A stretch of DNA of 64,000 nucleotides, from the NCBI RefSeq assembly GCF_007678455.1, contig NZ_VEEP01000011.1:124001-188000 (forward strand). Reading direction: 5' to 3'. This stretch comes from Cytobacillus oceanisediminis 2691 (GTDB lineage Bacteria > Bacillota > Bacilli > Bacillales > Cytobacillaceae). Each line of letters opens with the position of its first letter. Position 1 is the first letter of the stretch. Under the pieces are notes generated by a model. The model ran no database searches and was not told the DNA's origin. It was given only the letters and a program-made list of their open reading frames with translations. Below, one piece after another: positions 1 through 64,000 of this stretch. A program made the translations under genes and the position numbers.

Positions 1-716
1 CCGTTATGGAGATTTTTGGGCCGACCATCCAGGGTGAGGGAATGGTAGTAGGCCAAAAAACAATGTTTGTACGTACCGCAGGGTGTGACTATTCATGTGC
101 CTGGTGTGATTCAGCATTTACTTGGGATGGGTCCGGAAATGATTTAATCAGGCAAATGGATGCAATAGAAATTTGGAATGAGCTCACAACACTAGGTGGA
201 GAAGGGTTCTCATATGTTACGATTTCAGGAGGTAATCCAGCGTTACTGAAAAACTTGTCGAGTCTTGTTAATTTGCTAAAGGAAAAAAATATTAATATAT
301 GCCTGGAAACCCAGGGCAGCAAATGGCAGGATTGGTTCCTGGATATTCAAGCGCTGACCCTGTCGCCAAAACCGCCTAGTTCAGGGATGAAAACTGATTT
401 TTATGTCCTGGATAAAATTGTAGATCCTTTGGCTGAAAAAGGCGCATTACAAAATGTAAGCCTGAAGATCGTAATTTTTGATGACATTGATTATGATTAC
501 GCTAAAATGGTGCATACACGATATCCTGCACTATCTTTTTATCTGCAGGTAGGGAATGATGATATTGTTACCGAAAACCGCCAGGAGCTTGCGGTTTCAT
601 TGGTCGATAAGTATGAATGGCTGATTGACAAAGTGATGAATGATAATGAAATGAAGAATGTAAGAGTTCTGCCGCAGCTTCATGTGTATATTTGGGGAAA
701 TAAAAGAGGGGTTTAA
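1..716 (+). CDS. queE: 7-carboxy-7-deazaguanine synthase QueE (5' end outside window)
   Basis: Radical-SAM enzyme of queuosine synthesis that turns 6-carboxytetrahydropterin into 7-carboxy-7-deazaguanine in the cytoplasm. The visible protein begins in frame at the window edge; the first methionine in view (position 6) is probably internal, because family members usually carry a few residues before the EIFGPTIQGEG segment. The cluster-binding cysteines are in the family-typical C-x3-C-x2-C spacing, C27, C31 and C34 counted from that methionine, in GCDYSCAWCD. The glycine-rich SGGNPA segment for SAM follows. A putative queuosine-precursor transporter starts 19 bp downstream, which supports the pathway. 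About seven N-terminal residues appear to be missing. Family call is firm. Confidence 0.93.
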   Translation, partial: VMEIFGPTIQGEGMVVGQKTMFVRTAGCDYSCAWCDSAFTWDGSGNDLIRQMDAIEIWNELTTLGGEGFSYVTISGGNPALLKNLSSLVNLLKEKNINICLETQGSKWQDWFLDIQALTLSPKPPSSGMKTDFYVLDKIVDPLAEKGALQNVSLKIVIFDDIDYDYAKMVHTRYPALSFYLQVGNDDIVTENRQELAVSLVDKYEWLIDKVMNDNEMKNVRVLPQLHVYIWGNKRGV

Positions 717-735
717 ATAAACAGGAGGTAAGATT

Positions 736-1275
736 ATGAGAATCTTTTTATACTTGATTTCAATTATAACTGCCAACGTGATTACAGCGGCACTTGCACC
801 ACTTCAGTTTGGTATGTTCATTGTGCCGATGGGTACATTATTGATAGGAGCCACATTCATTTTCCGTGACCTTGTCCAAAATAAGTATGGCCGAGCGAAA
901 ACATACATGTTCATTGGCTTGGCTCTTGTATTATCAGCAATTGTTTCTTCGATTCTTGGTGACACTCTTTGGATTGTATTCGCTTCGGCTTTGAGCTTTG
1001 CTGTTGCTGAGACGACCGATACTGAAATTTATACGAGGCTAAAACTGCCAATGAGCTGGAGAATCTTCTATAGCGGATTGGTTGGCGGACTGTTGGACTC
1101 AATCATATTCGTCGTGCTAGGATTGAGTCCTTTAGGAGCAAACTTCCTGCCATGGGAAGCCGTCCCTGCTGCGATTTTAGGCCAAGTCATCGTAAAAACC
1201 ATCATTCAGGGAATCGGTGCCATGCTGCTTAATCCAATCAATCATATTTTCAACAATAAAGCAATGTCTAACTAG
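736..1275 (+). CDS. VUT/YhhQ-family queuosine precursor transporter
   Basis: A 179-residue polytopic membrane protein with about five to six hydrophobic segments, typical of the DUF165/VUT (YhhQ) family of 7-deazaguanine precursor importers. Conserved-looking features are the N-terminal SIITANVITA segment, the FRDLVQNKYG loop and a family-like AETTDTEIYTRL stretch. It follows queE by 19 bp behind a good AGGAGG site, so it is co-transcribed with queuosine genes. Substrate (preQ0, preQ1 or queuine) cannot be read from sequence. A strong terminator ends the transcript. Confidence 0.85.
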   Translation: MRIFLYLISIITANVITAALAPLQFGMFIVPMGTLLIGATFIFRDLVQNKYGRAKTYMFIGLALVLSAIVSSILGDTLWIVFASALSFAVAETTDTEIYTRLKLPMSWRIFYSGLVGGLLDSIIFVVLGLSPLGANFLPWEAVPAAILGQVIVKTIIQGIGAMLLNPINHIFNNKAMSN

Positions 1276-1277
1276 AG

Positions 1278-1313
1278 AAAAGGTGCCCAATCTATTGATC
1301 GGGCACCTTTTTT
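1278..1313 (+). terminator. Rho-independent terminator after the queE/transporter pair
   Basis: Perfect stem AAAGGTGCCC / GGGCACCTTT followed by a run of T, just after the transporter stop codon. Confidence 0.9.
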
Positions 1314-1336
1314 ATGAAAAGAATCTGCTGGGAGGA

Positions 1337-2164
1337 TTACATATTCAATTTTTTAATAACGATTTTTTCAATCATTTTCCACGGAAGAAGATTTTTTAAA
1401 AACAAGGTATTCTTGATGCCTTTACCAATTGGATATCTCAATTGCGGGGAGTTTGCGGATGCAATTCCAGAAACAAGCCTGGCAACATCCTGAGGATTCC
1501 CATAACTGGCTTCAGCGGTTTTTAGTTCTTTCATAATCGCTTCCATAGAGGATTCATATGGTGATTGGTCATGCATTGGAACTGCTTCAATGCTTTTCCA
1601 TATATCCGTTTTAAAGGAACCAGGTTCAATCAAAATTACATCGATTCCAAAAGGCTTTAACTCCAGCCTTAAGCTTTCACTGTATCCCTCCAGAGCATGT
1701 TTCGATGCTGCGTAGGCAGACAGGCCTGGGAATCCAAACCTTCCGCTGATGCTGCTCATATTTATGATTTTTCCATACCTTTGCTGACGCATAAAAGGGA
1801 GGACGGCCTGAGTGACAGCAATCACTCCAAAAAAATTCGTTTCAAATTGTTTTCGATATGTGTCCACCTCAAGTTCTTCTGAAAAGCCACCTTGTGCATA
1901 GCCGGCATTATTGACTAGCAGATCTACTGAATCCAGTGAATGCACGAACCTCTTGAATTCTTGGATTGATTCATCAATCGTAACATCCAACTGAAATAAT
2001 TGAATCTGATCTGTCACTTTTTCAGCCGCTGCAAGCTCCAACAAATGATCTTTCTTTTTTAGATTCCTCATTGTGGCAGTCACATGATAGCCTGATTTGG
2101 CCAGTTCAATTGCGATCAATTTTCCAAATCCGCTTGAGGAACCCGTAATAATTGCATGCTTCAT
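1337..2164 (-). CDS. SDR family NAD(P)-dependent oxidoreductase
   Basis: Classical short-chain dehydrogenase of 275 residues. Cofactor loop TGSSSGFG lies at residues 7-14, NNAG at 85-88, the catalytic serine in MSSIS near 137-140, and the YAASK catalytic pair Y151/K155. The basic residue in ATMRN after the second strand favours NADP(H), by inference. C-terminal extension beyond the Rossmann core carries a helix typical of the classical 270-280-residue subgroup. It stands alone, convergent with the transporter gene upstream. Substrate unknown. Confidence 0.88.
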   Translation of the reverse strand: MKHAIITGSSSGFGKLIAIELAKSGYHVTATMRNLKKKDHLLELAAAEKVTDQIQLFQLDVTIDESIQEFKRFVHSLDSVDLLVNNAGYAQGGFSEELEVDTYRKQFETNFFGVIAVTQAVLPFMRQQRYGKIINMSSISGRFGFPGLSAYAASKHALEGYSESLRLELKPFGIDVILIEPGSFKTDIWKSIEAVPMHDQSPYESSMEAIMKELKTAEASYGNPQDVARLVSGIASANSPQLRYPIGKGIKNTLFLKNLLPWKMIEKIVIKKLNM

Positions 2165-2276
2165 ATATTCTCACCCGCCAGGACAGCTTTTTATCTCATT
2201 CTACATTGATAAAGCTCAAGTTGCGATGTATCTTTACGGCCAGCATGGAAAAAATGAATTACTGTGGGTTTGAAGG

Positions 2277-2567
2277 ATGGTGAAGAAAAAAGTGACGAAG
2301 GAAGAGAGTTTAAAACTATTGGCTTTAATCGAATATATTTATCCGGTAGTGACAGTTAAGAGCGAAACAATTTTAGCTTGGATGTCTATTTGTGATTCTT
2401 TGAAATATAATTTCACATTTGAAAATTTGGTTAAACATATAAGGGTAAATCCGTATCCGCCAACTTTGACAGAAATGATTGATGGCACCGGAAATGATCG
2501 AACAAGTTTTGGCTGGGTGAAGGAATATTCGATAAGAGATCAAAAGCGGAATAAACCAACTACATAG
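2277..2567 (+). CDS. Small hypothetical protein, possibly helicase-loader-like
   Basis: A 96-residue protein with no clear paralogue in the window. The N-terminus is basic and the central part (VKHIRVNPYPPTLTEM) resembles the short phage replicative-helicase loader/inhibitor family (G40P loader type), where a helical N-terminal domain is followed by a YPPT motif. The likeness is by eye and weak. The start is uncertain: ATG at 2277 is followed at once by GTG at 2280, and the nearest purine-rich site (GAAGGA) is too close to both. No phage genes surround it. Confidence 0.5.
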   Translation: MVKKKVTKEESLKLLALIEYIYPVVTVKSETILAWMSICDSLKYNFTFENLVKHIRVNPYPPTLTEMIDGTGNDRTSFGWVKEYSIRDQKRNKPTT

Positions 2568-2652
2568 AAAAAATTATTAGTAAATGTTAGTACCAGATAA
2601 TAATCATAAATCCTTGATATTCCAACCTTTTTATTGTAAAAACAAAACGAAA

Positions 2653-2683
2653 CATGACATTTATCATATGTCATACATGACAC
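2653..2683 (+). promoter_or_regulatory. Candidate DesR operator upstream of des
   Basis: Three half-sites CATGACA, TGTCAT and ATGACA form overlapping dyads (TGTCAT-AC-ATGACA is palindromic). They lie about 45-75 bp upstream of the predicted transcription start of the desaturase gene, which matches the known position of phosphorylated DesR binding at B. subtilis des. Placement is seen; identity as DesR site is inferred. Confidence 0.7.
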
Positions 2684-2690
2684 CTGCTAC

Positions 2691-2719
2691 TGCACAAAAC
2701 CATTTCCCTTATTTATAAT
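2691..2719 (+). promoter_or_regulatory. Sigma-A promoter of des
   Basis: -35 TGCACA at 2691-2696 and -10 TATAAT at 2714-2719, spacer 17. The poor -35 box with a perfect -10 box is typical of an activator-dependent promoter. Confidence 0.65.
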
Positions 2720-2751
2720 TTAATTAACTAAGAAATCCGAAAGGGGAATTA

Positions 2752-3795
2752 TTGAACAAGATGACAACTAACAACGCAAAAGAACTTAGAAAACAGGTCG
2801 CCCCTTATGAAAATTCAAACACTAAAATGAGTATTATTCAAATAGTCAACACTGTCATTCCATTTTTGGCATTATGGTATTTTGCCTATCAAAGTCTGTC
2901 GATTTCCTATGGATTGACACTTGTGCTTGCGGCTGCTGCTGCTGGTTTCATGGTCAGGATCTTCATCATCTTCCATGACTGCACGCATCATTCGTTCTTC
3001 AAAAACCGTACTGCGAACAAAGTTGTCGGAACCCTCACCGGAGTACTGACTTTGTTTCCCTATAGCCAATGGGGCCATGACCATGCTGTCCACCATGCAA
3101 CCAGCAGCAATTTGGACAAACGCGGAACTGGCGACATCTGGGTGCTGACAGTCGATGAATATATGGCTGCTCCTGCGTGGCAGAAGCTTGCGTACAGATT
3201 GTACCGCAATCCATTCGTAATGTTTGTATTGGGGCCAATTTACATCGTTTTATTCAAGAACCGTTTTAACCGCAAAGGTGCCAGAACGAAGGAGCGCCTT
3301 AACACTTATTTGACAAATGTTTTGATTTTTGGAATTTCTGGCCTCCTGATTTGGGCAATTGGCTGGAAGGCATTCTTAATGGTAGAAGGGCCGATTTTCT
3401 TCATTGCCGGGATGTTTGGCATCTGGCTGTTCTATGTACAGCATACATTCGAAGATTCTTATTTTGAAGAGGATAAAGACTGGGAGTATGTAAAAGCTGC
3501 CGTGGAAGGAAGCTCATACTACAAGCTGCCAAAAGTATTGCAGTGGATCACTGGAAATATTGGCTACCACCACGTTCACCACTTAAGCCCTAGAGTCCCG
3601 AACTATAAGCTTGAAGAAGTTCATAATAATACGAAGCCATTGCAGAATGTGCCGACCATCACAATTTCAACCAGCCTGACTTCCTTGCGTTTCCGTCTTT
3701 GGGACGAACGAAAGAAGCAATTCATTAGCTTCAGGGAAATGAAAGCATTGCAGCAAAGCAATAAGTTGACGACTCAGACAAAACCGGAACTATAA
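2752..3795 (+). CDS. des: Phospholipid acyl desaturase Des (delta-5 type)
   Basis: Membrane-bound di-iron desaturase that puts double bonds into the acyl chains of existing membrane lipids after cold shock. The three histidine boxes are visible: HDCTHH at residues 75-80, HDHAVHH at 109-115 and HHVHH near 274. Length (347) is close to B. subtilis Des (352). Four or so membrane segments surround the boxes. Start: TTG at 2752 sits 4-5 bases after AAGGGGAA, but ATG at 2761 is also possible. The gene is directly followed by desK and desR and has a DesR-like operator, so a temperature/fluidity circuit is intact here. Confidence 0.93.
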   Translation: MNKMTTNNAKELRKQVAPYENSNTKMSIIQIVNTVIPFLALWYFAYQSLSISYGLTLVLAAAAAGFMVRIFIIFHDCTHHSFFKNRTANKVVGTLTGVLTLFPYSQWGHDHAVHHATSSNLDKRGTGDIWVLTVDEYMAAPAWQKLAYRLYRNPFVMFVLGPIYIVLFKNRFNRKGARTKERLNTYLTNVLIFGISGLLIWAIGWKAFLMVEGPIFFIAGMFGIWLFYVQHTFEDSYFEEDKDWEYVKAAVEGSSYYKLPKVLQWITGNIGYHHVHHLSPRVPNYKLEEVHNNTKPLQNVPTITISTSLTSLRFRLWDERKKQFISFREMKALQQSNKLTTQTKPEL

Positions 3796-3799
3796 AACT

Positions 3800-3856
3800 C
3801 GCTCCCCTAATTCTGGATGTATAAAGGCATCTTGAATCAGGGGAGTAATTTTTTGT
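3800..3856 (+). terminator. Terminator after des
   Basis: Stem CTCCCCTAATTC / GAATCAGGGGAG with a loop of about 20 nt and a T-rich tail. It would separate des from desKR transcription. Confidence 0.7.
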
Positions 3857-3917
3857 AATTATATCCATTTCCATTATGATAGAATAGAATCAGCAATCAT
3901 AAAGCAGAGGTTTTTAT

Positions 3918-5057
3918 ATGTTTAAAAGGTATTTCAATTCACTTAGAAGTACAGGAATTTCCCCATACATATGGACTATACTCGGTATTCTTCCCTTTTA
4001 CTTCATTTGGCAGATGCCAACTATGGCTGGGAAAGCGGCAGGAATCATCCTGACTCTGCTGTTTTTTCTCGTATACTGGCTCGCATTTGTCTCAAGAGGA
4101 TGGACAGTATACCTATGGACGTGTATCCTGATCGGTATTTCCATTGCATCTGCAAGTCTTTTCAGCTATGTTTATTTTGCATTTTTTATTGTTTATTTTA
4201 TTGGGAATATAAAAGACCGTATTCCGTTTCTAGTTTTATATTTCATTCACCTGGTAGGGACATCGATTGTCATCAATTTTGAAATCGTCCTCCAGGAAGA
4301 GTTCTTTATAAAACAGCTTCCTATCATTGTGATTGTGTGGATCAGTGTGATTCTGCTTCCTTTCAGCATTCATAACAAAAATGAAAGAGGAGAGCTCGAA
4401 GAAAAGCTTGAGGATGCAAATAAGCGAATTTCGGAACTTGTTAAGCTTGAAGAGCGTCAAAGGATCGCCAGGGATTTACATGATACTCTTGGCCAAAAGT
4501 TGTCATTAATCGGATTGAAAAGTGATTTAGCCCGCAAATTGATCAATAAAGATGCCGAATTGGCAAAAGAGGAATTAAAGGATGTTCAGCAGACGGCAAG
4601 GACTGCCCTGAATGAAGTAAGAAAAATGGTGGCAGAAATGAGAGGGATCCGCGTCCGTGACGAGCTCATCCACATCAAACAGATTTTAAAAGCAGCGGAA
4701 ATCAAGTTTGTCGGAAATGAAGAAGATTTTAATCTCAACAACGTATCTTTGCTTTCTGAAAATATCCTAAGCATGTGCCTTAAAGAAGCAGTTACGAATG
4801 TTGTTAAACATAGTTCAGCAACAGAATGCAGCGTTTCCATTCGGCAAACAGAAAATGAACTTGCTGCTGTAGTGAGCGATAATGGAGTCGGCAATATTAC
4901 GGAAGAGGACCTCTACAAGGGCAGCGGGCTACAGGGCATGAGGGAACGACTGGAATTTGTGAATGGCACACTTGATATTCTTTCAGATAACGGTACGAAT
5001 CTTAAAATTAAAATACCTAAAGTATTGAAGCAAACCGATAGGGAGGACCAGCTATGA
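3918..5057 (+). CDS. desK: Membrane-fluidity sensor histidine kinase DesK
   Basis: Two-component kinase that senses membrane thickness/order and controls DesR phosphorylation. The N-terminal 150 residues hold about five hydrophobic segments; a short linker coiled coil (about 155-180) leads to the HisKA_3 dimerisation domain with ARDLHDTLGQ, the phospho-acceptor being His188, the same number as in B. subtilis DesK. A HATPase_c domain follows with SDNGVG and the GSGLQGMRER lid motif. 379 residues. Its stop overlaps the desR start by four bases (ATGA), so the pair is translationally coupled. It sits downstream of des, as in known des loci. Confidence 0.93.
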   Translation: MFKRYFNSLRSTGISPYIWTILGILPFYFIWQMPTMAGKAAGIILTLLFFLVYWLAFVSRGWTVYLWTCILIGISIASASLFSYVYFAFFIVYFIGNIKDRIPFLVLYFIHLVGTSIVINFEIVLQEEFFIKQLPIIVIVWISVILLPFSIHNKNERGELEEKLEDANKRISELVKLEERQRIARDLHDTLGQKLSLIGLKSDLARKLINKDAELAKEELKDVQQTARTALNEVRKMVAEMRGIRVRDELIHIKQILKAAEIKFVGNEEDFNLNNVSLLSENILSMCLKEAVTNVVKHSSATECSVSIRQTENELAAVVSDNGVGNITEEDLYKGSGLQGMRERLEFVNGTLDILSDNGTNLKIKIPKVLKQTDREDQL

Positions 5058-5653
5058 TACGTATTGTCATTGCCGAGGACCAGCGCATGCTATTGGGGGC
5101 ATTGGGGTCTCTGCTGAGTCTTGAAGATGATATGGAAGTCGTTGGCAAAGCGAGCAACGGGGAGGAAGCAGTTGCACTGGCCAAAGAGATAAAACCGGAT
5201 GTATGTGTGATGGACATTGAAATGCCTGGAAAAACCGGACTTGAAGCGGCGGAAGAATTGAAAGGGCTGGGCTGCAAGATTATCATTTTAACCACGTTTG
5301 CCCGATCCGGGTATTTTCAGCGAGCGTTGAAAGCAGGTGTCAGCGGGTATTTATTGAAGGATAGTCCTTCAGAGGAACTGGCGAGCACAATCCGGAGTGT
5401 GATGGGAGGAAGACGAGTGTTTGCCCCTGAACTCATGGATGATGTATACAGTGAGGAAAATCCGCTGACCGAACGTGAGATGGAGGTCCTTGAACTTGTG
5501 GCCGATGGCAAAAACACAAAGGAAATTGCCGGACAGCTCAGCATTACAACAGGCACGGTCAGAAACTATATTTCCACAATCCTGGATAAACTTCAGGTTA
5601 CAAACAGGATAGAAGCCATTACCCAGTCAAAGGAAAAAGGCTGGTTTAAGTAA
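5054..5653 (+). CDS. desR: Response regulator DesR (NarL/LuxR type)
   Basis: Receiver domain (residues 1-120) with acidic pocket E8/D9, phospho-acceptor Asp54 in VMDIEMPG, and Lys in LLKDSPSEE. A LuxR-type helix-turn-helix occupies the C-terminus (LTEREMEVLEL ... TTGTVRNYIS). 199 residues, exactly the size of B. subtilis DesR. Activated by DesK to switch on des; its probable operator is seen at 2653-2683. Confidence 0.94.
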   Translation: MIRIVIAEDQRMLLGALGSLLSLEDDMEVVGKASNGEEAVALAKEIKPDVCVMDIEMPGKTGLEAAEELKGLGCKIIILTTFARSGYFQRALKAGVSGYLLKDSPSEELASTIRSVMGGRRVFAPELMDDVYSEENPLTEREMEVLELVADGKNTKEIAGQLSITTGTVRNYISTILDKLQVTNRIEAITQSKEKGWFK

Positions 5654-5686
5654 TAAGAAGAGCCTGCATGCAGGCTCTTCTTATTT
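5652..5686. terminator. Bidirectional terminator
   Basis: Perfect palindrome with arms AAGAAGAGCCTGC / GCAGGCTCTTCTT flanked by A and T runs, between convergent desR and the GIY-YIG gene. Confidence 0.9.
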
Positions 5687-6055
5687 ATAAAATACCTTAT
5701 CGATATTATACTTGGCTTTAAGTACGTTAATAGCATAGGTTTCATAAATTTCTCTGTCGATTGGATCTACCACAGTTATGACTGCAATTTTGTTCACTTC
5801 ATGACGATGGTTTTTAATTGGGGAGACATTATCCTCGAAATGTTTTTTTACACGTGGTCTAAGCTTACGTGCTTTTCCTACGAACATCAATTCATCGTCA
5901 GCGTCAAAGAACATGATGATTCCGCCTTTATCCCTTGGGATCCGGTGGTAATCAGTAAAACCATATTCACTGCTGATCACAGCTTCAACTTTTTCTCCTA
6001 ATTGCTTGCTTCGTGTGATGACTACGTCTGGTGCTGGCAGTTCAATTTTAATCAC
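5681..6055 (-). CDS. GIY-YIG (UvrC N-domain-like) nuclease protein
   Basis: A 124-residue stand-alone GIY-YIG-type domain. The first motif is degenerate (GGIIMFF in place of GIY, with MFVGKA for YIG), followed by the basic helix KLRPRVKKHF and a conserved glutamate in DREIYETYAINVLKAKYN near the C-terminus. This order matches the UvrC amino-terminal nuclease domain and small Bacillus proteins called nucleotide excision repair endonucleases (YurQ-like). It lacks the UvrC helicase-hairpin and RNase H parts. Role in repair is inferred from the family only. Confidence 0.78.
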   Translation of the reverse strand: MIKIELPAPDVVITRSKQLGEKVEAVISSEYGFTDYHRIPRDKGGIIMFFDADDELMFVGKARKLRPRVKKHFEDNVSPIKNHRHEVNKIAVITVVDPIDREIYETYAINVLKAKYNIDKVFYK

Positions 6056-6269
6056 TTATAATCACTTCCTATTCTTCAATTAGTAAATCGTACCACAGGC
6101 AATATCTAAAATCCACATATTATTATTTTACCCAATAGTAGAAGCTTGACAACTCAGGTGAATCTGAAAAATCATTTGCAATATAACCTTGATATTTTCT
6201 AACATAAACAGCAATAATGAGAAGGGTGGTTGGGTTCATCCAGCCGAATAAAGAAAGCAGGGATTTATA

Positions 6270-7826
6270 TTGAATCATTTTAAATCATTAGGTATATCAG
6301 AATATATTGCAGACACATTAAATCGGAATGGGATTTCTGAGCCTACTTCAATTCAGGAAAAAGCAATACCATTATTGCTGGATGGCAAGGATGTGATTGC
6401 CCAGTCTCAGACAGGTACCGGTAAGACTTTCGCTTTTGTGCTGCCCATTATAGAAAAAATCGATATTCATAATCCGAATATACAGGCATTGATTGTTACA
6501 CCTACGAGAGAGCTTGCTTTACAGATTACCCATGAAATCAAAAAGCTGACGGATGATATAGAAGGAATGAATGTTCTTGCTGTATATGGTGGACAGGATG
6601 TAGAAGCGCAGCTGAAAAAACTAAAGAAAAACATCCATATTGTCATCGGTACTCCAGGGAGATTGCTTGACCATATCCGCAGGGAGACTGTCGATTTTTC
6701 CAAAGCCGCGTTTCTTGTACTTGATGAAGCGGATCAAATGCTTCATATCGGTTTCTTGAATGAGGTTGAAGAAATCATCAAGCAGACGCCAAAAACAAGA
6801 CAAACATTGCTATTTTCAGCGACAATGCCTGATGAGATCAAAAGGCTGGCTAAACAACATATGTTCCAGCCTGAGTACATCCAGGTTGAGAAAACCCAGG
6901 CTCCGCTAAAAAATATCAAACAAATGGCCATCAGTTCAACGGATCGGTCCAAGCAAGGTGATTTGATTGAATCTTTAAGATCCTATCAGCCATTTCTGGC
7001 GGTGATTTTTTGCCGGACGAAAAGAAGGGTAAGCAAGCTGAACGATGTGTTAAAAGCAAATCATTTCAATTGTGATGAGCTGCACGGTGACCTGTCCCAG
7101 GCGAAAAGGGAGCAGGTAATGAAGAAGTTCCGTGAAGCAAAGATTCAGTACCTTATTGCCACCGATGTAGCAGCAAGGGGACTTGATGTAGAAGGTGTCA
7201 CCCATGTATTCAATTATGACATTCCCCTTGATACCGAAAGTTATATCCATCGGATCGGAAGGACAGGAAGAGCAGGCAATGAAGGACTCGCGCTAACCTT
7301 TTATACAGCCAAAGATCGATCATTATTGGAACAAATTGAATCGGAACTCAACATCAGGATCGAAAAGAAAAATATGGGGAATGCCAAAAGAGATGAAGAT
7401 CAATCAGGAGATAAGAGAATCTCTAAAACGCATAAAGCTGGCGACTATAAAGGAAGGAATTCAGGCTTGAGGCGAAGGGGTAACAGTAAACCTGAAAGAG
7501 ATCATCGAGGCGAAAAAATAGCCGATAAAAAATCATCCTCCCGCAATGGCAATCGTCCCTCACGCATGGAAGGTCAACAACGCACAGAAAGGGAACAGCC
7601 ATCGTCAAGACGGGAACAAAGAAGGAAAGCAGATAGCCAGGGATCAAGAACAAACCGTCCAGACGAAAAAAGAGGTGGACAGGCTGAAAATCCATCAAGA
7701 AACGGACGGACAAGGAGCAACATAGGAGAAAAGCCTAAAAGGGATAGCAGGAACATAACCAACTCCAGTTCATCGACAGACCGAATGGGTCTCAAGAGCA
7801 GTTCCAGAAACCGCCGAAAAAGATAA
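6270..7826 (+). CDS. DEAD-box RNA helicase with long basic low-complexity tail
   Basis: ATP-dependent RNA helicase, probably for ribosome assembly or mRNA decay. Q motif near residue 27 ([10 protein letters not shown]), Walker [11 protein letters not shown] at 44-53, DEAD at 152-155, SAT near 184, and [10 protein letters not shown] about 324-333 complete the two RecA-like domains by about 360. The last 150 residues are very rich in R, K, S, N, G, E and D with many RR, RG and SSR steps, a probable disordered RNA-binding tail. Overall plan resembles CshA (also about 500 residues), but the tail sequence is not diagnostic. Start is TTG at 6270, six bases after AGCAGGGA. Confidence 0.9.
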
Positions 7827-7830
7827 CATG

Positions 7831-7861
7831 AAAATAGACCGCTTTTAAGCGGTCTATTTTT
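7831..7861 (+). terminator. Terminator after the DEAD-box helicase gene
   Basis: Stem AAAATAGACCGC / GCGGTCTATTTT with a TTTTAA-like loop and T-run. Confidence 0.9.
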
Positions 7862-7881
7862 AAAATGTGATGCAAGTATCT

Positions 7882-8001
7882 TTAATGTTGTTTGTTAGGA
7901 AGCTTGTCACTCGGGTTTTCTTTTCCCTGGCGCTTTCTATTCTGTTCATCTTTTCGCTGCTTATCATGCAATTTTTGGACAAATTCGTGTGTGTTCTCCA
8001 T
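7882..8001 (-). CDS. Small DUF4023-like protein
   Basis: A 39-residue hydrophilic, basic protein starting MENTHEFVQKLHDKQ and ending KLPNKQH. ATG lies seven bases after a strong GAGGAGGT site (8006-8013 on the complement), which makes it a convincing gene despite its size. The sequence closely matches my memory of the DUF4023 family of tiny Bacillaceae proteins. Function is unknown in the family. Confidence 0.8.
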   Translation of the reverse strand: MENTHEFVQKLHDKQRKDEQNRKRQGKENPSDKLPNKQH

Positions 8002-8076
8002 TTCCGTACCTCCTCATATAACTGGCTCGTCGTTACTTTTTCCATTACAGAGCCGGTTCATTCATGCGCATTCATA

Positions 8077-8104
8077 AAAAAAGACGCCTAATTATCGCGT
8101 CTGG
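8077..8104 (-). terminator. Terminator overlapping the histidine phosphatase stop codon
   Basis: On the minus strand AGACGC-GATAATTA-GGCGTCT then a T7 run; the stop TAA lies in the loop. Confidence 0.85.
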
Positions 8105-8634
8105 TTGTCAAAAATATAGACTAGGGCATTTTCAGGCTTGTTGAATTTGGGGCCTTTAAAACCTCTTTTTAGCATTTCTTTTCTCAAAAACATCATGATT
8201 CCACCATGCCCTACAATCAAAACATCTTCGTCAAGTTCCATTGCCTGATCCAAAACCTTGTTAATCCTTGCAATGACTTCCTGTTTACTTTCCCTCTGAG
8301 ATTTATGTCCAAAAAACCACGCAATCCTTATTAAGGATACGTGAAGCCAAAGAGGAAGCCGTAAATCAGAGGGGATGACTGGATATATCGAGATTTCTCT
8401 AAGTTCCTCCAGAAAAATAATATCTCCATCATAAGCCTTATATGCAGTGGTTTTTGCCCTTGGTAAATCACTGGAATAACACTTACTCCATTTTTGACCT
8501 TGATGATCGATTCCTACTTCCTCGATACTTGATTCATTATACTCTTGCTGCCATGACAGCAGCTCCTGGGAAGTCACAAACTTTGCAGGATAGCCTAATG
8601 TCACTTTAAAATGACGTAATAACCCAATCTTCAT
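8092..8634 (-). CDS. Histidine phosphatase (phosphoglycerate mutase-like) family protein
   Basis: 180-residue member of the branch-1 histidine phosphatase superfamily. The phospho-histidine loop is LLRHFKV (RH at residues 7-8), the second conserved arginine is in YSSDLPRAKTTA, a Glu-rich ELREI segment supplies the acid, and the second catalytic histidine is in IVGHGG near 143. The loop has RHFK in place of the usual RHGE/RHG-x-T, so this is a divergent subgroup often of unknown substrate. Monocistronic with its own terminator. Confidence 0.85.
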   Translation of the reverse strand: MKIGLLRHFKVTLGYPAKFVTSQELLSWQQEYNESSIEEVGIDHQGQKWSKCYSSDLPRAKTTAYKAYDGDIIFLEELREISIYPVIPSDLRLPLWLHVSLIRIAWFFGHKSQRESKQEVIARINKVLDQAMELDEDVLIVGHGGIMMFLRKEMLKRGFKGPKFNKPENALVYIFDNQTR

Positions 8635-8752
8635 AAATTACCACCTAACAATTTTATCATGATAATTAATTCAACGAATCACTTGAAATACCTGCTTAAA
8701 TTATTTGGTTAGTAACAATAAGATGAGGAACATTAAGGGCAGGGGTGTTTAA

Positions 8753-8908
8753 ATGCCAAGAGGAAAAGAACTGGAACAACTGCCAATGGCAAATTCATTG
8801 CCTGGTATGGGAGAAGACCGCAGTAAATATAACCGGGAAATCCTTACCGGTATTACTGAAAATGCTGGAACCCGACCTGCAGAAGATAGCAAAAAAAAGC
8901 AAAAGTAA
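8753..8908 (+). CDS. Small hydrophilic protein of unknown function (51 aa)
   Basis: ATG at 8753 lies about seven bases after GCAGGGG and the frame runs 51 codons (MPRGKELEQL ... DSKKKQK) to TAA, followed directly by a strong terminator. It is hydrophilic, lacks a signal or membrane segment, and has a lysine-rich C-terminus, like many small sporulation or stress proteins. I do not recognise the family. Confidence 0.6.
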   Translation: MPRGKELEQLPMANSLPGMGEDRSKYNREILTGITENAGTRPAEDSKKKQK

Positions 8909-8916
8909 TCCGGGAA

Positions 8917-8954
8917 AGAAACCTGAAGGTCAGGGCCTTCAGGTTTCTCTTTTA
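8917..8954 (+). terminator. Terminator after the 51-aa gene
   Basis: Perfect stem GAAACCTGAAGG / CCTTCAGGTTTC and a T-rich tail. Confidence 0.92.
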
Positions 8955-8964
8955 TAAGAAATAG

Positions 8965-8993
8965 TTGATATAAGATTGAAACCATATTATGAT
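8965..8993 (+). promoter_or_regulatory. Sigma-A promoter of the LacI-type regulator gene
   Basis: -35 TTGATA (8965-8970), 17-bp spacer, -10 TATGAT (8988-8993). The start of transcription would fall about 9000, just before the operator palindrome. Confidence 0.75.
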
Positions 8994-9002
8994 TAATTTA
9001 GA

Positions 9003-9018
9003 ACGTAAACGTTTACGT
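9003..9018. promoter_or_regulatory. LacI-family operator (autoregulatory)
   Basis: 16-bp perfect palindrome ACGTAAACGTTTACGT with the CG-centred GTAAACGTTTAC core typical of LacI/GalR operators, placed right after the promoter of the regulator gene. The same 12-bp core recurs at 10081-10092. Confidence 0.85.
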
Positions 9019-9035
9019 AAAGGGTTTGATGGTTA

Positions 9036-10076
9036 ATGAGTCATACAATAAAAGATGTAGCAAAACAAGCGAAAGTCTCTACCGCCACTGTATCAAGAGT
9101 TCTTAATGGACTGAGTGGCTTCTCCAAAGAAACCGAAGAAAAAGTGCTGCGAGCCATCAAAGAACTTGGATATCAGCCGAATGCAATCGCCCGTGGATTG
9201 GTCAGCAATAAATCCAATACTGTAGGAATCCTTTTTCCGGAGGTTTCCAGTCAATTCTCTTCAAATATCCTGCGTGGAGTCGAAAAAGCGGTTCATGATC
9301 TGGGCTCAAGTGTGATCGTCTGCAATACAGCATCACAAGGAAAGCGAACCATGAAGTATTTACAGCTCTTAGCAGAGAAGAGGGTAGATGGTATCCTGTT
9401 CGTCAGTGAAAAGATGACTGAGGAATATTACAAGCAACTCGAGTCGATGAAGGTGCCTGTTGTACTTGTTTCAACCGAATCCTACCAATACCCTTTGCCC
9501 TTCGTAAAAGTAGATGATAAACATGCAGCATTTACTGCAACTGATTATCTGGTAAAAATGGGGCACAGTAAAATTGGAATGATTGGCGGAAACACTCAGG
9601 ATCCGATAGCCGGCCAGACAAGAGTAGATGGATTTAAACAGGCTATGGCTTATAATGGGCTCGCCATAATAGAAGAGAGTATCATCCATTCACCGGGATT
9701 TTCATTTAAGGATGGTTATATTCATTTTCCGAAACTCCTGGAACAATCACCAGATTTAACAGCAATATTTGCTGCAAGCGATGAGCTAGCTCTAGGCGCG
9801 ATATCTTCGGCACATAAAGCCGGAATTAAAATACCAGATGAACTTTCAATCATCGGTTACGATAATCTCCCGGTTGCAGAAATGGCAATACCGCCATTGA
9901 CGACAGTAGCTCAGCCGTTGGAACAAATGGGACGGGTTGCTGCAGAAATGCTTTTTACGATGATGGCCGAGGGCACAATTGTCGAAAGCAGAATCATGCC
10001 GCATTCTGTGGTCGAACGGGATAGTGTAAAAAGGCTTTCGATGAGGCGAGGGATGTTATATGAGCATCAAAATTAA
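9036..10076 (+). CDS. LacI family transcriptional regulator (maltose/isomaltose type)
   Basis: 346 residues. N-terminal LacI helix-turn-helix IKDVAKQAKVSTATVSRVLNG at 5-25, hinge helix around 45-58 (PNAIARGLVSNKS), then a periplasmic-binding-protein-like sugar domain (GILFPE ... VDGILFVSE ... GMIGG ... IIGYDN). It probably binds the two GTAAACGTTTAC palindromes that flank it, one at its own promoter and one before the downstream glucosidase gene, so it represses itself and that gene until a maltose- or isomaltose-type sugar is present. Ligand is inferred from the neighbour. Confidence 0.9.
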   Translation: MSHTIKDVAKQAKVSTATVSRVLNGLSGFSKETEEKVLRAIKELGYQPNAIARGLVSNKSNTVGILFPEVSSQFSSNILRGVEKAVHDLGSSVIVCNTASQGKRTMKYLQLLAEKRVDGILFVSEKMTEEYYKQLESMKVPVVLVSTESYQYPLPFVKVDDKHAAFTATDYLVKMGHSKIGMIGGNTQDPIAGQTRVDGFKQAMAYNGLAIIEESIIHSPGFSFKDGYIHFPKLLEQSPDLTAIFAASDELALGAISSAHKAGIKIPDELSIIGYDNLPVAEMAIPPLTTVAQPLEQMGRVAAEMLFTMMAEGTIVESRIMPHSVVERDSVKRLSMRRGMLYEHQN

Positions 10077-10080
10077 AAAC

Positions 10081-10092
10081 GTAAACGTTTAC
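10081..10092. promoter_or_regulatory. Second LacI-family operator, before the glucosidase gene
   Basis: GTAAACGTTTAC, identical in its 12-bp core to the site at 9005-9016, lying between the regulator stop codon and the ribosome site of the next gene. Confidence 0.8.
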
Positions 10093-10117
10093 TTAAGATT
10101 ACTTAGGAGTGACTTGC

Positions 10118-11800
10118 ATGAAAAAACATTGGTGGAAAGAATCTGTCATATACCAAATATATCCCCGGAGTTTCAAGGATTCCAATGGTGATGGCATTGG
10201 CGACATCCCTGGCATTATTTCTAAGCTTGATTATTTAAAAGAATTGGGTATAGACGTAGTCTGGTTATCTCCTGTATATAAATCTCCTAATGATGATAAC
10301 GGATATGATATCAGTGATTACCAAAATATCATGGATGACTTTGGGACAATGAAGGACTGGGAACTTCTCCTTAAAGAAATGCATGATAGAGGACTTAAAC
10401 TGATCATGGACCTGGTTGTAAACCATAGCTCTGATGAACATCAATGGTTTATGGAGTCGAAAAGATCGAAGGATAACCCTTATCGTGATTATTATATTTG
10501 GAGACCGGGGAAAGATGGCAAGGAACCGAATAACTGGCAATCCACTTTCAGCGGCTCTGCATGGCAGTACGATGAAAATACTGAAGAGTATTACTTGCAT
10601 ATCTTCAGTAAAAAACAGCCTGATCTAAATTGGGAAAACCCTAAGCTTCGCCAGGAAGTATATGACATGATGAGATTCTGGCTGGATAAAGGGATCGATG
10701 GATTCAGGATGGATGTCATCAATTTCATTTCAAAAGTAGATGGACTCCCTGACGCTCCAAATCCTGAAGGAAAAAAATATGTATCCGGAAGCAGATATTT
10801 CATGAATGGACCGAGAATCCATGATTATCTTCAGGAAATGCATAGAGAAGCACTTGCTGATTATGATGTAATGACTGTTGGCGAAATGCCTGGTGTCAAT
10901 GTGGAACAAGCCAAGCTTTACACTGATGAATCCAGGAACGAAGTCAATATGGTTTTTCAGTTTGAGCATGTTGACCTGGATTCCGGCCCAGGTGGAAAGT
11001 GGGATTTCAAACCCTTACAGCTTACTGATTTAAAGAAAAACTTTACTAAATGGCAAATGGGCCTTGAGGATATTGGTTGGAACAGCTTGTATTTGAATAA
11101 TCATGACCAGCCGCGGATGGTTTCAAGATTTGGGAATGACAAGCAATACAGAGTGGAATCGGCGAAGATGCTGGCCACCTTCCTGCATATGCTGAAAGGA
11201 ACACCGTATGTTTATCAGGGAGAGGAAATCGGGATGACCAACGTCCGCTTTGACTCGATCGATGATTATAAGGATATTGAGACCCTGAATATGTACGATG
11301 AGAAGGTCAATCAGCAGGGGGAAGATCCAGCAAAAGTTATGGAATCCATATATGTGAAAGGGCGTGACAATGCGCGTACACCTTTCCAGTGGGACGATAG
11401 CGAGCATGGCGGTTTTACAACAGGAACGCCTTGGATTCAGGTAAATCCAAATTATCCACAGATTAATGCAAGGCAGGCAGTCGCTGATGAAAATTCCATC
11501 TACCACTATTATCGGAAGCTGATTCAGTTAAGGAAAGAGCAGCAGATTATTGTCCATGGCCGCTATGATATTCTGCTTCCGGAAGATGAAAACATATATG
11601 TATATACGAGGACGTTGGGCTCGCAAAAGCTCCTTGTTATATTGAATTTTACCGGTGAGGAACAAAGCTTCACATTACCAGCAGACCTCCAGGATAAGAA
11701 AAGCGATGTTCTAGTGTCAAATTACGAGCCAGCACCTGAATACGTTTCTTCAATTCCCTTGAGACCATATGAAGCGATAGTATACCTTCTGGAACTTTAA
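10118..11800 (+). CDS. GH13 oligo-1,6-glucosidase / alpha-glucosidase
   Basis: Cytoplasmic alpha-glucosidase of 560 residues, full length for the family. GH13 regions: DLVVNHSS at 98-105, GFRMDV with nucleophile D199, VGEMPG with acid/base E256, and NNHD with D330. Val200 next to the nucleophile is the residue linked to alpha-1,6 (isomaltose) specificity; maltases usually have Thr there, so oligo-1,6-glucosidase is favoured. A C-terminal beta domain follows. ATG at 10118 is chosen because AGGAGT ends nine bases before it; the in-frame GTG at 10109 overlaps that site. Controlled by the upstream LacI regulator through the operator at 10081. Confidence 0.92.
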   Translation: MKKHWWKESVIYQIYPRSFKDSNGDGIGDIPGIISKLDYLKELGIDVVWLSPVYKSPNDDNGYDISDYQNIMDDFGTMKDWELLLKEMHDRGLKLIMDLVVNHSSDEHQWFMESKRSKDNPYRDYYIWRPGKDGKEPNNWQSTFSGSAWQYDENTEEYYLHIFSKKQPDLNWENPKLRQEVYDMMRFWLDKGIDGFRMDVINFISKVDGLPDAPNPEGKKYVSGSRYFMNGPRIHDYLQEMHREALADYDVMTVGEMPGVNVEQAKLYTDESRNEVNMVFQFEHVDLDSGPGGKWDFKPLQLTDLKKNFTKWQMGLEDIGWNSLYLNNHDQPRMVSRFGNDKQYRVESAKMLATFLHMLKGTPYVYQGEEIGMTNVRFDSIDDYKDIETLNMYDEKVNQQGEDPAKVMESIYVKGRDNARTPFQWDDSEHGGFTTGTPWIQVNPNYPQINARQAVADENSIYHYYRKLIQLRKEQQIIVHGRYDILLPEDENIYVYTRTLGSQKLLVILNFTGEEQSFTLPADLQDKKSDVLVSNYEPAPEYVSSIPLRPYEAIVYLLEL

Positions 11801-11818
11801 TAATTAATATGTAATCTG

Positions 11819-11847
11819 AAAAGGCTGCCATTGTGCAGCCTTTTTTG
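11819..11847 (+). terminator. Terminator after the glucosidase gene
   Basis: AAAGGCTGC / GCAGCCTTT stem with a short loop and T6 run. Confidence 0.9.
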
Positions 11848-11965
11848 GGTTCTACTTTGAAAGTTCAGACTAAAGTCGTAGTACATTTCAAGCTTCTCTA
11901 CGAGGATTCATTTTCTTGGAAATCTTATGATAAAGACAAGAAAGAAATCACAAGGAGGATTGACT

Positions 11966-12691
11966 ATGGTAAAAAACAAAGTGGTGATGATTACTGGTGT
12001 CACGCAGGGACTTGGAAGAGCATTGACGTTAAGGTTTGCGAAAGAGGGAGCGAAACTGGCAGTCTGTGCCCGAAGGACAGAGGAGTTGTACAGGGTCAGG
12101 GAGGAAGCGGTAAGTTATGGAGTCGAAGTGCTTGCCGTTACGGCTGACATATCGATTCCCAGGGACGCAGAGAAATTCGTCGCTCTCACACTTGAAGCAT
12201 ATGGACGAATCGATGTGTTAATCAATAACGCCTCCATTCTGGGACCTAGCCCCATGCCTCTTTTACTCGATTTTCCCGAGGAGGATTTCACCGAGGTGCT
12301 CAAGGTTAACAGCATCAGTCCCTTTTTGGTCACGCGAAGGGTCCTGCCTTCCATGCTGGTAAATAATGAGGGGTCTGTTATAAATGTAACATCAGAAGCA
12401 GGTAATGTTGGATATGCCGGCTGGGGAGCATATGGAATCTCAAAATTTGCCGTCGAAGGTATGACCGAGACATGGGCAGATGAACTAAAATCTACGAATA
12501 TTAGAATAAATATGGTTGACCCGGGTGAAATGGACACCGAGATGCATGCACTTGCGGTTCCAGATTGCGATTATGAGTTAGCAGATCCAAATGAGGTCGC
12601 TGATGTCTTCCTTTATCTTGCCTCAGATGCCTCAAAAGGGGTCAATGGCCAGAGATTAGAGGCTCAGGCATTTAAAAAGGAGGGATTATAA
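11966..12691 (+). CDS. SDR family oxidoreductase (first gene of QueA-like cluster)
   Basis: 241-residue classical SDR: TGVTQGLG cofactor loop near 9-16, NNAS (in place of NNAG) near 85, catalytic Ser in VTSEAG and Tyr/Lys in YGISK. Charged ARRTEE after the second strand suggests NADPH. Start at ATG 11966 follows AAGGAGGA by about eight bases; the longer in-frame start at 11927 has no ribosome site. Its stop overlaps the start of the QueA-like gene (TAATG), so the two are translationally coupled and likely act on one pathway. Substrate unknown. Confidence 0.88.
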   Translation: MVKNKVVMITGVTQGLGRALTLRFAKEGAKLAVCARRTEELYRVREEAVSYGVEVLAVTADISIPRDAEKFVALTLEAYGRIDVLINNASILGPSPMPLLLDFPEEDFTEVLKVNSISPFLVTRRVLPSMLVNNEGSVINVTSEAGNVGYAGWGAYGISKFAVEGMTETWADELKSTNIRINMVDPGEMDTEMHALAVPDCDYELADPNEVADVFLYLASDASKGVNGQRLEAQAFKKEGL

Positions 12692-13728
12692 TGCAGACAA
12701 AAACAACTGCAACATATGATTTCTTCCTGCCAGATTACCTTAATGCTTCCCATCCGCCGGAAAGGCGGGGACTTCGCCGCGATCAGGTCAGGATGATGGT
12801 TTTAGACAGGGAAACTGGCCGTGTTAGTCACGATCATTTTATTCGCCTCGAAAATTACTTGAACCCAGGAGATATACTTGTATTGAATAACAGCAGAACC
12901 ATACCGGCTGCCCTGAAGGCAGATTGGATGCGCGACGGGAAGGTAATTGGAACTGACATTGAATTAAGACTAGCCAGAAAAAGGGCTGGAGCCGTTTGGG
13001 AAGTCCTGGCTACACAGCAGAATGTAAAAACAGGGGACTGTTTTAAAATATCGGATAAATTAGAAGCTGAGGTTATTGGGGAAGTCTTGAAATCCCCATT
13101 AAAAATTATGCAATTCACTCTTCAAGGAGAAAAGTTTTATGATGCAATCTATTCAGTAGGATACCCAGTAAGATACGAGTATATCAAAGTTCCGTGGGAG
13201 CTTGATTATTACCAGACTGTTTTCGCAAGCCAGCCAGGGTCAATAGAAATGCCATCAGCAGGCAGGGCGTTCACCTGGGAAATGTTAATGAAGCTCCAGG
13301 GAAAAGGGATAAAGCTAGTGTATCTTCAACTTCATACCGGGCTTGGTTATTTGCTTGATGACCTGAATCCTCATTCGCCGGAAGATCTTTATGAAGAATA
13401 CTCAATAAACCAGGAAGCAATGGATGAAATACTCAAAGCGAAAGCAGGGGGAAGGAAGATTATCGCCGGGGGAACGACCGTAGTTAGGGCGCTTGAAACC
13501 GCAGCTGCTGAATCAACCCTGAATGGTTGGACCAATCTTTACGTTAACTCTGAATATCAATTACAGCTCGTGGACGGGATCATTACGGGATTTCATGAAC
13601 CGAAGGCCAGCCATTTGGATATGCTGACAGCATTCATTAATGAGAATGGCCTATTTGAAGCTTATGCTGCCGCAATTAAAAACAATTATTTATGGCACGA
13701 ATTCGGTGATATCAATCTGATTATTTAA
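12691..13728 (+). CDS. QueA-like S-adenosylmethionine:tRNA ribosyltransferase-isomerase paralogue
   Basis: 345 residues, the usual length of QueA, and alignable over the full length by eye: HPPERRGLRRDQVRMMVLDR near the N-terminus, VLNNSRTIPAAL, GSIEMPSAGRAFT (QueA: A-x-PTAGLHFT), LHTGLG (QueA: LHVGLGTF), AGGTTVVRALET and ITGFHEPKASHL. Several positions invariant in true QueA are changed (for example LHFT to AFT), so it is a divergent paralogue. It is coupled to an SDR gene and followed by a VOC gene, not to tgt/ruvB as canonical queA is. It may transfer the ribosyl part of SAM to another acceptor; that is inference. Confidence 0.85.
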   Translation: MQTKTTATYDFFLPDYLNASHPPERRGLRRDQVRMMVLDRETGRVSHDHFIRLENYLNPGDILVLNNSRTIPAALKADWMRDGKVIGTDIELRLARKRAGAVWEVLATQQNVKTGDCFKISDKLEAEVIGEVLKSPLKIMQFTLQGEKFYDAIYSVGYPVRYEYIKVPWELDYYQTVFASQPGSIEMPSAGRAFTWEMLMKLQGKGIKLVYLQLHTGLGYLLDDLNPHSPEDLYEEYSINQEAMDEILKAKAGGRKIIAGGTTVVRALETAAAESTLNGWTNLYVNSEYQLQLVDGIITGFHEPKASHLDMLTAFINENGLFEAYAAAIKNNYLWHEFGDINLII

Positions 13729-13792
13729 CCGAGTTTAAGATGACACTGTTAGTTTTTGATCATAAGTCACCTGAAAGGAGAGCGGGGGAATA

Positions 13793-14143
13793 ATGAGGTT
13801 CCATCATTTAGGGATTGAAGTAAGTGATTTACAGGCTGCGAAAGCCTTTTATGAGAAAATTTTCGGGTTTAAAGAAAATGGAGGACTCCGATTTGGGGGA
13901 GAGGATATTTTCTTCTTGGAAAAGGATGGCTTCAAGATTGAACTTATTGGAAACGTGCCCGTATCGGAAAGTGGAGTGTCTATGCATCTTTGCTTTGAGG
14001 TGGATCATCTGAATTCTGTTATAAAGGAATTTCGTAGTCGAAATATCATACCTATAGAGGGTCCTTATATTGTGGGGAATTGGAGGACTGTATTTTACCC
14101 AGGCCTTGAACGAGAATTAATCGAATTCCTGGAAGTCATATAA
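13793..14143 (+). CDS. VOC family (glyoxalase/dioxygenase fold) protein
   Basis: 116-residue single VOC repeat pair: MRFHHLGIEVSDLQAAKAFYEKIFGF at the start (the conserved metal-site histidine is H4 or H5) and HLCFEVDHL later, with a terminal glutamate in IEFLEVI. Metal-dependent lyase, isomerase, dioxygenase or antibiotic-binding roles all occur in the superfamily. It starts 64 bp after the QueA-like gene behind AAAGGAGAGCGGGGG, and may be the third gene of that cluster. Confidence 0.82.
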   Translation: MRFHHLGIEVSDLQAAKAFYEKIFGFKENGGLRFGGEDIFFLEKDGFKIELIGNVPVSESGVSMHLCFEVDHLNSVIKEFRSRNIIPIEGPYIVGNWRTVFYPGLERELIEFLEVI

Positions 14144-14145
14144 AT

Positions 14146-14199
14146 AAAAAATAAGGAGCAGAAAAATCTTAAGAATTTTCTTGCTCCTTATTTTTTTAT
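14146..14199. terminator. Bidirectional terminator between the VOC and DUF2062 genes
   Basis: Very long stem: AAAATAAGGAGCA... pairs with ...TGCTCCTTATTTT, with T-runs on both strands. Confidence 0.9.
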
Positions 14200-14658
14200 A
14201 TCCCATTTTTTTACTATATTCAGGAAGTTTAATCGGTACTTTCTCATGATGGTATAAACGACATAATAGACAATCAAACCGAAGAGAAGGATATTAATAA
14301 TCATGCCAATGAAGAAAACGGCACCTAAATGCATTCCTGCTTCCATTCCATGTAATGTCATACCAACTGGAGAATGAAAGTTCCCACCTGGAATGACAGT
14401 CTCACCCACGACTACATTCAGATAAAACAAAAATGGAAACAGCCAGATCAGAGCTACGCCGCTTATGAAACCTGCCATAGCATTACCCTTGAACACCTTA
14501 GCACTTACGGTAGACAGGATGGGTCCCATCCCAAAAGATGGAATGAAATGGATTAAAAAACCCATGGTAAATCCTATTGAAACATTGTGTGCGTTTTCCT
14601 TTATTCTTAATAATTTTATAAGAAGAAATTTGATCCTGCGCATATATTTGTTGATCAT
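14188..14658 (-). CDS. DUF2062 domain membrane protein
   Basis: 156 residues with three to four hydrophobic segments. The N-terminal basic helix, then NVSIGFTMGFLIHFIPSFGMGPILS and a loop carrying GNAMAGF, fit the DUF2062 family seen beside glycosyltransferase or phospholipid genes. It points away from the phosphatidylserine synthase gene that follows. Function in the family is unknown. Confidence 0.8.
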   Translation of the reverse strand: MINKYMRRIKFLLIKLLRIKENAHNVSIGFTMGFLIHFIPSFGMGPILSTVSAKVFKGNAMAGFISGVALIWLFPFLFYLNVVVGETVIPGGNFHSPVGMTLHGMEAGMHLGAVFFIGMIINILLFGLIVYYVVYTIMRKYRLNFLNIVKKWDIKK

Positions 14659-14912
14659 AATTCACCAACCCCAGATAAGTATACAATTAGAAGAAACATT
14701 TTTAAAGCATTTTTTACAGAGGCCATCCATAACATTTCTTACAAAATCTTTTATGAATTTTTATGATTATATTCTACTCAGGATGAGAATTAATGATATA
14801 GTTAAACTATATTTTCGGCGATTAAATGAAAAAATAAACATGTTTGCTAGGCTGCCAGGGTAAAAATAGGCATATGCAGAATTAGATTATGTTCGGAGAG
14901 TGATGACAACTG

Positions 14913-15608
14913 ATGCGGTTTACAAAGATGATTCCCAATATGTTCACACTGGGGAATCTGTATTGTGGTTTTCTTTCGATTGGATTTGCGGCTAATGGTC
15001 AATTTAACAATGCGGCCATTTTAATATTAATCGGCATGATGCTCGATAGCATGGATGGAAGACTTGCGAGGATGCTGAAGGCGGATAGCCAGCTTGGCAA
15101 GGAGCTTGACTCACTTGCGGACATCGTTACCTTCGGTGTAGCGCCGTCATTCCTGGTGTATTATACATATTTCTACCAATTTGGGATATGGGGTCTAATG
15201 GTTGCCGGACTATTTCCGCTTTTTGGAGCTTATCGCCTGGCGAGGTTCAACATCAGCACGGATAAATCATCACTTAATTACTTTATTGGCGTTCCAATCA
15301 CTGCTGCAGGCGGAATCATGGCCATCCTTACCCTATTCGGGCACTTGATTCCTAATATCGTTACGACGGTTGTCTTTACAGCTCTCAGCTTCCTGATGGT
15401 CAGCAGGGTGAGGATTCCTAGCTTTAAAGAAGTTCCGCTTCCAAAATACGGTACCATTGTTACCATTTTTCTTGGGTCTTTGTTATTTGTCATATGGAAA
15501 GGGACGTATGGACAATTCCCATATTTGATTTATTTTGCAACACCGTTATATATAGCCTATCTTGCATACCGGTTTGTAAAGGGTAAAAATAAGAATAATG
15601 TTGAGTAG
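14913..15608 (+). CDS. pssA: CDP-diacylglycerol--serine O-phosphatidyltransferase
   Basis: Integral membrane enzyme making phosphatidylserine, the precursor of phosphatidylethanolamine. The CDP-alcohol phosphatidyltransferase signature D-G-x2-A-R-x8-G-x3-D-x3-D is complete in MDGRLARM...LGKELDSLAD (about residues 47-72). Several membrane helices follow (231 residues, slightly longer than the 177 of B. subtilis PssA). MIPNMFTLGNLYCGFLSI at the N-terminus is typical of the PssA branch. No psd gene adjoins it here. Confidence 0.92.
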   Translation: MRFTKMIPNMFTLGNLYCGFLSIGFAANGQFNNAAILILIGMMLDSMDGRLARMLKADSQLGKELDSLADIVTFGVAPSFLVYYTYFYQFGIWGLMVAGLFPLFGAYRLARFNISTDKSSLNYFIGVPITAAGGIMAILTLFGHLIPNIVTTVVFTALSFLMVSRVRIPSFKEVPLPKYGTIVTIFLGSLLFVIWKGTYGQFPYLIYFATPLYIAYLAYRFVKGKNKNNVE

Positions 15609-15615
15609 AACAACA

Positions 15616-15652
15616 AGAAAACGCCTTCGCTCGTTGCGAAGGCATTTTTTCT
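15616..15652 (+). terminator. Terminator after pssA
   Basis: GCCTTCGC / GCGAAGGC stem, T6 run; also faces the convergent csbD gene. Confidence 0.9.
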
Positions 15653-15664
15653 TATTTATAGCTA

Positions 15665-15859
15665 TTAATCTCTTGAAGAATCGTTAAATGCGCGTGATAC
15701 GTCCTCTTTTAAATCCCCGGCGGTTTCTTTCAATTTGCCTTTTCCTTTATCAAGACGGCCTTCCGCTTCCATGGATTCATTGTTGGTCACCTTGCCAAAT
15801 TGCTTCTTGGCTTCACCTTTTACCTGATCGAAAGCGCCTTTTGTTTGTTCGTCATTCAT
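15665..15859 (-). CDS. CsbD family stress protein
   Basis: 64-residue hydrophilic protein with the CsbD pattern: AFDQVKGEAKKQFGKVTNNESMEAEGRLDKGKGKLKETAGDLKED in pieces of repeated K-G-x-x-K. CsbD-type proteins are general stress proteins of unknown action. AAAGGAGG lies nine bases before ATG and a sigma-B promoter is visible upstream, agreeing with the known sigma-B control of csbD in B. subtilis. Confidence 0.92.
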   Translation of the reverse strand: MNDEQTKGAFDQVKGEAKKQFGKVTNNESMEAEGRLDKGKGKLKETAGDLKEDVSRAFNDSSRD

Positions 15860-15893
15860 TGTTTTGGCCTCCTTTAATTGTGTATATTCTTTT

Positions 15894-15918
15894 ATACCCG
15901 TTTAAAGGGAGGACAAAC
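15894..15918 (-). promoter_or_regulatory. Sigma-B promoter of the csbD-type gene
   Basis: On the minus strand GTTTGT (-35), 13-bp spacer, GGGTAT (-10). The -10 box is a perfect match to the sigma-B consensus GGGTAT and spacing is in the 12-15 range. Confidence 0.8.
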
Positions 15919-16040
15919 TCATAAGACTTCTGTGAAAGTAACTCTAGTTAAAATAGCTTGATGTTGAGTACAGTTACACAAATCGATAAGCATTTAATTT
16001 ATTTAGGTGAACTGCCTTTTATGCACACGAAAAGTTAATG

Positions 16041-16111
16041 AGTAAAAAAATTACTTTAGAGAGTAAGTGATCGTTGCTTTATAGAGTAAAAATGATTACT
16101 ATTAAAAGTAA
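16041..16111. promoter_or_regulatory. Phased AGTAA/TTACT half-site cluster upstream of the HTH/F1-beta gene
   Basis: Six half-sites: AGTAA 16041, TTACT 16051, AGTAA 16062, then AGTAA 16085, TTACT 16096, AGTAA 16107. They form two triplets 44 bp apart with internal steps of 10-11 bp, one helical turn. The second triplet runs into the ribosome site. Looks like an autoregulatory operator; the binder is inferred. Confidence 0.6.
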
Positions 16112-16124
16112 GGAGGAGGAAGCG

Positions 16125-17174
16125 ATGGAAAAACTTAGATTGAATGTGGCTTTACTGAGGAAGCGAGTACCTAATCTTACTACCGCAGCAAAATCTGTCG
16201 GACTAAGACCTGCTACTGTTTCAAACCTATCTACGGGTAAAATTCCCGTTGGCAGGGCGGAGGTACGTACAATTGTGGCACTGGCGGAGCTTGCTGGCTG
16301 CTCCCTGGATGAACTTATTTTAAGAGGGGAGAGTGTGGAAATGATCGAAACTGGTATTAAAATCTTAGACTTATTTGCTCCAATTGCAAAAGGCGGGACA
16401 GTTGGCCTGGTCGCACGGCCGGGTATGGGCCAATTAGTAGTATTGGCTGAAATGCTGCACAGATTAAAAATGGAAGAGTATAAGACCATTCTTCTCAATC
16501 CAAAGGACAACCATCCTGAAATGAACGACATCCTTGATGATGTTGACTTTGTGGCTAATAGTATAGAAGAGACTTTTAACATGATGATTTCTGCAGGGGT
16601 TGACAAGAAATTTGTACTTACAGCTGATCGTGCATATGTTTTATCAGGAGAGATGTACACCCTGCAAGAAATGCTTGATGATAAAGACATGACAGAAGTA
16701 ACAACATTCTTGCTCGATTTAAAAGGAGAAGCAGTGGATGATGATCTTCCATATGGACCGCTCGATACTTTGTGGCAATTCGATGCTGATTTGGCTGCAA
16801 GACATAAATATCCGGCCGTAAATCCTATCTACTCTACATCTTCCATCCTTGAGGGTTCTTATCTAGACCCCGTTCACCATGGCGTACAGCAAAAAGCACA
16901 AAAATTACTCCGCCGATATCGGGAGTTGCGTTCGATCGTTACGGTTCACGGTGTCGGCCGTCTGCCGGAATCCGAACTTCAAGTCTACAAGCAAGGTGAA
17001 AAACTGGAGGCCTATTTGACTCAGCCCTTTTATGTTGCCGAACCTTATACTGGGAAAAAAGGTGTAACAGTAGGATTAAAAGAAACTTTATCTGACGTGA
17101 AAAAAATTCTTGAAAGCTCTCCAAGTGAGTTTAATGCAGAAGACCTCCAATTTATTGGTAAAATCGAATCTTGA
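16125..17174 (+). CDS. Helix-turn-helix protein fused to a degenerate F1-ATPase beta-like core
   Basis: 349 residues from ATG 16125, nine bases after AGGAGG. Residues 1-66 form an XRE/Cro-like helix-turn-helix (LTTAAKSVGLRPATVSNLSTG). From about 73 the protein aligns with the ATP synthase beta catalytic domain: ETGIKILDLFAPIAKGG (beta: ETGIKVVDLLAPY-KGG), a ruined P-loop at 91-104 where GGAGVGKT has become ARPGMGQL, LAARHKYPAVNPIYSTSSIL near 213-232, and the complete C-terminal helical domain (GVQQKAQKLLRRYRELRSI ... YLTQPFYVAEPYTGKKG) to the end. The N-terminal beta-barrel and part of the middle are lost. The Walker lysine is absent, so hydrolysis is unlikely, though the aromatic adenine-site segment PFYVAEPYTG is kept. 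Likely a nucleotide-responsive or structural DNA-binding protein; function unproven. Confidence 0.88.
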   Translation: MEKLRLNVALLRKRVPNLTTAAKSVGLRPATVSNLSTGKIPVGRAEVRTIVALAELAGCSLDELILRGESVEMIETGIKILDLFAPIAKGGTVGLVARPGMGQLVVLAEMLHRLKMEEYKTILLNPKDNHPEMNDILDDVDFVANSIEETFNMMISAGVDKKFVLTADRAYVLSGEMYTLQEMLDDKDMTEVTTFLLDLKGEAVDDDLPYGPLDTLWQFDADLAARHKYPAVNPIYSTSSILEGSYLDPVHHGVQQKAQKLLRRYRELRSIVTVHGVGRLPESELQVYKQGEKLEAYLTQPFYVAEPYTGKKGVTVGLKETLSDVKKILESSPSEFNAEDLQFIGKIES

Positions 17175-17187
17175 TCAGATAATTGAG

Positions 17188-17216
17188 AAAAGCCCGAGGT
17201 GCCTAGGGCTTTTTAT
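17188..17216 (+). terminator. Terminator after the HTH/F1-beta gene
   Basis: AAAAGCCC / GGGCTTTT stem with T-run. Confidence 0.85.
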
Positions 17217-17278
17217 CGTTCACCAGCTGAATATTCATGCTTAACATGGATTTGTATGTTTTGAAGACGGGGATTGCA

Positions 17279-17371
17279 ATGAAGAATTTGCGCCATGTAT
17301 TGGTCAATAATTCCATCCATTTGTTGATGGTTTTTTGGGCTGCACTGCTGAAAAAATGGATTTATCGTTGA
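17279..17371 (+). CDS. Possible 30-aa membrane micro-protein
   Basis: ATG at 17279 lies seven bases after ACGGGGA; 30 codons encode a peptide with a hydrophobic core (NSIHLLMVFWAALLKK) ending in KKWIYR. Size and composition fit a single-pass membrane micropeptide, but the evidence is only one ribosome site and one hydrophobic run. Terminator-like stems lie on both sides. Confidence 0.22.
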   Translation: MKNLRHVLVNNSIHLLMVFWAALLKKWIYR

Positions 17372-17406
17372 TTGGAAAGCCCAGATAAAGATTCACTAAA
17401 AGAATT

Positions 17407-17448
17407 AAAAGAGCCGGCAATTAATTAAAACCGGCTCTTTCCGTTTTT
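17407..17448. terminator. Terminator-like hairpin
   Basis: AAAGAGCCGG / CCGGCTCTTT stem with an AT-rich loop and TTTCCGTTTTT tail; located downstream of the minus-strand diguanylate cyclase operon and the possible micro-protein. Confidence 0.65.
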
Positions 17449-17494
17449 ATTAGATATGCATTTAACAGTGAGGTGTTCTTTGACCTTTGGCTCC

Positions 17495-17983
17495 TTAATA
17501 ACGGCCTACTTGCAGCTGCTTGAACACCTCATCCCGAACCTCTTGCAGGGTGTCAGGGTGGAGCAGCTTTGTGGTACTAATTTTTAAATAAGCCTCTTCA
17601 TCAATACTGCCTTCTTGCTGAAGCTTATCTAAATGGGGAAGCCGGAAATTTCCGATTGGCAAATATGCGAGATATAGTTTTTCTCCTTCATGGTCCAAAG
17701 ATATTTTTATTCCCTTTAACTCAGGATAAAAAAAGGATGAGTAATCCTGTTCGATGATCAAGTCCTCTTTCACCGCCGCTTTTATATAGGGAAGAGTAGT
17801 AGGAAGTGAAATGAAATAGATCATCTGGTCATAAGAGTAATGTAAATCAGCTATTCTGATAGCATATTGGGATGTGACCCGCTTCGAGTAATTCTTCATC
17901 GAAAGGGTATACATCGGCCTGCTTGTCATTATAGATGTCAAAACGAAGACCAATGCAGCGATAATAAATGTCAGTTCAATCAA
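17495..17983 (-). CDS. Single-pass membrane protein coupled to the diguanylate cyclase gene
   Basis: 162 residues from TTG at 17983, ten bases after AAGGAG inside the last codons of the upstream cyclase gene; TTGATTGA overlaps that gene's stop, so translation is coupled. Residues 2-17 are strongly hydrophobic (IELTFIIAALVFVLTS), then a soluble, extracytoplasmic-looking domain with many aromatic and acidic residues. I do not recognise the domain. It may be a sensory or regulatory partner of the cyclase. Confidence 0.7.
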   Translation of the reverse strand: MIELTFIIAALVFVLTSIMTSRPMYTLSMKNYSKRVTSQYAIRIADLHYSYDQMIYFISLPTTLPYIKAAVKEDLIIEQDYSSFFYPELKGIKISLDHEGEKLYLAYLPIGNFRLPHLDKLQQEGSIDEEAYLKISTTKLLHPDTLQEVRDEVFKQLQVGRY

Positions 17984-19532
17984 TGCAAACGAACTCCTTA
18001 AATGTGACCACCGTATTTTTTCCAGATCTTTTTGCTTTATAAAGTGCTTGATCGGCTGCCTCAATGAGTTCATTTTTACTCGTGATGGCAGGGTGATCTG
18101 TACATGCTATTCCAATGCTTACAGTTAAAATGCCATGTGGTTGGGTTTCCTCGCCGGGAAAGCTTGCTGCTTCTACATTTTTTCGAATGGTTTCCGCCAT
18201 TACTTCTGCTTTTGGCAGAGGTGTTCCCGGTAAAAGCACAACAAATTCCTCACCGCCAAACCTGAAGGAGAAATCACCAGCTCTTAATGAATTCTCTATG
18301 ACACGTGCAAGTTTCATCAACACCTCATTACCAAGGAGGTGTCCATTCTTATCATTAAAAACCTTGAAATAGTCAATATCGAAAATAATCAATGACAAAG
18401 GCCCGGGACCTTTTGCATCATCTGGAAAGTAATCATCAAGAATAGTCTGGAATGCGCGCTGGTTTAGGAGCCCCGTAAGTCCATCTCTCAAGGCCATTTC
18501 TTCAATCTGTTGATAAAGTCTGGCATGGTCAAGCGCGATGGCCGCCTGGTTGGCAAGCGGCAGAATATTCTCAGTATCTATCAATGTAATCGGACGCTTG
18601 TTAACAATATTGTCTATCAAAAGGATTCCGATATTTTTCCCCTGATTAATCAAGGGGATGACCGCAAATTCATCCGTTTGGAACAGGCTGTTAATCAGTG
18701 CCTGGGAGGAATCGGTTTCATCGATCTCCTTCACGATCACCGGCTGTTGTCGTGTTAATGATTGGCTAAAGACATTTTGGCCATCAAGCGGAATATCCAG
18801 TGACCGAAGTATTGAATTCAATTCAGGATCAGTGAAGTTGCTGTCGAAATTATGTTCAATCAAGTCGCGCAGCTTCAATTTGTCTTCCGATATCTTCTCC
18901 CAAACTTCATAGCCTTTTTTTACATCCATCGGCCCTACACCGACTACTCCTTTTAAAGAATTTGTTTCATGTGATGACAAGAAAATCATTGCCCGATTGA
19001 AGCCTAGTCCATGACCCGCAGTAACCGAAGTCAGGATTACTTTCAATAGCATATCCTGCTGAAGAGTTCGCTGCATGGTCGTACTTACTTCACGGAACAC
19101 TTGTAAATGCTTTGATTGATTCATGAGCATATTTGTCCACAACTGATGATTGGTTCCCTTTTTATCGATTTGTTGTGAAACATAACCTGCTGCTGAACCA
19201 ATTGCAAAATACACCGGGATAAGGAGTATCGGGAAAACTTCAGCCTGAAAGAAAACAAGGGAGGTGCTTAATCCAGCGGCAGTTAATCCGCCTATCAGGT
19301 TGAAGGAGGATCCTGATAATGCAATAAAAAAGAGAACCATCCATATTAAATGGTTTGTTCCAAAAAGCAAACCAGAAATTTCGACAAGCAACAGAGAGGC
19401 GAGGACCAGGATAAGTCGATTCAACCAAGCGCTTACATGGAATCTAATGATATTCGCTAATCCAGCTAACCCGCCGGAGATTAGGATTATAAAAAGAAGT
19501 TCAATCAGAGTGCTCACTCCTATATGGGACAT
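17976..19532 (-). CDS. Membrane GAF-GGDEF diguanylate cyclase
   Basis: Makes cyclic di-GMP from two GTP. 518 residues: four or so membrane helices in the first 125 residues, a GAF-like sensor domain roughly 155-335 (contains the NRAMIFLS and FAVIPLINQGKNIGILLIDN segments), and a GGDEF domain from about 350. The active site is GGEEF, a competent variant, and the RAGD sequence five residues before it is an inhibitory I-site (RxxD), so feedback by c-di-GMP is expected. The start is uncertain: ATG at 19532 has a weak ribosome site while AGGAGTG lies just inside the frame. Confidence 0.9.
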   Translation of the reverse strand: MSHIGVSTLIELLFIILISGGLAGLANIIRFHVSAWLNRLILVLASLLLVEISGLLFGTNHLIWMVLFFIALSGSSFNLIGGLTAAGLSTSLVFFQAEVFPILLIPVYFAIGSAAGYVSQQIDKKGTNHQLWTNMLMNQSKHLQVFREVSTTMQRTLQQDMLLKVILTSVTAGHGLGFNRAMIFLSSHETNSLKGVVGVGPMDVKKGYEVWEKISEDKLKLRDLIEHNFDSNFTDPELNSILRSLDIPLDGQNVFSQSLTRQQPVIVKEIDETDSSQALINSLFQTDEFAVIPLINQGKNIGILLIDNIVNKRPITLIDTENILPLANQAAIALDHARLYQQIEEMALRDGLTGLLNQRAFQTILDDYFPDDAKGPGPLSLIIFDIDYFKVFNDKNGHLLGNEVLMKLARVIENSLRAGDFSFRFGGEEFVVLLPGTPLPKAEVMAETIRKNVEAASFPGEETQPHGILTVSIGIACTDHPAITSKNELIEAADQALYKAKRSGKNTVVTFKEFVCID

Positions 19533-19672
19533 CTTAAGTCCATTTTACTATTTATTTCATATGGACTCGGTTTTTTTCACTATAAAGATTTTTATCTAAA
19601 TTAGTTATGTAATAAATAAAAAAAACTGAATCAGAAATAATAATTATATCATCGAAGTATCGGGGTGAGAAG

Positions 19673-20681
19673 ATGGAAGATAAGACGAAAATCGACTTAA
19701 CAGCTGCAGAAATGTCCAGTCTTTGGACACAGTATATAAACGATACGGTTTCAATCTGTGTATTAAGCTATTTTTTGAATAAAACCGAAGATAACAGAGT
19801 AAAAGAAATCGTCGAATTTGCCCTAAATGCTTCACGAAAAAACATTTCTCTTGGACAGGAGATTTTCGATGGAGAAGGATTTCCCTATCCGGTCGGTTTT
19901 ACAGCAAAAGACGTGAATGTCCATTCCCCCAAGGCTCTTTTCTGATACGTTTGTGATGATGTATCTTAGGTATATGTCCATTCTTGGCATGGCTGCAAAC
20001 GCAGCGGCAATCGGTCTCGGTACACGGCCTGATGTTATCCTCCTGCATAAAAGCGTATTAAAATCGGCAATCCAGCTGCAGGATAAGACCAGGGAATTGA
20101 TGCTTGAACAGGGTACTTACATAAGGCCTCCATTTATATCGGTTCCGGATAAAGCAGAATTTGTGGAAAAACAAAAATTTCTTTCCGGATTGAAAAATAG
20201 AAGGCGAGCATTGACTTCTATAGAAATTTCACATTTATTCTTGAATATACAGACAAATCAAATAGGCAAGGCCTTAATTATGGGTTTCATCCAGGTAGCT
20301 CAAGATAAAGAAGTCAAGGGATACTTACAACGAGGAAAGAAAATCGCCCATAAGCACGGAGATTTATTCAGTGATATTCTTAAGCAGAATGATATACCAG
20401 CTCCGATGTTCTGGGACTCGGCAGTAACAGATACGACAACACAAATTTTCTCGGATAAGCTGATTATGTTCCATGTTTCAGCTATGATTGCCGCGGGTAT
20501 CGGCAATTATGGTGCAGCAATGGCGGCAAGTCCGCGAAAAGATATCGGAATACAGTATGCATCATTGATCCCGGAAATCGCATTGTATGCTGAGGACGGT
20601 GCGAATATCATGATTAAAAACTCCTGGTTGGAGGAACCCCCGATGGCCGACGATCGAGACGTGCTTTCCGGACAGAAATAA
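19673..20681 (+). pseudogene. DUF3231 family protein, interrupted by a +1 frameshift
   Basis: Two frames together make one DUF3231 protein of about 335 residues. Frame one runs 19673-19945 (90 aa, ending ...FTAKDVNVHSPKALF) and the second continues from about 19923 (...PRLFSDTFVMMYLRYMS) to 20681. The family motif D-V-N-x-x-x-P-R-L-x-S-D-T-F is restored if one C is removed from the CCCCC run at 19926-19930. Both parts are otherwise undamaged, so this is a recent lesion, a sequencing error, or possibly a +1 shift at CCC-A. The family has two ferritin-like helical halves; function unknown. Confidence 0.8.
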
Positions 20682-21121
20682 GCTTAATTTGATCCAATTA
20701 GAAAAATCTCTTTCCAAAATTAGTAACTCTATTTATAAGAGAATATAACTTAATAAGCACGCTAAATAGCAGTCCATTTTGTAACTGAATTGGACTGTTT
20801 CTTTTTGTTGAGGGTGAATCAGCGCGGTAATTCGTACCCAATTAGACTTGGTGACAAAAAGTTATTATCAGTATGTAAATTCATATGACTATATTTGTTA
20901 GAATTGGTAAAATAGGGTCGGATATATATTTTTATATTTTTCAACTTTCTACGACGAATAGTTAAATAAGAAACCTAGATATCCTAAGAGGAATTTCCTT
21001 GCCGGTAAAGAATACTAAGAATGAAATGTCGCTTTGTTTTAAAAAGCTCTCTTATAACAGCTTTGTGTTCTTAAGTAAAAGAACTCTAATTAAATGATTT
21101 CTATATAAAGTAGGGAAGAAA
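20682..21121. other. AT-rich intergenic stretch
   Basis: About 440 bp with no supported gene. It holds one terminator hairpin (20767-20808) and an AT-rich segment that probably contains the promoter of the next gene. Confidence 0.5.
20767..20808 (+). terminator. Terminator downstream of the DUF3231 gene
   Basis: CAGTCCA / TGGACTG stem and T-rich tail. Confidence 0.75.
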
Positions 21122-21526
21122 ATGTATAGAAAATTAAGTAATATTGACTTCAATTCTTTTATAGGCCAGAAAGTAACCGAGGTAAGAGTGGATAAGAATC
21201 TACCTTTAGTAATGATTTTTGAATCAGGCAGATTAATAGTTGAATGTCCATGGAGGCTGCAAGTTAAGAAAGAAATTGCCATTGGGTATTCAGACTGTAT
21301 CCACTCACCTGAAAGATACTCTCATAAAAAGATTGAAAAGATACTTATGGGAAAAGGAATAATTAATATCCTTCATTTTGATGAAATATCTGATTTAGTC
21401 GTGAAATTTGAGGGTGACGTTGTTCTTGAATTGTTCCATGACAGTAATTATTTTGAAGGATGGCAGATAAGTGAAGACAAAGGGTTTGAATTAGTATCTT
21501 TGCCAGGAGGTTCTTATTCGGATTAG
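21122..21526 (+). CDS. Hypothetical protein, possibly DUF6188/immunity-like
   Basis: 134 residues, all-beta-looking, no signal or membrane segment. The C-terminal part (VLELFHDSNYFEGWQIS ... LPGGSYSD) resembles DUF6188-type small proteins often found next to polymorphic toxins, but this is a memory-based likeness. Upstream AGGGAAGAAA is only a fair ribosome site. Low GC compared with its flanks suggests an acquired gene. No toxin gene is next to it. Confidence 0.6.
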   Translation: MYRKLSNIDFNSFIGQKVTEVRVDKNLPLVMIFESGRLIVECPWRLQVKKEIAIGYSDCIHSPERYSHKKIEKILMGKGIINILHFDEISDLVVKFEGDVVLELFHDSNYFEGWQISEDKGFELVSLPGGSYSD

Positions 21527-21809
21527 TTAAGCACAACCATCGTACGATTGTTTGGTGGCTTAAGTATAATAATGCATTTAGCTGTAATACCTCCTTATTA
21601 TTTCTTAAACGTAGCAGCATACCCATACGTGTACTAATGGAAACTCACGTAATATGAAATTTATTTGATCTAAAAGGAAGATGGTACCTTTTTTGTTGTA
21701 TTCCTATTTGCATGGGGCAGTTAGTTTATTATAAGTTTTTGTCTTAGGATAGGCTAATTTATTATCTTTTGGATTAAAGTACAAAATGAACCAGGAATAG
21801 GAGAAAAGG

Positions 21810-22058
21810 ATGAATAAACAAATTAGTCAATTTTTCTATATATCATTATATATTGGTAATCTTATTAAAAATAAAATTGGAATGGGCAATAAGGGGATTA
21901 TTGTATACGTATTAGTATATTTTAGTTTTTCTACCTTTCTGTCAATACTCACCAATGGATCTGATATATGGTTAATTAAGGTGCTTATGCCTTCTTTTAT
22001 TAGCAATTATCTACTGATGGGAATGCTGTATGTCTTCTTTTTTACTTGGAGGAGATAG
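21810..22058 (+). CDS. Small hypothetical membrane protein
   Basis: 82 residues with two hydrophobic segments (about 31-48 and 62-79) and a C-terminal RR. ATAGGAGAAAAGG precedes ATG. Very AT-rich. Not recognised. Confidence 0.5.
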   Translation: MNKQISQFFYISLYIGNLIKNKIGMGNKGIIVYVLVYFSFSTFLSILTNGSDIWLIKVLMPSFISNYLLMGMLYVFFFTWRR

Positions 22059-22227
22059 AAATGTACGGACAGTATAAGGTGGGTTGATTCAAGAAGGAAT
22101 AGCTTCCTTCTTTTTTTCCTTATTGAACAAATGGCGCAATTTAGTTAAAGAAGAAGCTGGAAAACATAGGGTTATAAAATGTCTTCTTGAATTAAATAGA
22201 TCAGAAGTGAAAAAAGGGGAGAGTATT

Positions 22228-22860
22228 TTGGGTTCAAGAATAATGCACTCAATTATTGGTAAAAAAATTGCAGAGGCTTTATCGATCGAGGACAAAACAT
22301 CATTTTTGCTTGGCAGCATTGCTCCAGACGCAGTTTTTACATACGAGGAAAAAAACTTATCACATTTCTTCATAGGTGAAGTGCAAGATTATTCAAGAAA
22401 CGTTGATTATAAAGGATTTTTACATAAATATAGTTCCCAAGTAGAAAACGCTTATATATTGGGGTACTGTGCACATTTAATTGCTGATGATATATGGTTA
22501 AGAGGTTTTAACCTGTCTTGGTTAAAGAACAGAATGGATGCTGATGATGGATTATACAAGTTATACCATAATGATTTCCGATTACTAAATGGAAAGTTAT
22601 TAGAACACTATGGTTTTTCAGATGAATTGAGAAAGTTATTTAGTCATTATCATCTAACCCAAGATTTAGATGAGGTTACTTCGATAGAAGTTGAAAAATT
22701 AGTTCCTTATGTATTAGGAGATATGGTGTACGATAAGGAACTTCTAAATGAAAAACTTAATGTTTTTACTTTTAATCAAATTATCGGTTATATAGAGACT
22801 TCAGTTGATCATGCGGTACAAATTATTAAACCACACCTTACAAAACAAGTCAGAAACTAA
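22228..22860 (+). CDS. Zinc-dependent phospholipase C-like / metal-dependent hydrolase
   Basis: 210 residues from TTG at 22228, five to six bases after GGGGAG; starting there gives MGSRIMHSIIGKKIAEAL, the usual beginning of the family, whereas the frame extends upstream without a good start. Conserved metal-site residues are H7, the D in GSIAPDA, H in LSHFF, and the H/D pair in CAHLIADDIW. The pattern fits the small cytosolic zinc-dependent phospholipase C/HD-like group common in Bacillus. Substrate unknown. It lies in an AT-rich accessory stretch. Confidence 0.75.
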   Translation: MGSRIMHSIIGKKIAEALSIEDKTSFLLGSIAPDAVFTYEEKNLSHFFIGEVQDYSRNVDYKGFLHKYSSQVENAYILGYCAHLIADDIWLRGFNLSWLKNRMDADDGLYKLYHNDFRLLNGKLLEHYGFSDELRKLFSHYHLTQDLDEVTSIEVEKLVPYVLGDMVYDKELLNEKLNVFTFNQIIGYIETSVDHAVQIIKPHLTKQVRN

Positions 22861-22990
22861 TAGATGCGTAGACTCATGGTGAAACTGCCTACACATTTTG
22901 AGTTCTTTCTAATTAAAAACGATCAAGGAATATGGATACTGCATACGCAATAAATAAACGGAAAATTCCGAATAAAAAGGGGGTTGGAAT

Positions 22991-23497
22991 ATGTTCTTTC
23001 CTACACATATTGTATCTGCTGGTGGATTTGTTGAAGATTCGGAAGGAAATATTCTTTTAGTAAAAACTCGTGACGGTGGTTGGGTTTATCCTGGAGGACA
23101 AGTGGAAGCCGGAGAAAATCTCATGGATGCTTTGGTTCGTGAAATCAAAGAAGAAAGTGGAATTAGCACGACGGTTAGCCACTTAGTTGGTGTCTATTCA
23201 AATACGGGTACTTTTAAATGGTACGATGGTGAAACTGATGTTCCTACTCAAGTTATTTTTGATTTCGTATGTCATCCTATTGGTGGTCAATTAGCTGTTT
23301 CTGAAGAAACCACTGATTGCCGCTGGGTAGCGAAAGATCAAGTTTTAGAAATGGTTACACATCCCGCTATTCGAACTCGCTCTCAAGCTTATCTGCAGTT
23401 TAAAGGGGAGGTAAATTACATTGAATATATTACAAGCCCCCAGTTTAAAATCAAGCATCAGACAGGGATATCGAAGCAGATTGTTTCTCCAATATGA
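22991..23497 (+). CDS. NUDIX hydrolase
   Basis: 168 residues. The Nudix box is complete: GGQVEAGENLMDALVREIKEESGI near residues 36-59 (G-x5-E-x7-R-E-x-x-E-E-x-G). A short strand-rich N-terminus (HIVSAGGFVEDSEGNILLVK) precedes it. AAAAAGGGGG lies seven bases before ATG. The last 25 residues are an extension without recognised function. Substrate (a nucleoside diphosphate derivative) cannot be told. Confidence 0.88.
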   Translation: MFFPTHIVSAGGFVEDSEGNILLVKTRDGGWVYPGGQVEAGENLMDALVREIKEESGISTTVSHLVGVYSNTGTFKWYDGETDVPTQVIFDFVCHPIGGQLAVSEETTDCRWVAKDQVLEMVTHPAIRTRSQAYLQFKGEVNYIEYITSPQFKIKHQTGISKQIVSPI

Positions 23498-23634
23498 TAC
23501 TGACAGGCGCATCGATTAGGAAAGATAAATAGGGTTTGAAAAAACTTTTAAAAAAACGAAGCAATTTAGTGGAAGAAGATTGGTGTATTTAGGAAGAATA
23601 TCAGCATTAAAACTTTATTTCAAGGGTGATATTA

Positions 23635-24366
23635 TTGGTTGAAAAGTACATTAAGGTGGAAAATGGCAATCTTTGGACAGATAAAAGAGGGCAGGGAGTT
23701 CCGGTTATTTTAATCAGCGGTGGTCCTGGCTCTTGTAACTATTTAGATTCTATATCAAATCTTATTGATGATATCTGTGAAGTTATTATGTTTGATCCTA
23801 AAGGATGTGGTCGATCAAATTATGATGGAAATGGGTACGATTTAGAAGCTTGTCTTCAAGACATTGAAAACATTCGGGAAGAGTACGGCCATCAAAGTTG
23901 GGTAGTAATTGGACATTCCTGGGGGGCTGATTTAGGGTTGGCTTATTCGCTTTTGTATCCCAAATCCGTAATAGGCTATGTTTCAATTTCAGGAACTGGA
24001 ATCCAAAATGATAGGGATTGGAAAGATACTTATAATCGAAACAAAGTAGAAATTGATGAATTGAAACCGGATTTTGAGTATGAGGCTAATAATATTGTTC
24101 ACCGTTCTCTTATTGATTCTTGGAGAGAATTTATAAAGAAACCATTATTGTTAAAAGAAATCTCACAGATTGACTTACCTTCACTTTTTATTTATGCCGA
24201 AAATGATATTCGCCCTTCTTGGTCAATTGAACAAATCTCAAATCTTATTCCTAATTCTAGATATATCGAAATTGAAGGAGCAGAACATTATATTTGGCTA
24301 AACAAGAAGAAAGAATTAGGTGAAGTCTTAAAACCTTTTATTAAGCAAATGGGCCAGTTATTTTAA
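23635..24366 (+). CDS. Alpha/beta hydrolase (prolyl iminopeptidase-like)
   Basis: 243 residues from TTG 23635, which follows AAGGGTG by six bases; the in-frame GTG at 23626 overlaps that site. Oxyanion segment SGGPG, nucleophile elbow GHSWG (Ser near residue 95), acid in AENDIRPS and His in GAEHYIW complete the triad. The HGGPG-like motif places it near the prolyl-iminopeptidase branch, although that branch carries H where this has S. Located in the AT-rich accessory stretch. Confidence 0.85.
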   Translation: MVEKYIKVENGNLWTDKRGQGVPVILISGGPGSCNYLDSISNLIDDICEVIMFDPKGCGRSNYDGNGYDLEACLQDIENIREEYGHQSWVVIGHSWGADLGLAYSLLYPKSVIGYVSISGTGIQNDRDWKDTYNRNKVEIDELKPDFEYEANNIVHRSLIDSWREFIKKPLLLKEISQIDLPSLFIYAENDIRPSWSIEQISNLIPNSRYIEIEGAEHYIWLNKKKELGEVLKPFIKQMGQLF

Positions 24367-24704
24367 GAAAAACTTAAATCATATTGTAAAATTAAAGAGA
24401 TCCTCAAGTCTTGACTTCCATACAGTTAATCCACAACGAAATTGTCACCACCATAAATGAGATTTTGAAGAAGTCGTAAATAGTTGGTTGGACTGTTAAC
24501 AAGCACGTATATTTTCTAAATGAATATCAGAACAATTGTGTAAAAAACTACTTAAAGTAACGGGTACTTATGCCAGAAAAATAATTAGTGAAATGCTTGG
24601 AGATTCACTACCCCAAGCATTTTTCTTGCCAAATCTCCTTTTAATTAGCTTTTGCCGTTTAGAACAGAAGTCGTTAAAAAAGTGGAAAGGTACTTTCTTT
24701 TCGT
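24367..24704. other. Intergenic stretch without a supported gene
   Basis: AT-rich, about 340 bp; only a terminator-like hairpin at 24591-24626 stands out. Confidence 0.5.
24591..24626 (+). terminator. Terminator-like hairpin
   Basis: AAATGCTTGG / CCAAGCATTT stem with T5 tail, some 225 bp after the alpha/beta hydrolase stop. Confidence 0.6.
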
Positions 24705-25070
24705 TCATTGACTTTGATTCAAATTCGGGAATTTGACGGGGGTATTTAATGATAGTTGATCCCGGTAGGAACGATAAGCAACGACACTGTGAAAGTTTGA
24801 ATGAACATCTAACTGAAGAATCTTAGAGCCATTTGTTTCTAAATAATACTTCATTTGTCCTTGCGCAAGCTCATAGAATGACAAAGTAATCCCCAAATAG
24901 TGTTTCGTGGTCACTTTACTGTCAGGATGATTCATCACATAATTTGCAATCTGCTGTACCGTAGCTGATGGTGTAGAGGTGATGGAATAAAAAGTCTCCT
25001 TTGCATTGCTATACGCTTGGTTTAAAGTGTTTCTTGCTTTTTCAAGAAATTGGTTAACAGCATTGTTCAT
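24705..25070 (-). CDS. Hypothetical protein (121 aa)
   Basis: Soluble, 121 residues, helical N-terminal half (NNAVNQFLEKARNTLNQAYSN) and a beta-rich C-terminal half. TTGGAGGT lies seven bases before ATG on the minus strand, so it is a convincing gene. I do not recognise the family. It stands alone. Confidence 0.65.
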   Translation of the reverse strand: MNNAVNQFLEKARNTLNQAYSNAKETFYSITSTPSATVQQIANYVMNHPDSKVTTKHYLGITLSFYELAQGQMKYYLETNGSKILQLDVHSNFHSVVAYRSYRDQLSLNTPVKFPNLNQSQ

Positions 25071-25298
25071 ATTTGTACCTCCAACTCTATTTAAGATGTT
25101 TATTAATATACCCTTCTAATTTCATTAGAATCCATATACTGGTTCAAATTTGAGAAGAAAAAGGCGGGAGATTAGTTGCTGTGGTAAAGTAATGCTTAAC
25201 CAAAGTGTTTTATGAACATTCTTAGGATGAGTTTAAAACAATTCGTTATAATATGATGATTAAAGTGGTAAGGATTTACATAAACAGAAAACGGGGGA

Positions 25299-25928
25299 AT
25301 GAGGGAATTGGATCATACGATCAAAAGCTTTGATGAATTAAGAGAACGATTCGGGGAACCAAGTGAACTGGCAAAGCGCAAGGTCATTTCTTATGTGGAT
25401 GAGCATTGCCGCAACTACATATCAAAATCACCCTTTTTAATTCTTTCCACTTCGGATAAAGACGGCTGCAGTGATGCCTCTCCCAGAGGAGATACTCCAG
25501 GGTTTGTGCTGATTCTCGATAAAAATAGGATTGTGATACCAGACCGTCCCGGAAACAAAAGAATGGACTCGCTGAAAAATATTTTATCGAATCCACAAGT
25601 TGGCTTATTATTCCTTATCCCAGGTATGTCGGAAACATTAAGAGTCAATGGCAGGGCAAGCCTTACACTTGATCCTGAATTGCTGGGAAGGATGGCAGCA
25701 GGAGGGAAAAATCCACTGTTAGGTATAGAAATAGAGGTAGAAGAATGTTTCATACAGTGCGGAAAAGCATTAAGACGTTCTGGATTATGGGTTCCCGAAA
25801 GCTGGGCAGATCCTTCCACACTGCCATCAGGGGCTGAAATACTTGCTGCTCATTCCAAATTGCCCGGCACGACTGCGGCCGAAATAAAAGATAGATTAGA
25901 AGATGGGTATAGGAATAGATTGTATTAG
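25299..25928 (+). CDS. FMN-dependent PPOX-type flavoprotein (MSMEG_1061 family)
   Basis: 209 residues of the pyridoxamine-5'-phosphate-oxidase-like split-barrel fold: SPFLILSTSDKDGCSDASPRGDTPGFV, then DRPGNKRMDSLKNIL and LLFLIPG, the FMN phosphate-binding pattern of the family. The C-terminus carries a conserved W and helix (SGLWVPESWAD). Actual redox substrate unknown. The start may be TTG at 25308, nine bases after GGGGGA, since ATG at 25299 is only two bases from that site. Confidence 0.85.
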   Translation: MRELDHTIKSFDELRERFGEPSELAKRKVISYVDEHCRNYISKSPFLILSTSDKDGCSDASPRGDTPGFVLILDKNRIVIPDRPGNKRMDSLKNILSNPQVGLLFLIPGMSETLRVNGRASLTLDPELLGRMAAGGKNPLLGIEIEVEECFIQCGKALRRSGLWVPESWADPSTLPSGAEILAAHSKLPGTTAAEIKDRLEDGYRNRLY

Positions 25929-25932
25929 GATT

Positions 25933-25961
25933 AAAAAAGCTGCCCTTTGGCAGCTTTTTCT
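25933..25961 (+). terminator. Terminator after the PPOX gene
   Basis: AAAAAGCTGCC / GGCAGCTTTTT stem; T-runs on both strands, so it may also serve the convergent glpQ-like gene. Confidence 0.9.
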
Positions 25962-25976
25962 AAAGCATTTTAATTT

Positions 25977-26861
25977 TCAACGTTTCTTGATTTTCTCCCG
26001 GTAGACTTCGTACAGGCGGTCAGGATAATTAGTGAACATCCCGTTTACACCCCAATCAAGAAGCATTTCCATATCTTCCTTTTCATTGACTGTATAAGGA
26101 AAAATCAGTAATCCAGAATCAGAAATCTTTTTTATATACGCAGGATTGGCAGCAGTGTAATGCAACCCAACACCTACAGCATATTCTTGCAATTTCCCGA
26201 TTTCACTATCCGTTATAGTAGCTGGAGCATAATAGGAAAGTAATTGGATTAATGGAATCGATTCATCGATTGCATGGATTTTCCGCAAACTTGCAGAACT
26301 GAATGACTGGATGATCACATTGCCAGCTTTATTTTCGGCACCAATCAGTTGATACTCATTCAGAAGGTCAATCAACTTTTGTTCCATTTCGGGATAGACA
26401 TCCGGTGATTTTGTTTCGATAAAAAATTTCGAATCAGAGCCGAATTTTTCAAGGATTTCCCTAAGCATCGGGATCTTAAGCCCCTTGAATTCAGTTTTCG
26501 CTTTATCCGGAAAAGCTTCATTGAACCAGCTGCCTGCATCAAGCCGCTTGATTTCTTCCAGTGTTAAGTTTTTAACCAGTCCAGTCTTGCCTGTAATCCG
26601 GTCAATCGTTTCATCATGCAGGGCAATCAATTCACCGTCCCTGGTCATTTGCAGATCGATCTCAATGTAATCGCCATTCATTGCCTTTCCTAATTCATAA
26701 GATGGGAAAGTGTGTTCAGGCGCATGACCAGAAGCACCACGGTGTGAGATATTGATATCTTCCATTCCATTAATTGAGGAACTGGCTGCTTGTGGAGACA
26801 GATTCCACGGTAAAAAAATGACCAACGCAATAGTTCCCAGCCAGCGATTCATACGGCCCAC
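25977..26861 (-). CDS. Secreted glycerophosphodiester phosphodiesterase (GlpQ-like)
   Basis: 294 residues from GTG at 26861, eight bases after GGAGGG. Signal peptide at residues 4-27 (basic MGRMNR, hydrophobic core, cut near AASSS). Catalytic GDPD motifs: HRGASGHAPEHT with the first catalytic His, then EIDLQMTRDGELIALHD with metal-site E/D and the second His, and ETKSP later. It cleaves glycerophosphodiesters, including deacylated phospholipids or teichoic acid pieces, outside the cell to give glycerol-3-phosphate. Length fits B. subtilis GlpQ (293). No glpT is adjacent, unlike in B. subtilis. Confidence 0.9.
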   Translation of the reverse strand: MGRMNRWLGTIALVIFLPWNLSPQAASSSINGMEDINISHRGASGHAPEHTFPSYELGKAMNGDYIEIDLQMTRDGELIALHDETIDRITGKTGLVKNLTLEEIKRLDAGSWFNEAFPDKAKTEFKGLKIPMLREILEKFGSDSKFFIETKSPDVYPEMEQKLIDLLNEYQLIGAENKAGNVIIQSFSSASLRKIHAIDESIPLIQLLSYYAPATITDSEIGKLQEYAVGVGLHYTAANPAYIKKISDSGLLIFPYTVNEKEDMEMLLDWGVNGMFTNYPDRLYEVYREKIKKR

Positions 26862-26966
26862 TAGTTTTCCCTCCAGATTCATTTGCATTTGCTGTACGAT
26901 ATTCTTTTGCTTGAATCCTGTTCTAGTGTAACTATTATTTACAAATTGCCTGGTTATATGCTGATT

Positions 26967-28271
26967 CTATTTCCAAACCTTCCACCAGTTTCTTTTTGCC
27001 TGTTTTGAAGCGGCTGTTTCCCTGAAACTGTCAACCATACCTTTGAACATTTCATCGCGCTGTTTGATTTCCTGTCTTAATTCTTCCCGTTCGCTCTGTA
27101 GGGTACGGACCAAATATTCGCGTTCTTGGTTGATGACTTGATTCAGATTGGCCAACTCCTGATTTGTAGTTTCCCGACTGTTGGAAACATAATCAGCAAG
27201 AATCTTGAATTCCTCGGAGACCGTTTCGGTCGTTTCGTTCAGACGCTTGGCAAGATTGGATATATCCTTGTTAGTGCCAGAAGATAGCTGATCAACAGTA
27301 CTTGCTAATTTTAAGATTTTCTCATTCGTTCCTTTATACGTTTTTGTCATATTGGACGTAAGCGTCGCAATTCGTTCGGAGGTGCCTTTTGAAACATTCG
27401 TAAGGCTTCCTGTAAGTGCATTTATTTTTTCAGAAGTACCCTTTGAAACCTTCGCAACACTCTCAGTCAGTTTAGAGATTTTTTCACTTGTACCTTTTGA
27501 GCTTTTCTGGATAGTTTCAGATAACTGGGTAATTTTTTCAGTGGTACCATGAGAAGCTTTGGTAACCCGCTCCGATAATTTGGTGAACATTTCGGAAGTA
27601 CCCTTTGAAACCTTCTCGAGATTGGCATTAATTTCGGAGGTGCCTTTCGAAACATTCGTAAGCTCGGATGAAATGGTTACGAGCCGTTTGGAACTATCTT
27701 CTGAAGTCCTGTTCACTGTTTCTGAAAGCACCGTTATATGCTCATTGGTTCTTTCACCGGTTTTATAAATTGAATCCGACAGGGATTTAACTGTAGTGAG
27801 AGTTCCTTTGGAAATTTCCTTTTTTACCTCTTCAATGACTTCTTTTCTAATACCATTTCTGATCTCTGCCTTGACTTCTTCAATCAACGAATCTTTATAT
27901 TGCTCCATTGCCTTCATGAAATCACTATATTCATCCTGGCTGTAAGAAAGGGAAGTGCCAGGCGATTCAGGCTTAATTGTCAGGCTGTTAGGATTGTATT
28001 CCTGGTCGGGAAAATGGTTTGTCTCCATATGATGCTGCAGAAGGTCCCTAATCATATCTTTGCTGAGATTTTTATCCCGCATCTGTTTTATTTTCATCAG
28101 TTGATCTATTTCAACATCCGTATAGAATCTTGCTCCCTGCTTCGTTCTGGGAACAACAAGCAGGCCGGACAGGTCCTTTTCCCATTGTCTGATGGTTCCA
28201 GACGGAACATTAATTTTCTTGGACACCTCTTTAATTGTATATGCCTTCGTGAATTGAGTGTCAGTCATCAT
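26967..28271 (-). CDS. MerR-type HTH / DUF3967-like coiled-coil protein with 18-residue repeats
   Basis: 434 residues from ATG 28271, eight bases after AAAGGA. A MerR-like winged helix occupies about residues 8-75 (AYTIKEVSKKINVPSGTIRQWEK). A long helical region follows, in which S-K-G-T-S-E recurs every 18 residues (11 copies, one step of 14) between roughly residues 154 and 347. The end (QSEREELRQEIKQRD ... KRNWWKVWK) matches the DUF3967-type C-terminus seen in Bacillus plasmid and chromosome proteins. No membrane segment apart from the aromatic tail. It may bind DNA and hold it to the membrane or another partner, in the style of RacA; that is inference. Confidence 0.8.
   Translation of the reverse strand: MMTDTQFTKAYTIKEVSKKINVPSGTIRQWEKDLSGLLVVPRTKQGARFYTDVEIDQLMKIKQMRDKNLSKDMIRDLLQHHMETNHFPDQEYNPNSLTIKPESPGTSLSYSQDEYSDFMKAMEQYKDSLIEEVKAEIRNGIRKEVIEEVKKEISKGTLTTVKSLSDSIYKTGERTNEHITVLSETVNRTSEDSSKRLVTISSELTNVSKGTSEINANLEKVSKGTSEMFTKLSERVTKASHGTTEKITQLSETIQKSSKGTSEKISKLTESVAKVSKGTSEKINALTGSLTNVSKGTSERIATLTSNMTKTYKGTNEKILKLASTVDQLSSGTNKDISNLAKRLNETTETVSEEFKILADYVSNSRETTNQELANLNQVINQEREYLVRTLQSEREELRQEIKQRDEMFKGMVDSFRETAASKQAKRNWWKVWK
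27231..27812 (-). repeat. 54-bp in-gene tandem repeats coding 18-residue units
   Basis: Eleven degenerate units, each with SKGTSE or a variant at the same phase; unit starts fall 18 codons apart, except one 14-codon step. Encoded inside the MerR/DUF3967-like gene. Confidence 0.8.
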
Positions 28272-28579
28272 GCCCATTCCTTTCTGAATTGTATTATGAA
28301 AAATCAGTGTCCTATTACAATTCAGCAAATGTATTCCTGTTTTCCTGCATGATGACAAAAGCTATCAAAACTAGTGGGATTTCTGCATAACAACCAATAA
28401 AGGTACAGAGTTTGCATTCGATTCCCAAGAAAAAAGTTTGATTTGTCGTGATGAATTTATGATTTTGATTTACAATAGTCATGTAAGCCCAATAACTAGG
28501 CTGAGGGATAAAAAAATTGTCGGAAATTGATTGCCCTCAATACTTAATCTAAATCTGAAGCTTTTTGGAGGGGTAGGAA
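28272..28579. other. Divergent promoter region before aspA
   Basis: About 308 bp between the divergent coiled-coil gene and aspA. AT-rich; likely holds both promoters. I could not fix boxes with confidence. Confidence 0.4.
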
Positions 28580-30004
28580 ATGACTGAAGTAAAAGTCAGG
28601 ATAGAAAAAGACTTCCTTGGAACAAAGGAAGTATTGGCAGATGCATATTATGGCATCCAGACATTAAGAGCAGTAGAAAATTTCCCGATTACCGGGTACA
28701 GAATACATAGTGAATTAATTAAGGCAATGGCCATGGTAAAAAAAGCAGCGGCATTAGCAAATATGGAAACAGGAAGACTGTATGGCGGACTTGGTGAGGT
28801 GATCGTAAAGGCGGCTGATGAAATTATCCAGGGTCAGTGGCATGATCAATTCATCGTTGATCCGATTCAGGGTGGAGCAGGAACCTCTATCAATATGAAT
28901 ACGAATGAGGTCATTGCGAACCGTGCATTGGAATTGCTAGGGGAGAATAAGGGTGATTATTTTACCCTCAGCCCGAACTCTCATGTGAACATGGCTCAAT
29001 CGACTAATGATGCTTTTCCTACAGCAATCCATTTATCCGTGCTGTCGCTGCTGGACAAGCTTTTAGATACGATGAATATCATGCGCGATGTTTTTTCCCA
29101 GAAATCAAGAGAATTTGATGGAGTAATCAAGATGGGCAGGACTCATCTGCAGGATGCTGTGCCAATTCGCCTCGGTCAGGAATTTGAAGCCTATACCCGA
29201 GTCGTTGAGCGAGATATTGAAAGAATCAAGCATACCCGTGGCCACTTATTCGAAGTTAACATGGGGGCTACAGCAGTTGGAACAGGCCTTAATGCCAATC
29301 CAAAGTACATCAAGAATGTTGTCCGTCACCTTTCTGAGATCAGCGGATATCCATTGAAGAATGCAGATCATCTAGTCGATGCCACTCAGAACACAGACGC
29401 ATATACAACGGTATCAGCGGCATTAAAGGTTTGTATGATGAATATGTCCAAAATTGCCAATGATTTACGCTTGATGGCTTCTGGACCAAGGGTCGGTTTT
29501 AATGAGATTTTCTTGCCATCAAGGCAGCCAGGTTCTTCTATCATGCCTGGAAAAGTGAACCCGGTTATGCCAGAGGTCATCAACCAGGTCGCATTCCAGG
29601 TCATTGGGAATGACCATACCATCTGCCTTGCTTCGGAAGCAGGCCAGCTTGAGCTTAACGTCATGGAACCTGTTCTCGTTTTCAACCTGATCCAATCAAT
29701 CAGTATCATGAACAATGGTTTTAAGGTGTTTACAGATCATTGTCTTGTTGGAATCGAAGCAAATAAGGAAAAGCTGGAAAAAGATGTGGAAAGAAGCGTT
29801 GGCATTATAACCGCTGTAAATCCCCATCTTGGGTATGAAGCGGTATCACGAATAGCCAGGGAAGCCATCCTCACCGGTAAATCGGTAAGAGAGCTATGTC
29901 TGGCATATAATGTACTGACAGAGGAAGAACTGGATTTGATCCTGAATCCTTATGAAATGACGAATCCCGGGATAGCCGGTGAAGAGTTGCTGAATAAAGA
30001 TTGA
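28580..30004 (+). CDS. aspA: Aspartate ammonia-lyase
   Basis: Reversible deamination of L-aspartate to fumarate and ammonia; cytoplasmic tetramer. 474 residues, full length. The fumarase/aspartase signature GSSIMPGKVNP is present near residue 318, with TSINMNTNEV near 113 and the HVNMAQSTND and GRTHLQDAVP segments of the active site. The start follows GGAGGGG by about seven bases. It is alone in its transcript, ended by a strong hairpin; an asparaginase gene, common next to it in Bacillus, is absent here. Confidence 0.95.
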   Translation: MTEVKVRIEKDFLGTKEVLADAYYGIQTLRAVENFPITGYRIHSELIKAMAMVKKAAALANMETGRLYGGLGEVIVKAADEIIQGQWHDQFIVDPIQGGAGTSINMNTNEVIANRALELLGENKGDYFTLSPNSHVNMAQSTNDAFPTAIHLSVLSLLDKLLDTMNIMRDVFSQKSREFDGVIKMGRTHLQDAVPIRLGQEFEAYTRVVERDIERIKHTRGHLFEVNMGATAVGTGLNANPKYIKNVVRHLSEISGYPLKNADHLVDATQNTDAYTTVSAALKVCMMNMSKIANDLRLMASGPRVGFNEIFLPSRQPGSSIMPGKVNPVMPEVINQVAFQVIGNDHTICLASEAGQLELNVMEPVLVFNLIQSISIMNNGFKVFTDHCLVGIEANKEKLEKDVERSVGIITAVNPHLGYEAVSRIAREAILTGKSVRELCLAYNVLTEEELDLILNPYEMTNPGIAGEELLNKD

Positions 30005-30010
30005 TTGCAA

Positions 30011-30049
30011 ACAGCCGTTGTCCTGACCGACAACGGCTTCGTTTGTTTT
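30011..30049. terminator. Terminator after aspA
   Basis: AGCCGTTGTC / GACAACGGCT stem with T-rich tail, between convergent aspA and MFS genes. Confidence 0.88.
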
Positions 30050-31289
30050 AGGCTCCAATACTTCTTGTATCAGCGGTTTTTCTTAAAAGGAAGGCTAAAG
30101 CAAAGGTACCGAGGAAAAAGGTAGAAATGCCAGCACCGACGAGCACCCCTGAAACACCAATCCATTTAGCCAACAAGGCACCTGCAGCAGGAGCGACTAG
30201 CATCGAGAATGTCTGCAAGGATGCGGCTGCAGAAGACACCCTGCCCATAATATTCTTGGGTGTTTCTGATTGCAGTACATATCCATATGGAACACCTTCA
30301 GCAGAAGCAAGGATCCCAAGCAGGAATGCACCAGCCATCCATAATATTTTCGGAAGTTCGAAAACACCATACACACCTACTCCGATAAGAAGAATGAGAA
30401 TGCCGCTCATGACAGAAGCTGAAGCCATCAGGTGGATCGGCTTATTTTTCCAGCTTGTAAATCGTCCGAGGAGAAGGGCTCCGACTACGCTGCCGAAACC
30501 AACAGAACTTACCAGCAAACCAAATTCCTCTCCAGCAAACCCAAGATTTTGTGCGACAAAGACAAACAAACCATCATAGAGAAAAATAATGAAGAAGGCA
30601 ATGGAGGAAAGGATGATTGCTGCCTTTAGTATCCTGGCAGTGAAGATGTGTCTTATGCCTTCTGTGAGGTCTTCCAAATAAGAAGTTTGATGTTGTTTCT
30701 TTATGGAAGCTTCTGCTTCGATTTTTGGCAGGGCCATCAAAATCGCAACCGCAATCAGAAAGCCTGCGGCTTCAAAGATAAAGGGGCTTCTTACACCGGA
30801 AAGCGCGATCAATCCACCGCCCAGGGCCGGGCCGATGATTTTCATGGTATTGACTGAAAGCTGGCTTAAAGTCACAGCTTCCGGCAATTCATCTTCAGGA
30901 ACGATATGCCTGATCGCACTTTGTCTAGCAGGATCATAGAGTGCGGCAACCGTTGCCTTAAGAAAAACAAACAACAGGAGTACATAAAGGTTCGGCGCGA
31001 AAAACACACCAACAACAAAAAGGATTCTAAGTAATAAGCAAGTGATCATCAATGTCTTCTGGGGAAGTCTGTCAACAAAAACACTGGCTAGCGGGCCGAT
31101 GATCACCCAGGGAATTCCCATGACGATGATTACTGAAGCGATTGCTGCTTCGCCCAGTCCCCAATGGTATGCAACGATTACCTGTATCGCAATAAAATCC
31201 AGCCAATTCCCCAAATCAGAAAACACCTGTGCACCAAAAAGCGAACGATAAGCTTTGTTCTTCAACGGTTTAAAGATACCTGCCTCCAT
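30048..31289 (-). CDS. MFS transporter (efflux type)
   Basis: 413 residues, about 12 hydrophobic segments, with the MFS loop motif around VFVDRLPQKTLMITC and a YDPARQSAIRHIVPEDELPEA loop that is typical of the MFS_3/enterobactin-exporter-like branch. It starts 11 bp after the PadR-type regulator gene with its own AGGAGG, so the two form an operon, a common arrangement for drug-efflux systems under PadR control. Substrate unknown. Confidence 0.88.
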   Translation of the reverse strand: MEAGIFKPLKNKAYRSLFGAQVFSDLGNWLDFIAIQVIVAYHWGLGEAAIASVIIVMGIPWVIIGPLASVFVDRLPQKTLMITCLLLRILFVVGVFFAPNLYVLLLFVFLKATVAALYDPARQSAIRHIVPEDELPEAVTLSQLSVNTMKIIGPALGGGLIALSGVRSPFIFEAAGFLIAVAILMALPKIEAEASIKKQHQTSYLEDLTEGIRHIFTARILKAAIILSSIAFFIIFLYDGLFVFVAQNLGFAGEEFGLLVSSVGFGSVVGALLLGRFTSWKNKPIHLMASASVMSGILILLIGVGVYGVFELPKILWMAGAFLLGILASAEGVPYGYVLQSETPKNIMGRVSSAAASLQTFSMLVAPAAGALLAKWIGVSGVLVGAGISTFFLGTFALAFLLRKTADTRSIGA

Positions 31290-31300
31290 ATTCCATCCTC

Positions 31301-31903
31301 CTAATGGCCGTTTTTCAGCGCTTTTTTTCTTCGTTCTATTTGTTTTTCGCCAAGCTTCTTCGGATCCTGGCCTTCAGGCAGCTCATCATTCTCGATGAAG
31401 AAGAGCGATTCTTTTATCCAAGTAAGCTCAGCCTCAAGTTTTAACTCGGCATATCTCATTGAAAGCATTCCGACACCGTTAATATATGAAGTATTATTTT
31501 GTTTCCATTCTTTGACGAAATTCAGGATTTCCTGTGACTCCTTTGCTCTTTCTTTTAGATGTTCGGCCAGGATTGTAATATCCATTTGGTTATGCCAGGC
31601 AGCCATCTTCATGAATAACTCATCCTTAATAGCTGGTGGTTCAGGTCTTCTGGCAAGCCAGCTTTCCAATTCAAACCAGCCTTTACCGGTCAGCTCATAG
31701 AGTTTTTTCTTTCGCCCTCCAGTCTCTGATTCAATGGTGGTGATGAATCCCTCTTCTTCAAGCTTTTTAAGTTTGGGATAAAGACTGCCGTAACTCATGC
31801 CCCAGAATAGACCCGCTGCTTTATGCTCAAATTCGGATTTAATGTCGTAGCCGGTGCTTGGACGGAAGCTGATGACTGCAAGGATGGAATGTTCAATTGA
31901 CAT
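31301..31903 (-). CDS. PadR family transcriptional regulator
   Basis: 200 residues from ATG 31903 behind AAAGGAG; the frame runs on upstream without a ribosome site. N-terminal PadR winged helix (SIEHSILAVISFRPSTGYDIKSEFE ... YPKLKKLEEEGFI) and a C-terminal Vir_C-like helical dimerisation domain. Probably represses itself and the efflux gene behind it, acting at the AT-rich dyad just upstream. Confidence 0.9.
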   Translation of the reverse strand: MSIEHSILAVISFRPSTGYDIKSEFEHKAAGLFWGMSYGSLYPKLKKLEEEGFITTIESETGGRKKKLYELTGKGWFELESWLARRPEPPAIKDELFMKMAAWHNQMDITILAEHLKERAKESQEILNFVKEWKQNNTSYINGVGMLSMRYAELKLEAELTWIKESLFFIENDELPEGQDPKKLGEKQIERRKKALKNGH

Positions 31904-31926
31904 GTTCAGCACTCCTTTATGATTAT

Positions 31927-31947
31927 ATATATCATTTTGATATATCA
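31927..31947. promoter_or_regulatory. Candidate PadR operator
   Basis: ATATATCA-TTT-TGATATAT inverted repeat, overlapped by the palindrome TGATATATCA (31938-31947), 24 bp upstream of the padR-type start. Binding is inferred. Confidence 0.5.
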
Positions 31948-32086
31948 ATATGATATGTTTATTTATAAAAAATGTCAAAACATAATGAAACACCGTTTTT
32001 TTGTTGGACAAAGGGGAATTAATTCATTAAAGAAATGTTCAATTATCAAAAGGAAATAATGCATCTAAACGACAGGAGGAATAAAA

Positions 32087-32923
32087 TTGGCATTTCGTAA
32101 ACCCCATGAAATCGCACAAGTGACTATTGACTCTGGCACATATAAGGCTGCAATGCCCGTGAAGAATATGCTTATTTTGGGTTTTCTCGGAGGAGCGTTT
32201 ATCGCTATTGGCTATCTTTTGGACATCAGGGTGATCGCAAACCTGCCGCATGAGTGGGGGACATTCGGAACATTCCTAGGTGCCTCGGTTTTTCCCCTAG
32301 GACTGATTTTGATCCTTCTTGCTGGAGGAGAACTGCTTACGGGGAATATGACAGCCATTTCGATGGCCAGTCTCGCTAAGAAGGTAAAAATGAAGATGCT
32401 ATTGAAAAATTGGTTTTGGATCACTTTAAGCAATTTTGTAGGTGCTCTATTTGTAGCCTGTTTTTTTGGCCATATTGTAGGTTTGACGGAGACTGGTCCT
32501 TATCTTGAAAAAACAGTCTCTGTGGCAGGGGCAAAACTGGATGCTGGTTTTTGGGCGGCATTTATTTCAGGAATTGGCTGTAACTGGCTTGTTGGTCTGG
32601 CGGTTTGGCTTTCATATGGTGCTTCCGACATGACCGGGAAGGTATTAGCAATCTGGTTCCCGATTATGGGCTTCGTTGCCATTGGATTCCAGCACGTTGT
32701 TGCAAACATGTTCGTGATTCCGGCAGCAATTTTTGCGGGTTATTATAGTTGGGGTGAATACTTCACCAACTTTGTGCCAGTATACTTGGGCAACGCAGTA
32801 GGCGGTGGTGTGTTTGTGGCTTTGATTTATTGGATGAGCTATAAAGATACCATTAAAAGGCAAGCTGAACAGCCCGAAAATGAATTTTCAAAAGCAAGCG
32901 CGAAGAAAAGGGCGATAAGGTAA
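32087..32923 (+). CDS. Formate/nitrite transporter (FNT) family channel
   Basis: 278 residues, six hydrophobic segments in the FNT/FocA fold. Family segments are AGGELLTGNM in the second helix and the GCNWLVGLAVWLSYGASDMTGK stretch after the fourth helix, which carries the central pore residues. Start TTG 32087 lies nine bases after AGGAGG. Moves a small monovalent anion such as formate, nitrite or lactate; which one is not clear. Hydrophilic C-terminal tail of about 25 residues. Confidence 0.9.
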   Translation: MAFRKPHEIAQVTIDSGTYKAAMPVKNMLILGFLGGAFIAIGYLLDIRVIANLPHEWGTFGTFLGASVFPLGLILILLAGGELLTGNMTAISMASLAKKVKMKMLLKNWFWITLSNFVGALFVACFFGHIVGLTETGPYLEKTVSVAGAKLDAGFWAAFISGIGCNWLVGLAVWLSYGASDMTGKVLAIWFPIMGFVAIGFQHVVANMFVIPAAIFAGYYSWGEYFTNFVPVYLGNAVGGGVFVALIYWMSYKDTIKRQAEQPENEFSKASAKKRAIR

Positions 32924-32925
32924 AC

Positions 32926-32958
32926 AAAAGGAGCCTCTAACTTGAGGTTCCTTTTTTA
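32926..32958 (+). terminator. Terminator after the FNT gene
   Basis: AAAAGGAGCCTC / GAGGTTCCTTTT stem, T6 tail. Confidence 0.85.
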
Positions 32959-32983
32959 TATTGCGGGTCTGTATTTGTGGCTA

Positions 32984-33772
32984 TTATTCGATTAACCCAA
33001 GTGACTTTAATCCGTTATATATTCCTGAATTGGTGACAGAAGTGGTTTTATGTTTGGCATGCTGAAACAAATCAGGGTGTGCATTGCCCATCGCAAATCC
33101 TTCTCCTGCAAAGGCCACCATTTCCTTATCATTCATACCATCTCCAAAAGCAATCGATTCCTCACGTTTTATACCAAGCTTTTTCAAAAGAAATTCCACG
33201 CCAATTCCCTTATTAACTTGATCGCGAATGACATCGAAACAGTGTTGCATGCCCTCAACGTTCACTTGGGATAAATGGATTCCATCATTGAACTGGTAAA
33301 GGGAGTAATCTTTGTTTCCCGCTGTGATGATTGTCATTCCAAGAACATCTTCAATGGCATCCTCAGTAAAAATATCATTCTGGCGCAAATGAAAATGTTT
33401 TTGAAAGGCTTGGACCGCATCCGGCTCTAGGCTGGTAAAGTAATTTTTTGAATTCGAATAACAGACCACCTCATGATCATTATCATCGGCAATGTCCAGG
33501 ATGTATCTTACATCCTCAGATTTCATAGGTTCTGCAAAAATGGTTTCTCCTTCATATATGCCGAGCGCACCGTTATATCCGATAAAAGAGGTAATCTGAA
33601 GTTCCTCTGCAAGATCCGATATTTCGTGGAGCGGGCGTCCTGTAGCCAATACCACCTCAATATTTTGTTTTTTCATTTCCTTAATGGCTGCCCTTGTAGA
33701 ATTCTCAATCGTGTCATCAGGCGTTAAGATTGTTCCGTCTATATCCAAAAATAAAATCTTGTATGGTCCCAT
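32984..33772 (-). CDS. Cof-type HAD-IIB phosphatase
   Basis: 262 residues from ATG 33772, eight bases after AGGAG (the frame's earlier ATG at 33790 overlaps no good site). HAD motif I DIDGTI with nucleophile Asp, motif II ATGR, motif III Lys in LLKKLGIKREE and motif IV FGDGMNDKEM. C2B cap between about residues 85 and 190. Acts on sugar phosphates or similar small molecules; substrate not predictable. Confidence 0.9.
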   Translation of the reverse strand: MGPYKILFLDIDGTILTPDDTIENSTRAAIKEMKKQNIEVVLATGRPLHEISDLAEELQITSFIGYNGALGIYEGETIFAEPMKSEDVRYILDIADDNDHEVVCYSNSKNYFTSLEPDAVQAFQKHFHLRQNDIFTEDAIEDVLGMTIITAGNKDYSLYQFNDGIHLSQVNVEGMQHCFDVIRDQVNKGIGVEFLLKKLGIKREESIAFGDGMNDKEMVAFAGEGFAMGNAHPDLFQHAKHKTTSVTNSGIYNGLKSLGLIE

Positions 33773-33867
33773 GTGAATTTCTCCTGTCATGAATGAATAG
33801 TTTAAGTTTTACACAACGACACATATGTTATCAAATATTTATCATGTCTCCAGTTAGAGGGCAGCTT

Positions 33868-33893
33868 GTTTAATAAAAATTTCAAAAGGGTAA
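33868..33893 (+). promoter_or_regulatory. Sigma-B promoter of the lmo0937-like gene
   Basis: GTTTAA (-35), 14-bp spacer, GGGTAA (-10), 40 bp upstream of the start codon. -35 is perfect and -10 differs from GGGTAT at one base. Confidence 0.75.
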
Positions 33894-33933
33894 ACTTTAA
33901 CCAAGACAACAACAGGGAAGGAGATGTTTGCCA

Positions 33934-34080
33934 ATGTTATGGACAATTGCAGCAATATTGCTGGTACTCTGGGTGCTGGGGCTGGTTTTTAAGGTAGCCG
34001 GCGGAATTATCCACATCCTCCTCGTAATTGGCATCATATTGATTGCATACAAAGCAATCAAAGGACGATCAACAGGTTGA
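33934..34080 (+). CDS. lmo0937-family small membrane protein
   Basis: 48 residues: two short hydrophobic helices (MLWTIAAILLVLWVLGLVF and GGIIHILLVIGIILIAYKA in part) with K-x-x-GG between them and a basic tail KAIKGRSTG. AAGGAG lies ten bases before ATG. The layout MLWTI...GLVFKVAGG matches the lmo0937 family of tiny stress-linked membrane proteins in Bacillus and Listeria, and a sigma-B promoter upstream agrees. Action unknown. Confidence 0.85.
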   Translation: MLWTIAAILLVLWVLGLVFKVAGGIIHILLVIGIILIAYKAIKGRSTG

Positions 34081-34089
34081 TTATCGAAT

Positions 34090-34125
34090 TAAGGGCAGCG
34101 GCAAATTTGTCGCTGTCTTTTGCTT
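34090..34125 (+). terminator. Terminator after the lmo0937-like gene
   Basis: CAGCGGCAAA / TTTGTCGCTG stem followed by a T-rich tail, immediately before the 52-bp repeat array. Confidence 0.7.
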
Positions 34126-34165
34126 TGCTAGAGGCGGAACCAGTGGTTTGTATAATAGACATCTT

Positions 34166-34784
34166 ATTGGTGACTTGATTTTCCAGTAAGTGGAGATTGG
34201 AGTCACCAATGAGGGATATTGGTGACTTGATTTTCCAGTAAGTGGAGATTAGAGTCGCCAATGGAGATTATTGGTGATCTGTTTTACCAGTAAGTGGAGA
34301 TTAGAGTCGCCAATGGAGGTTATTGGTGACTAGTTTTCCCAGTAAGTGGAGATTTGAGTTACCAATAGAGGTTATTGGTGACTTGATTTTCCAGTAAGTG
34401 GAGATTGGAGTCGCCAATGAGGGATATTGGTGACTTGATTTTCCAGTAAGTGGAGATTAGAGTCGCCAATGGAGGTTATTGGTGACTAGTTTTCCCAGTA
34501 AGTGGAGATTTGAGTTACCAATAGAGGTTATTGGTGACCTGGTTTTCCAGTAAGTGGAGATTTCGGTCACCAATGGAGGTTATTGGTGACCTGTTTTACC
34601 AGTAAATGGAGATTCGAGTTACCAATAAAGGTTATTGGTGCCCCTGTTTTTCCAGTAAGTGGAGATTTATGTCGCCAATGGAGCTTGTTTGGAGACCTTT
34701 TTTTCCATTATGTTGAGATTAGAGTCACCAATAGATCTTATTAGTGACATGTTTATCCGGTATATAAAGATTCAAATCACCAAT
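34166..34784. repeat. Tandem array of twelve 52-bp inverted-repeat units (array 1)
   Basis: Units begin with TTGGTGAC at 34167, 34219, 34271, 34323, 34375, 34427, 34479, 34531, 34583, 34635, 34689 and 34741 (last as TTAGTGAC): ten steps of exactly 52 bp, one of 54. Each unit has TTGGTGAC and GTCACCAA arms (or G-T variants) around a CCA-GTAAG-TGG core. Across the unit boundary GTCACCAAT-N7-ATTGGTGAC also pairs. Copies 11-12 are worn. 52 is not a multiple of three, so it is not coding. Confidence 0.95.
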
Positions 34785-35056
34785 GAAGCTTTTTGCGCTT
34801 TATTTTCTATTAAATGATTTTATTAATGGAAACATTTTGATTAAGGATATTGGATTCGCCAATAAGGATAAATGTGTATCGGATGAAATAGTTTTAAGTG
34901 ATTTTTGGCAACAACCTTGTTTACTCAGGATTTTTAAAAACTCTTCTTAGATTATTTTTACTCTGTAAAATATCAAGAGCCGTTTCCTTTATTTTCAATG
35001 GTTTTTCATAATACAATAAAGACATATACTTATACGGGGAGAGTGGATGTCCAATA
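34785..35056. other. Intergenic stretch after array 1
   Basis: AT-rich; one worn remnant of the repeat (GATATTGGATTCGCCAAT near 34846) and presumably the promoter of the NUDIX gene. No gene seen. Confidence 0.45.
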
Positions 35057-35686
35057 ATGAAAATTAAACAAATATCAGAAGCTTTATTGGGGCGTACACC
35101 CTCAATATTGGGACATGAACAATTTATGAAATTTGCTGTGCTGCTGCCGTTGGTGGAGGTCAATAATGAGGTTCATATCTTGTTTGAAGTACGGGCACTT
35201 ACACTTAGAAGGCAGCCTGGCGAGGTTTGTTTTCCCGGCGGCAGGATTGAAAAGGGAGAGGAACCAAGAGTAGCTGCTGCAAGGGAAACGTCAGAGGAAC
35301 TGGGTATTAAAGAGAGTGAGATCACAAATATGATTCCATTGGATTTTATGGTGTCAGCTTTTGGTACCATCATCTACCCGTTTGTTGGAACGATAAATAA
35401 CCCAGAGTCAATCAAGCCGAGTGAAGCCGAGGTAGGTGAGGTCTTCACTGTTCCCCTGGCATTTTTCAAAAAGAATCAGCCGGCTACATATAAAATTAAT
35501 TTCCAGGTCGAACCAGAGGATGGATTTCCGTTTGACTTGATTATCGGTGGAGAGAATTACAACTGGCAGACCAGATCAATGGATGAATATTTTTATAGGG
35601 TGAATGGCAAGGTGATCTGGGGATTGACAGCACGGGTACTGACTCATTTCCTTGAACTGATGGAACAAGAAAATATTAGAGATTAG
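35057..35686 (+). CDS. CoA pyrophosphatase-type NUDIX hydrolase (NudL-like)
   Basis: 209 residues. The Nudix box GGRIEKGEEPRVAAARETSEELGI lies near 57-80, and the segment just before it, LTLRRQPGEVCFPGG, is the extra UPF0035 motif that marks coenzyme-A pyrophosphatases. Predicted to split CoA or acyl-CoA into phosphopantetheine and 3',5'-ADP. ATG follows a weak GGGGAGAGTGG site. Monocistronic, with its own terminator. Confidence 0.87.
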   Translation: MKIKQISEALLGRTPSILGHEQFMKFAVLLPLVEVNNEVHILFEVRALTLRRQPGEVCFPGGRIEKGEEPRVAAARETSEELGIKESEITNMIPLDFMVSAFGTIIYPFVGTINNPESIKPSEAEVGEVFTVPLAFFKKNQPATYKINFQVEPEDGFPFDLIIGGENYNWQTRSMDEYFYRVNGKVIWGLTARVLTHFLELMEQENIRD

Positions 35687-35713
35687 GAGTGCCATTTCTG
35701 GCGCTCTTTTTTA
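35686..35713 (+). terminator. Terminator after the NUDIX gene
   Basis: GGAGTGCCA / TGGCGCTC stem and T6 run. Confidence 0.8.
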
Positions 35714-35940
35714 TTCCTGAATACCATTATTTTGAAAAAGCTGTTTCGTATTCACATGCATCATAAAATATTAATTAACTATTCAGTTTCTATCCAGATT
35801 AAATAAAATAGACACCCAAAAATTATTATTGCACAAATAGTTTTTTACCCATATTTACTTTTAGTGACAATACTCCTATTTCTTAGTAATTGCAGAAATT
35901 TATAGGAGAAAAGGTTGCGGTTGGTAGATTTATTATTTAT

Positions 35941-35955
35941 AATTTTAAGATAATT
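35941..35955. promoter_or_regulatory. Candidate CodY box upstream of dppA
   Basis: AATTTTAAGATAATT matches the CodY consensus AATTTTCWGAAAATT at 13 of 15 positions and lies 27 bp before dppA. The dpp operon of B. subtilis is a known CodY target; binding here is inferred. Confidence 0.5.
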
Positions 35956-35981
35956 ATTTATTTATAGAAAGTTGGTTGAAA

Positions 35982-36806
35982 ATGAAATTGTACATATCAG
36001 TGGACATGGAAGGGATCACCGGATTGGTAGACCATACCCATGTGGATTCATCTAAACATAATTACGAACGTAGCCGGAAAATCATGACCCAGGAAGCGAA
36101 CTATGTGATCACTAAGGCTTTTGAAACTGGATGTGAGGAAGTCATCGTCAATGACAGCCATTCTAAAATGAATAATCTGCTGATTGAAGATCTTCACCCT
36201 GATACCCAGTTGATAACCGGTGATGTGAAGCCCTTCTCGATGGTCCAGGGATTGGATGACAGTTTTAAAGGAGCAGTGTTTGTCGGCTATCATGCCAGAG
36301 CTTCAATGAGTGGCGTAATGTCGCATTCCATGATTTTTGGTGTCCGCAATATGTGGATCAACGATGTTCAAATTGGGGAACTCGGATTTAATGCATATGT
36401 AGCAGGTTATTTTGGGGTACCAGTTATCATGGTGGCTGGAGATGATGGAGCAGCAAGAGAAGCAGAAGCATTGATTCCAAATATCACCACTGCGGTTGTT
36501 AAGGAGTCAATTTCGAGATCTGCGGCAAAATCGTTAACACCTATCAAAGCTGGGGAACTTATTGCCGAGAAGACAGAACAAGCTATTAAAAACAGCGACA
36601 AAGTGAAACCGCTTACTCCGCCGGATAATCCGGTCCTGAGAATCCAATTCGCTAACTATGGGCAGGCAGAGTGGGCTAATCTGATGCCGGGAACGGAAAT
36701 AGAAGTGGGAACGACCATTGTCCGTTTTCAGGCAAAGGATATTCTAGAAGCCTATCAAGCTATGCTTGTGATGACAGAGTTAGCCATGAGAACAACTTTT
36801 TCGTAA
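35982..36806 (+). CDS. dppA: D-aminopeptidase DppA (M55 family)
   Basis: Zinc peptidase that releases N-terminal D-amino acids such as D-Ala from D-Ala-D-Ala or D-Ala-Gly-Gly. 274 residues from ATG 35982; MKLYISVDMEG is the usual start. Zinc ligands D8, E10, H60, H104 and E133 and the catalytic H115 fall at the same numbers as in B. subtilis DppA. First gene of the dipeptide uptake operon dppABCDE. About 90 bp separate it from dppB. Confidence 0.93.
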   Translation: MKLYISVDMEGITGLVDHTHVDSSKHNYERSRKIMTQEANYVITKAFETGCEEVIVNDSHSKMNNLLIEDLHPDTQLITGDVKPFSMVQGLDDSFKGAVFVGYHARASMSGVMSHSMIFGVRNMWINDVQIGELGFNAYVAGYFGVPVIMVAGDDGAAREAEALIPNITTAVVKESISRSAAKSLTPIKAGELIAEKTEQAIKNSDKVKPLTPPDNPVLRIQFANYGQAEWANLMPGTEIEVGTTIVRFQAKDILEAYQAMLVMTELAMRTTFS

Positions 36807-36895
36807 GCAGTGTTTTCGCTATCTTGATGCCTGTGCTTTCATTAAGACCGTCAAAGACATCTGCTGACATGAAGACATGATAAGGAAGTGAGTTA

Positions 36896-37828
36896 ATGCT
36901 GCAATACATAATCAAACGGCTGGGCTCTATGGCGCTGACTTTATTGGTCATCATTACACTGACCTTTTTCTTGATGCACACTATACCTGGTTCACCTTTT
37001 AACGAAGAGCGGGCGACAAGCGAGGCTGTACAAAAAAACCTCGAAAGTTTTTACCATTTGGATGAACCGCTTTATGTTCAATATATCTTGTATTTAAAGT
37101 CAGTTGTTACTTTCGATTTCGGACCGTCTATTAAAAAATCCTCCCAAACCGTGAACGAAATGCTGGGCCGAGGATTTCCGGTTTCGTTTGAACTGGGAAT
37201 GGTCACGCTCATTGTGGCAATCTTCTCAGGAATTCTGTTGGGAATCATCGCAGCCCTGCGGCATAACGGCATTATCGATTATCTTGCAATGACCATTGCG
37301 GTGGTCGGGATCTCCGTCCCTAACTTTGTGATGGCCACGCTTTTGATCCAGCAGCTTGCCGTGACCTGGCAAATCTTGCCCGTCGCCACTTGGACCAGCC
37401 CGAAGCATATGATCCTGCCTACATTGGCACTTGCGACCGGACCAATGGCCATCATCGCCCGTTTGACGAGGGCGAGCATGCTGGAGGTTTTGACTCAGGA
37501 TTATATCAGGACAGCGAAAGCAAAAGGGCTTTCCCCTGTAAAAATTGTGTTCAAACATGCGTTGAAAAATGCTTTGCTTCCGGTAGTAACCATTTTGGGA
37601 TCCCTGGCGGCAAGCATTTTGACAGGTACCTTCGTAATCGAAAAAATCTTTGCGATTCCGGGCATGGGCAAGTACTTTGTCGAGAGCATCAACCAGCGTG
37701 ACTATCCTGTCATTATGGGAACCACGATTTTTTACAGTACTGTGCTGATCGTGATGCTTTTCCTGGTTGACCTGGCATACGGAATCCTGGATCCGAGAAT
37801 CAAACTTCATAAAAAGGAGGGGAAATGA
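36896..37828 (+). CDS. dppB: Dipeptide ABC transporter permease DppB
   Basis: 310 residues, six membrane helices with the N-terminal MLQYIIKRLGSMALTLLVI helix typical of the DppB/OppB group, and the EAA loop ARLTRASMLEVLTQDYIRTAKAKGLS that docks on the ATPase. Forms the channel with DppC. Start follows AAGGAAGTG; stop overlaps the dppC start. Confidence 0.92.
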   Translation: MLQYIIKRLGSMALTLLVIITLTFFLMHTIPGSPFNEERATSEAVQKNLESFYHLDEPLYVQYILYLKSVVTFDFGPSIKKSSQTVNEMLGRGFPVSFELGMVTLIVAIFSGILLGIIAALRHNGIIDYLAMTIAVVGISVPNFVMATLLIQQLAVTWQILPVATWTSPKHMILPTLALATGPMAIIARLTRASMLEVLTQDYIRTAKAKGLSPVKIVFKHALKNALLPVVTILGSLAASILTGTFVIEKIFAIPGMGKYFVESINQRDYPVIMGTTIFYSTVLIVMLFLVDLAYGILDPRIKLHKKEGK

Positions 37829-38781
37829 TGGCTCTGCGAAAACATCAGGAACATCAGACAAATTCGTCGATTCCCGATGACTGGTTTGTTCCTATAGAAA
37901 AGAGTGACTCAGAAGCAGAAGCTGTTGTCAGGCCCAGTCTCTCGTATTGGCAGGATGCCTGGAGACGCCTCCTGAAAAATAAACTGGCAATGATGGGATT
38001 GTTTTGCTTATCAGGTTTGACCTTTATGGCTATTTTCGGGCCACTCATTTCACCACATACAGTCGACCATCAGGATTTAATCAACCAGAACCTCCCGCCA
38101 TCCAGTGAACATTGGTTTGGTACTGATGAGCTGGGTCGCGATGTATTCACACGTACTTGGTACGGGGCACGAATATCCTTGTTCGTCGGCATCGCAGCGG
38201 CTTTGATTGATTTTGTCATTGGCGTCATCTATGGCGGTATTGCTGGCTATAAGGGCGGCAGGACAGACCATTACATGATGAGGGTCATTGAAGTACTTTA
38301 TGGACTGCCGTATTTGCTGGTGGTGATTCTAATCAGCGTTGTGATGGGACCAAGCCTGGCTACGATCATATTTGCTTTGACGATAACAGGATGGATAGGA
38401 ATGGCGAGGATTGTCCGCGGTCAGGTCCTGCAAATCAAGAATTATGAATACGTTTTAGCGTCTAAGACATTCGGTACAAAAGCAGGGCGGATCATCCGCA
38501 AAAATCTTCTTCCCAATACGATGGGACCGATCATCGTTCAAATCACCCTTTCCGTTCCATCGGCAATCTTTGCTGAAGCATTCCTTAGCTTCCTTGGTCT
38601 TGGAATCCAGGCACCGCTGGCGAGCTGGGGTTCAATGGCCAGCGATGCTTTGCCGGTCATATTATCGGGTGATTGGTGGAGGCTGTTTTTCCCGGCATTC
38701 TTCATCTCTTTGACGATGTTCTCGTTTAATGTGTTAGGTGATGGGCTTCAGGATGCACTTGATCCGAAGCTAAGGAGGTAA
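37825..38781 (+). CDS. dppC: Dipeptide ABC transporter permease DppC
   Basis: 318 residues; a hydrophilic N-terminal stretch of about 45 residues, the OppC_N-type first helix (LLKNKLAMMGLFCLSGLTFMA in part), then five helices with the EAA loop GMARIVRGQVLQIKNYEYVLASK. Partner of DppB. Start ATG overlaps the dppB stop (ATGATGG); AAAGGAGGGG is just upstream. Confidence 0.92.
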   Translation: MMALRKHQEHQTNSSIPDDWFVPIEKSDSEAEAVVRPSLSYWQDAWRRLLKNKLAMMGLFCLSGLTFMAIFGPLISPHTVDHQDLINQNLPPSSEHWFGTDELGRDVFTRTWYGARISLFVGIAAALIDFVIGVIYGGIAGYKGGRTDHYMMRVIEVLYGLPYLLVVILISVVMGPSLATIIFALTITGWIGMARIVRGQVLQIKNYEYVLASKTFGTKAGRIIRKNLLPNTMGPIIVQITLSVPSAIFAEAFLSFLGLGIQAPLASWGSMASDALPVILSGDWWRLFFPAFFISLTMFSFNVLGDGLQDALDPKLRR

Positions 38782-38786
38782 GCACC

Positions 38787-39782
38787 ATGGAAAAAGTACT
38801 TGAAGTAAATGACCTTCATGTTTCATTCAAGACATATGGGGGCGAGGTAAAAGCCGTCCGCGGTGTCACTTTTGATTTACATAGGGGAGAAACCCTGGCT
38901 ATCGTTGGAGAATCTGGATGCGGTAAAAGCGTAACTTCGCAAAGCATCATGAGACTGATCCCAGAACCGCCAGGGAAGTTTGATGGAGGGTCGATTCTTT
39001 TTAAAGGGAAAGACCTGTCAAAATTGAAAGATTCAGAAATGCGAAAAATACGCGGATCGGATATTTCGATGATTTTCCAGGATCCGATGACGGCACTGAA
39101 TCCAACCTTGACGATTGGCGACCAGCTTACTGAAGGAATCCTGCAGCATATGAAGCTGACCAAAGAGCAGGCGAAAAAAGTAGCGGTTGATATGCTGTCC
39201 CTTGTCGGGATCCCCAGTCCGCATGTCCGGTTAAAACAATACCCGCATCAATTCAGTGGAGGCATGAGGCAAAGGATCGTTATCGCGATGGCGCTAGTAT
39301 GTCAGCCAGAGGTTTTGATTGCGGATGAGCCTACAACCGCACTTGATGTGACCATCCAGGCGCAAATCCTGGAATTATTCAGGGATATTCAGAAAAAGAC
39401 AGGCGTATCAATTATCTTGATTACCCATGATCTTGGTGTAGTGGCTCAAGTGGCTGACCGGATTGCTGTCATGTATGCCGGCAAGATCGTTGAAACAGGT
39501 ACCAGAAGAGAAATCTTCTATAATCCACAGCACCCGTATACTAAAGGGTTATTGAACTCTGTACCCCGTTTGGATGTAGAAGGAGAGGAATTGATTCCAA
39601 TTGGAGGTACACCGCCAGATTTGTTTTCTCCGCCTGTGGGATGCCCGTTCACAGCAAGATGCCCATATGCGATGTCAGTATGTGACAGAGTATATCCTGA
39701 TCAGACCAGCCTTTCGGATAGCCATGCAGTAGATTGCTGGCTTCAGGATGAGCGTGCCCAAAAGCTGCTCGCAAACAAATAA
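38787..39782 (+). CDS. dppD: Dipeptide ABC transporter ATPase DppD
   Basis: 331 residues. Walker A GESGCGKS, signature FSGGMRQR, Walker B VLIADEPTTALD and the oligopeptide-transporter C-terminal domain with the cysteine-rich CPFTARCPYAMSVC segment that in this family can hold an iron-sulfur cluster. Pairs with the DppF-like YkfD encoded later in the operon. AAGGAGG lies eight bases before ATG. Confidence 0.93.
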   Translation: MEKVLEVNDLHVSFKTYGGEVKAVRGVTFDLHRGETLAIVGESGCGKSVTSQSIMRLIPEPPGKFDGGSILFKGKDLSKLKDSEMRKIRGSDISMIFQDPMTALNPTLTIGDQLTEGILQHMKLTKEQAKKVAVDMLSLVGIPSPHVRLKQYPHQFSGGMRQRIVIAMALVCQPEVLIADEPTTALDVTIQAQILELFRDIQKKTGVSIILITHDLGVVAQVADRIAVMYAGKIVETGTRREIFYNPQHPYTKGLLNSVPRLDVEGEELIPIGGTPPDLFSPPVGCPFTARCPYAMSVCDRVYPDQTSLSDSHAVDCWLQDERAQKLLANK

Positions 39783-39841
39783 TGGTCAAACAGGCTTTTG
39801 CCTTTTGATATAAAAGAAGTTCAACTTAAGGGGGAGACAAA

Positions 39842-41464
39842 GTGAAAAAGATCTTAACAATGTTAATGGCAGCATTGCTTGTGTTCACGATGGCGGCATG
39901 TACCGCCAATAATGAAGCTGGCAAAGAAACAGAAAAAGACAGTGGCGAAAAAGGCGGCGAAAAGGTACTTCACCTGAATAACGGCCAGGAGCCTACATCG
40001 TTTGATCCGCCAATCGGTTTCGATTCCGCATCATGGAATTCGTTGAACAACCTGATGGAAGGCCTGACACGACTTGGCAAAGAACATCAGCCAGAAGCTG
40101 CGACGGCAGAAAAGTGGGATGTATCTGAAGATGGAAAAACATACACATTCCATATCCGTAAAGATGCAAAATGGTCTAATGGTGATGATGTAACAGCAAA
40201 TGATTTCGTATTTGCCTGGAAACGTCTGCTTGATCCTGCGACTGGTTCATCTGCAGCATTCCTGGGTTATTTTATCGAAGGCGGAGAAGATTTCAACAGT
40301 GGCAAGGGGCCTGCTGAAGATGTCAAAGTAAAGGCTGTTGACGAAAAGACGTTCGAAGTTACTTTGACAAGTCCACAGGCATACTTTCTTAGTGTAATTG
40401 CTAACCCGGCTTTCTTCCCGGTGAATGAAAAAGTTGCGAAGGAAAATCCAAAATGGTTCGCAGAAGCGGAGTCATTTGTAGGCAATGGACCTTTCAATCT
40501 GGCAAGTTGGGAACATGATACGAAATTCGTCATGGAAAAGAATGACCAGTACTGGGATGCAGAAAACGTTAAACTTGACCGTGTTGAATGGGCGATTGTT
40601 GATGACACAAATACTGAATATCAAATGTATCAGGCAGGGGACCTTGACGTCTCAGACGTACCTGCTGAACTGAGCGAAAAGCTGTTTAAAGAAGGAAAGG
40701 TCCAGGTTGAAGACCAGGCAGGAGATTACTTCTACCGCTTCAACGTTACGAAGGAACCATTCCAAAACGTGAATATCCGTAAAGCGTTTGCACTTGCTGT
40801 GGACCAGCAAAAAATTGTTGATTTTGTAACAAAGAACAAAGAAGAAGCAGCTTATGGTTTTGTATCTCCAGGATTCCAAGATCCATCAGGCAAAGATTTC
40901 CGTGAAGTAAATGGAGATTTTAACAAGACAGACATTGAAGAAGCTAAAGCATTGCTAGAGAAGGGTATGGAAGAAGAAGGGTATTCTGAACTTCCAGACG
41001 TTACCCTGACTTATAGCACAGACGATACTCATAAAAAGATCGCAGAGGCATTGCAGCAAATGTTCAAGGAAAATTTGGGAGTGGAAGTCAAGCTAGCGAA
41101 CATGGAATGGAATGTTTTCGCAGAAGACCAGAAAGCACTGAAGCACCAGCTTTCACGAAGCTCATTCCTAGCTGACTATGCAGATCCAATCAACTTCCTG
41201 GAAAACTTCCAGACTGGACACTCCATGAACCGTACGGGCTGGGGAAATCCGAAGTATGATGAATTGATTCAAAAAGCGAAGAACGAATCTGATGAAACGA
41301 AACGTTTTGAATTAATGTACGAAGCTGAAAAGATTCTTTTTGAAGAAGCTCCAATCTTCACTGTTCATTTTTACAATCAGGTATATCTTCAAAACGAAGC
41401 TGTAACTGGTGTTGTGCGCCACCCAGTAGGATATCTGGAATTGAAGTGGGCCGATAAGAAGTAA
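39842..41464 (+). CDS. dppE: Dipeptide-binding lipoprotein DppE
   Basis: Family-5 solute-binding protein, 540 residues, GTG start after GGGGGAG. Signal peptide with lipobox TMAAC, cleavage before C20. Typical landmarks: NNGQEPTSFDPPIGFD near the mature N-terminus and WKRLLDPATGSSAAF (SBP_bac_5 signature region). Captures di- or murein peptides outside the membrane for DppBC. Last gene before a terminator and a MITE-like insertion. Confidence 0.92.
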   Translation: MKKILTMLMAALLVFTMAACTANNEAGKETEKDSGEKGGEKVLHLNNGQEPTSFDPPIGFDSASWNSLNNLMEGLTRLGKEHQPEAATAEKWDVSEDGKTYTFHIRKDAKWSNGDDVTANDFVFAWKRLLDPATGSSAAFLGYFIEGGEDFNSGKGPAEDVKVKAVDEKTFEVTLTSPQAYFLSVIANPAFFPVNEKVAKENPKWFAEAESFVGNGPFNLASWEHDTKFVMEKNDQYWDAENVKLDRVEWAIVDDTNTEYQMYQAGDLDVSDVPAELSEKLFKEGKVQVEDQAGDYFYRFNVTKEPFQNVNIRKAFALAVDQQKIVDFVTKNKEEAAYGFVSPGFQDPSGKDFREVNGDFNKTDIEEAKALLEKGMEEEGYSELPDVTLTYSTDDTHKKIAEALQQMFKENLGVEVKLANMEWNVFAEDQKALKHQLSRSSFLADYADPINFLENFQTGHSMNRTGWGNPKYDELIQKAKNESDETKRFELMYEAEKILFEEAPIFTVHFYNQVYLQNEAVTGVVRHPVGYLELKWADKK

Positions 41465-41473
41465 TGATTCTAA

Positions 41474-41507
41474 GAAAGGGGTGTTCGTCTTGGAACACCT
41501 CTTTTTA
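41474..41507 (+). terminator. Terminator after dppE
   Basis: AGGGGTGTTC / GAACACCTCT stem and T5 tail. Confidence 0.87.
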
Positions 41508-41522
41508 ATAGTACATAAAATA

Positions 41523-41820
41523 GGCTCTGTTAAACAAGACTGTTGATTTTCGTTCCAGGCGCTTCGCTTTCCGCTGGAAGATATGAAAAAGACCAACTGC
41601 CGTCTTTTTCATAAGCAATTCTTCCTTGGGGCTGGCGCTGAGCCTCCTCGTCGCTTTGCTCCTGCGGGGTCTCACCTGACCAGCTAAGCCCGCGGGACAT
41701 TGATAAGCTTCTTCGAACCTGCCCACGCACGATGGAAATGCGTTAGCATTTTCGGAGGAGTCTACGCGCCTTCCACTACAATCAACAGGAGTAGAATTAG
41801 AATTTAGCTTTAACAGAGCC
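41523..41820. mobile_element. MITE-like non-coding element in the dpp-ykf interval
   Basis: 298 bp bounded by 12-bp perfect terminal inverted repeats GGCTCTGTTAAA / TTTAACAGAGCC. Inside lies a second inverted pair (CTGTTGATT...GGCGC and GCGCC...AATCAACAG) and the GC-rich GCCTCCTCG...GGGGTCTCACCTG segment that recurs in many Bacillus intergenic regions. No open frame with a ribosome site. No clear target duplication (flanks AATA and ATTA). Confidence 0.8.
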
Positions 41821-41867
41821 ATTAATTAATATCCTATAACATACTATTCTTTTTTCACGGAAAGATT

Positions 41868-41897
41868 TTGATTTTACCATATTAATGGAATTATATA
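41868..41897 (+). promoter_or_regulatory. Possible sigma-A promoter of ykfA
   Basis: TTGATT, about 18-bp spacer, TATATA, between the MITE and ykfA. Would allow ykfABCD to be read apart from dppA-E. Confidence 0.5.
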
Positions 41898-41939
41898 TCT
41901 TATGAACTTGTCCAAAATGACTAAAGGGAGTTGATTGAC

Positions 41940-42860
41940 ATGGCAATTAAGCCCAACCGTTTGAATAAAGGTGATACTGTTGCAGTCATCGCGCCAGCAA
42001 GTCCGCCAAATAAAGAAAATTTGAAGCGAGGCTTAGCCTTTATTGCTGAGCTTGGTTTGAACTATAAATTAGGTAAATCATTATACGAAGAATATGGTTA
42101 TCTTGCTGGCGATGATCATGCGAGGTTGGAAGATTTACATGAAATGTTCCTTGATGACGAGGTTAATGCGATTATCTGTGCCGGAGGTGGTTATGGCACC
42201 GCACGAATCGCATCATCTATAGACTATAAACTAATTGAAAAACATCCAAAGATATTCTGGGGTTACAGCGATATCACATTTTTACACACAGCCATTCGGC
42301 AGAAGACTGGCCTCATCACATTTCATGGTCCCATGCTTGCCTCGGATATTGGCAAAGAAGGTGCCCATCCACTATCCAAAGAGACATTCCGGCAATTGTT
42401 CCAGCCAGCAGAATTGCGATATGGTCTTGATCTTTCGCAAATAGAAGAACTGGTAAGGGGTGCAGCTGAAGGCCCGTTGGTCGGCGGCAATCTATCACTC
42501 CTAACAAGTTCAATGGGGACGCCATTTGAAATTGATACAAAAGGCAAGATCCTGTTGATTGAAGACATTAATGAAGAACCGCGTGCTGTTGATAGGATGC
42601 TTAATCAGTTGTATATGGCAGGGAAATTACAGGAGGCAACCGGAATTATTTTAGGTGATTTCAATAATTGTGTTCCGGAAAGGGACCTGTCATTATCCTT
42701 GGATGAAGTCATCGAACACTACATTAAGCTCGCGGGCAGGCCTGCACTAAAGGGATTCAAAATGGGTCACTGTGCACCGCATATTGGAGTCCCGTTGGGA
42801 GCGGCTGCCAGAATGGACACCGAAACAAAACATTTATTTGTCGAGAGTGGCATTAACTAG
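41940..42860 (+). CDS. ykfA: LD-carboxypeptidase YkfA (MccF/S66 family)
   Basis: Serine peptidase of family S66 that trims L,D-peptide bonds in murein peptides. 306 residues from ATG 41940, nine bases after AAAGGGAG. Nucleophile Ser in WGYSDIT, Glu in LIEDINEEPRA and His in GHCAPHIGVPLGA make the Ser-Glu-His triad. Cytoplasmic, no signal. First of the ykfABCD set for recycling of imported cell-wall peptides. Confidence 0.92.
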   Translation: MAIKPNRLNKGDTVAVIAPASPPNKENLKRGLAFIAELGLNYKLGKSLYEEYGYLAGDDHARLEDLHEMFLDDEVNAIICAGGGYGTARIASSIDYKLIEKHPKIFWGYSDITFLHTAIRQKTGLITFHGPMLASDIGKEGAHPLSKETFRQLFQPAELRYGLDLSQIEELVRGAAEGPLVGGNLSLLTSSMGTPFEIDTKGKILLIEDINEEPRAVDRMLNQLYMAGKLQEATGIILGDFNNCVPERDLSLSLDEVIEHYIKLAGRPALKGFKMGHCAPHIGVPLGAAARMDTETKHLFVESGIN

Positions 42861-42879
42861 TACCGAAGGAGATAAGGAT

Positions 42880-43968
42880 ATGATTATTGAAAAGATTGAG
42901 ACATTCCGCACAGCAGTCCCTCTGAATAAGCCTTTTAAAACGGCTCTTCGTACAGTTACTGTAGCTGAAGCGACTTTTGTTAAAATCACATGTGATAATG
43001 GGATTGTTGGCTGGGGTGAGGCACCTCCGACTTTGGTGATTACTGGAGACAGTCTTTCTGGCATTGAAGCAGGAATCAATGATGTAATCCGCCCTTTCTT
43101 ATTAAATCAAAATCTTCTTGGCTATGAAGCTATTTTTCAGGGGTTAAAAACAATCCTTGTCAATAACACAAGTGCGAAGGCAGCTGTAGATATGGCATTG
43201 TACGACTGCATCTCTCAAAATTGCGGTCTTCCGCTCTATCAACTTCTCGGCGGCTTCAGGAATGAAATCGAAACAGATTTTACCGTCAGCGTGAATAGTC
43301 CCGAAGAGATGGGTGACGATGCAGTTGAATACGTGAAGAATGGGTTCAATGTCCTGAAGGTTAAGGTAGGTATTGGCGAGATATCTACAGACATTGCGAG
43401 GATCAAAGAAATCCGCAACAGGGTCGGCAAAGAGATAAAAATCCGTCTTGATGCGAACCAGGGTTGGAAACCGAAGGATGCAGTCAGGGCAATTCGAAGC
43501 ATGGAGGATGCGGGTCTGGACATCGAACTGGTAGAACAACCCGTAAAAGCCGAGGACCTCGACGGCCTGAAACAGGTCACAGATTCGGTTGATACATTGA
43601 TCATGGCCGATGAAAGTGTATTTTCACCAAAACAGGCATTTGAAGTGATCAGAAGGAGAAGTGCAGATCTGATTAATATAAAGTTAATGAAATCAGGCGG
43701 AATTTATCAGGCTCAAATCATCAACCAATTGGCTGAAACAGCCGGGATCGAATGCATGGTAGGCAGTATGATCGAAACCAAGCTCGGTATCACGGCTGCT
43801 GCCCATTTTGCCGCCAGCAAGAAGAACATCACTCGCTTTGATTTTGATGCACCATTAATGCTTGCAAAAGAATCCATTTCAGGCGGGATAAAGTATAATG
43901 GCAGAAAAATAACACTTCCCGTACGAACAGGCCTTGGGATTGAACAAGTCTTTTTGAAGGAGGAATGA
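42880..43968 (+). CDS. ykfB: L-Ala-D/L-Glu epimerase YkfB
   Basis: Enolase-superfamily epimerase that converts L-Ala-D-Glu from murein into L-Ala-L-Glu. 362 residues from ATG 42880 (the longer frame overlaps ykfA). Muconate-lactonizing subgroup motifs: KVKVGIG with the catalytic KxK, DANQGW, EQPV and ADESVF for metal ligands, and NIKLMKSGG with the second catalytic Lys. AAGGAGATAAGGAT precedes the start. Confidence 0.93.
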   Translation: MIIEKIETFRTAVPLNKPFKTALRTVTVAEATFVKITCDNGIVGWGEAPPTLVITGDSLSGIEAGINDVIRPFLLNQNLLGYEAIFQGLKTILVNNTSAKAAVDMALYDCISQNCGLPLYQLLGGFRNEIETDFTVSVNSPEEMGDDAVEYVKNGFNVLKVKVGIGEISTDIARIKEIRNRVGKEIKIRLDANQGWKPKDAVRAIRSMEDAGLDIELVEQPVKAEDLDGLKQVTDSVDTLIMADESVFSPKQAFEVIRRRSADLINIKLMKSGGIYQAQIINQLAETAGIECMVGSMIETKLGITAAAHFAASKKNITRFDFDAPLMLAKESISGGIKYNGRKITLPVRTGLGIEQVFLKEE

Positions 43969-43971
43969 TCA

Positions 43972-44901
43972 ATGGAAAGCAATAATTTTTGGCTCGTCAA
44001 TGTACCGGTAGCAACTCTTTGGACTTCCTATGATTCTTCAAGGGAAATCGATGAAGCTGCTGTATCAGGGAACGTTAATTTGGAAGAATGGCTCGAAAAA
44101 CTCACGTATGAACTGAGGCTGCAATTATGTGATGATAACCTCGTTCAATCACAGGTTTTATTTGGCCAGGAAGTTTTGATCATTGATGAAAAGGATGATT
44201 GGGTCCATGTCGTTATCCCGGACCAGCCTTCAGGCAAAGACAAAAGAGGTTATCCGGGCTGGATCCCAAAAGATCAGCTGATTCAACAGTCTGATTGGTA
44301 TATCAAGAAAGGCCAAGTTGCTGTGGTAACCTCCAGGAAAGCTTTGCTTTACTCAGAGCAAAATGAAAAATTGATGGAATTAAGCTATCAGACAATGCTG
44401 CCTGTCGTGGAGGATGTCGTCGACCGCATCCGCGTCAAGACGCCAACAGGAATCGGAATTTTGCGGACAGAGGATGTTGAAGTCCATCCATCTGAAAAAG
44501 AAATTCCGCAAAAGAATGGCGATGCAATCGTTGCAGCGGGCGAGCAATTCCTTGGGCTGCCATATCTGTGGGGAGGAATGAGCAGCTATGGATATGATTG
44601 CTCTGGATTCAGCTACAGTATGTGCCGGGCCAATGGTTGCATTATTCCAAGGGATGCCCATGAACAGGCAGCAGCCGGCGTGAAAATAGAAATACATGAT
44701 ATTTTGCCAGGTGATTTACTCTTTTTCGCATATGAGGAAGGAAAAGGACAACTTCATCATGTAGGCATCTATTATGGAGATGGGAAACTTCTTCATTCTC
44801 CCAATACAGGTAAGAACATTGAAATCATTCGGCTCGAAGGTACAATCTATGAAAAAGAACTCTGTGCAGCTAGACGCTACTGGATGAATACGGAGGCATA
44901 A
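43972..44901 (+). CDS. ykfC: Gamma-D-glutamyl-L-diamino acid endopeptidase YkfC (NlpC/P60)
   Basis: 309 residues, no signal peptide, so cytoplasmic. Two SH3b-like domains take up residues 1-175; the NlpC/P60 domain follows with catalytic Cys in YDCSGFSYS (about residue 206), His in LHHVGIYY and a polar third residue in LLHSPNTGK. Cuts gamma-D-Glu-diaminopimelate bonds in imported murein peptides that have a free N-terminal L-Ala. Starts three bases after ykfB stop. Confidence 0.93.
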   Translation: MESNNFWLVNVPVATLWTSYDSSREIDEAAVSGNVNLEEWLEKLTYELRLQLCDDNLVQSQVLFGQEVLIIDEKDDWVHVVIPDQPSGKDKRGYPGWIPKDQLIQQSDWYIKKGQVAVVTSRKALLYSEQNEKLMELSYQTMLPVVEDVVDRIRVKTPTGIGILRTEDVEVHPSEKEIPQKNGDAIVAAGEQFLGLPYLWGGMSSYGYDCSGFSYSMCRANGCIIPRDAHEQAAAGVKIEIHDILPGDLLFFAYEEGKGQLHHVGIYYGDGKLLHSPNTGKNIEIIRLEGTIYEKELCAARRYWMNTEA

Positions 44902-45914
44902 TGATGAAAAATGAAGTTCTATTAAGTGTCAAAGATTTAAAGAAGCATTTCACAATGGGTAAAAATGAAGTACTGAAAGCTGTAGATGGTATATCATTTG
45001 ATATTTTTAAAGGTGAGACATTCGGGCTTGTTGGAGAATCAGGCTGTGGCAAATCCACTGCCGGAAGGACGATGATTGGTCTGTATGACCGTACAGATGG
45101 AGAAGTCATTTTCAACGGCAAAAATGTCCATGCATTATCTGAAAAAGAGAAATTCCAATTTCATAAGCAGATGCAAATGATTTTTCAGGATCCCTACGCA
45201 TCTTTGAACCCGAGATCCACAGTCAAAGAAATCATTGCCGAACCAATGGAAGTCCATGGGTTATTTCCAAATAAGAAGGAACGTCTTGAACGCATCTATC
45301 AACTGCTCGAGGATGTTGGCCTGAATCGGGATCATGCAAATCGTTATCCCCATGAGTTCAGCGGCGGCCAGCGTCAAAGGATAGGAATAGCAAGAGCACT
45401 TGCGCTCGATCCGGATTTCATCATTGCTGATGAACCGATTTCCGCACTGGATGTATCTGTACAGGCGCAAGTAGTGAATCTGCTGAAAAGACTGCAAGCG
45501 GAAAAAGGATTGACATATTTATTCATCGCCCATGACCTTTCTATGGTAAAGCAAATAAGCAACAGGATTGGTGTCATGTATCTTGGCCACATCGTCGAGC
45601 TGACCGTAAGCAGCCAGCTGTATAATAAACCGCTTCACCCATATACCCAGGCATTATTATCGGCCATCCCAATACCTGATCCTGATATCGAAGACCAGAG
45701 AGAACGCATCATTCTTGAGGGAGAACTGCCTAGTCCGATGAATCCGCCAAGCGGTTGTGTTTTCAGGACAAGATGCAAACACGCAATGGAAATCTGCGCC
45801 CAGAAGAAACCGGTCTGGCAAGAAATCGATAAGGACCATTTTGTAGCTTGTCATCTATATAATGAAGATGTAGCCAACGATAGGAATAAGGAAATGTTAG
45901 TAAATATCAGGTAA
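44901..45914 (+). CDS. ykfD: Dipeptide ABC transporter ATPase YkfD (DppF-like)
   Basis: 337 residues; Walker A GESGCGKS, signature FSGGQRQR, Walker B FIIADEPISALD, and the C-terminal oligopeptide-transporter domain with CVFRTRCKHAMEIC. Second ATPase for DppBC. Its start overlaps the ykfC stop (TAATG). Confidence 0.93.
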   Translation: MMKNEVLLSVKDLKKHFTMGKNEVLKAVDGISFDIFKGETFGLVGESGCGKSTAGRTMIGLYDRTDGEVIFNGKNVHALSEKEKFQFHKQMQMIFQDPYASLNPRSTVKEIIAEPMEVHGLFPNKKERLERIYQLLEDVGLNRDHANRYPHEFSGGQRQRIGIARALALDPDFIIADEPISALDVSVQAQVVNLLKRLQAEKGLTYLFIAHDLSMVKQISNRIGVMYLGHIVELTVSSQLYNKPLHPYTQALLSAIPIPDPDIEDQRERIILEGELPSPMNPPSGCVFRTRCKHAMEICAQKKPVWQEIDKDHFVACHLYNEDVANDRNKEMLVNIR

Positions 45915-45923
45915 GGGTTTGGT

Positions 45924-46730
45924 ATGATGCACATTGAAGAATTAGAGGATCAACTAGTAAAAGAACTCGCCAGTGGGAAAGGCCAGGCGAGTTTGTTTTT
46001 AGAAATTGAAGATAGGATCATAGAGTTTAACAGTACCGAAGTTTTCCGGTCAGCGAGCCTGATAAAACTGCCGATCTTATTTGAGGCTTTGAGGCAGTTG
46101 GAGGAAGGAATTCTGCAGCCGGATAGGCTGCTAAGTGTCAGGCAAGAAGACAAAGTGGGAGATACAGGGGTCCTGCAAGCAATGAACACACAGCAGATAA
46201 CCATTCATGACCTGTTGACCCTTATGATAATCGTTTCTGATAATTCAGCAACGAATTTGGTGATCGACCTGATTGGAATGGCCCCGATTAATTCGACAAT
46301 TTCAAAAATCGGGATGAAAAACACGATTCTGAAGCGAAGAATGCTAGATTTCAAAGCTGCCCAAGCCGGAAACGATAATTTCACCACTTCTGCGGATATT
46401 GTACTTTGCCTGAAAGAAGCTATTGAAGGCCAATGGTTGAAGGAGCAATCAAGAGATCGATTCACTGCTTTGCTCCTTCAGCAGCAATTTAAGGAAAAAC
46501 TGCCTGCTTATATGGATCAATCTTTAATGGAAATTGGAAATAAGACTGGAGAATTGGCTGGTATTGAGCATGACTGTGCTTTTATCACTTATGGAGACAA
46601 AAGAGCATATGCCGCTGTCCTGATCGATGGCCTGGAAGATAATGAGACAGGAAAATCGATAATTCGGCAAGTTGGAAAGCAGATAAACAGCTATATTTCA
46701 GGAATTTCGACAGGGAACCCCAATTATTGA
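45924..46730 (+). CDS. Serine hydrolase of beta-lactamase class A fold
   Basis: 268 residues without a signal peptide. All three penicillin-recognising motifs are present: SLIK (S45, K48), SDN (105-107) and KTG (207-209). The omega-loop E-x-x-L-N of true class A beta-lactamases is missing (the region reads RRMLDFKAAQAGND), so beta-lactam hydrolysis is unlikely and a peptidase or amidase role on murein peptides is more plausible. It starts nine bases after ykfD, in the operon, an addition to the B. subtilis arrangement. Cytoplasmic location and company with ykfABC suggest work on imported peptides; inferred. Confidence 0.85.
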   Translation: MMHIEELEDQLVKELASGKGQASLFLEIEDRIIEFNSTEVFRSASLIKLPILFEALRQLEEGILQPDRLLSVRQEDKVGDTGVLQAMNTQQITIHDLLTLMIIVSDNSATNLVIDLIGMAPINSTISKIGMKNTILKRRMLDFKAAQAGNDNFTTSADIVLCLKEAIEGQWLKEQSRDRFTALLLQQQFKEKLPAYMDQSLMEIGNKTGELAGIEHDCAFITYGDKRAYAAVLIDGLEDNETGKSIIRQVGKQINSYISGISTGNPNY

Positions 46731-47043
46731 TAGCTATTGATATTAAAAAGATATAAATTGCTAGCAGTTTGCTATTAAGCGGGGTGGGTATGAATTATTA
46801 AGTGCAAGCGGATATACAATGATTATGGTCCCGCTTGGTTTTACCAATAAAATTTTCTCGAAATGAAAAAGAACGAGGGTTCACTCTCGTTCTTTTTTTC
46901 ATGAATTCTTATCTGTTCATATTAATATGGTTTTTTTAATCAAAAATATATCCAAAAAAAATAAAATGTACTATAATGATTTTCGTATTTCTGAAGTTTT
47001 GATTTCAAGATGCTATTTCTTTATTATACAGGGGGAATGATGG
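46731..47043. other. Intergenic region after the dpp-ykf operon
   Basis: Holds the operon terminator (46865-46903) and an AT-rich promoter area with TATAAT at 46972-46977; no gene seen. Confidence 0.5.
46865..46903 (+). terminator. Terminator of the ykf/serine-hydrolase transcript
   Basis: AAAAAGAACGAG / CTCGTTCTTTTT stem with T7 tail. Confidence 0.9.
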
Positions 47044-47916
47044 ATGAAAATGAGGGTTTCCGCAGTCCAATACCATCTTCACACGATCAGGTCGTTTGAA
47101 GAGTTCGCTCAGCAATGTGAGCATTATGTTAAAACAGCACAGGAATATGGTTCTGAGTTTGTATTGTTTCCTGAGTTCTTCACTACTCAATTGTTATCAA
47201 TCGGCAGTGAACAGGGTACAAGACTGACCATCAATGAACTCCCTGGTTTTACTGAACAATACTTAAACCTGTTCCAGAATTTCGCTTTGGAAACAGGCAT
47301 GCATATCATCGGAGGAACACATGTCATCGCGCGAGAAGGAAAATTATATAATGTGGCACATATGTTTTATCCCGATGGAAGGATCGTTGAACAGGCAAAG
47401 CTCCATATCACACCAACTGAAGTGAATGAATGGAATATGAGTGCGGGAGAGGATTTCAGGGTATTTGATACAGAAAAGGGGCGAATTGCTCTTTTGACCT
47501 GCTATGATATTGAGTTCCCGGAAATTGTCAGAATGGCTAAAGGTAAAGGTGCTGATGTTATATTTGTACCTTCCTGCACGGATGACCGACATGGTTTCCA
47601 CCGTGTTCGTTATACAAGCCATGCACGGGCGATCGAAAATCAAGTTTATGTAGTTTTGACCGGCACAGTCGGTGCGTTGCCGACGGTCGATTTTATGCGT
47701 GCCAACTTTGGCCAGGCGGCAGTCATCACACCAAATGATATCCCATTCCCTCCTAAAGGTCTTCAGGTAGAAGGAGAACTGAATGATGATATGGTCGTTA
47801 CTGCAGACCTTGACCTCGAGCTTTTGTACGAAGTAAGGGAGCGAGGTTCTGTGACAACTTGGCGTGATCGTCGAACAGATCTATATCCAGACTGGGAAGA
47901 AGCAGAAAAAATCTGA
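47044..47916 (+). CDS. Carbon-nitrogen hydrolase (nitrilase superfamily)
   Basis: 290 residues. Catalytic triad E44 (FPEFF), K119 (VEQAKLHITP) and C153 (LTCYDIEFPE). Hydrolyses an amide or nitrile; substrate unknown. It is followed after 20 bp by a GNAT acetyltransferase. The same two domains are fused in B. subtilis YhcX and its homologues, which argues that the pair works together. AGGGGGAA precedes the start. Confidence 0.9.
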   Translation: MKMRVSAVQYHLHTIRSFEEFAQQCEHYVKTAQEYGSEFVLFPEFFTTQLLSIGSEQGTRLTINELPGFTEQYLNLFQNFALETGMHIIGGTHVIAREGKLYNVAHMFYPDGRIVEQAKLHITPTEVNEWNMSAGEDFRVFDTEKGRIALLTCYDIEFPEIVRMAKGKGADVIFVPSCTDDRHGFHRVRYTSHARAIENQVYVVLTGTVGALPTVDFMRANFGQAAVITPNDIPFPPKGLQVEGELNDDMVVTADLDLELLYEVRERGSVTTWRDRRTDLYPDWEEAEKI

Positions 47917-47936
47917 CTCGAGAAGGAGCATTTTAG

Positions 47937-48608
47937 ATGGAGTATATCCGTGTTAGCAGCATTGAAGATCCCCTTTTTGCCAAACTCCATAACTTAATGA
48001 AAGAGGTTTTCCCTCCTGAGGAAGTTTTGGAATTTGATCTGTGGAAAGAACCGCTTGAAGACCCGGGAATCCGTGTTTTCGTTGCCCTCCATGAAGAAGA
48101 AGTCGTGGGGGTGACTGAATACCGCTATTACCCGGATTGGAATATCGCAATGACAGACTTCACGATTGTCGGCAAACCGGGCCTTAGCATTGGGCGCTTT
48201 CTAGTCAATAAAAGAATGGATGATCTGCAAAGCCTAGCAGCTGAGCAGGGTGTAGACTTATTCGGGATGTTTGCTGAAATTTATGACCCTTATCGTAAAA
48301 CAGACCACGAGTTTGGCGGCGTAAAAACAATGGACCCATTTGTTAGACGCGAAGTACTTTCGCACCTGGGTTATAAGCGATTGGATTTAGATTATGTCCA
48401 TCCTTCATGGGAAAATGACGGAGAAGCTGTAGAAGGGTTGGATTTATGCTTCATGCCGGGTGATGAGGAAACCATTGAATTGCCGGCAGCTTTAATCACA
48501 GACTTCTTGACGACTTATTATTCTGTACTCGAAAAGAAGCCAGAGAAATGGATCAAGATGGTGGAGCAGCTTAAGAGGAAAGAAACAGTGTCCTTGCTGC
48601 CTCTATAA
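47937..48608 (+). CDS. GNAT family N-acetyltransferase
   Basis: 223 residues. A GNAT fold with strand EEVVGVTEYRYYPDWNIAMTDFTIVGKPGLSIGRFLVNKRM in the acetyl-CoA region; the usual Q/RxxGxG/A loop reads PGLSIGR. AAGGAG lies nine bases before ATG. Operon partner of the nitrilase-like gene; substrate unknown. Confidence 0.78.
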   Translation: MEYIRVSSIEDPLFAKLHNLMKEVFPPEEVLEFDLWKEPLEDPGIRVFVALHEEEVVGVTEYRYYPDWNIAMTDFTIVGKPGLSIGRFLVNKRMDDLQSLAAEQGVDLFGMFAEIYDPYRKTDHEFGGVKTMDPFVRREVLSHLGYKRLDLDYVHPSWENDGEAVEGLDLCFMPGDEETIELPAALITDFLTTYYSVLEKKPEKWIKMVEQLKRKETVSLLPL

Positions 48609-48950
48609 TGTATACGGACTAGCAGTAATCGAAACTGATGGTCTTTTAATATGCAAGTAGAATGAAATGACGTAGGCAAAAGCAATTTATACAGTGGTCC
48701 GCAATAACAGGATAGAACCATTTGGTTTTATCTTTTTTTTATTGCTCAGATTGCGATCGGCGTAGTATCCAAACGGTGTCCGTCTCAGAAATACACTTCC
48801 GTTGCTATTAGTACCTGGTGATAATTCCAGGTAAATCTGTTGTGAAAAAGTGCTTAAAATCCATAAAAATAGGGCGATGCTATTCTAGAAAACAACATTA
48901 TTATGTTGAGATAATATTTTTAGATAAACAAAAAAACGGCCAAAGCCGTT
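48609..48950. other. Intergenic region
   Basis: No gene. A terminator-like hairpin lies at 48709-48740 (GATAGAACC / GGTTTTATC, T8) after the GNAT gene; the rest is featureless. Confidence 0.5.
48709..48740 (+). terminator. Terminator after the GNAT gene
   Basis: Stem GATAGAACC / GGTTTTATC (with a G-T pair), followed by a T8 run. Confidence 0.6.
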
Positions 48951-48954
48951 TTAA
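48927..48954 (-). terminator. Terminator of the minus-strand membrane protein gene
   Basis: AAAACGGC-TTTG-GCCGTTTT, T-run on the minus strand; overlaps the stop codon. Confidence 0.85.
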
Positions 48955-49310
48955 AAAGCGTATTGAAAAATTCCATAATATAATGGTGCGACAGTAATCA
49001 AACCAACCAATCTCGCTGCCACTGGCATTGATTCCTCATCTTCATCAAAGCCAAAATCACCGGCAAAACGTTCAGCAAAGAAAATGGTGAATACCACATC
49101 CCACAGTAGTCCAAGAATAAATACCATTTTCCACACCAAAGTTACCAGCATTTCCGTTTCAGTTACATATCCGAATAGACCCATCCAGGTTATGATCGAA
49201 ACAATGAAGTCAAGTCTGGTGATATTGTTCTTGTATTTTCCTTTAATTAAAAACCAGATTGCCGTTGTCCCCAGAAACCCGAGATAAATTACCCATAAAA
49301 AATCAGCCAT
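48951..49310 (-). CDS. Hypothetical membrane protein (119 aa)
   Basis: Four hydrophobic segments (about residues 3-22, 31-48, 54-78 and 96-114) with an acidic loop FGFDEDEES before the last. Not recognised. It stands alone; its upstream area shares space with the promoter of the large DUF2157 gene. Confidence 0.6.
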   Translation of the reverse strand: MADFLWVIYLGFLGTTAIWFLIKGKYKNNITRLDFIVSIITWMGLFGYVTETEMLVTLVWKMVFILGLLWDVVFTIFFAERFAGDFGFDEDEESMPVAARLVGLITVAPLYYGIFQYAF

Positions 49311-49524
49311 CTTATTAACCTCTAAATCTCTTAATATTTTTTGTGATTATTTAATTTAAACCTGTACCACTTTGCTATTATAAAGGGATTTAGGCATGAA
49401 TGGAACAGAGTTTGTCGAAAAAACACGTATGGAAATTCCTGATAAAATATTGAATTATTTTATTAATGGTGTAAAATTACACTAAATGATCAGATTGGGA
49501 TTATACAGGAATAGAGGGATAAAA

Positions 49525-52500
49525 ATGGAATTCACTCCTAAAGAGGAAAGACGGAGAATTTTCCGTGATGAGCTCTATCATTTAAAGGAGCTAGGTTATG
49601 TTTCTGAACAGGAACAGGACACCGTCGCTGAAGCGTATAATGAATATTTCATTGATTTGCTTGCCAGGGAACAGCAGGAGAAAGAGAAGGTAAGAACAGT
49701 CAGAAGTGCGGATCAACATAGTATTAAATCGGTAAAAACGAAACAGCAGGTTAAACACACAAGTAATGTTCATAATTCATCTGAAAATAAAGTGGAAACG
49801 AAGCCGAAATCGGTGAAAATCAGGCCTAAGAAATCTCCAGAAGACATTCGTGAACGGAATATATCCTGGTCTTTGAATATTGGGGTAATTATGCTCTTAA
49901 TCGGCGGCCTGTTCGTGGCGACAAGCAATTGGGACACAATGACTTCCTGGATGAAAGCTGGATCGATCGCCCTTGTCTCGGTGTTATTTTATGGTATCGC
50001 CTATATAAGCTACACTGTGCTGAAAATCGAAAAGACCGCATTCGCGTTTGTGGTACTTGCAAGTTTATTTTTGCCTATTTTCACTCTGTCACTGGGTTGG
50101 TTTGAATTGCTAGGTCCTTATTTATCATTTTACGGTGAAGGAAGATTCATTTTAGGAACAATCAGCAGTTCAATTCTGATTCCGATTTATGCCATGCTTG
50201 CCAGGGGATTATCATCAAGACTATTTGTATGGTTTACGTTTATTTCATCTTCGATTGCGGCTGCTTATGTACTGAGGGCAACAGGTCTTGAATCAGATGG
50301 GTTTTACCTGGGATTGGTGATTTTCAATGGGATTTTGATCACTGGGTATCACCAGCTCAAAAAGAAAGGCCGTCTGCCTCTTTTCACAAGGGAACTTGCC
50401 GTTTATTCACAGGCTAACTTAGTCTTATCAACTTTGTTGATGCTCTTTTTCTATGAGAATCAGTTTTTCAATGGATTCAGTTTGATTTTAACTTCCATTG
50501 TTTATCTATCCATGATTTTTGTGATTGGCCAAAAGCAGTACCATTTTGTGTTCAGCACTATGTTAGTGTATGGTGCTTATCAAATCTTAGAAAATTGGCG
50601 TCTTACAGAAGTGAGTCCTATCGGCTATGCGCTTCTTGGATTTGTCTTTCTATTATTGCCAAGATTGTTCGGGGACCAATTTTCTTTGAAAAAGGCTTTC
50701 CAAATGACAAGTGCAGTTGTATCAGCTTTTGCGTTCCTCTTCATAACCGCTGAGGGACTGATGATGCACTCACAAAATCCGTCGCTGGTTTTATTTGTGG
50801 CTTACCTGCTGATTGCTGCTAATTTCATTTATCTTGCAAATGCAGATAGAAATATGATCTTTGCATATCTAAGCCCGATATTTCTTGCGGCCGCATTGTT
50901 TGAAGTGGTGTTGAAGCTGCAAAACTGGATTCAGTTCGAGAATCTAACACTGCCGTTATACTTAATTGGTCTGGTCCTTTTTATGACCTTTGGCTGGCTG
51001 CTTCAACATAAGCAGCTTCAGGTCATTAAAACCAGCTCGCGTGATATTGGGTTGTTGATTATGCTTTTCATGGTCCTTATTACTTTTTCGATGTTTGGCT
51101 GGTGGGAGCTGGGACTGATGTTCATGCTCACGAGCTTTGTATTTTACAGCATGCGGAAAATCGATTCTAGGAATCTTATCCCTACTTTGGCTCAGTGGGC
51201 TGTTCCAGTCTGCCTTGGTTTGGCTGTTGCCTCATTTGGAGAGGAAGTAAGGACCCAATCCAGTATGTATGATGATTTTATTGGAATGCCAGGAAACTTT
51301 GCGATGGCAGGAATCTTGCTTTTAGCTGTTCACAGGGCCTTTAGGAAAATGAAAGATTCCGTTCTAGCCAAAAGTTCCTTCTTCACTGCCCATGGTTTTT
51401 ATGCTATCAGCCTATTCTTTACGTTCGTTTCACATATTGACAGCATATATGGCGAATCACTTATCTGGTTTGTCGGCATTTTCATGTCACTGCTGCTTTA
51501 CTTTGCGGTCAGGGAAAGAATAATAGTATTTTTGCCGGGAATCATTATCCTTGTCTGGTATCTGATCACTGTAAATTCAATAAGTGAAGAGATTATATTC
51601 TTTAATGACATAGCGGAGTCACTTTTAATGCCAGCAGGAGGATGGCTGCTGCTGGGCATGGCAGCAGGGCTGCGGGGTAAGGAAACGCGACTGGCAACAG
51701 GTTTTGCCTGGGTTGGAAATATATATTTAATTCCTCTCATGGCATTTAACTTTTTCTATTATGAAGATACTGCGGTGTGGAGCTACCTGGTCGCAACAGC
51801 TGTATATGCTGCAAGCCTTATATTCGCGAAGAAAGAATGGATGATCAAATCCTTCCTGTATGGAGCGTTCACTACATTATTTATGGCAACCAAGACTGGG
51901 ATCAGCTATTTTACAACAGAAGAATCGAGTCAATATGCTTTTCTGATGGTCAGTATGTTAATCACAGTCATCTGGTTCTTTTCATCCAGGGATTTTAAAA
52001 ACAGAACACAGTTTTATCTGATTCCGTTTTCGCTATTGGGAATCTTAAAATTTCTCGTCGCCTATCCATACACATGGGTTTTATATGGTATAACGATTGG
52101 TTATGCGGTGATTGTATTGGTCCTGCTCCGCCGATTTAAGTGGGATTTGATTGCCATTGCACCGTTGCTGATGATTTTTTACGGAACAATCCAGTTTATG
52201 TTCCTGTCCAATCTTCAAGTGTTTTTCGAGATTGCCATCCTTGCTGCCTTTGGAGTCACGACTGTTTTACTAGGAACATGGCTGTATAAGCATTTTTGGG
52301 AGAGTGGCGGTGTTTATGGGCTGAAGAGTCTAGATGCTTATACAATCGTTGGCTTCCTGTTCATCTGCTCAATCGCACCACTTCACACTGAAACGTACTG
52401 GGCACTGATTATTCATGGTCTGCTTCTTTCAGGAGGATTATGGCTTCAAAAAAACAGGATCAACGGTGTGAATTCTGAGTGGATTCTTTTTCTGGCAGGA

Positions 52501-53016
52501 GCCTATTTACTGGTACCGTATTATACGGTCATTGGGCAAATCGAAGTTCCAGCTTTATTAGAAAGGGAGGTATATGTATTGCCGTTCGTGGGGCTAGTCA
52601 TCTTCATGCGACGGATGTTCAAAAAGCAAAATGCAAAGATTATAGACTATATTCAATGGGCAGTTCTCGTGATTGTCTCTCTGCTGCTAATTCAGGATGG
52701 GCTGGCAAGCAACACGGTCTATGATGCATTGATTCTTGGGTCCTTGTCGCTTGTTTCCATGCTTGTGGGTATGTGGCTGAGGGTAAAATCGTATTTCTTT
52801 GTTGGAGCGGGGGTCTTGCTTTTGAACTTGTTCCTGCAAACGAGACCTTTCTGGGGAAACCTTCCGTGGTGGGGGTACCTCCTGATTGCAGGCTCAATCC
52901 TTATCAGTGTCGCAAGTTTTAATGAATGGAACAAACAAAAGGGAGCTAAAGGAGAGAAGACCATTTTAGTAAGGATAAAAGAGAGTGTAAGAAAGAAGTT
53001 GAAAAACTGGAACTAA
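49525..53016 (+). CDS. Very large DUF2157-type membrane protein
   Basis: 1163 residues from ATG 49525, six bases after GAGGGAT (an earlier in-frame ATG at 49486 has no site). A soluble N-terminus of about 115 residues includes the ELKELGYVSEQEQD-like DUF2157 start and a charged linker. Then about 30 hydrophobic helices run to the end, with a basic tail. Function unknown; family members are seen in many Bacillaceae near cell-surface genes. No catalytic motif could be seen. Terminated by a strong hairpin. Confidence 0.82.
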   Translation: MEFTPKEERRRIFRDELYHLKELGYVSEQEQDTVAEAYNEYFIDLLAREQQEKEKVRTVRSADQHSIKSVKTKQQVKHTSNVHNSSENKVETKPKSVKIRPKKSPEDIRERNISWSLNIGVIMLLIGGLFVATSNWDTMTSWMKAGSIALVSVLFYGIAYISYTVLKIEKTAFAFVVLASLFLPIFTLSLGWFELLGPYLSFYGEGRFILGTISSSILIPIYAMLARGLSSRLFVWFTFISSSIAAAYVLRATGLESDGFYLGLVIFNGILITGYHQLKKKGRLPLFTRELAVYSQANLVLSTLLMLFFYENQFFNGFSLILTSIVYLSMIFVIGQKQYHFVFSTMLVYGAYQILENWRLTEVSPIGYALLGFVFLLLPRLFGDQFSLKKAFQMTSAVVSAFAFLFITAEGLMMHSQNPSLVLFVAYLLIAANFIYLANADRNMIFAYLSPIFLAAALFEVVLKLQNWIQFENLTLPLYLIGLVLFMTFGWLLQHKQLQVIKTSSRDIGLLIMLFMVLITFSMFGWWELGLMFMLTSFVFYSMRKIDSRNLIPTLAQWAVPVCLGLAVASFGEEVRTQSSMYDDFIGMPGNFAMAGILLLAVHRAFRKMKDSVLAKSSFFTAHGFYAISLFFTFVSHIDSIYGESLIWFVGIFMSLLLYFAVRERIIVFLPGIIILVWYLITVNSISEEIIFFNDIAESLLMPAGGWLLLGMAAGLRGKETRLATGFAWVGNIYLIPLMAFNFFYYEDTAVWSYLVATAVYAASLIFAKKEWMIKSFLYGAFTTLFMATKTGISYFTTEESSQYAFLMVSMLITVIWFFSSRDFKNRTQFYLIPFSLLGILKFLVAYPYTWVLYGITIGYAVIVLVLLRRFKWDLIAIAPLLMIFYGTIQFMFLSNLQVFFEIAILAAFGVTTVLLGTWLYKHFWESGGVYGLKSLDAYTIVGFLFICSIAPLHTETYWALIIHGLLLSGGLWLQKNRINGVNSEWILFLAGAYLLVPYYTVIGQIEVPALLEREVYVLPFVGLVIFMRRMFKKQNAKIIDYIQWAVLVIVSLLLIQDGLASNTVYDALILGSLSLVSMLVGMWLRVKSYFFVGAGVLLLNLFLQTRPFWGNLPWWGYLLIAGSILISVASFNEWNKQKGAKGEKTILVRIKESVRKKLKNWN

Positions 53017-53023
53017 TGACAGA

Positions 53024-53058
53024 CTGCCGGCAAAGGGACTTCTTTGCCGGCCTTTTTA
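53024..53058 (+). terminator. Terminator after the DUF2157 gene
   Basis: TGCCGGCAAAG / CTTTGCCGGC stem, T5 tail. Confidence 0.9.
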
Positions 53059-53156
53059 GCGTTACAAAGATAAGGAAGGTTTTAAGTGTGCAATTTTTCT
53101 TTAATTCTGTTAACATTCATAAAAATAAGCAAATCACTATGTATGGAGGTCAGCCA

Positions 53157-53705
53157 ATGAGAGATGTCACTCTTTTGGATATATATGAACACCATATTGC
53201 CCAAAAGTATTTGAAACGTTCTGGAATGGCGCATGCAATCGCAGTTGCCTATCATGCGTTCCAGCTTGCCAAGGAGCATAATGTGGATGTAGATATGGCT
53301 GCCAAAGCTGGGTTCCTTCACGATATCGGCCATTTTACCTGGTACAAAAACGGAAAGTGGGATTACGAATTATACCGGAAGAACGATATCCACCCTATAA
53401 AAGGAGCGGAAAGAGCGCACAAGCTCCTGATCAGACTGGGTGAAAACCCCGTACAGGCGAAAGCCACTTCACTTGCCATCCTTTTCCACACAGACTCTTT
53501 TTTGCCTTCGAATGATATTGTCCGTACTCCGCTCCAAAAAGTCGTAAAATGGGCGGATGAAAAAGACGAAGAAGAAGGCGGTGAACACCATTACCGAAAA
53601 ATAGATCACGATCGGGCGAAACAAAGTATTATCCGGCTTGATAAAATGATTGATGCAGAATTGTCGAAAGGGGCGGACAGCGGGGAAACCAGCCTGCCTA
53701 TTTAA
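53157..53705 (+). CDS. HD domain phosphohydrolase
   Basis: 182 residues from ATG 53157, about seven bases after TGGAGGT. Metal-site residues are H in GMAHAIAVAYHAF, the HD pair in FLHDIGH, and a later D in KWADEKDEE. A C-terminal acidic/basic mix (DEKDEEEGGEHHYRKIDHDR) looks disordered. Fits the small HD hydrolases related to nucleotide phosphohydrolases; substrate unknown. Confidence 0.85.
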   Translation: MRDVTLLDIYEHHIAQKYLKRSGMAHAIAVAYHAFQLAKEHNVDVDMAAKAGFLHDIGHFTWYKNGKWDYELYRKNDIHPIKGAERAHKLLIRLGENPVQAKATSLAILFHTDSFLPSNDIVRTPLQKVVKWADEKDEEEGGEHHYRKIDHDRAKQSIIRLDKMIDAELSKGADSGETSLPI

Positions 53706-53712
53706 GTGATGA

Positions 53713-53742
53713 TAAGGGCACCGGATATGTTCCGATGCCCTT
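53713..53742. terminator. Terminator between convergent HD and yhcN-like genes
   Basis: AAGGGCACCGG / CCGATGCCCTT stem (one mismatch). Confidence 0.7.
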
Positions 53743-53757
53743 TCACTCCGGATTGTT

Positions 53758-54264
53758 TTAACGATTTACAGGGAATGTCCTTTCAATCGTATCATTAAAA
53801 TCTTCTGCGAGCCCTGGGATCGGTCTTCTGCTCTGCAGCTGATCACGATAATCCGACATTTCCACAACAAAATCTGCATTTGATGATACATAAACTTCCG
53901 AAATCGTTTCATCGGCGGCTTTAATTTGGCTGGTGATCTCATCGTATACGTCGTCGGGAACAGATTCAGTATTGCCATCCTCCAGCACAACAGCTACATA
54001 GGCTTGTCTCTGGATAGAAATGACGGTAGCGCTCTGCACATCCTGAAGCCTTACTACTTGATCCTCTAAGTCATCCTCGACCCTCATCCTGTATGTCTGA
54101 TTATAAGAAGCAGAGCGGTATTCCTCATTAACATTTTGGATACGCGGGCTATTCTCCCCGTAAACTTGAGGATTTCCTGCTCCTTCATCTGTATAAGTAT
54201 TGCAACCAGCAATCAAAAAGGCCGGTGCTAATAGTGTCAGGAATGACGAGTTGACGCGATTCAT
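53758..54264 (-). CDS. YhcN/YlaJ family sporulation lipoprotein
   Basis: 168 residues from ATG 54264, eight bases after GGGAGGA. Lipobox LIAGC with acylated C21. The mature part carries the YhcN/YlaJ pattern: a disordered acidic start, then a two-strand, two-helix domain (VQSATVISIQRQAYVAVVLEDG). Family proteins sit in the spore inner membrane and help germination or outgrowth. Supports a spore-forming host. Confidence 0.87.
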   Translation of the reverse strand: MNRVNSSFLTLLAPAFLIAGCNTYTDEGAGNPQVYGENSPRIQNVNEEYRSASYNQTYRMRVEDDLEDQVVRLQDVQSATVISIQRQAYVAVVLEDGNTESVPDDVYDEITSQIKAADETISEVYVSSNADFVVEMSDYRDQLQSRRPIPGLAEDFNDTIERTFPVNR

Positions 54265-54438
54265 TGGCAAATCCTCCCTTATATCAAATTGGGAATAGAC
54301 TGCCCAAATAAATCCCTTTTTATACGGTTTCAAATCAATCTTGCTGAATTCATATATTCCTTTTTTTATTTATGGAATTTTACGAAATCAATTCCATAAG
54401 ATTTATAGATTATATATTTAGGAGGATTGATATAAGCA

Positions 54439-55161
54439 ATGATCAGGGGATTTATAAGTTTATCTGTTTCGATTGTCCTGCTCCTTGTTCTTGTTTCACC
54501 CGCCGGTGCAGCCAAGAGGGTTACAGCGGCCTCTGAAAAAGATCCGGTTGTTTTTGTCCATGGGTTTACAGGTTCATCATCGAGTTATGATGATATGAAA
54601 CAATGGCTTGTCAGCCAGGGATGGCCATCAAACTATCTGTTTGCTATCCAATATTCGAATACAACTGGAAGCAATATTAATAACGCGTATGAATTGGAAT
54701 CGTTCATTAAAAATGTCCTTCGGCAGACAAAAGCATCGAAAGTAGACATAGTCGCCCATAGTATGGGTGGGTTAAGCACTCGCTATTATGTGAAGTACCT
54801 GGATGGTGCCCAGAATGTCGATGACGTTATAACTTTAGGTTCACCGCATCATGGAACAAATTCTTCTTATTTCGGCTTATGGACTGAGGGAGCAAGGGAA
54901 ATGGTGCCAGGGAGTGCTTTCCTGAATGATTTGAACAGTGTTGATGAAACCCCAAATGGAAATGATTCTACCTCAGTTATCCAATATACATCGATATTCA
55001 GCAGTGCCGATACGGTTATTAACCCGTATACGAGTTCGATTATTGATGGAGCAGACAATGTGGAAATTAGCGGTGTTAGCCACAGTGGCCTGCTTACAGA
55101 CTCGTCCGTTCGACCATTGATTCTTAATGGACTCAAGGATGGCGGGGAGAACTCTAATTAA
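54439..55161 (+). CDS. Secreted triacylglycerol lipase (LipA-type)
   Basis: 240 residues: signal peptide (residues 1-25, cut after AGA), then a compact alpha/beta hydrolase. Oxyanion stretch FVHGFTGS, nucleophile S108 in AHSMGG, where alanine replaces the first glycine of GxSxG as in Bacillus family I.4 lipases, and Asp/His later in SSADTVI and GVSHSG. The mature size (about 215) is a little larger than B. subtilis LipA (181). AGGAGGATTG precedes ATG by 10 bases. Confidence 0.9.
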
Positions 55162-55236
55162 GGAAAGACTAAGAACCCAGTTCCGTACTATGTACACGGC
55201 ACATGTAAAAAAATGCAAGTTCCTGCTTCCTAATAC

Positions 55237-55273
55237 CAAAAAAGACAGCCAGAGGAATTTGGCTGTCTTTTTC
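55237..55273. terminator. Bidirectional terminator after the lipase gene
   Basis: AAAAAGACAGCC / GGCTGTCTTTTT stem; lies between convergent genes. Confidence 0.9.
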
Positions 55274-55276
55274 AGG

Positions 55277-56344
55277 TTATATCTTTTTATCTCGAAGTTT
55301 ATAGAACTTCCAAACATCCTTGATGATGATCTTTACCACCGAGTATAGTGGTATGGCAATCAGGATGCCGATAAATCCATACAATGATCCGGCTGCAATC
55401 AAAATCAGGATGACGGTAATTGGGTGGATGCTGAGCTTTTTCCCCATTACCTGCGGAGTGACAAGATTACCCTCCAGCTGCTGCACGACCACCAGCACGA
55501 TGAGCACCTTAAGCGCCATTAATGGACTGTTCGTTAATGCAATGAACAGCGCCGGAATGATTCCTAAAAGGGGGCCTAAAAATGGAACGATAGTTAAAAA
55601 CATTGCCAAGACCGCAAGCAAGAGAGCGTAGTCCAGGCCGATAAATAAATATCCTAAGTACATTAAAATACCGTCAACCAGTGCGATTATGAATTGTCCT
55701 GTTACATAGGTAAACAAGGTTTTATCAATGTCCGTTAAAATTTTATTTCCTTCCTGTGCATGTTCACTGGGTATATGCTTTAGAATATATGGTCTTAATT
55801 TTTCATCATCCTTCAGGAAGAAAAAAGCCAGGAAAGGTACTACGACTAGAACAGTTGCAATACTCGTAATCACGGAAAATAATGTCATGATATTTTCCCC
55901 GAGATTTTGAGAGAGCTTGCTTAAATAATTTAAAGCCTTCTGCTTGATTTCATCTGCCTTGATAATTCCTATTTTATTGTCATTGATGACTTTTTGGGAT
56001 TCTTCTGTAACCTCGTCGACTTTTTCAGGAAAATTTTCTGTCAGGGCGCTAATCTCTTCTCCCAATAGGGAGCCTGCAAAATAAGATAAGGCTGTAAATA
56101 ATCCTGCTACAAGGGCGAACACGATTAAAATACTGGCGATTTTAGGGAGATAGCGGCTTATCCATTGAACCGGCTTACGTAAAATATAATACATCAGGCC
56201 TGAGATCAGGACCGGAAAGAAAATGGCGATTATAAAATTTTGCAGAGGCGAGACGAAGTAATCAATTTTACCAAAAAGAAAGATGATTAGCAGTATCAGG
56301 ATAAGACCTGTCGAATATTTAAAAAAAGGCCGTTGAACCCACAT
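55277..56344 (-). CDS. AI-2E family transporter
   Basis: 355 residues with seven or eight helices: paired N-terminal helices, a soluble helical stretch (about 85-150), then the conserved C-terminal block LALVDGILMYLGYLFIGLDYALLLAVLAMFLTIVPFLGPLLG in pieces and PITVILILIAAGSLYG. Family members export small molecules or act in Na+/H+ exchange; the autoinducer-2 link holds only for TqsA. Substrate unknown. Confidence 0.88.
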   Translation of the reverse strand: MWVQRPFFKYSTGLILILLIIFLFGKIDYFVSPLQNFIIAIFFPVLISGLMYYILRKPVQWISRYLPKIASILIVFALVAGLFTALSYFAGSLLGEEISALTENFPEKVDEVTEESQKVINDNKIGIIKADEIKQKALNYLSKLSQNLGENIMTLFSVITSIATVLVVVPFLAFFFLKDDEKLRPYILKHIPSEHAQEGNKILTDIDKTLFTYVTGQFIIALVDGILMYLGYLFIGLDYALLLAVLAMFLTIVPFLGPLLGIIPALFIALTNSPLMALKVLIVLVVVQQLEGNLVTPQVMGKKLSIHPITVILILIAAGSLYGFIGILIAIPLYSVVKIIIKDVWKFYKLRDKKI

Positions 56345-56551
56345 TTCATTACCCCCTGGTTATTATATCTACTAATTACTTACCTTAAAGGGCCACTCGT
56401 TAAACAATGGTTGTCATATAGTGGACAGCTGCTGCATATATTATTAAAAATTGGTAGTTTGATAGTTTATTTAACGGGTAAATATTCAGGTCTGAGAAAA
56501 CGGAATTACAGAAAATGCCAATGGTCATCTTGTGTGTAAAGGGGTCTCTGT

Positions 56552-56698
56552 ATGGTTGCAGTAGAAGAACATCTTTTGTTTATCAAGGAATTAGGCCGTT
56601 TGTTCGATGAATATGCGCATTGTGAAGACAGTGATGTGAAAAACGAGATTTATAAAGACATTCAGTTAATTGGTGAAGCAATAAACATTAGCAACTAA
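56552..56698 (+). CDS. Small helical protein of unknown function (48 aa)
   Basis: ATG at 56552 lies about nine bases after AAAGGGG, and the 48-codon frame (MVAVEEHLLFIKELGR ... EAINISN) ends just before a strong terminator. Acidic, helical, no membrane segment. Not recognised; the combination of ribosome site and terminator makes it likely real. Confidence 0.6.
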   Translation: MVAVEEHLLFIKELGRLFDEYAHCEDSDVKNEIYKDIQLIGEAINISN

Positions 56699-56708
56699 TA
56701 TAGATTCT

Positions 56709-56744
56709 GGCAGGCCCTTGGAAAAGGGACCTGCCGTTTTTATT
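56709..56744 (+). terminator. Terminator after the 48-aa gene
   Basis: GGCAGGCCCTT / AAGGGACCTGCC stem and T5 tail. Confidence 0.88.
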
Positions 56745-56863
56745 TTTCACGTTTGGGAGTTAAGGGGCGGTCACGAAAAAGTCGAAGATGTCGCGGAAAT
56801 TTTGGAAAATCGGGCGCACTTCCATCATATAAATGGAACAAGCATATGAAAGGGGAGGGTGTA

Positions 56864-57286
56864 ATGAGAATTGACCTTTCAAAAGATCAATTTTTGACGC
56901 TTGTCAAGCTGTTGCAGCTTGGAAATTGGCCGCTTGGACTGACGGAAGCAAATCATGGACTGGCCGAAAAAGCAGAGGACCTGGAACAGTATATTTTTTC
57001 CCTTGCAAGGGACTTTGAAGCTGGTGAAGAAATATACTTTGACAATGAAGAGGAGTATTACTATCTTTCCGATAGCCTTAAAGAAACAGTCGAAGCCATT
57101 ATCGATGAATATGAGGAAGATGTCTTTTGGGACCAGCTTACGCATAAATTGGCAACGATTGATTTAAAACGTGAAGTCGATTTCAATTCTACGATTGAAG
57201 AAAAAATTAATCGACTATTCCAGCTGAAAGCCCGCTATGAAAAATACTTCCTTGAAAATGGGCTGGACAAGTTGGATCTTCTATAA
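56864..57286 (+). CDS. Acidic hypothetical protein (140 aa)
   Basis: 140 residues from ATG 56864, seven bases after AGGGGAGGG; the open frame extends upstream but without a start signal. Soluble, helical, strongly acidic (YFDNEEEYYYLSD, IIDEYEEDVFWD). No family recognised. Ends at a bidirectional terminator. Confidence 0.7.
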   Translation: MRIDLSKDQFLTLVKLLQLGNWPLGLTEANHGLAEKAEDLEQYIFSLARDFEAGEEIYFDNEEEYYYLSDSLKETVEAIIDEYEEDVFWDQLTHKLATIDLKREVDFNSTIEEKINRLFQLKARYEKYFLENGLDKLDLL

Positions 57287-57307
57287 GGTTTTTAAATGGA
57301 AAAGATT

Positions 57308-57341
57308 AAACCCGGCCTTTTACTGGCCGGGTTTATTTTAT
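57308..57341. terminator. Bidirectional terminator
   Basis: AAACCCGGCC / GGCCGGGTTT stem between convergent genes; also ends the phn-type operon on the minus strand. Confidence 0.92.
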
Positions 57342-58964
57342 GAAGAATCTTGCTTTTTCCGAAATATAGTCTGCAGCAAAGACAAGAACAAGATAGAAGA
57401 ACAGTAATAGTGTGATATCTGTATAATGGAAGAAGCTCATGCTTAATTTGAATTGCTGTCCAAGTCCACCTGCTCCAACGAAGCCAACTACGATAGTGGT
57501 CCGCATGATTACCTCCCATCGGTAGAGTATATACGTCAGGAAACGGGGAAGCGCAGCCGGCAGGACACCGTATAATAATAATTGGACCCTGCTTGCACCG
57601 CAGGATGCCAGGTTCCTCACCGGGCGGGAATCTAAATCCTCTATTACCTCGGCCAAAAGCTTGCCAAGAATTCCATAGTTATGAAGGGCAAGTGCTATCG
57701 CACCAGGCAGAATTCCAGGCTTAAAAATAAAGATGATAATCATGGCCCAAACCAGTTCCGGAACGGCCCTTGTGAAAATATACCCAGCCCGCACAATACC
57801 GAATGACAGCCATCCATGCCATTTTTTTGACAGGGTAAGCGACCCGTCTGCCACATTCCTGGCTGCAGGAATCATTGTTAATATGGCTGCAATGGTTGCA
57901 AACCCAGTGGCCATTATACTCATCACTAATGTTTCCCATGTAAGGGAAACAGCATTGGACCAGCTGTCACTGCTCAGAAAAGCCGGCTGATCTTCACCAA
58001 TCCCAATTAGCCCTTTGAAGAACTGACTGGAGTATTGGAGATTTTCTTTTGTGAATAGCATTGATAGGCTAGCATTTTCGATGGTGTAAATGGAAAGCCA
58101 AGATCCAATGGCGAGTAGAATCATTGAATAGAAAGAAATTTTCAGCTGTTTTTTTTCTGCGTTTGCTGAATTCAGATTCTTCCTTAAAAGATTGCTCCAG
58201 ACATCGATAAGGATGACAAGAAGGATCAGGAAGAACACAAATGTCCATACTTCATTATATTGTAAATCATCAAGGCTTAATTGTATTTGGTAGCCCAGCC
58301 CGCCAATGCCTACAAAACTCATGATGGCTGATGAACGAACCGCGCATTCAAAACGGTACATGGCATAACTTACGATGCTTGACCTGACCATCGGAAGGTA
58401 TCCGTAAAATAGTGACTGGAATTTGCCTGCGCCAGCAGCTTCCAATGCCTTGATTGGTTGTGTCGGGACGTCTTCTAGCATGTCTGCAAAAATCCTGCCC
58501 AGAATCCCCCCATAAGGGATGGCCAAGGCAAAAATAGCGGCAAAGGGGGAAAGGCCGATTGAAGCAACGAACAGCCAGGCCCAAACAAGCTCGTGGATTG
58601 CTCGCATGAAGCCAAGCTGACCTCTGAAGAATGCTTTTACATGCCGCTTTGTTTTTAAATTGGATACAAGGACTCCAGAAGCAAGGATTCCCCAGAAAAA
58701 AGCAATGACAAGGGCCAGGCTCATTCCTGCCACAGCATAGCTTAGCGTCGTCCAGGTGGACTCCAGGGCAAGCTGGAGTATATCCTTCGATAAATCTGGA
58801 CTAAAAAATGCCGTTGCAATCTGTTTGGCCGTTTTTATTCCTCCGCCATGAAACAAGTCCTTGTTCCAATGTATGGATGTCAGACTCCAAAGAAAGGCCA
58901 GCAAGAGGATAAGACTAAGTATCTTTCTTTTATGAAGTTCGAATTTCCACCAGCTTCTCTCCAT
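57333..58964 (-). CDS. Fused double PhnE-type ABC permease
   Basis: 543 residues, twice the usual PhnE size (about 265). Each half has its own set of five to six helices and its own EAA loop: EAAGAGKFQSLFYGYLP in the N-terminal half and ASCGASRVQLLLYGVLP in the C-terminal half, each followed by a Y-R-x-E motif. So phnE1 and phnE2 are joined in one chain. Follows the ATPase gene by one base. Forms the channel for phosphonate or a similar oxyanion. Confidence 0.88.
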   Translation of the reverse strand: MERSWWKFELHKRKILSLILLLAFLWSLTSIHWNKDLFHGGGIKTAKQIATAFFSPDLSKDILQLALESTWTTLSYAVAGMSLALVIAFFWGILASGVLVSNLKTKRHVKAFFRGQLGFMRAIHELVWAWLFVASIGLSPFAAIFALAIPYGGILGRIFADMLEDVPTQPIKALEAAGAGKFQSLFYGYLPMVRSSIVSYAMYRFECAVRSSAIMSFVGIGGLGYQIQLSLDDLQYNEVWTFVFFLILLVILIDVWSNLLRKNLNSANAEKKQLKISFYSMILLAIGSWLSIYTIENASLSMLFTKENLQYSSQFFKGLIGIGEDQPAFLSSDSWSNAVSLTWETLVMSIMATGFATIAAILTMIPAARNVADGSLTLSKKWHGWLSFGIVRAGYIFTRAVPELVWAMIIIFIFKPGILPGAIALALHNYGILGKLLAEVIEDLDSRPVRNLASCGASRVQLLLYGVLPAALPRFLTYILYRWEVIMRTTIVVGFVGAGGLGQQFKLSMSFFHYTDITLLLFFYLVLVFAADYISEKARFFIK

Positions 58965-58965
58965 G

Positions 58966-59712
58966 TTACTCTTGCTCCTTCAGTTTGTACAAGCTGGCAA
59001 TTTGAGCGTCTGATACGGATGATGAAGGCAAATCGAAGAAAATTTGCCCATCTTGCAGTGCGACCAAGCGATCGAAGTATCTTTTTGCATACTCAACGGA
59101 ATGCAGACTGGCAATCAATGTTTGATTTTCCTCTGATGCGATTTTGACAAGGAGTGCCAGGATGTCCTCGGCACGAGCAGGATCAAGTGATGCGACAGGT
59201 TCATCCGCCAGTACGATCTCAGGGCTCTGGACAAGCAGCCGGGCAAGGGCAACACGCTGCTGTTCCCCGCCTGAAAGGGCAGATGTTCGTTCATACAGTT
59301 TTTCACTCAGACCCACACGTGTAAGAGCTCGAATTGCATCATCCTTATCCTGAGGAAACAACATGGATAGGAGAGATTTTATGATGCCCCATTCTGATAA
59401 TTTTCCTGCAAGTACATTATGAATCACCGGCAATTCCCCTATAAGGTCAAATTGCTGACGGATGATACCGATCTTTTTGGCCCGTTTTTTCTGGTCGGTC
59501 ATTTCAGCCAACAGCTGGCCGTCAATCGTAATTTCTCCTTGATCTGGCGATAAGTTAGCGGCAAGCAGATTCAGCAAAGTCGTCTTTCCTGCACCACTTG
59601 GCCCGATCAAAGCGATTAATTCACCCTTTTTTATCGACAAAGAAAGGGAAGATAAGGCTATCTTCCGCTCGTAAACTTTTTCTATATTTTTTACCTCAAT
59701 GAATTCGCTCAT
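58966..59712 (-). CDS. PhnC-type ABC transporter ATPase
   Basis: 248 residues from ATG 59712, five bases after AGGTGG (in-frame GTG at 59721 overlaps that area). Walker A GPSGAGKT, Q-loop IIRQQFDLIG, signature LSGGEQQR, Walker B IVLADEPVASLDP, and switch His in ASLHSVEYA. The Q-loop segment and the DEPVASLDP box are typical of the PhnC branch. Middle gene of a phnD-phnC-phnE operon. Confidence 0.9.
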   Translation of the reverse strand: MSEFIEVKNIEKVYERKIALSSLSLSIKKGELIALIGPSGAGKTTLLNLLAANLSPDQGEITIDGQLLAEMTDQKKRAKKIGIIRQQFDLIGELPVIHNVLAGKLSEWGIIKSLLSMLFPQDKDDAIRALTRVGLSEKLYERTSALSGGEQQRVALARLLVQSPEIVLADEPVASLDPARAEDILALLVKIASEENQTLIASLHSVEYAKRYFDRLVALQDGQIFFDLPSSSVSDAQIASLYKLKEQE

Positions 59713-59721
59713 GAAGTCCAC

Positions 59722-60579
59722 CTACTTGATGATCTTTAGTTGCTTGGCGACCTCTTCGATTGCTTTATAATTTTCATTATTTGTTTCAATGAATCGATCG
59801 GTTTGCAGTAATTCCATAATTTCATTGTCTTCTTTAGTCATTGATAGAATCGCATCTTTGATTTCCTTTTTTGATTCTTCATCTGCGATGTTGACAGTCC
59901 AGTTGTAGTCAAAATACTCAGGAGTTGTGTAGAATACTTTTACCTTTGATTCATCGACCTTGCCTTCTTTGATAGCTGCTTCCCAAACAGAAATATTCAA
60001 TGCTCCTGTCTCGTAGGCTCCAGATTCAACTAGCTTATAAGTTTTGTCGTGGGAACCTGAGTAGTTAGGTTTCCCATCAAGGTCTTGATCAGCGTCAATG
60101 CCTGCTTTCATCATGAAGTAACGAGGCATCAGGTGTCCCGAAGTTGAACTTTCGCTGCCAAATGTAAAAGATTTACCTTTTAAATCTTCAAGACTATCAA
60201 TCTCACTATCTTTTTGGGCAATAAAAACAGACTTGAATTTTTCATCAATCGGCCTCTGTGCGAATGCTTCAGCTTCAGGGACTAAATTTCTAGCCTGGAC
60301 ACCCGTCAATCCTCCAAACCATGCAAGCTGAATTTCACCGCGTTGAAAAGCAGTTACCAAAGCTGAATAATCCACAGAAGGGACGTACTCAACATTCATA
60401 CCTGTCTTTTTGCCCAGGTCCTTTGCAAAGTCTTCCATGCTCCTGTTCAAATCAGCTGCGTTTTGATCCGGAATTGCTCCAATCTTGATTGTTTCCTTTT
60501 TAGCTTCTTCGGTATTTTCCCCAGCACAGCCCGAAAGAGCAGTCAGCAGCAAGACTGCTGCGATCATAAGTTTTTTCAT
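59722..60579 (-). CDS. PhnD-like substrate-binding lipoprotein (phosphonate or selenate type)
   Basis: 285 residues from ATG 60579; lipobox LSGC, acylated C18. Type II binding-protein fold with KIGAIPDQNAADLNRS, VEYVPSVDYSALVTAFQRGEI and AWFGGLTGVQARNLVP. The GGLTGVQAR segment and overall wording match proteins annotated as putative selenate ABC transporter binding proteins, a sister group of phosphonate PhnD. No phosphonate-degrading genes are near. First gene of the operon. Confidence 0.87.
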   Translation of the reverse strand: MKKLMIAAVLLLTALSGCAGENTEEAKKETIKIGAIPDQNAADLNRSMEDFAKDLGKKTGMNVEYVPSVDYSALVTAFQRGEIQLAWFGGLTGVQARNLVPEAEAFAQRPIDEKFKSVFIAQKDSEIDSLEDLKGKSFTFGSESSTSGHLMPRYFMMKAGIDADQDLDGKPNYSGSHDKTYKLVESGAYETGALNISVWEAAIKEGKVDESKVKVFYTTPEYFDYNWTVNIADEESKKEIKDAILSMTKEDNEIMELLQTDRFIETNNENYKAIEEVAKQLKIIK

Positions 60580-60600
60580 TTTCACATCACCTATATAAAT

Positions 60601-60630
60601 AAATTTTATAACCTTTATAAAATTTATCAA
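60601..60630 (-). promoter_or_regulatory. Promoter and overlapping operator-like dyad of the phn-type operon
   Basis: Minus strand: TTGATA (-35; 60625-60630), 16-bp spacer, TAAAAT (-10; 60603-60608). A perfect 11-bp inverted repeat AAATTTTATAA-N3-TTATAAAATTT (60601-60625) covers the spacer and -10 box, as expected for a repressor site. Regulator unknown. Confidence 0.6.
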
Positions 60631-60830
60631 TAACTAGTGAATAACTCAATACATTTCGCTAACTTTTTTATGAAAGGTGGAATTTTCTAGGCCGAAGCAT
60701 CTCGGTAATTTTCTCTATTGGGTTTTTAGCTGCGGAGTGTGAGGGTTTGGACAATCCAGCTTTTATTTCAATAGTTTTTGTCAGAATGCTGTCCTGGTTC
60801 GAACCTATCAGCAGCTATTCGTTGAGATTT

Positions 60831-61523
60831 TGTCTGAAGTAGGTGCAAGTTGGGACGTTTCAGTGGCTTTCCGATGGGATTTTCTCCGAAGCAGGGGAAG
60901 GTTCAGATATTTGAAGGGTTATTTGTTGGGATTTTGTCTGAATTAGGTGCAAGTTCGGACATTTCAATGGCTTTCCGATGGGATTTTGTCCGAAGAAGGG
61001 GGAAGTTCAGACATTTCATGGGTTATTTGTTGAGGTTTTGTCTGAAGTAAGTGTAAGTTCAGACATTTCAGTGGCAGTTCAATGTGGTTTTGTCTGAATT
61101 AGGTGCAAGTTCGGACATTTCAGTGGCTTTCCGATGGGATTTTGTCCGAAGAAGGGGAAAGTTCAGACATTTCATGGGTTATTTGTTGAGGTTTTGTCTG
61201 AAGTAAGTGCAAATTCGGACATTTCAGTGGCTTTCCGATGGGATTTTGTCCGAAGAAGGGGGAAGTTCAGACATTTCAGTGGCAGTTCAATGTGGTTTTG
61301 TCTGAATTAGGTGCAAGTTCGGACATTTCAGTGGCTTTCCGATGGGATTTTGTCCGAAGAAGGGGGAAGTTCAGACATTTCATGGGTTATTTGTTGAGGT
61401 TTTGTCTGAAGTAAGTGCAAGTTCAGACATTTCAGTGGCAATTCAATGTGGTTTTATCTGAAGTAGGTGTAAGTACGGACATTTCAGTTGCAATCTAATG
61501 TGGTTTTGTCTGAAGTTCTCATT
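60831..61523. repeat. Tandem array of fourteen 52-bp inverted-repeat units (array 2)
   Basis: Units begin with TGTCTGAA or TGTCCGAA (two variants) at 60831, 60883, 60935, 60987, 61039, 61091, 61143, 61195, 61247, 61299, 61351, 61403, 61455 and 61507: every step is exactly 52 bp. Each unit is TGTCYGAA-N11-TTCRGACA-N25. Three kinds of N25 segment alternate. The sequence is unrelated to array 1. Lies between the ABC-F terminator and the phnD-type promoter. Confidence 0.95.
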
Positions 61524-61580
61524 GGTTTGAATATTCACCCGAAGTAGATAGAGGGATCAAATACAGAGTGGATAATAAAC

Positions 61581-61616
61581 AATAAACCTGCTGGTATATG
61601 AACCAGCAGGTTTATT
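61581..61616. terminator. Terminator of the ABC-F gene
   Basis: AATAAACCTGCTGG / CCAGCAGGTTTATT stem next to the minus-strand stop codon. Confidence 0.9.
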
Positions 61617-61622
61617 CCTGGA

Positions 61623-63179
61623 TTAGTTATTCGCATTCGCTGCCCATTCTTCCACGTTCCAAACTTTTGTAACCCAATCTTCATAGAAGTCAGGTTCGTG
61701 GCTGACCAGGACAATTGTTCCTTTATATGCTTTTAATGCACGTTTTAATTCTTCTTTTGCTGTGATATCCAGGTGGTTTGTCGGCTCATCGAATAATAGC
61801 CAGTTGCTTTCATTCATAAGCAATTTGGTCAGGCGTACCTTAGCCTGCTCGCCGCCGCTCAGTTGATTGAGGGGGCGTGAAATATGCTCGTTCTTGAGGC
61901 CGCTTCTGGCCAATGCCGCCCTTACTTGATGCTGGTCCATCCCAGGGAATTCACTCCACACATCCTCAATAGGTGTGATACTTCCTGCTTTAACTTCCTG
62001 TTCAAAGTAGGAAGGGAAGAGGAAGTCACCCCGCTCGATTTTGCCGCTCAATGGAGGAATCTTTCCGAGCATTGTTTTAAGTAGAGTGGATTTCCCGACT
62101 CCATTCATACCAACTAGCGCAATCTTTTCACCGCGTTCTATTGTAACGGATAGTTTTGGAAGCAGCGGGTGCGTATATCCGATTTCGAAATCTGTGCCTT
62201 CAAATACATATCGGCTGCTTGCGCGTGATTCCTTGAAATCAAAAGCGGGTTTTAAAGCCGTCTCAGGTCTGTCGATCCTTTCCATGCGATCAAGTTGTTT
62301 CTGGCGGCTCTTCGCGCGGCCTGTTGTCGAATAACGTGCTTTATTTTTTGCAATGAAATCTTCTTGTTTCTTGATGAAATCCTTTTGTTTTTCATATGCA
62401 TTTAGATGCTGATTCTTGTTGATCTCAGCTAATTCCAGGAATTTTTCATACGTAGCAGTGTATCGTGTCAGTTTTGAGAACTCGAGCTGGAAAATGACGT
62501 TAGAAACCTGATTCATGAACTCGGTATCATGCGAGATCAAAATGAAAGCGTAAGGATAATCTTTCAGGTACCTGGTCAACCACTGAATATGCTCAACGTC
62601 AAGATAGTTAGTCGGCTCATCAAGCAGAAGGACCTTTGGTTTTTCAAGCAAAAGCTTAGCAAGTAAGACCTTAGTGCGCTGTCCGCCACTTAATGCAGAA
62701 ACATCACGGTCGATGCCGATTGCATCAAGGCCAAGGCCTCTTGCCGCTTCCTCAACTTCGATATCAAGGGAATAAAAACCGCCAGCATCAAGAGCATCCT
62801 GGATTTCCGCCATTTCTACGAGCAGCTTTTCCAGTTCCTCAGGTGTTGCATCTGCCATTTTGCCAGTGACTTCGTTCAGCTCTTCTTCCTTTTTAAAGAG
62901 AGGGAGGAAGGCATCACGTAACACGTCCCGAATTGTTTTTCCAGGAGATAAAACCGTATGCTGGTCCAAATACCCGTACTCAACTCCGGGTGTCCATTCT
63001 ACTTTTCCAGAATCGTGGATTAGTTGTCCGGTGATGATGTTCATGAGGGTGGACTTCCCGACACCGTTTGCGCCAACAAGGCCGACATGATCCTCGGCTA
63101 GCAGACGAAATGACACATCTTTAAAAAGGGTACGATCCCCAAATGTATGGCTTAAATTTTCTACATTCAATAAACTCAT
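61623..63179 (-). CDS. ABC-F family ATPase (YfmM-like)
   Basis: 518 residues, cytoplasmic, two ABC domains and no membrane part. First domain: Walker A GANGVGKST, signature LSGGQR, Walker B LLLDEPTNYLD. Second: GMNGVGKST, LSGGEQ and LLFDEPTNHLD. The linker (about 240-310) is helical and basic, NKNQHLNAYEKQKDFIKKQ, the P-site tRNA interaction motif of the ABC-F group. Length equals B. subtilis YfmM (518). Such proteins act on stalled ribosomes; antibiotic protection is not indicated by the linker length. Confidence 0.88.
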   Translation of the reverse strand: MSLLNVENLSHTFGDRTLFKDVSFRLLAEDHVGLVGANGVGKSTLMNIITGQLIHDSGKVEWTPGVEYGYLDQHTVLSPGKTIRDVLRDAFLPLFKKEEELNEVTGKMADATPEELEKLLVEMAEIQDALDAGGFYSLDIEVEEAARGLGLDAIGIDRDVSALSGGQRTKVLLAKLLLEKPKVLLLDEPTNYLDVEHIQWLTRYLKDYPYAFILISHDTEFMNQVSNVIFQLEFSKLTRYTATYEKFLELAEINKNQHLNAYEKQKDFIKKQEDFIAKNKARYSTTGRAKSRQKQLDRMERIDRPETALKPAFDFKESRASSRYVFEGTDFEIGYTHPLLPKLSVTIERGEKIALVGMNGVGKSTLLKTMLGKIPPLSGKIERGDFLFPSYFEQEVKAGSITPIEDVWSEFPGMDQHQVRAALARSGLKNEHISRPLNQLSGGEQAKVRLTKLLMNESNWLLFDEPTNHLDITAKEELKRALKAYKGTIVLVSHEPDFYEDWVTKVWNVEEWAANANN

Positions 63180-63478
63180 TGTTTAAGTCCTCGCTTTATC
63201 TATTTTCAATTCATTCATTCCTAATCACATTCATTAATCATACTAAAATCTTTGATTTTGTTCTAGAGTTTTGTGGGCAGGAAGTAATGGAAACGAAGAA
63301 TTTAATTGTTGTGGAAATTTACCTAATTCGATTTTCGAAACAATTACCATTTCCTTAGGAATTTTTTGTAAAATTAGGGATAATTAACTGAATTTACAAA
63401 ATATACAGTTTTTTGTTTGCTGATGAGTTTCTACCTCTGCTATATTGTTATTCAATACATAGGAGGAGGTTTTAAATA
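63180..63478. other. Divergent intergenic region
   Basis: About 300 bp, AT-rich, with promoters for the ABC-F gene and the LVIVD gene presumably inside; no gene seen. Confidence 0.45.
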
Positions 63479-64000
63479 GTGAAAAAACGATTGTTCCCTA
63501 GCTTGATTCTTGCTGGAGCTTTAACTGTTTCTTCTGTTCCATTCAATGTCCTTGCCCATGATGAACTTGGTGATGTAAACATTGAGAAAGGTGAACGGAC
63601 AGGCTATAGCGAAGTATCGGTCCCTGTCATGGAGGGAAATAAAAACCTCAAATTCTTACATGAAGCCGCTGCTCCTGAAATGAAAACAGTCAGGGCAGAT
63701 GGAAAGCAGAATAGTTTTGCAGATGTATTTGCCCACAAAGGGTACGCTTATCTTGGCACCCATACTAGGAATGGGGGTAATGGCGGAGTACGTGTATTTG
63801 ATCTCAAAGATCCGGCCAACCCAAAAGAAGTGTCTGTATTCGCGAATAATGACATCCCTGGTACATGGCAGGAAAAGGTTATCGTCAAGAGTGTGAACAC
63901 ACCATCTTTTAAAGGGGATCTTGCAGTTGTTAGTGTTCAGCAGCTTAATAGAAATAATCCTGACTCAAAGGGCGGATTTTTGCTATATGATGTAACAAAT
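63479..64000 (+). CDS. Secreted LVIVD-repeat protein (3' end outside window)
   Basis: First 174 residues of a larger protein, start GTG 63479, eight bases after AGGAGGAGGT. Signal peptide MKKRLFPSLILAGALTVSS, cleaved near VLAHDE. The mature part shows beta-propeller-like LVIVD repeats: FADVFAHKGYAYLGTHT and VRVFDLKDPANPKEV, then GDLAVVSVQQ and FLLYDVTN. Extracellular or wall-linked; function unknown. Continues past the window. Confidence 0.82.
   Translation, partial: MKKRLFPSLILAGALTVSSVPFNVLAHDELGDVNIEKGERTGYSEVSVPVMEGNKNLKFLHEAAAPEMKTVRADGKQNSFADVFAHKGYAYLGTHTRNGGNGGVRVFDLKDPANPKEVSVFANNDIPGTWQEKVIVKSVNTPSFKGDLAVVSVQQLNRNNPDSKGGFLLYDVTN

Follow-up and report, generated by a model that had tools for sequence, protein, structure and literature searches.

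What does the catalytic subunit of a rotary motor do once it has been joined to a DNA-binding domain? The question is raised by a gene of Cytobacillus oceanisediminis 2691, which lies within a stretch of 64,000 nucleotides that was analysed as a whole and is called the window here. A first interpretation, made from the letters of the window and referred to below as the sequence-only reading, held that a rotary-ATPase fold has been reused in a putative DNA-binding protein. Profile searches, predicted folds, a conserved fusion and a predicted tandem operator now support that view well. The gene probably encodes an autoregulatory one-component regulator in which a catalytically dead F1-beta core would serve as sensor or oligomerisation domain, with DNA binding, repression and a ligand all predicted.

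Identity, descent and distribution of the fused gene

The protein, 349 aa in length, is read from one open frame on the forward strand, from an ATG at 16125 to a stop that ends at 17174. The main parts of the gene are:

16112-16119, forward strand: ribosome binding site GGAGGAGG (by eye)
16125-17174, forward strand: complete gene, helix-turn-helix (HTH) fused to a degenerate F1-ATPase beta core, 349 aa (frame and profile searches)
16125-16322, forward strand: N-terminal Cro/C1-type HTH, residues 1-66 (HTH_26 profile, below its cut-off for this copy, and conservation)
16332-17171, forward strand: F1-beta-derived domain, residues 70-349, without the N-terminal barrel (profile, fold and alignment)

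In NCBIfam the whole protein matches atpD best (TIGR01039, 3.6e-36); the mycoplasma F1-like betas, the alternate F1F0 beta, V-type A, FliI and Rho come after it. With 124.9 bits against a cut-off of 462.85, the protein is classed as a relative and not as an atpD. Two Pfam families are matched above their cut-offs, ATP-synt_ab (8.2e-8, residues 77-139) and ATP-synt_VA_C (4.5e-6, residues 247-313). Beta subunits in the PDB are matched down to 7.4e-31, and a profile of residues 70-349 alone reaches 3.7e-46. Other P-loop families (FliI, Rho) were discarded as the identity since they score more weakly than F1 beta in the NCBIfam profile search, just as the sequence-only reading had expected of residues 70-349.

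The HTH_26 profile of Pfam matches the window protein at 0.013, below its curated cut-off, and 26 of the 44 rows of alignment A1 at E <=0.01 (best 2.1e-4); both ATP-synthase families are matched by all 44 rows. Alignment A1 consists of the window protein and 43 relatives, the near copies L030, L031 and L034 and the broken frame of L067 being left out, and the rows of alignments A2 (34 rows) and A3 (19 rows) were chosen for spread. A profile of the HTH alone found no significant relative in the PDB, the best match being the HigA antitoxin at E 0.74. The recognition stretch LRPATVSNLxTGK is nearly invariant among members, with R28, A30, T31, V32, S33, L35, G38 and K39 present in 70/70 (residue counts here and below are from 74 rows, 70 of them distinct, window protein included, with L118, partial copies and exact duplicates not counted).

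Could two adjacent genes have been misread as one? The fused frame is free of stops in all 44 rows of A1, so the HTH and F1-beta parts are not separate genes. The single frame, with its F1-beta matches and a weak sequence similarity to HTH domains, bears out the original claim that an HTH domain runs into an F1-beta segment, and a search of other genomes for the same architecture, which had been proposed as a check, found that the fusion recurs across many genera. On the reverse strand, one frame that was read contains many stops, and a second is open for 203 aa (16079-16690) with blast matches in 34 of the 47 loci compared; the latter is taken as the shadow of a conserved coding strand.

An AlphaFold model of the full-length protein, made with 44 sequences, has a mean pLDDT of 84.5 and a pTM of 0.73. 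Foldseek listed 50 PDB matches for it, all of them F1- or G1-ATPase entries (TM by query 0.55-0.64), the best-ranked having a probability of 1.00 and a TM by query length of 0.60. When residues 70-349 were modelled alone (mean pLDDT 75.9, with a low-confidence stretch at residues 137-176 of that model), the 50 matches listed were again all F1/G1-ATPase (TM by query 0.63-0.72); the comparison with chain 6n2z_F of PS3 ATP synthase gave E 1.8e-15, probability 1.00, TM by query 0.71 and rmsd 5.7. Structure prediction of this segment as a monomer, another check suggested at the outset, therefore returned F1/G1-ATPase folds, and the model indicates that the nucleotide-binding and C-terminal domain fold of F1 beta is present in residues 70-349.

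In a tree with AtpA as outgroup, all members of the HTH–F1-beta family group together (bipartition support 100) and separately from the Bacillota AtpD that were sampled, to which they are sister (support 98). The sample comprised nine AtpD and eight AtpA, all from Bacillota, and no FliI rows; the re-rooted print of the tree shows 37 at the family node, which is taken as an effect of re-rooting. Relatives were found in 15 of 21 genomes of the genus, 62 of 193 of the family (a few partial), and 19 of 398 of the class (two partial). Of 299 genomes that sample the phylum, 2 gave a match, namely the window's own and one outside the class; the count at each rank includes the window genome, and that for the family counts the genus again. 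Named relatives in the 47 loci include Mesobacillus, Fredinandcohnia, Gottfriedia, Halobacillus, Thalassobacillus, Evansella, Paenibacillus and Cohnella. By protein identity and by synteny with L022 and L024, the window itself is placed within Mesobacillus or beside it. Judged from these matches, the family is coherent and widespread, though patchy, in the Bacilli.

Selection on the fusion gene is purifying, to judge by dN/dS values of 0.12 and 0.07 against the two relatives, of nine compared, for which dS was computable (1.46 in the second). Broken copies do occur: two frames in genome G010 (L019/L020), several pieces in L067, a second copy with stops in frame in G162, and, in L115, a headless, stop-preceded remnant that has neither an HTH nor a strong operator. 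Such copies, along with the lack of a match in 131/193 family and 379/398 class genomes, might be taken to mean that the fusion is decaying and has no function. It is difficult to credit this explanation, however, given 70 distinct members with invariant new motifs, a dN/dS of about 0.1 and conserved operators; purifying selection and the new motifs likewise contradict a decayed pseudogene.

Mobile elements and defence were also considered as sources or roles. Matches were found in 108 plasmid records, and among the 20 listed one (H1, a Paenibacillus megaplasmid) covers the HTH; matches in 19 phage records never start before residue 57, and the identities listed are 25-32%, as for real AtpD. 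A phage or plasmid origin was rejected on these grounds, as was a defence role, since no family of PADLOC-DB (anti-phage defence) was matched at E <=0.1. One annotated member, on a plasmid of Paenibacillus cellulositrophicus, is labelled 'hypothetical protein'.

The altered nucleotide site

What is left of the ATPase site? Members of the family were aligned with nine real AtpD, and the segments of interest in the window protein are:

16404-16451, forward strand: rebuilt P-loop segment GLVARPGMGQLVVLAE, residues 94-109, in which the Walker A Lys is Gln103 (residue counts)
16611-16631, forward strand: Walker B equivalent FVLTADR, Asp168 kept in 70/70 (alignment and residue counts)
16716-16763, forward strand: family-specific motif D198-G201-P209-GPL211-213, at the gamma-facing loop of beta (alignment and residue counts)
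16809-16844, forward strand: YPAVNPIYSTSS, corresponding to the adenine-stacking Tyr segment of beta (alignment and residue counts)
17022-17054, forward strand: QPFYVAEPYTG, corresponding to the adenine-pocket Phe segment of beta (alignment and residue counts)

The sequence-only reading had described a P-loop broken to ARPGMGQL in place of GGAGVGKT and an N-terminal barrel that is gone, and the alignment shows both statements to be correct. The position of the Walker A Lys is occupied by Gln in 70/70 members, in contrast to Lys in 9/9 AtpD, and the Thr that follows is replaced by Leu in 66/70. Within the new motif, A97, G102 and Q103 are each found in 70/70 distinct members, M101 in 69/70 and R98 in 68/70. 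The middle of the beta core has also been cut, with about 13 residues missing before Walker B and about 24 after it, and the GERTREGND segment that holds the catalytic glutamate is unrecognisable. Considering these changes to the site, ATP hydrolysis as in F1 has very probably been lost.

Other parts of the site have been kept or replaced by something equally constant. The family-specific motif, whose residues D198, G201, P209, G211, P212 and L213 are each present in 70/70, stands where F1 beta has its gamma-facing loop. Residue 229 is Tyr in 54/70 members and Phe in 16/70, and in the QPFYVAEPYTG segment Q300 and A305 occur in 70/70, E306 in 69/70 and F302 in 67/70; these two segments correspond to the adenine-contacting pocket positions of F1 beta. 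The former P-loop is not random debris, and the pattern of conservation suggests that the nucleotide pocket was rebuilt rather than abandoned.

The sequence-only reading had suggested a sensor of nucleotide level or of oligomeric state; with the phosphate end rebuilt and the adenine end kept, a sensor of nucleotide level becomes one of several possible readings of the ligand. The old site might still bind ATP/ADP or an adenine-containing signal and so couple the energy state to transcription, for which an aromatic residue (Tyr or Phe) at 229, Q300, A305 and Asp168, all at 70/70, and F302, at 67/70, would argue. This proposal is possible, though rather doubtful: the changed Walker A Lys and Thr, taken with the unrecognisable GERTREGND segment, make triphosphate and Mg binding as in F1 unlikely, and an amide-hydrolase-family operon partner in several lineages (see below) suggests a metabolite signal instead.

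Alternatively, the target of the F1-beta part might be the real ATP synthase, whose alpha3-beta3 assembly it could enter or poison, for example, in the manner of a decoy, while the HTH serves for autoregulation only. In favour of this, the beta core is well preserved towards its C-terminal end, and the genome also has an ordinary AtpD. The N-terminal barrel of F1 beta, however, forms the crown of the F1 ring, and it is absent here; with the segments near Walker B deleted and the gamma-facing loop replaced as well, a decoy is very improbable.

Tandem palindromes and the acetamidase-family operon partner

The evidence that bears on the DNA-binding half of the protein comes from the region upstream of the gene. 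The features there, and one downstream, are:

16051-16066, no strand assigned: predicted operator site 1 TTACTTTAGAGAGTAA, 10/10 consensus positions (sequence pattern)
16074-16089, no strand assigned: predicted operator site 2 TTGCTTTATAGAGTAA, 9/10 consensus positions (sequence pattern)
16096-16111, no strand assigned: predicted operator site 3 TTACTATTAAAAGTAA, 10/10 consensus positions (sequence pattern)
16074-16102, forward strand: possible promoter, with TTGCTT and TACTAT separated by 17 nt and lying within operator sites 2 and 3 (by eye)
17188-17214, forward strand: terminator-like inverted repeat AAAAGCCC/GGGCTTTT around a 10-nt loop, followed by a T run (by eye)

The promoter of the window gene carries three tandem TTACT-N6-AGTAA palindromes spaced 22-23 bp apart (23, then 22), and this conserved array falls inside 16041-16111, the region in which DNA binding had originally been proposed. 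The possible promoter hexamers match the consensus at 3/6 and 4/6 positions. Since a mechanical consensus promoter scan did not list TTGCTT-17-TACTAT, the repression reading draws on the overlap with sites 2 and 3 as seen by eye. The 10-nt loop of the terminator-like repeat, for its part, exceeds the length that the scan allows.

Is the array a property of the family? Under a looser rule, chains of 0, 1, 2, 3 and 4 sites were found in 1, 7, 16, 31 and 17 of 72 upstreams, compared with 9.0, 56.2, 6.6, 0.2 and none in first-order Markov controls; chains of two to four sites are thus present in 64/72, against a control mean of 6.8/72, and 8/72 have no chain of two or more. Among 57 distinct upstreams, at least one, two and three sites scoring 8/10 or better were found in 53, 48 and 31 (15.9, 3.1 and 0.4 in the controls), and neighbouring sites spaced 20-24 bp formed 70 pairs where 0.24 were expected. 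The set of 72 omits L109 (the L059 locus), L118 (which repeats the window) and L115-L117, which are partial, and includes L001 and L006, which come from the same species. Loci L028, L036, L038 and L067 are represented in it by the upstream of the operon rather than by the gene's own; L103, whose own upstream is siteless, was scored 0, and its operon promoter (L222) has one 10/10 site and one 7/10 site by eye.

Tandem arrays are nearly restricted to the HTH–F1-beta gene and the operons that contain it. In genome-wide searches, where overlapping pairs of one array were counted apart, the strict tandem pattern had 17 matches in 11 of the 21 genus genomes, 17/17 of them at this gene; it was absent from 4 of the 15 gene-bearing genomes and gave no match in the 6 gene-less ones (two of them <90% complete), and its reversed control gave 1 match in the 21. 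A relaxed pattern, applied to 58 gene-bearing genomes outside the genus, had 33 matches in 21 genomes, of which 31 lie at a full-length copy, 1 beside the decayed second copy of G162 and 1 elsewhere (in G178), so that 32/33 are at an HTH–F1-beta gene; 37/58 genomes lacked it, and the reversed control gave 0 matches. Single sites do not exceed what chance would give (in seven genomes they had 19 matches, the reversed control 37), and only tandem arrays were used for that reason; a full palindrome at 2652615 in G010 lies inside a GGDEF frame and was dismissed as chance. A palindromic operator is accordingly a predicted feature of the regulator's own promoter, and the arrays lend strong independent support to the DNA-binding half of the sequence-only reading.

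The one array away from a regulator gene, that of G178 (L181, 1501-1538), lies directly 5' of a gene for an M3-family oligoendopeptidase (1607-3037; TIGR02289, 2.6e-132 on a 477-aa fragment), and a further 9/10 site can be seen by eye in the same stretch.

In 7/47 loci, a gene of the acetamidase/formamidase family is found within 4.5 kb of the regulator, on the same strand and either adjacent or one gene away. It immediately follows the regulator gene in L059, where it overlaps the stop, and in L060 and L065, where it begins within 20 nt; in L036 and L067 it immediately precedes the regulator gene. It also lies upstream in L028 and L038, but there an alpha/beta hydrolase gene separates the two, its frame being in two pieces in L038; genome G527 also has the order acetamidase, alpha/beta hydrolase, regulator. 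Five of the seven (L059, L065, L028, L036 and L060) pass Pfam FmdA_AmdA, and the calls for L038 and L067 are made from a blast cluster. In five acetamidase-first operons (L028, L036, L038, L067 and L222), the sites precede the acetamidase gene, the first of the operon, whereas no site of at least 8/10 precedes the HTH gene itself in L028, L036, L038 and L222, and no tandem pair does so in L067. The array therefore follows the promoter. This layout is the strongest sign that the sites would belong to the HTH–F1-beta regulator and that the acetamidase would be one of its targets.

Could the protein then be a local switch for the breakdown of small amides (or esters, or peptides), sensing the amide or its product, with solitary copies being relics or acting on a few scattered genes? 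The acetamidase-family gene is close by in both orders in the seven loci and in G527, an alpha/beta hydrolase gene adjoins the regulator in L028, L038, L058 and L222, and the only extra tandem array found is that before the oligoendopeptidase gene. Nevertheless, 40/47 loci have no acetamidase within 4.5 kb (a few contigs end sooner), and the unlinked acetamidase genes that were scanned have no operator: among 28 further acetamidase loci in gene-bearing genomes, none has an array before the acetamidase gene, although in one of the 28, L217, where the acetamidase gene is linked, the sequence stops short of the promoter. Low-scoring site pairs beyond the matched stretch in L204 and L213 look like chance, and regulation of unlinked acetamidases found no support. 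A switch for amide breakdown is best regarded as a tentative but reasonable candidate.

Considering that most loci have no acetamidase nearby, the candidate target of the window copy is its own gene alone; this copy appears to stand alone, with the terminator-like repeat behind it. A conserved gene neighbourhood was looked for and rejected, since the window neighbours, apart from common signalling families, have close matches only in four same-genus loci (L021-L024). A LuxR-type response regulator (5054-5650, forward strand) is 82-84% identical in six Gottfriedia-like loci (L039, L041, L044-L046 and L048) and has weaker matches in ten others; when frames near the regulator in the 47 loci were grouped by single linkage, 21 loci had GGDEF-linked frames and 19 had frames of response regulators, both being large families. 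A gene for a CsbD-like stress protein (15668-15859, reverse strand; Pfam CsbD, 6.3e-18) lies just upstream of the operator region. Loci L021-L024 encode a membrane-like protein of 264-295 aa downstream of the regulator (the L022 copy without a Pfam match), and a 41-residue frame at 17246-17371 of the window seems by eye to be its end, so the rest of that protein appears to have been lost here. The locus in L021 (JAGGQZ010000020.1) is syntenic with the window, at 93% protein identity, and the record title 'Chryseobacterium sp. ISL-80' therefore looks wrong.

The proposed switch and its nearest known systems

How might the autoregulatory one-component regulator work? The HTH would bind the palindrome TTACT-N6-AGTAA as a dimer, the HTH–F1-beta protein itself being the presumed occupant of the arrays. 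Spaced at 22-23 bp across the promoter, the tandem sites would be filled cooperatively and along one face of the helix (about two turns for 22 bp), with self-association and the cooperativity itself mediated by the F1-beta domain, and the filled sites would shut off the regulator's own gene or, in several lineages, an operon that includes the acetamidase/formamidase-family enzyme. The C-terminal half, which would no longer hydrolyse ATP and has apparently lost some of the parts that meet the rotor, may sense a small ligand in the former nucleotide cleft, which retains its aromatic adenine pocket but has a fixed new motif in place of the phosphate-binding loop. An adenine-type molecule would fit the kept pocket and an amide metabolite would fit the operon partner, either choice being a guess. 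What the sequences show is the architecture, its conservation, the dead P-loop and operator-like arrays nearly confined to this gene and its operons; occupancy of the arrays by this protein, repression rather than activation, the loss of hydrolysis, the cooperativity and the ligand, its existence included, are what we infer.

A bolder version can be imagined, in which F1-beta cores form a six-membered homo-ring, as in F1, whose six HTHs clamp three tandem palindromes on one side of the promoter, and a ligand bound at the former catalytic sites opens or twists the ring and thereby frees the promoter. Three sites are the commonest array length (31/72), and three palindromes make six half-sites, the subunit number of the F1 ring, a coincidence that is suggestive only. 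The homo-ring fits these modal arrays, but arrays of two and four sites (16 and 17 of 72) do not demand it, and we consider it unlikely. If true, the conformational machinery of a rotary motor would have become a gene switch.

The known protein closest in descent is the beta subunit of F1F0 ATP synthase (AtpD, TIGR01039), to which the window protein is homologous over residues 70-349, its family being a sister clade to the 9 AtpD sampled. It differs in having an HTH in place of the N-terminal barrel, in lacking the Walker A Lys and the catalytic Glu segment, and in two deletions near Walker B. In its putative N-terminal HTH and in the predicted palindromic operators at its own promoter it resembles the Cro/C1 (XRE) one-component regulators (HTH_26/HTH_31), from which it is set apart by a sensor domain that would be an F1-beta core; we know of no described XRE regulator with such a domain. 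Enzyme folds have often been taken over as sensors by one-component regulators; none of these, to our knowledge, uses the catalytic subunit of the rotary ATP synthase.

MocR/GabR and similar regulators likewise join an HTH to a former enzyme fold used as a sensor; there the fold of origin is an aminotransferase, here a rotary ATPase. Mycoplasma F1-like ATPases (the G1-ATPase MMOB1670 and the MSC_0618 beta) are also paralogues of rotary-ATPase beta put to another use, and are the nearest described re-uses of F1 beta among the open PMC papers listed. The region of residues 70-349 matches their betas (in NCBIfam, and PDB 9io5 both by profile and by Foldseek). They are described as ATPases with other roles, whereas the window protein combines a dead P-loop with an HTH. 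A search of open PMC literature gave no description of an HTH–F1-beta protein among the matches listed.

What is new here is the conserved tandem TTACT-N6-AGTAA arrays predicted to act before the gene and the putative operon link to the acetamidase family. A probable role can be offered for proteins such as the one annotated 'hypothetical protein'. With an operator predicted, a partner gene in the operons of some lineages and a few residues marked out for mutation, the family makes it possible to test directly what such a motor subunit senses when it no longer turns.
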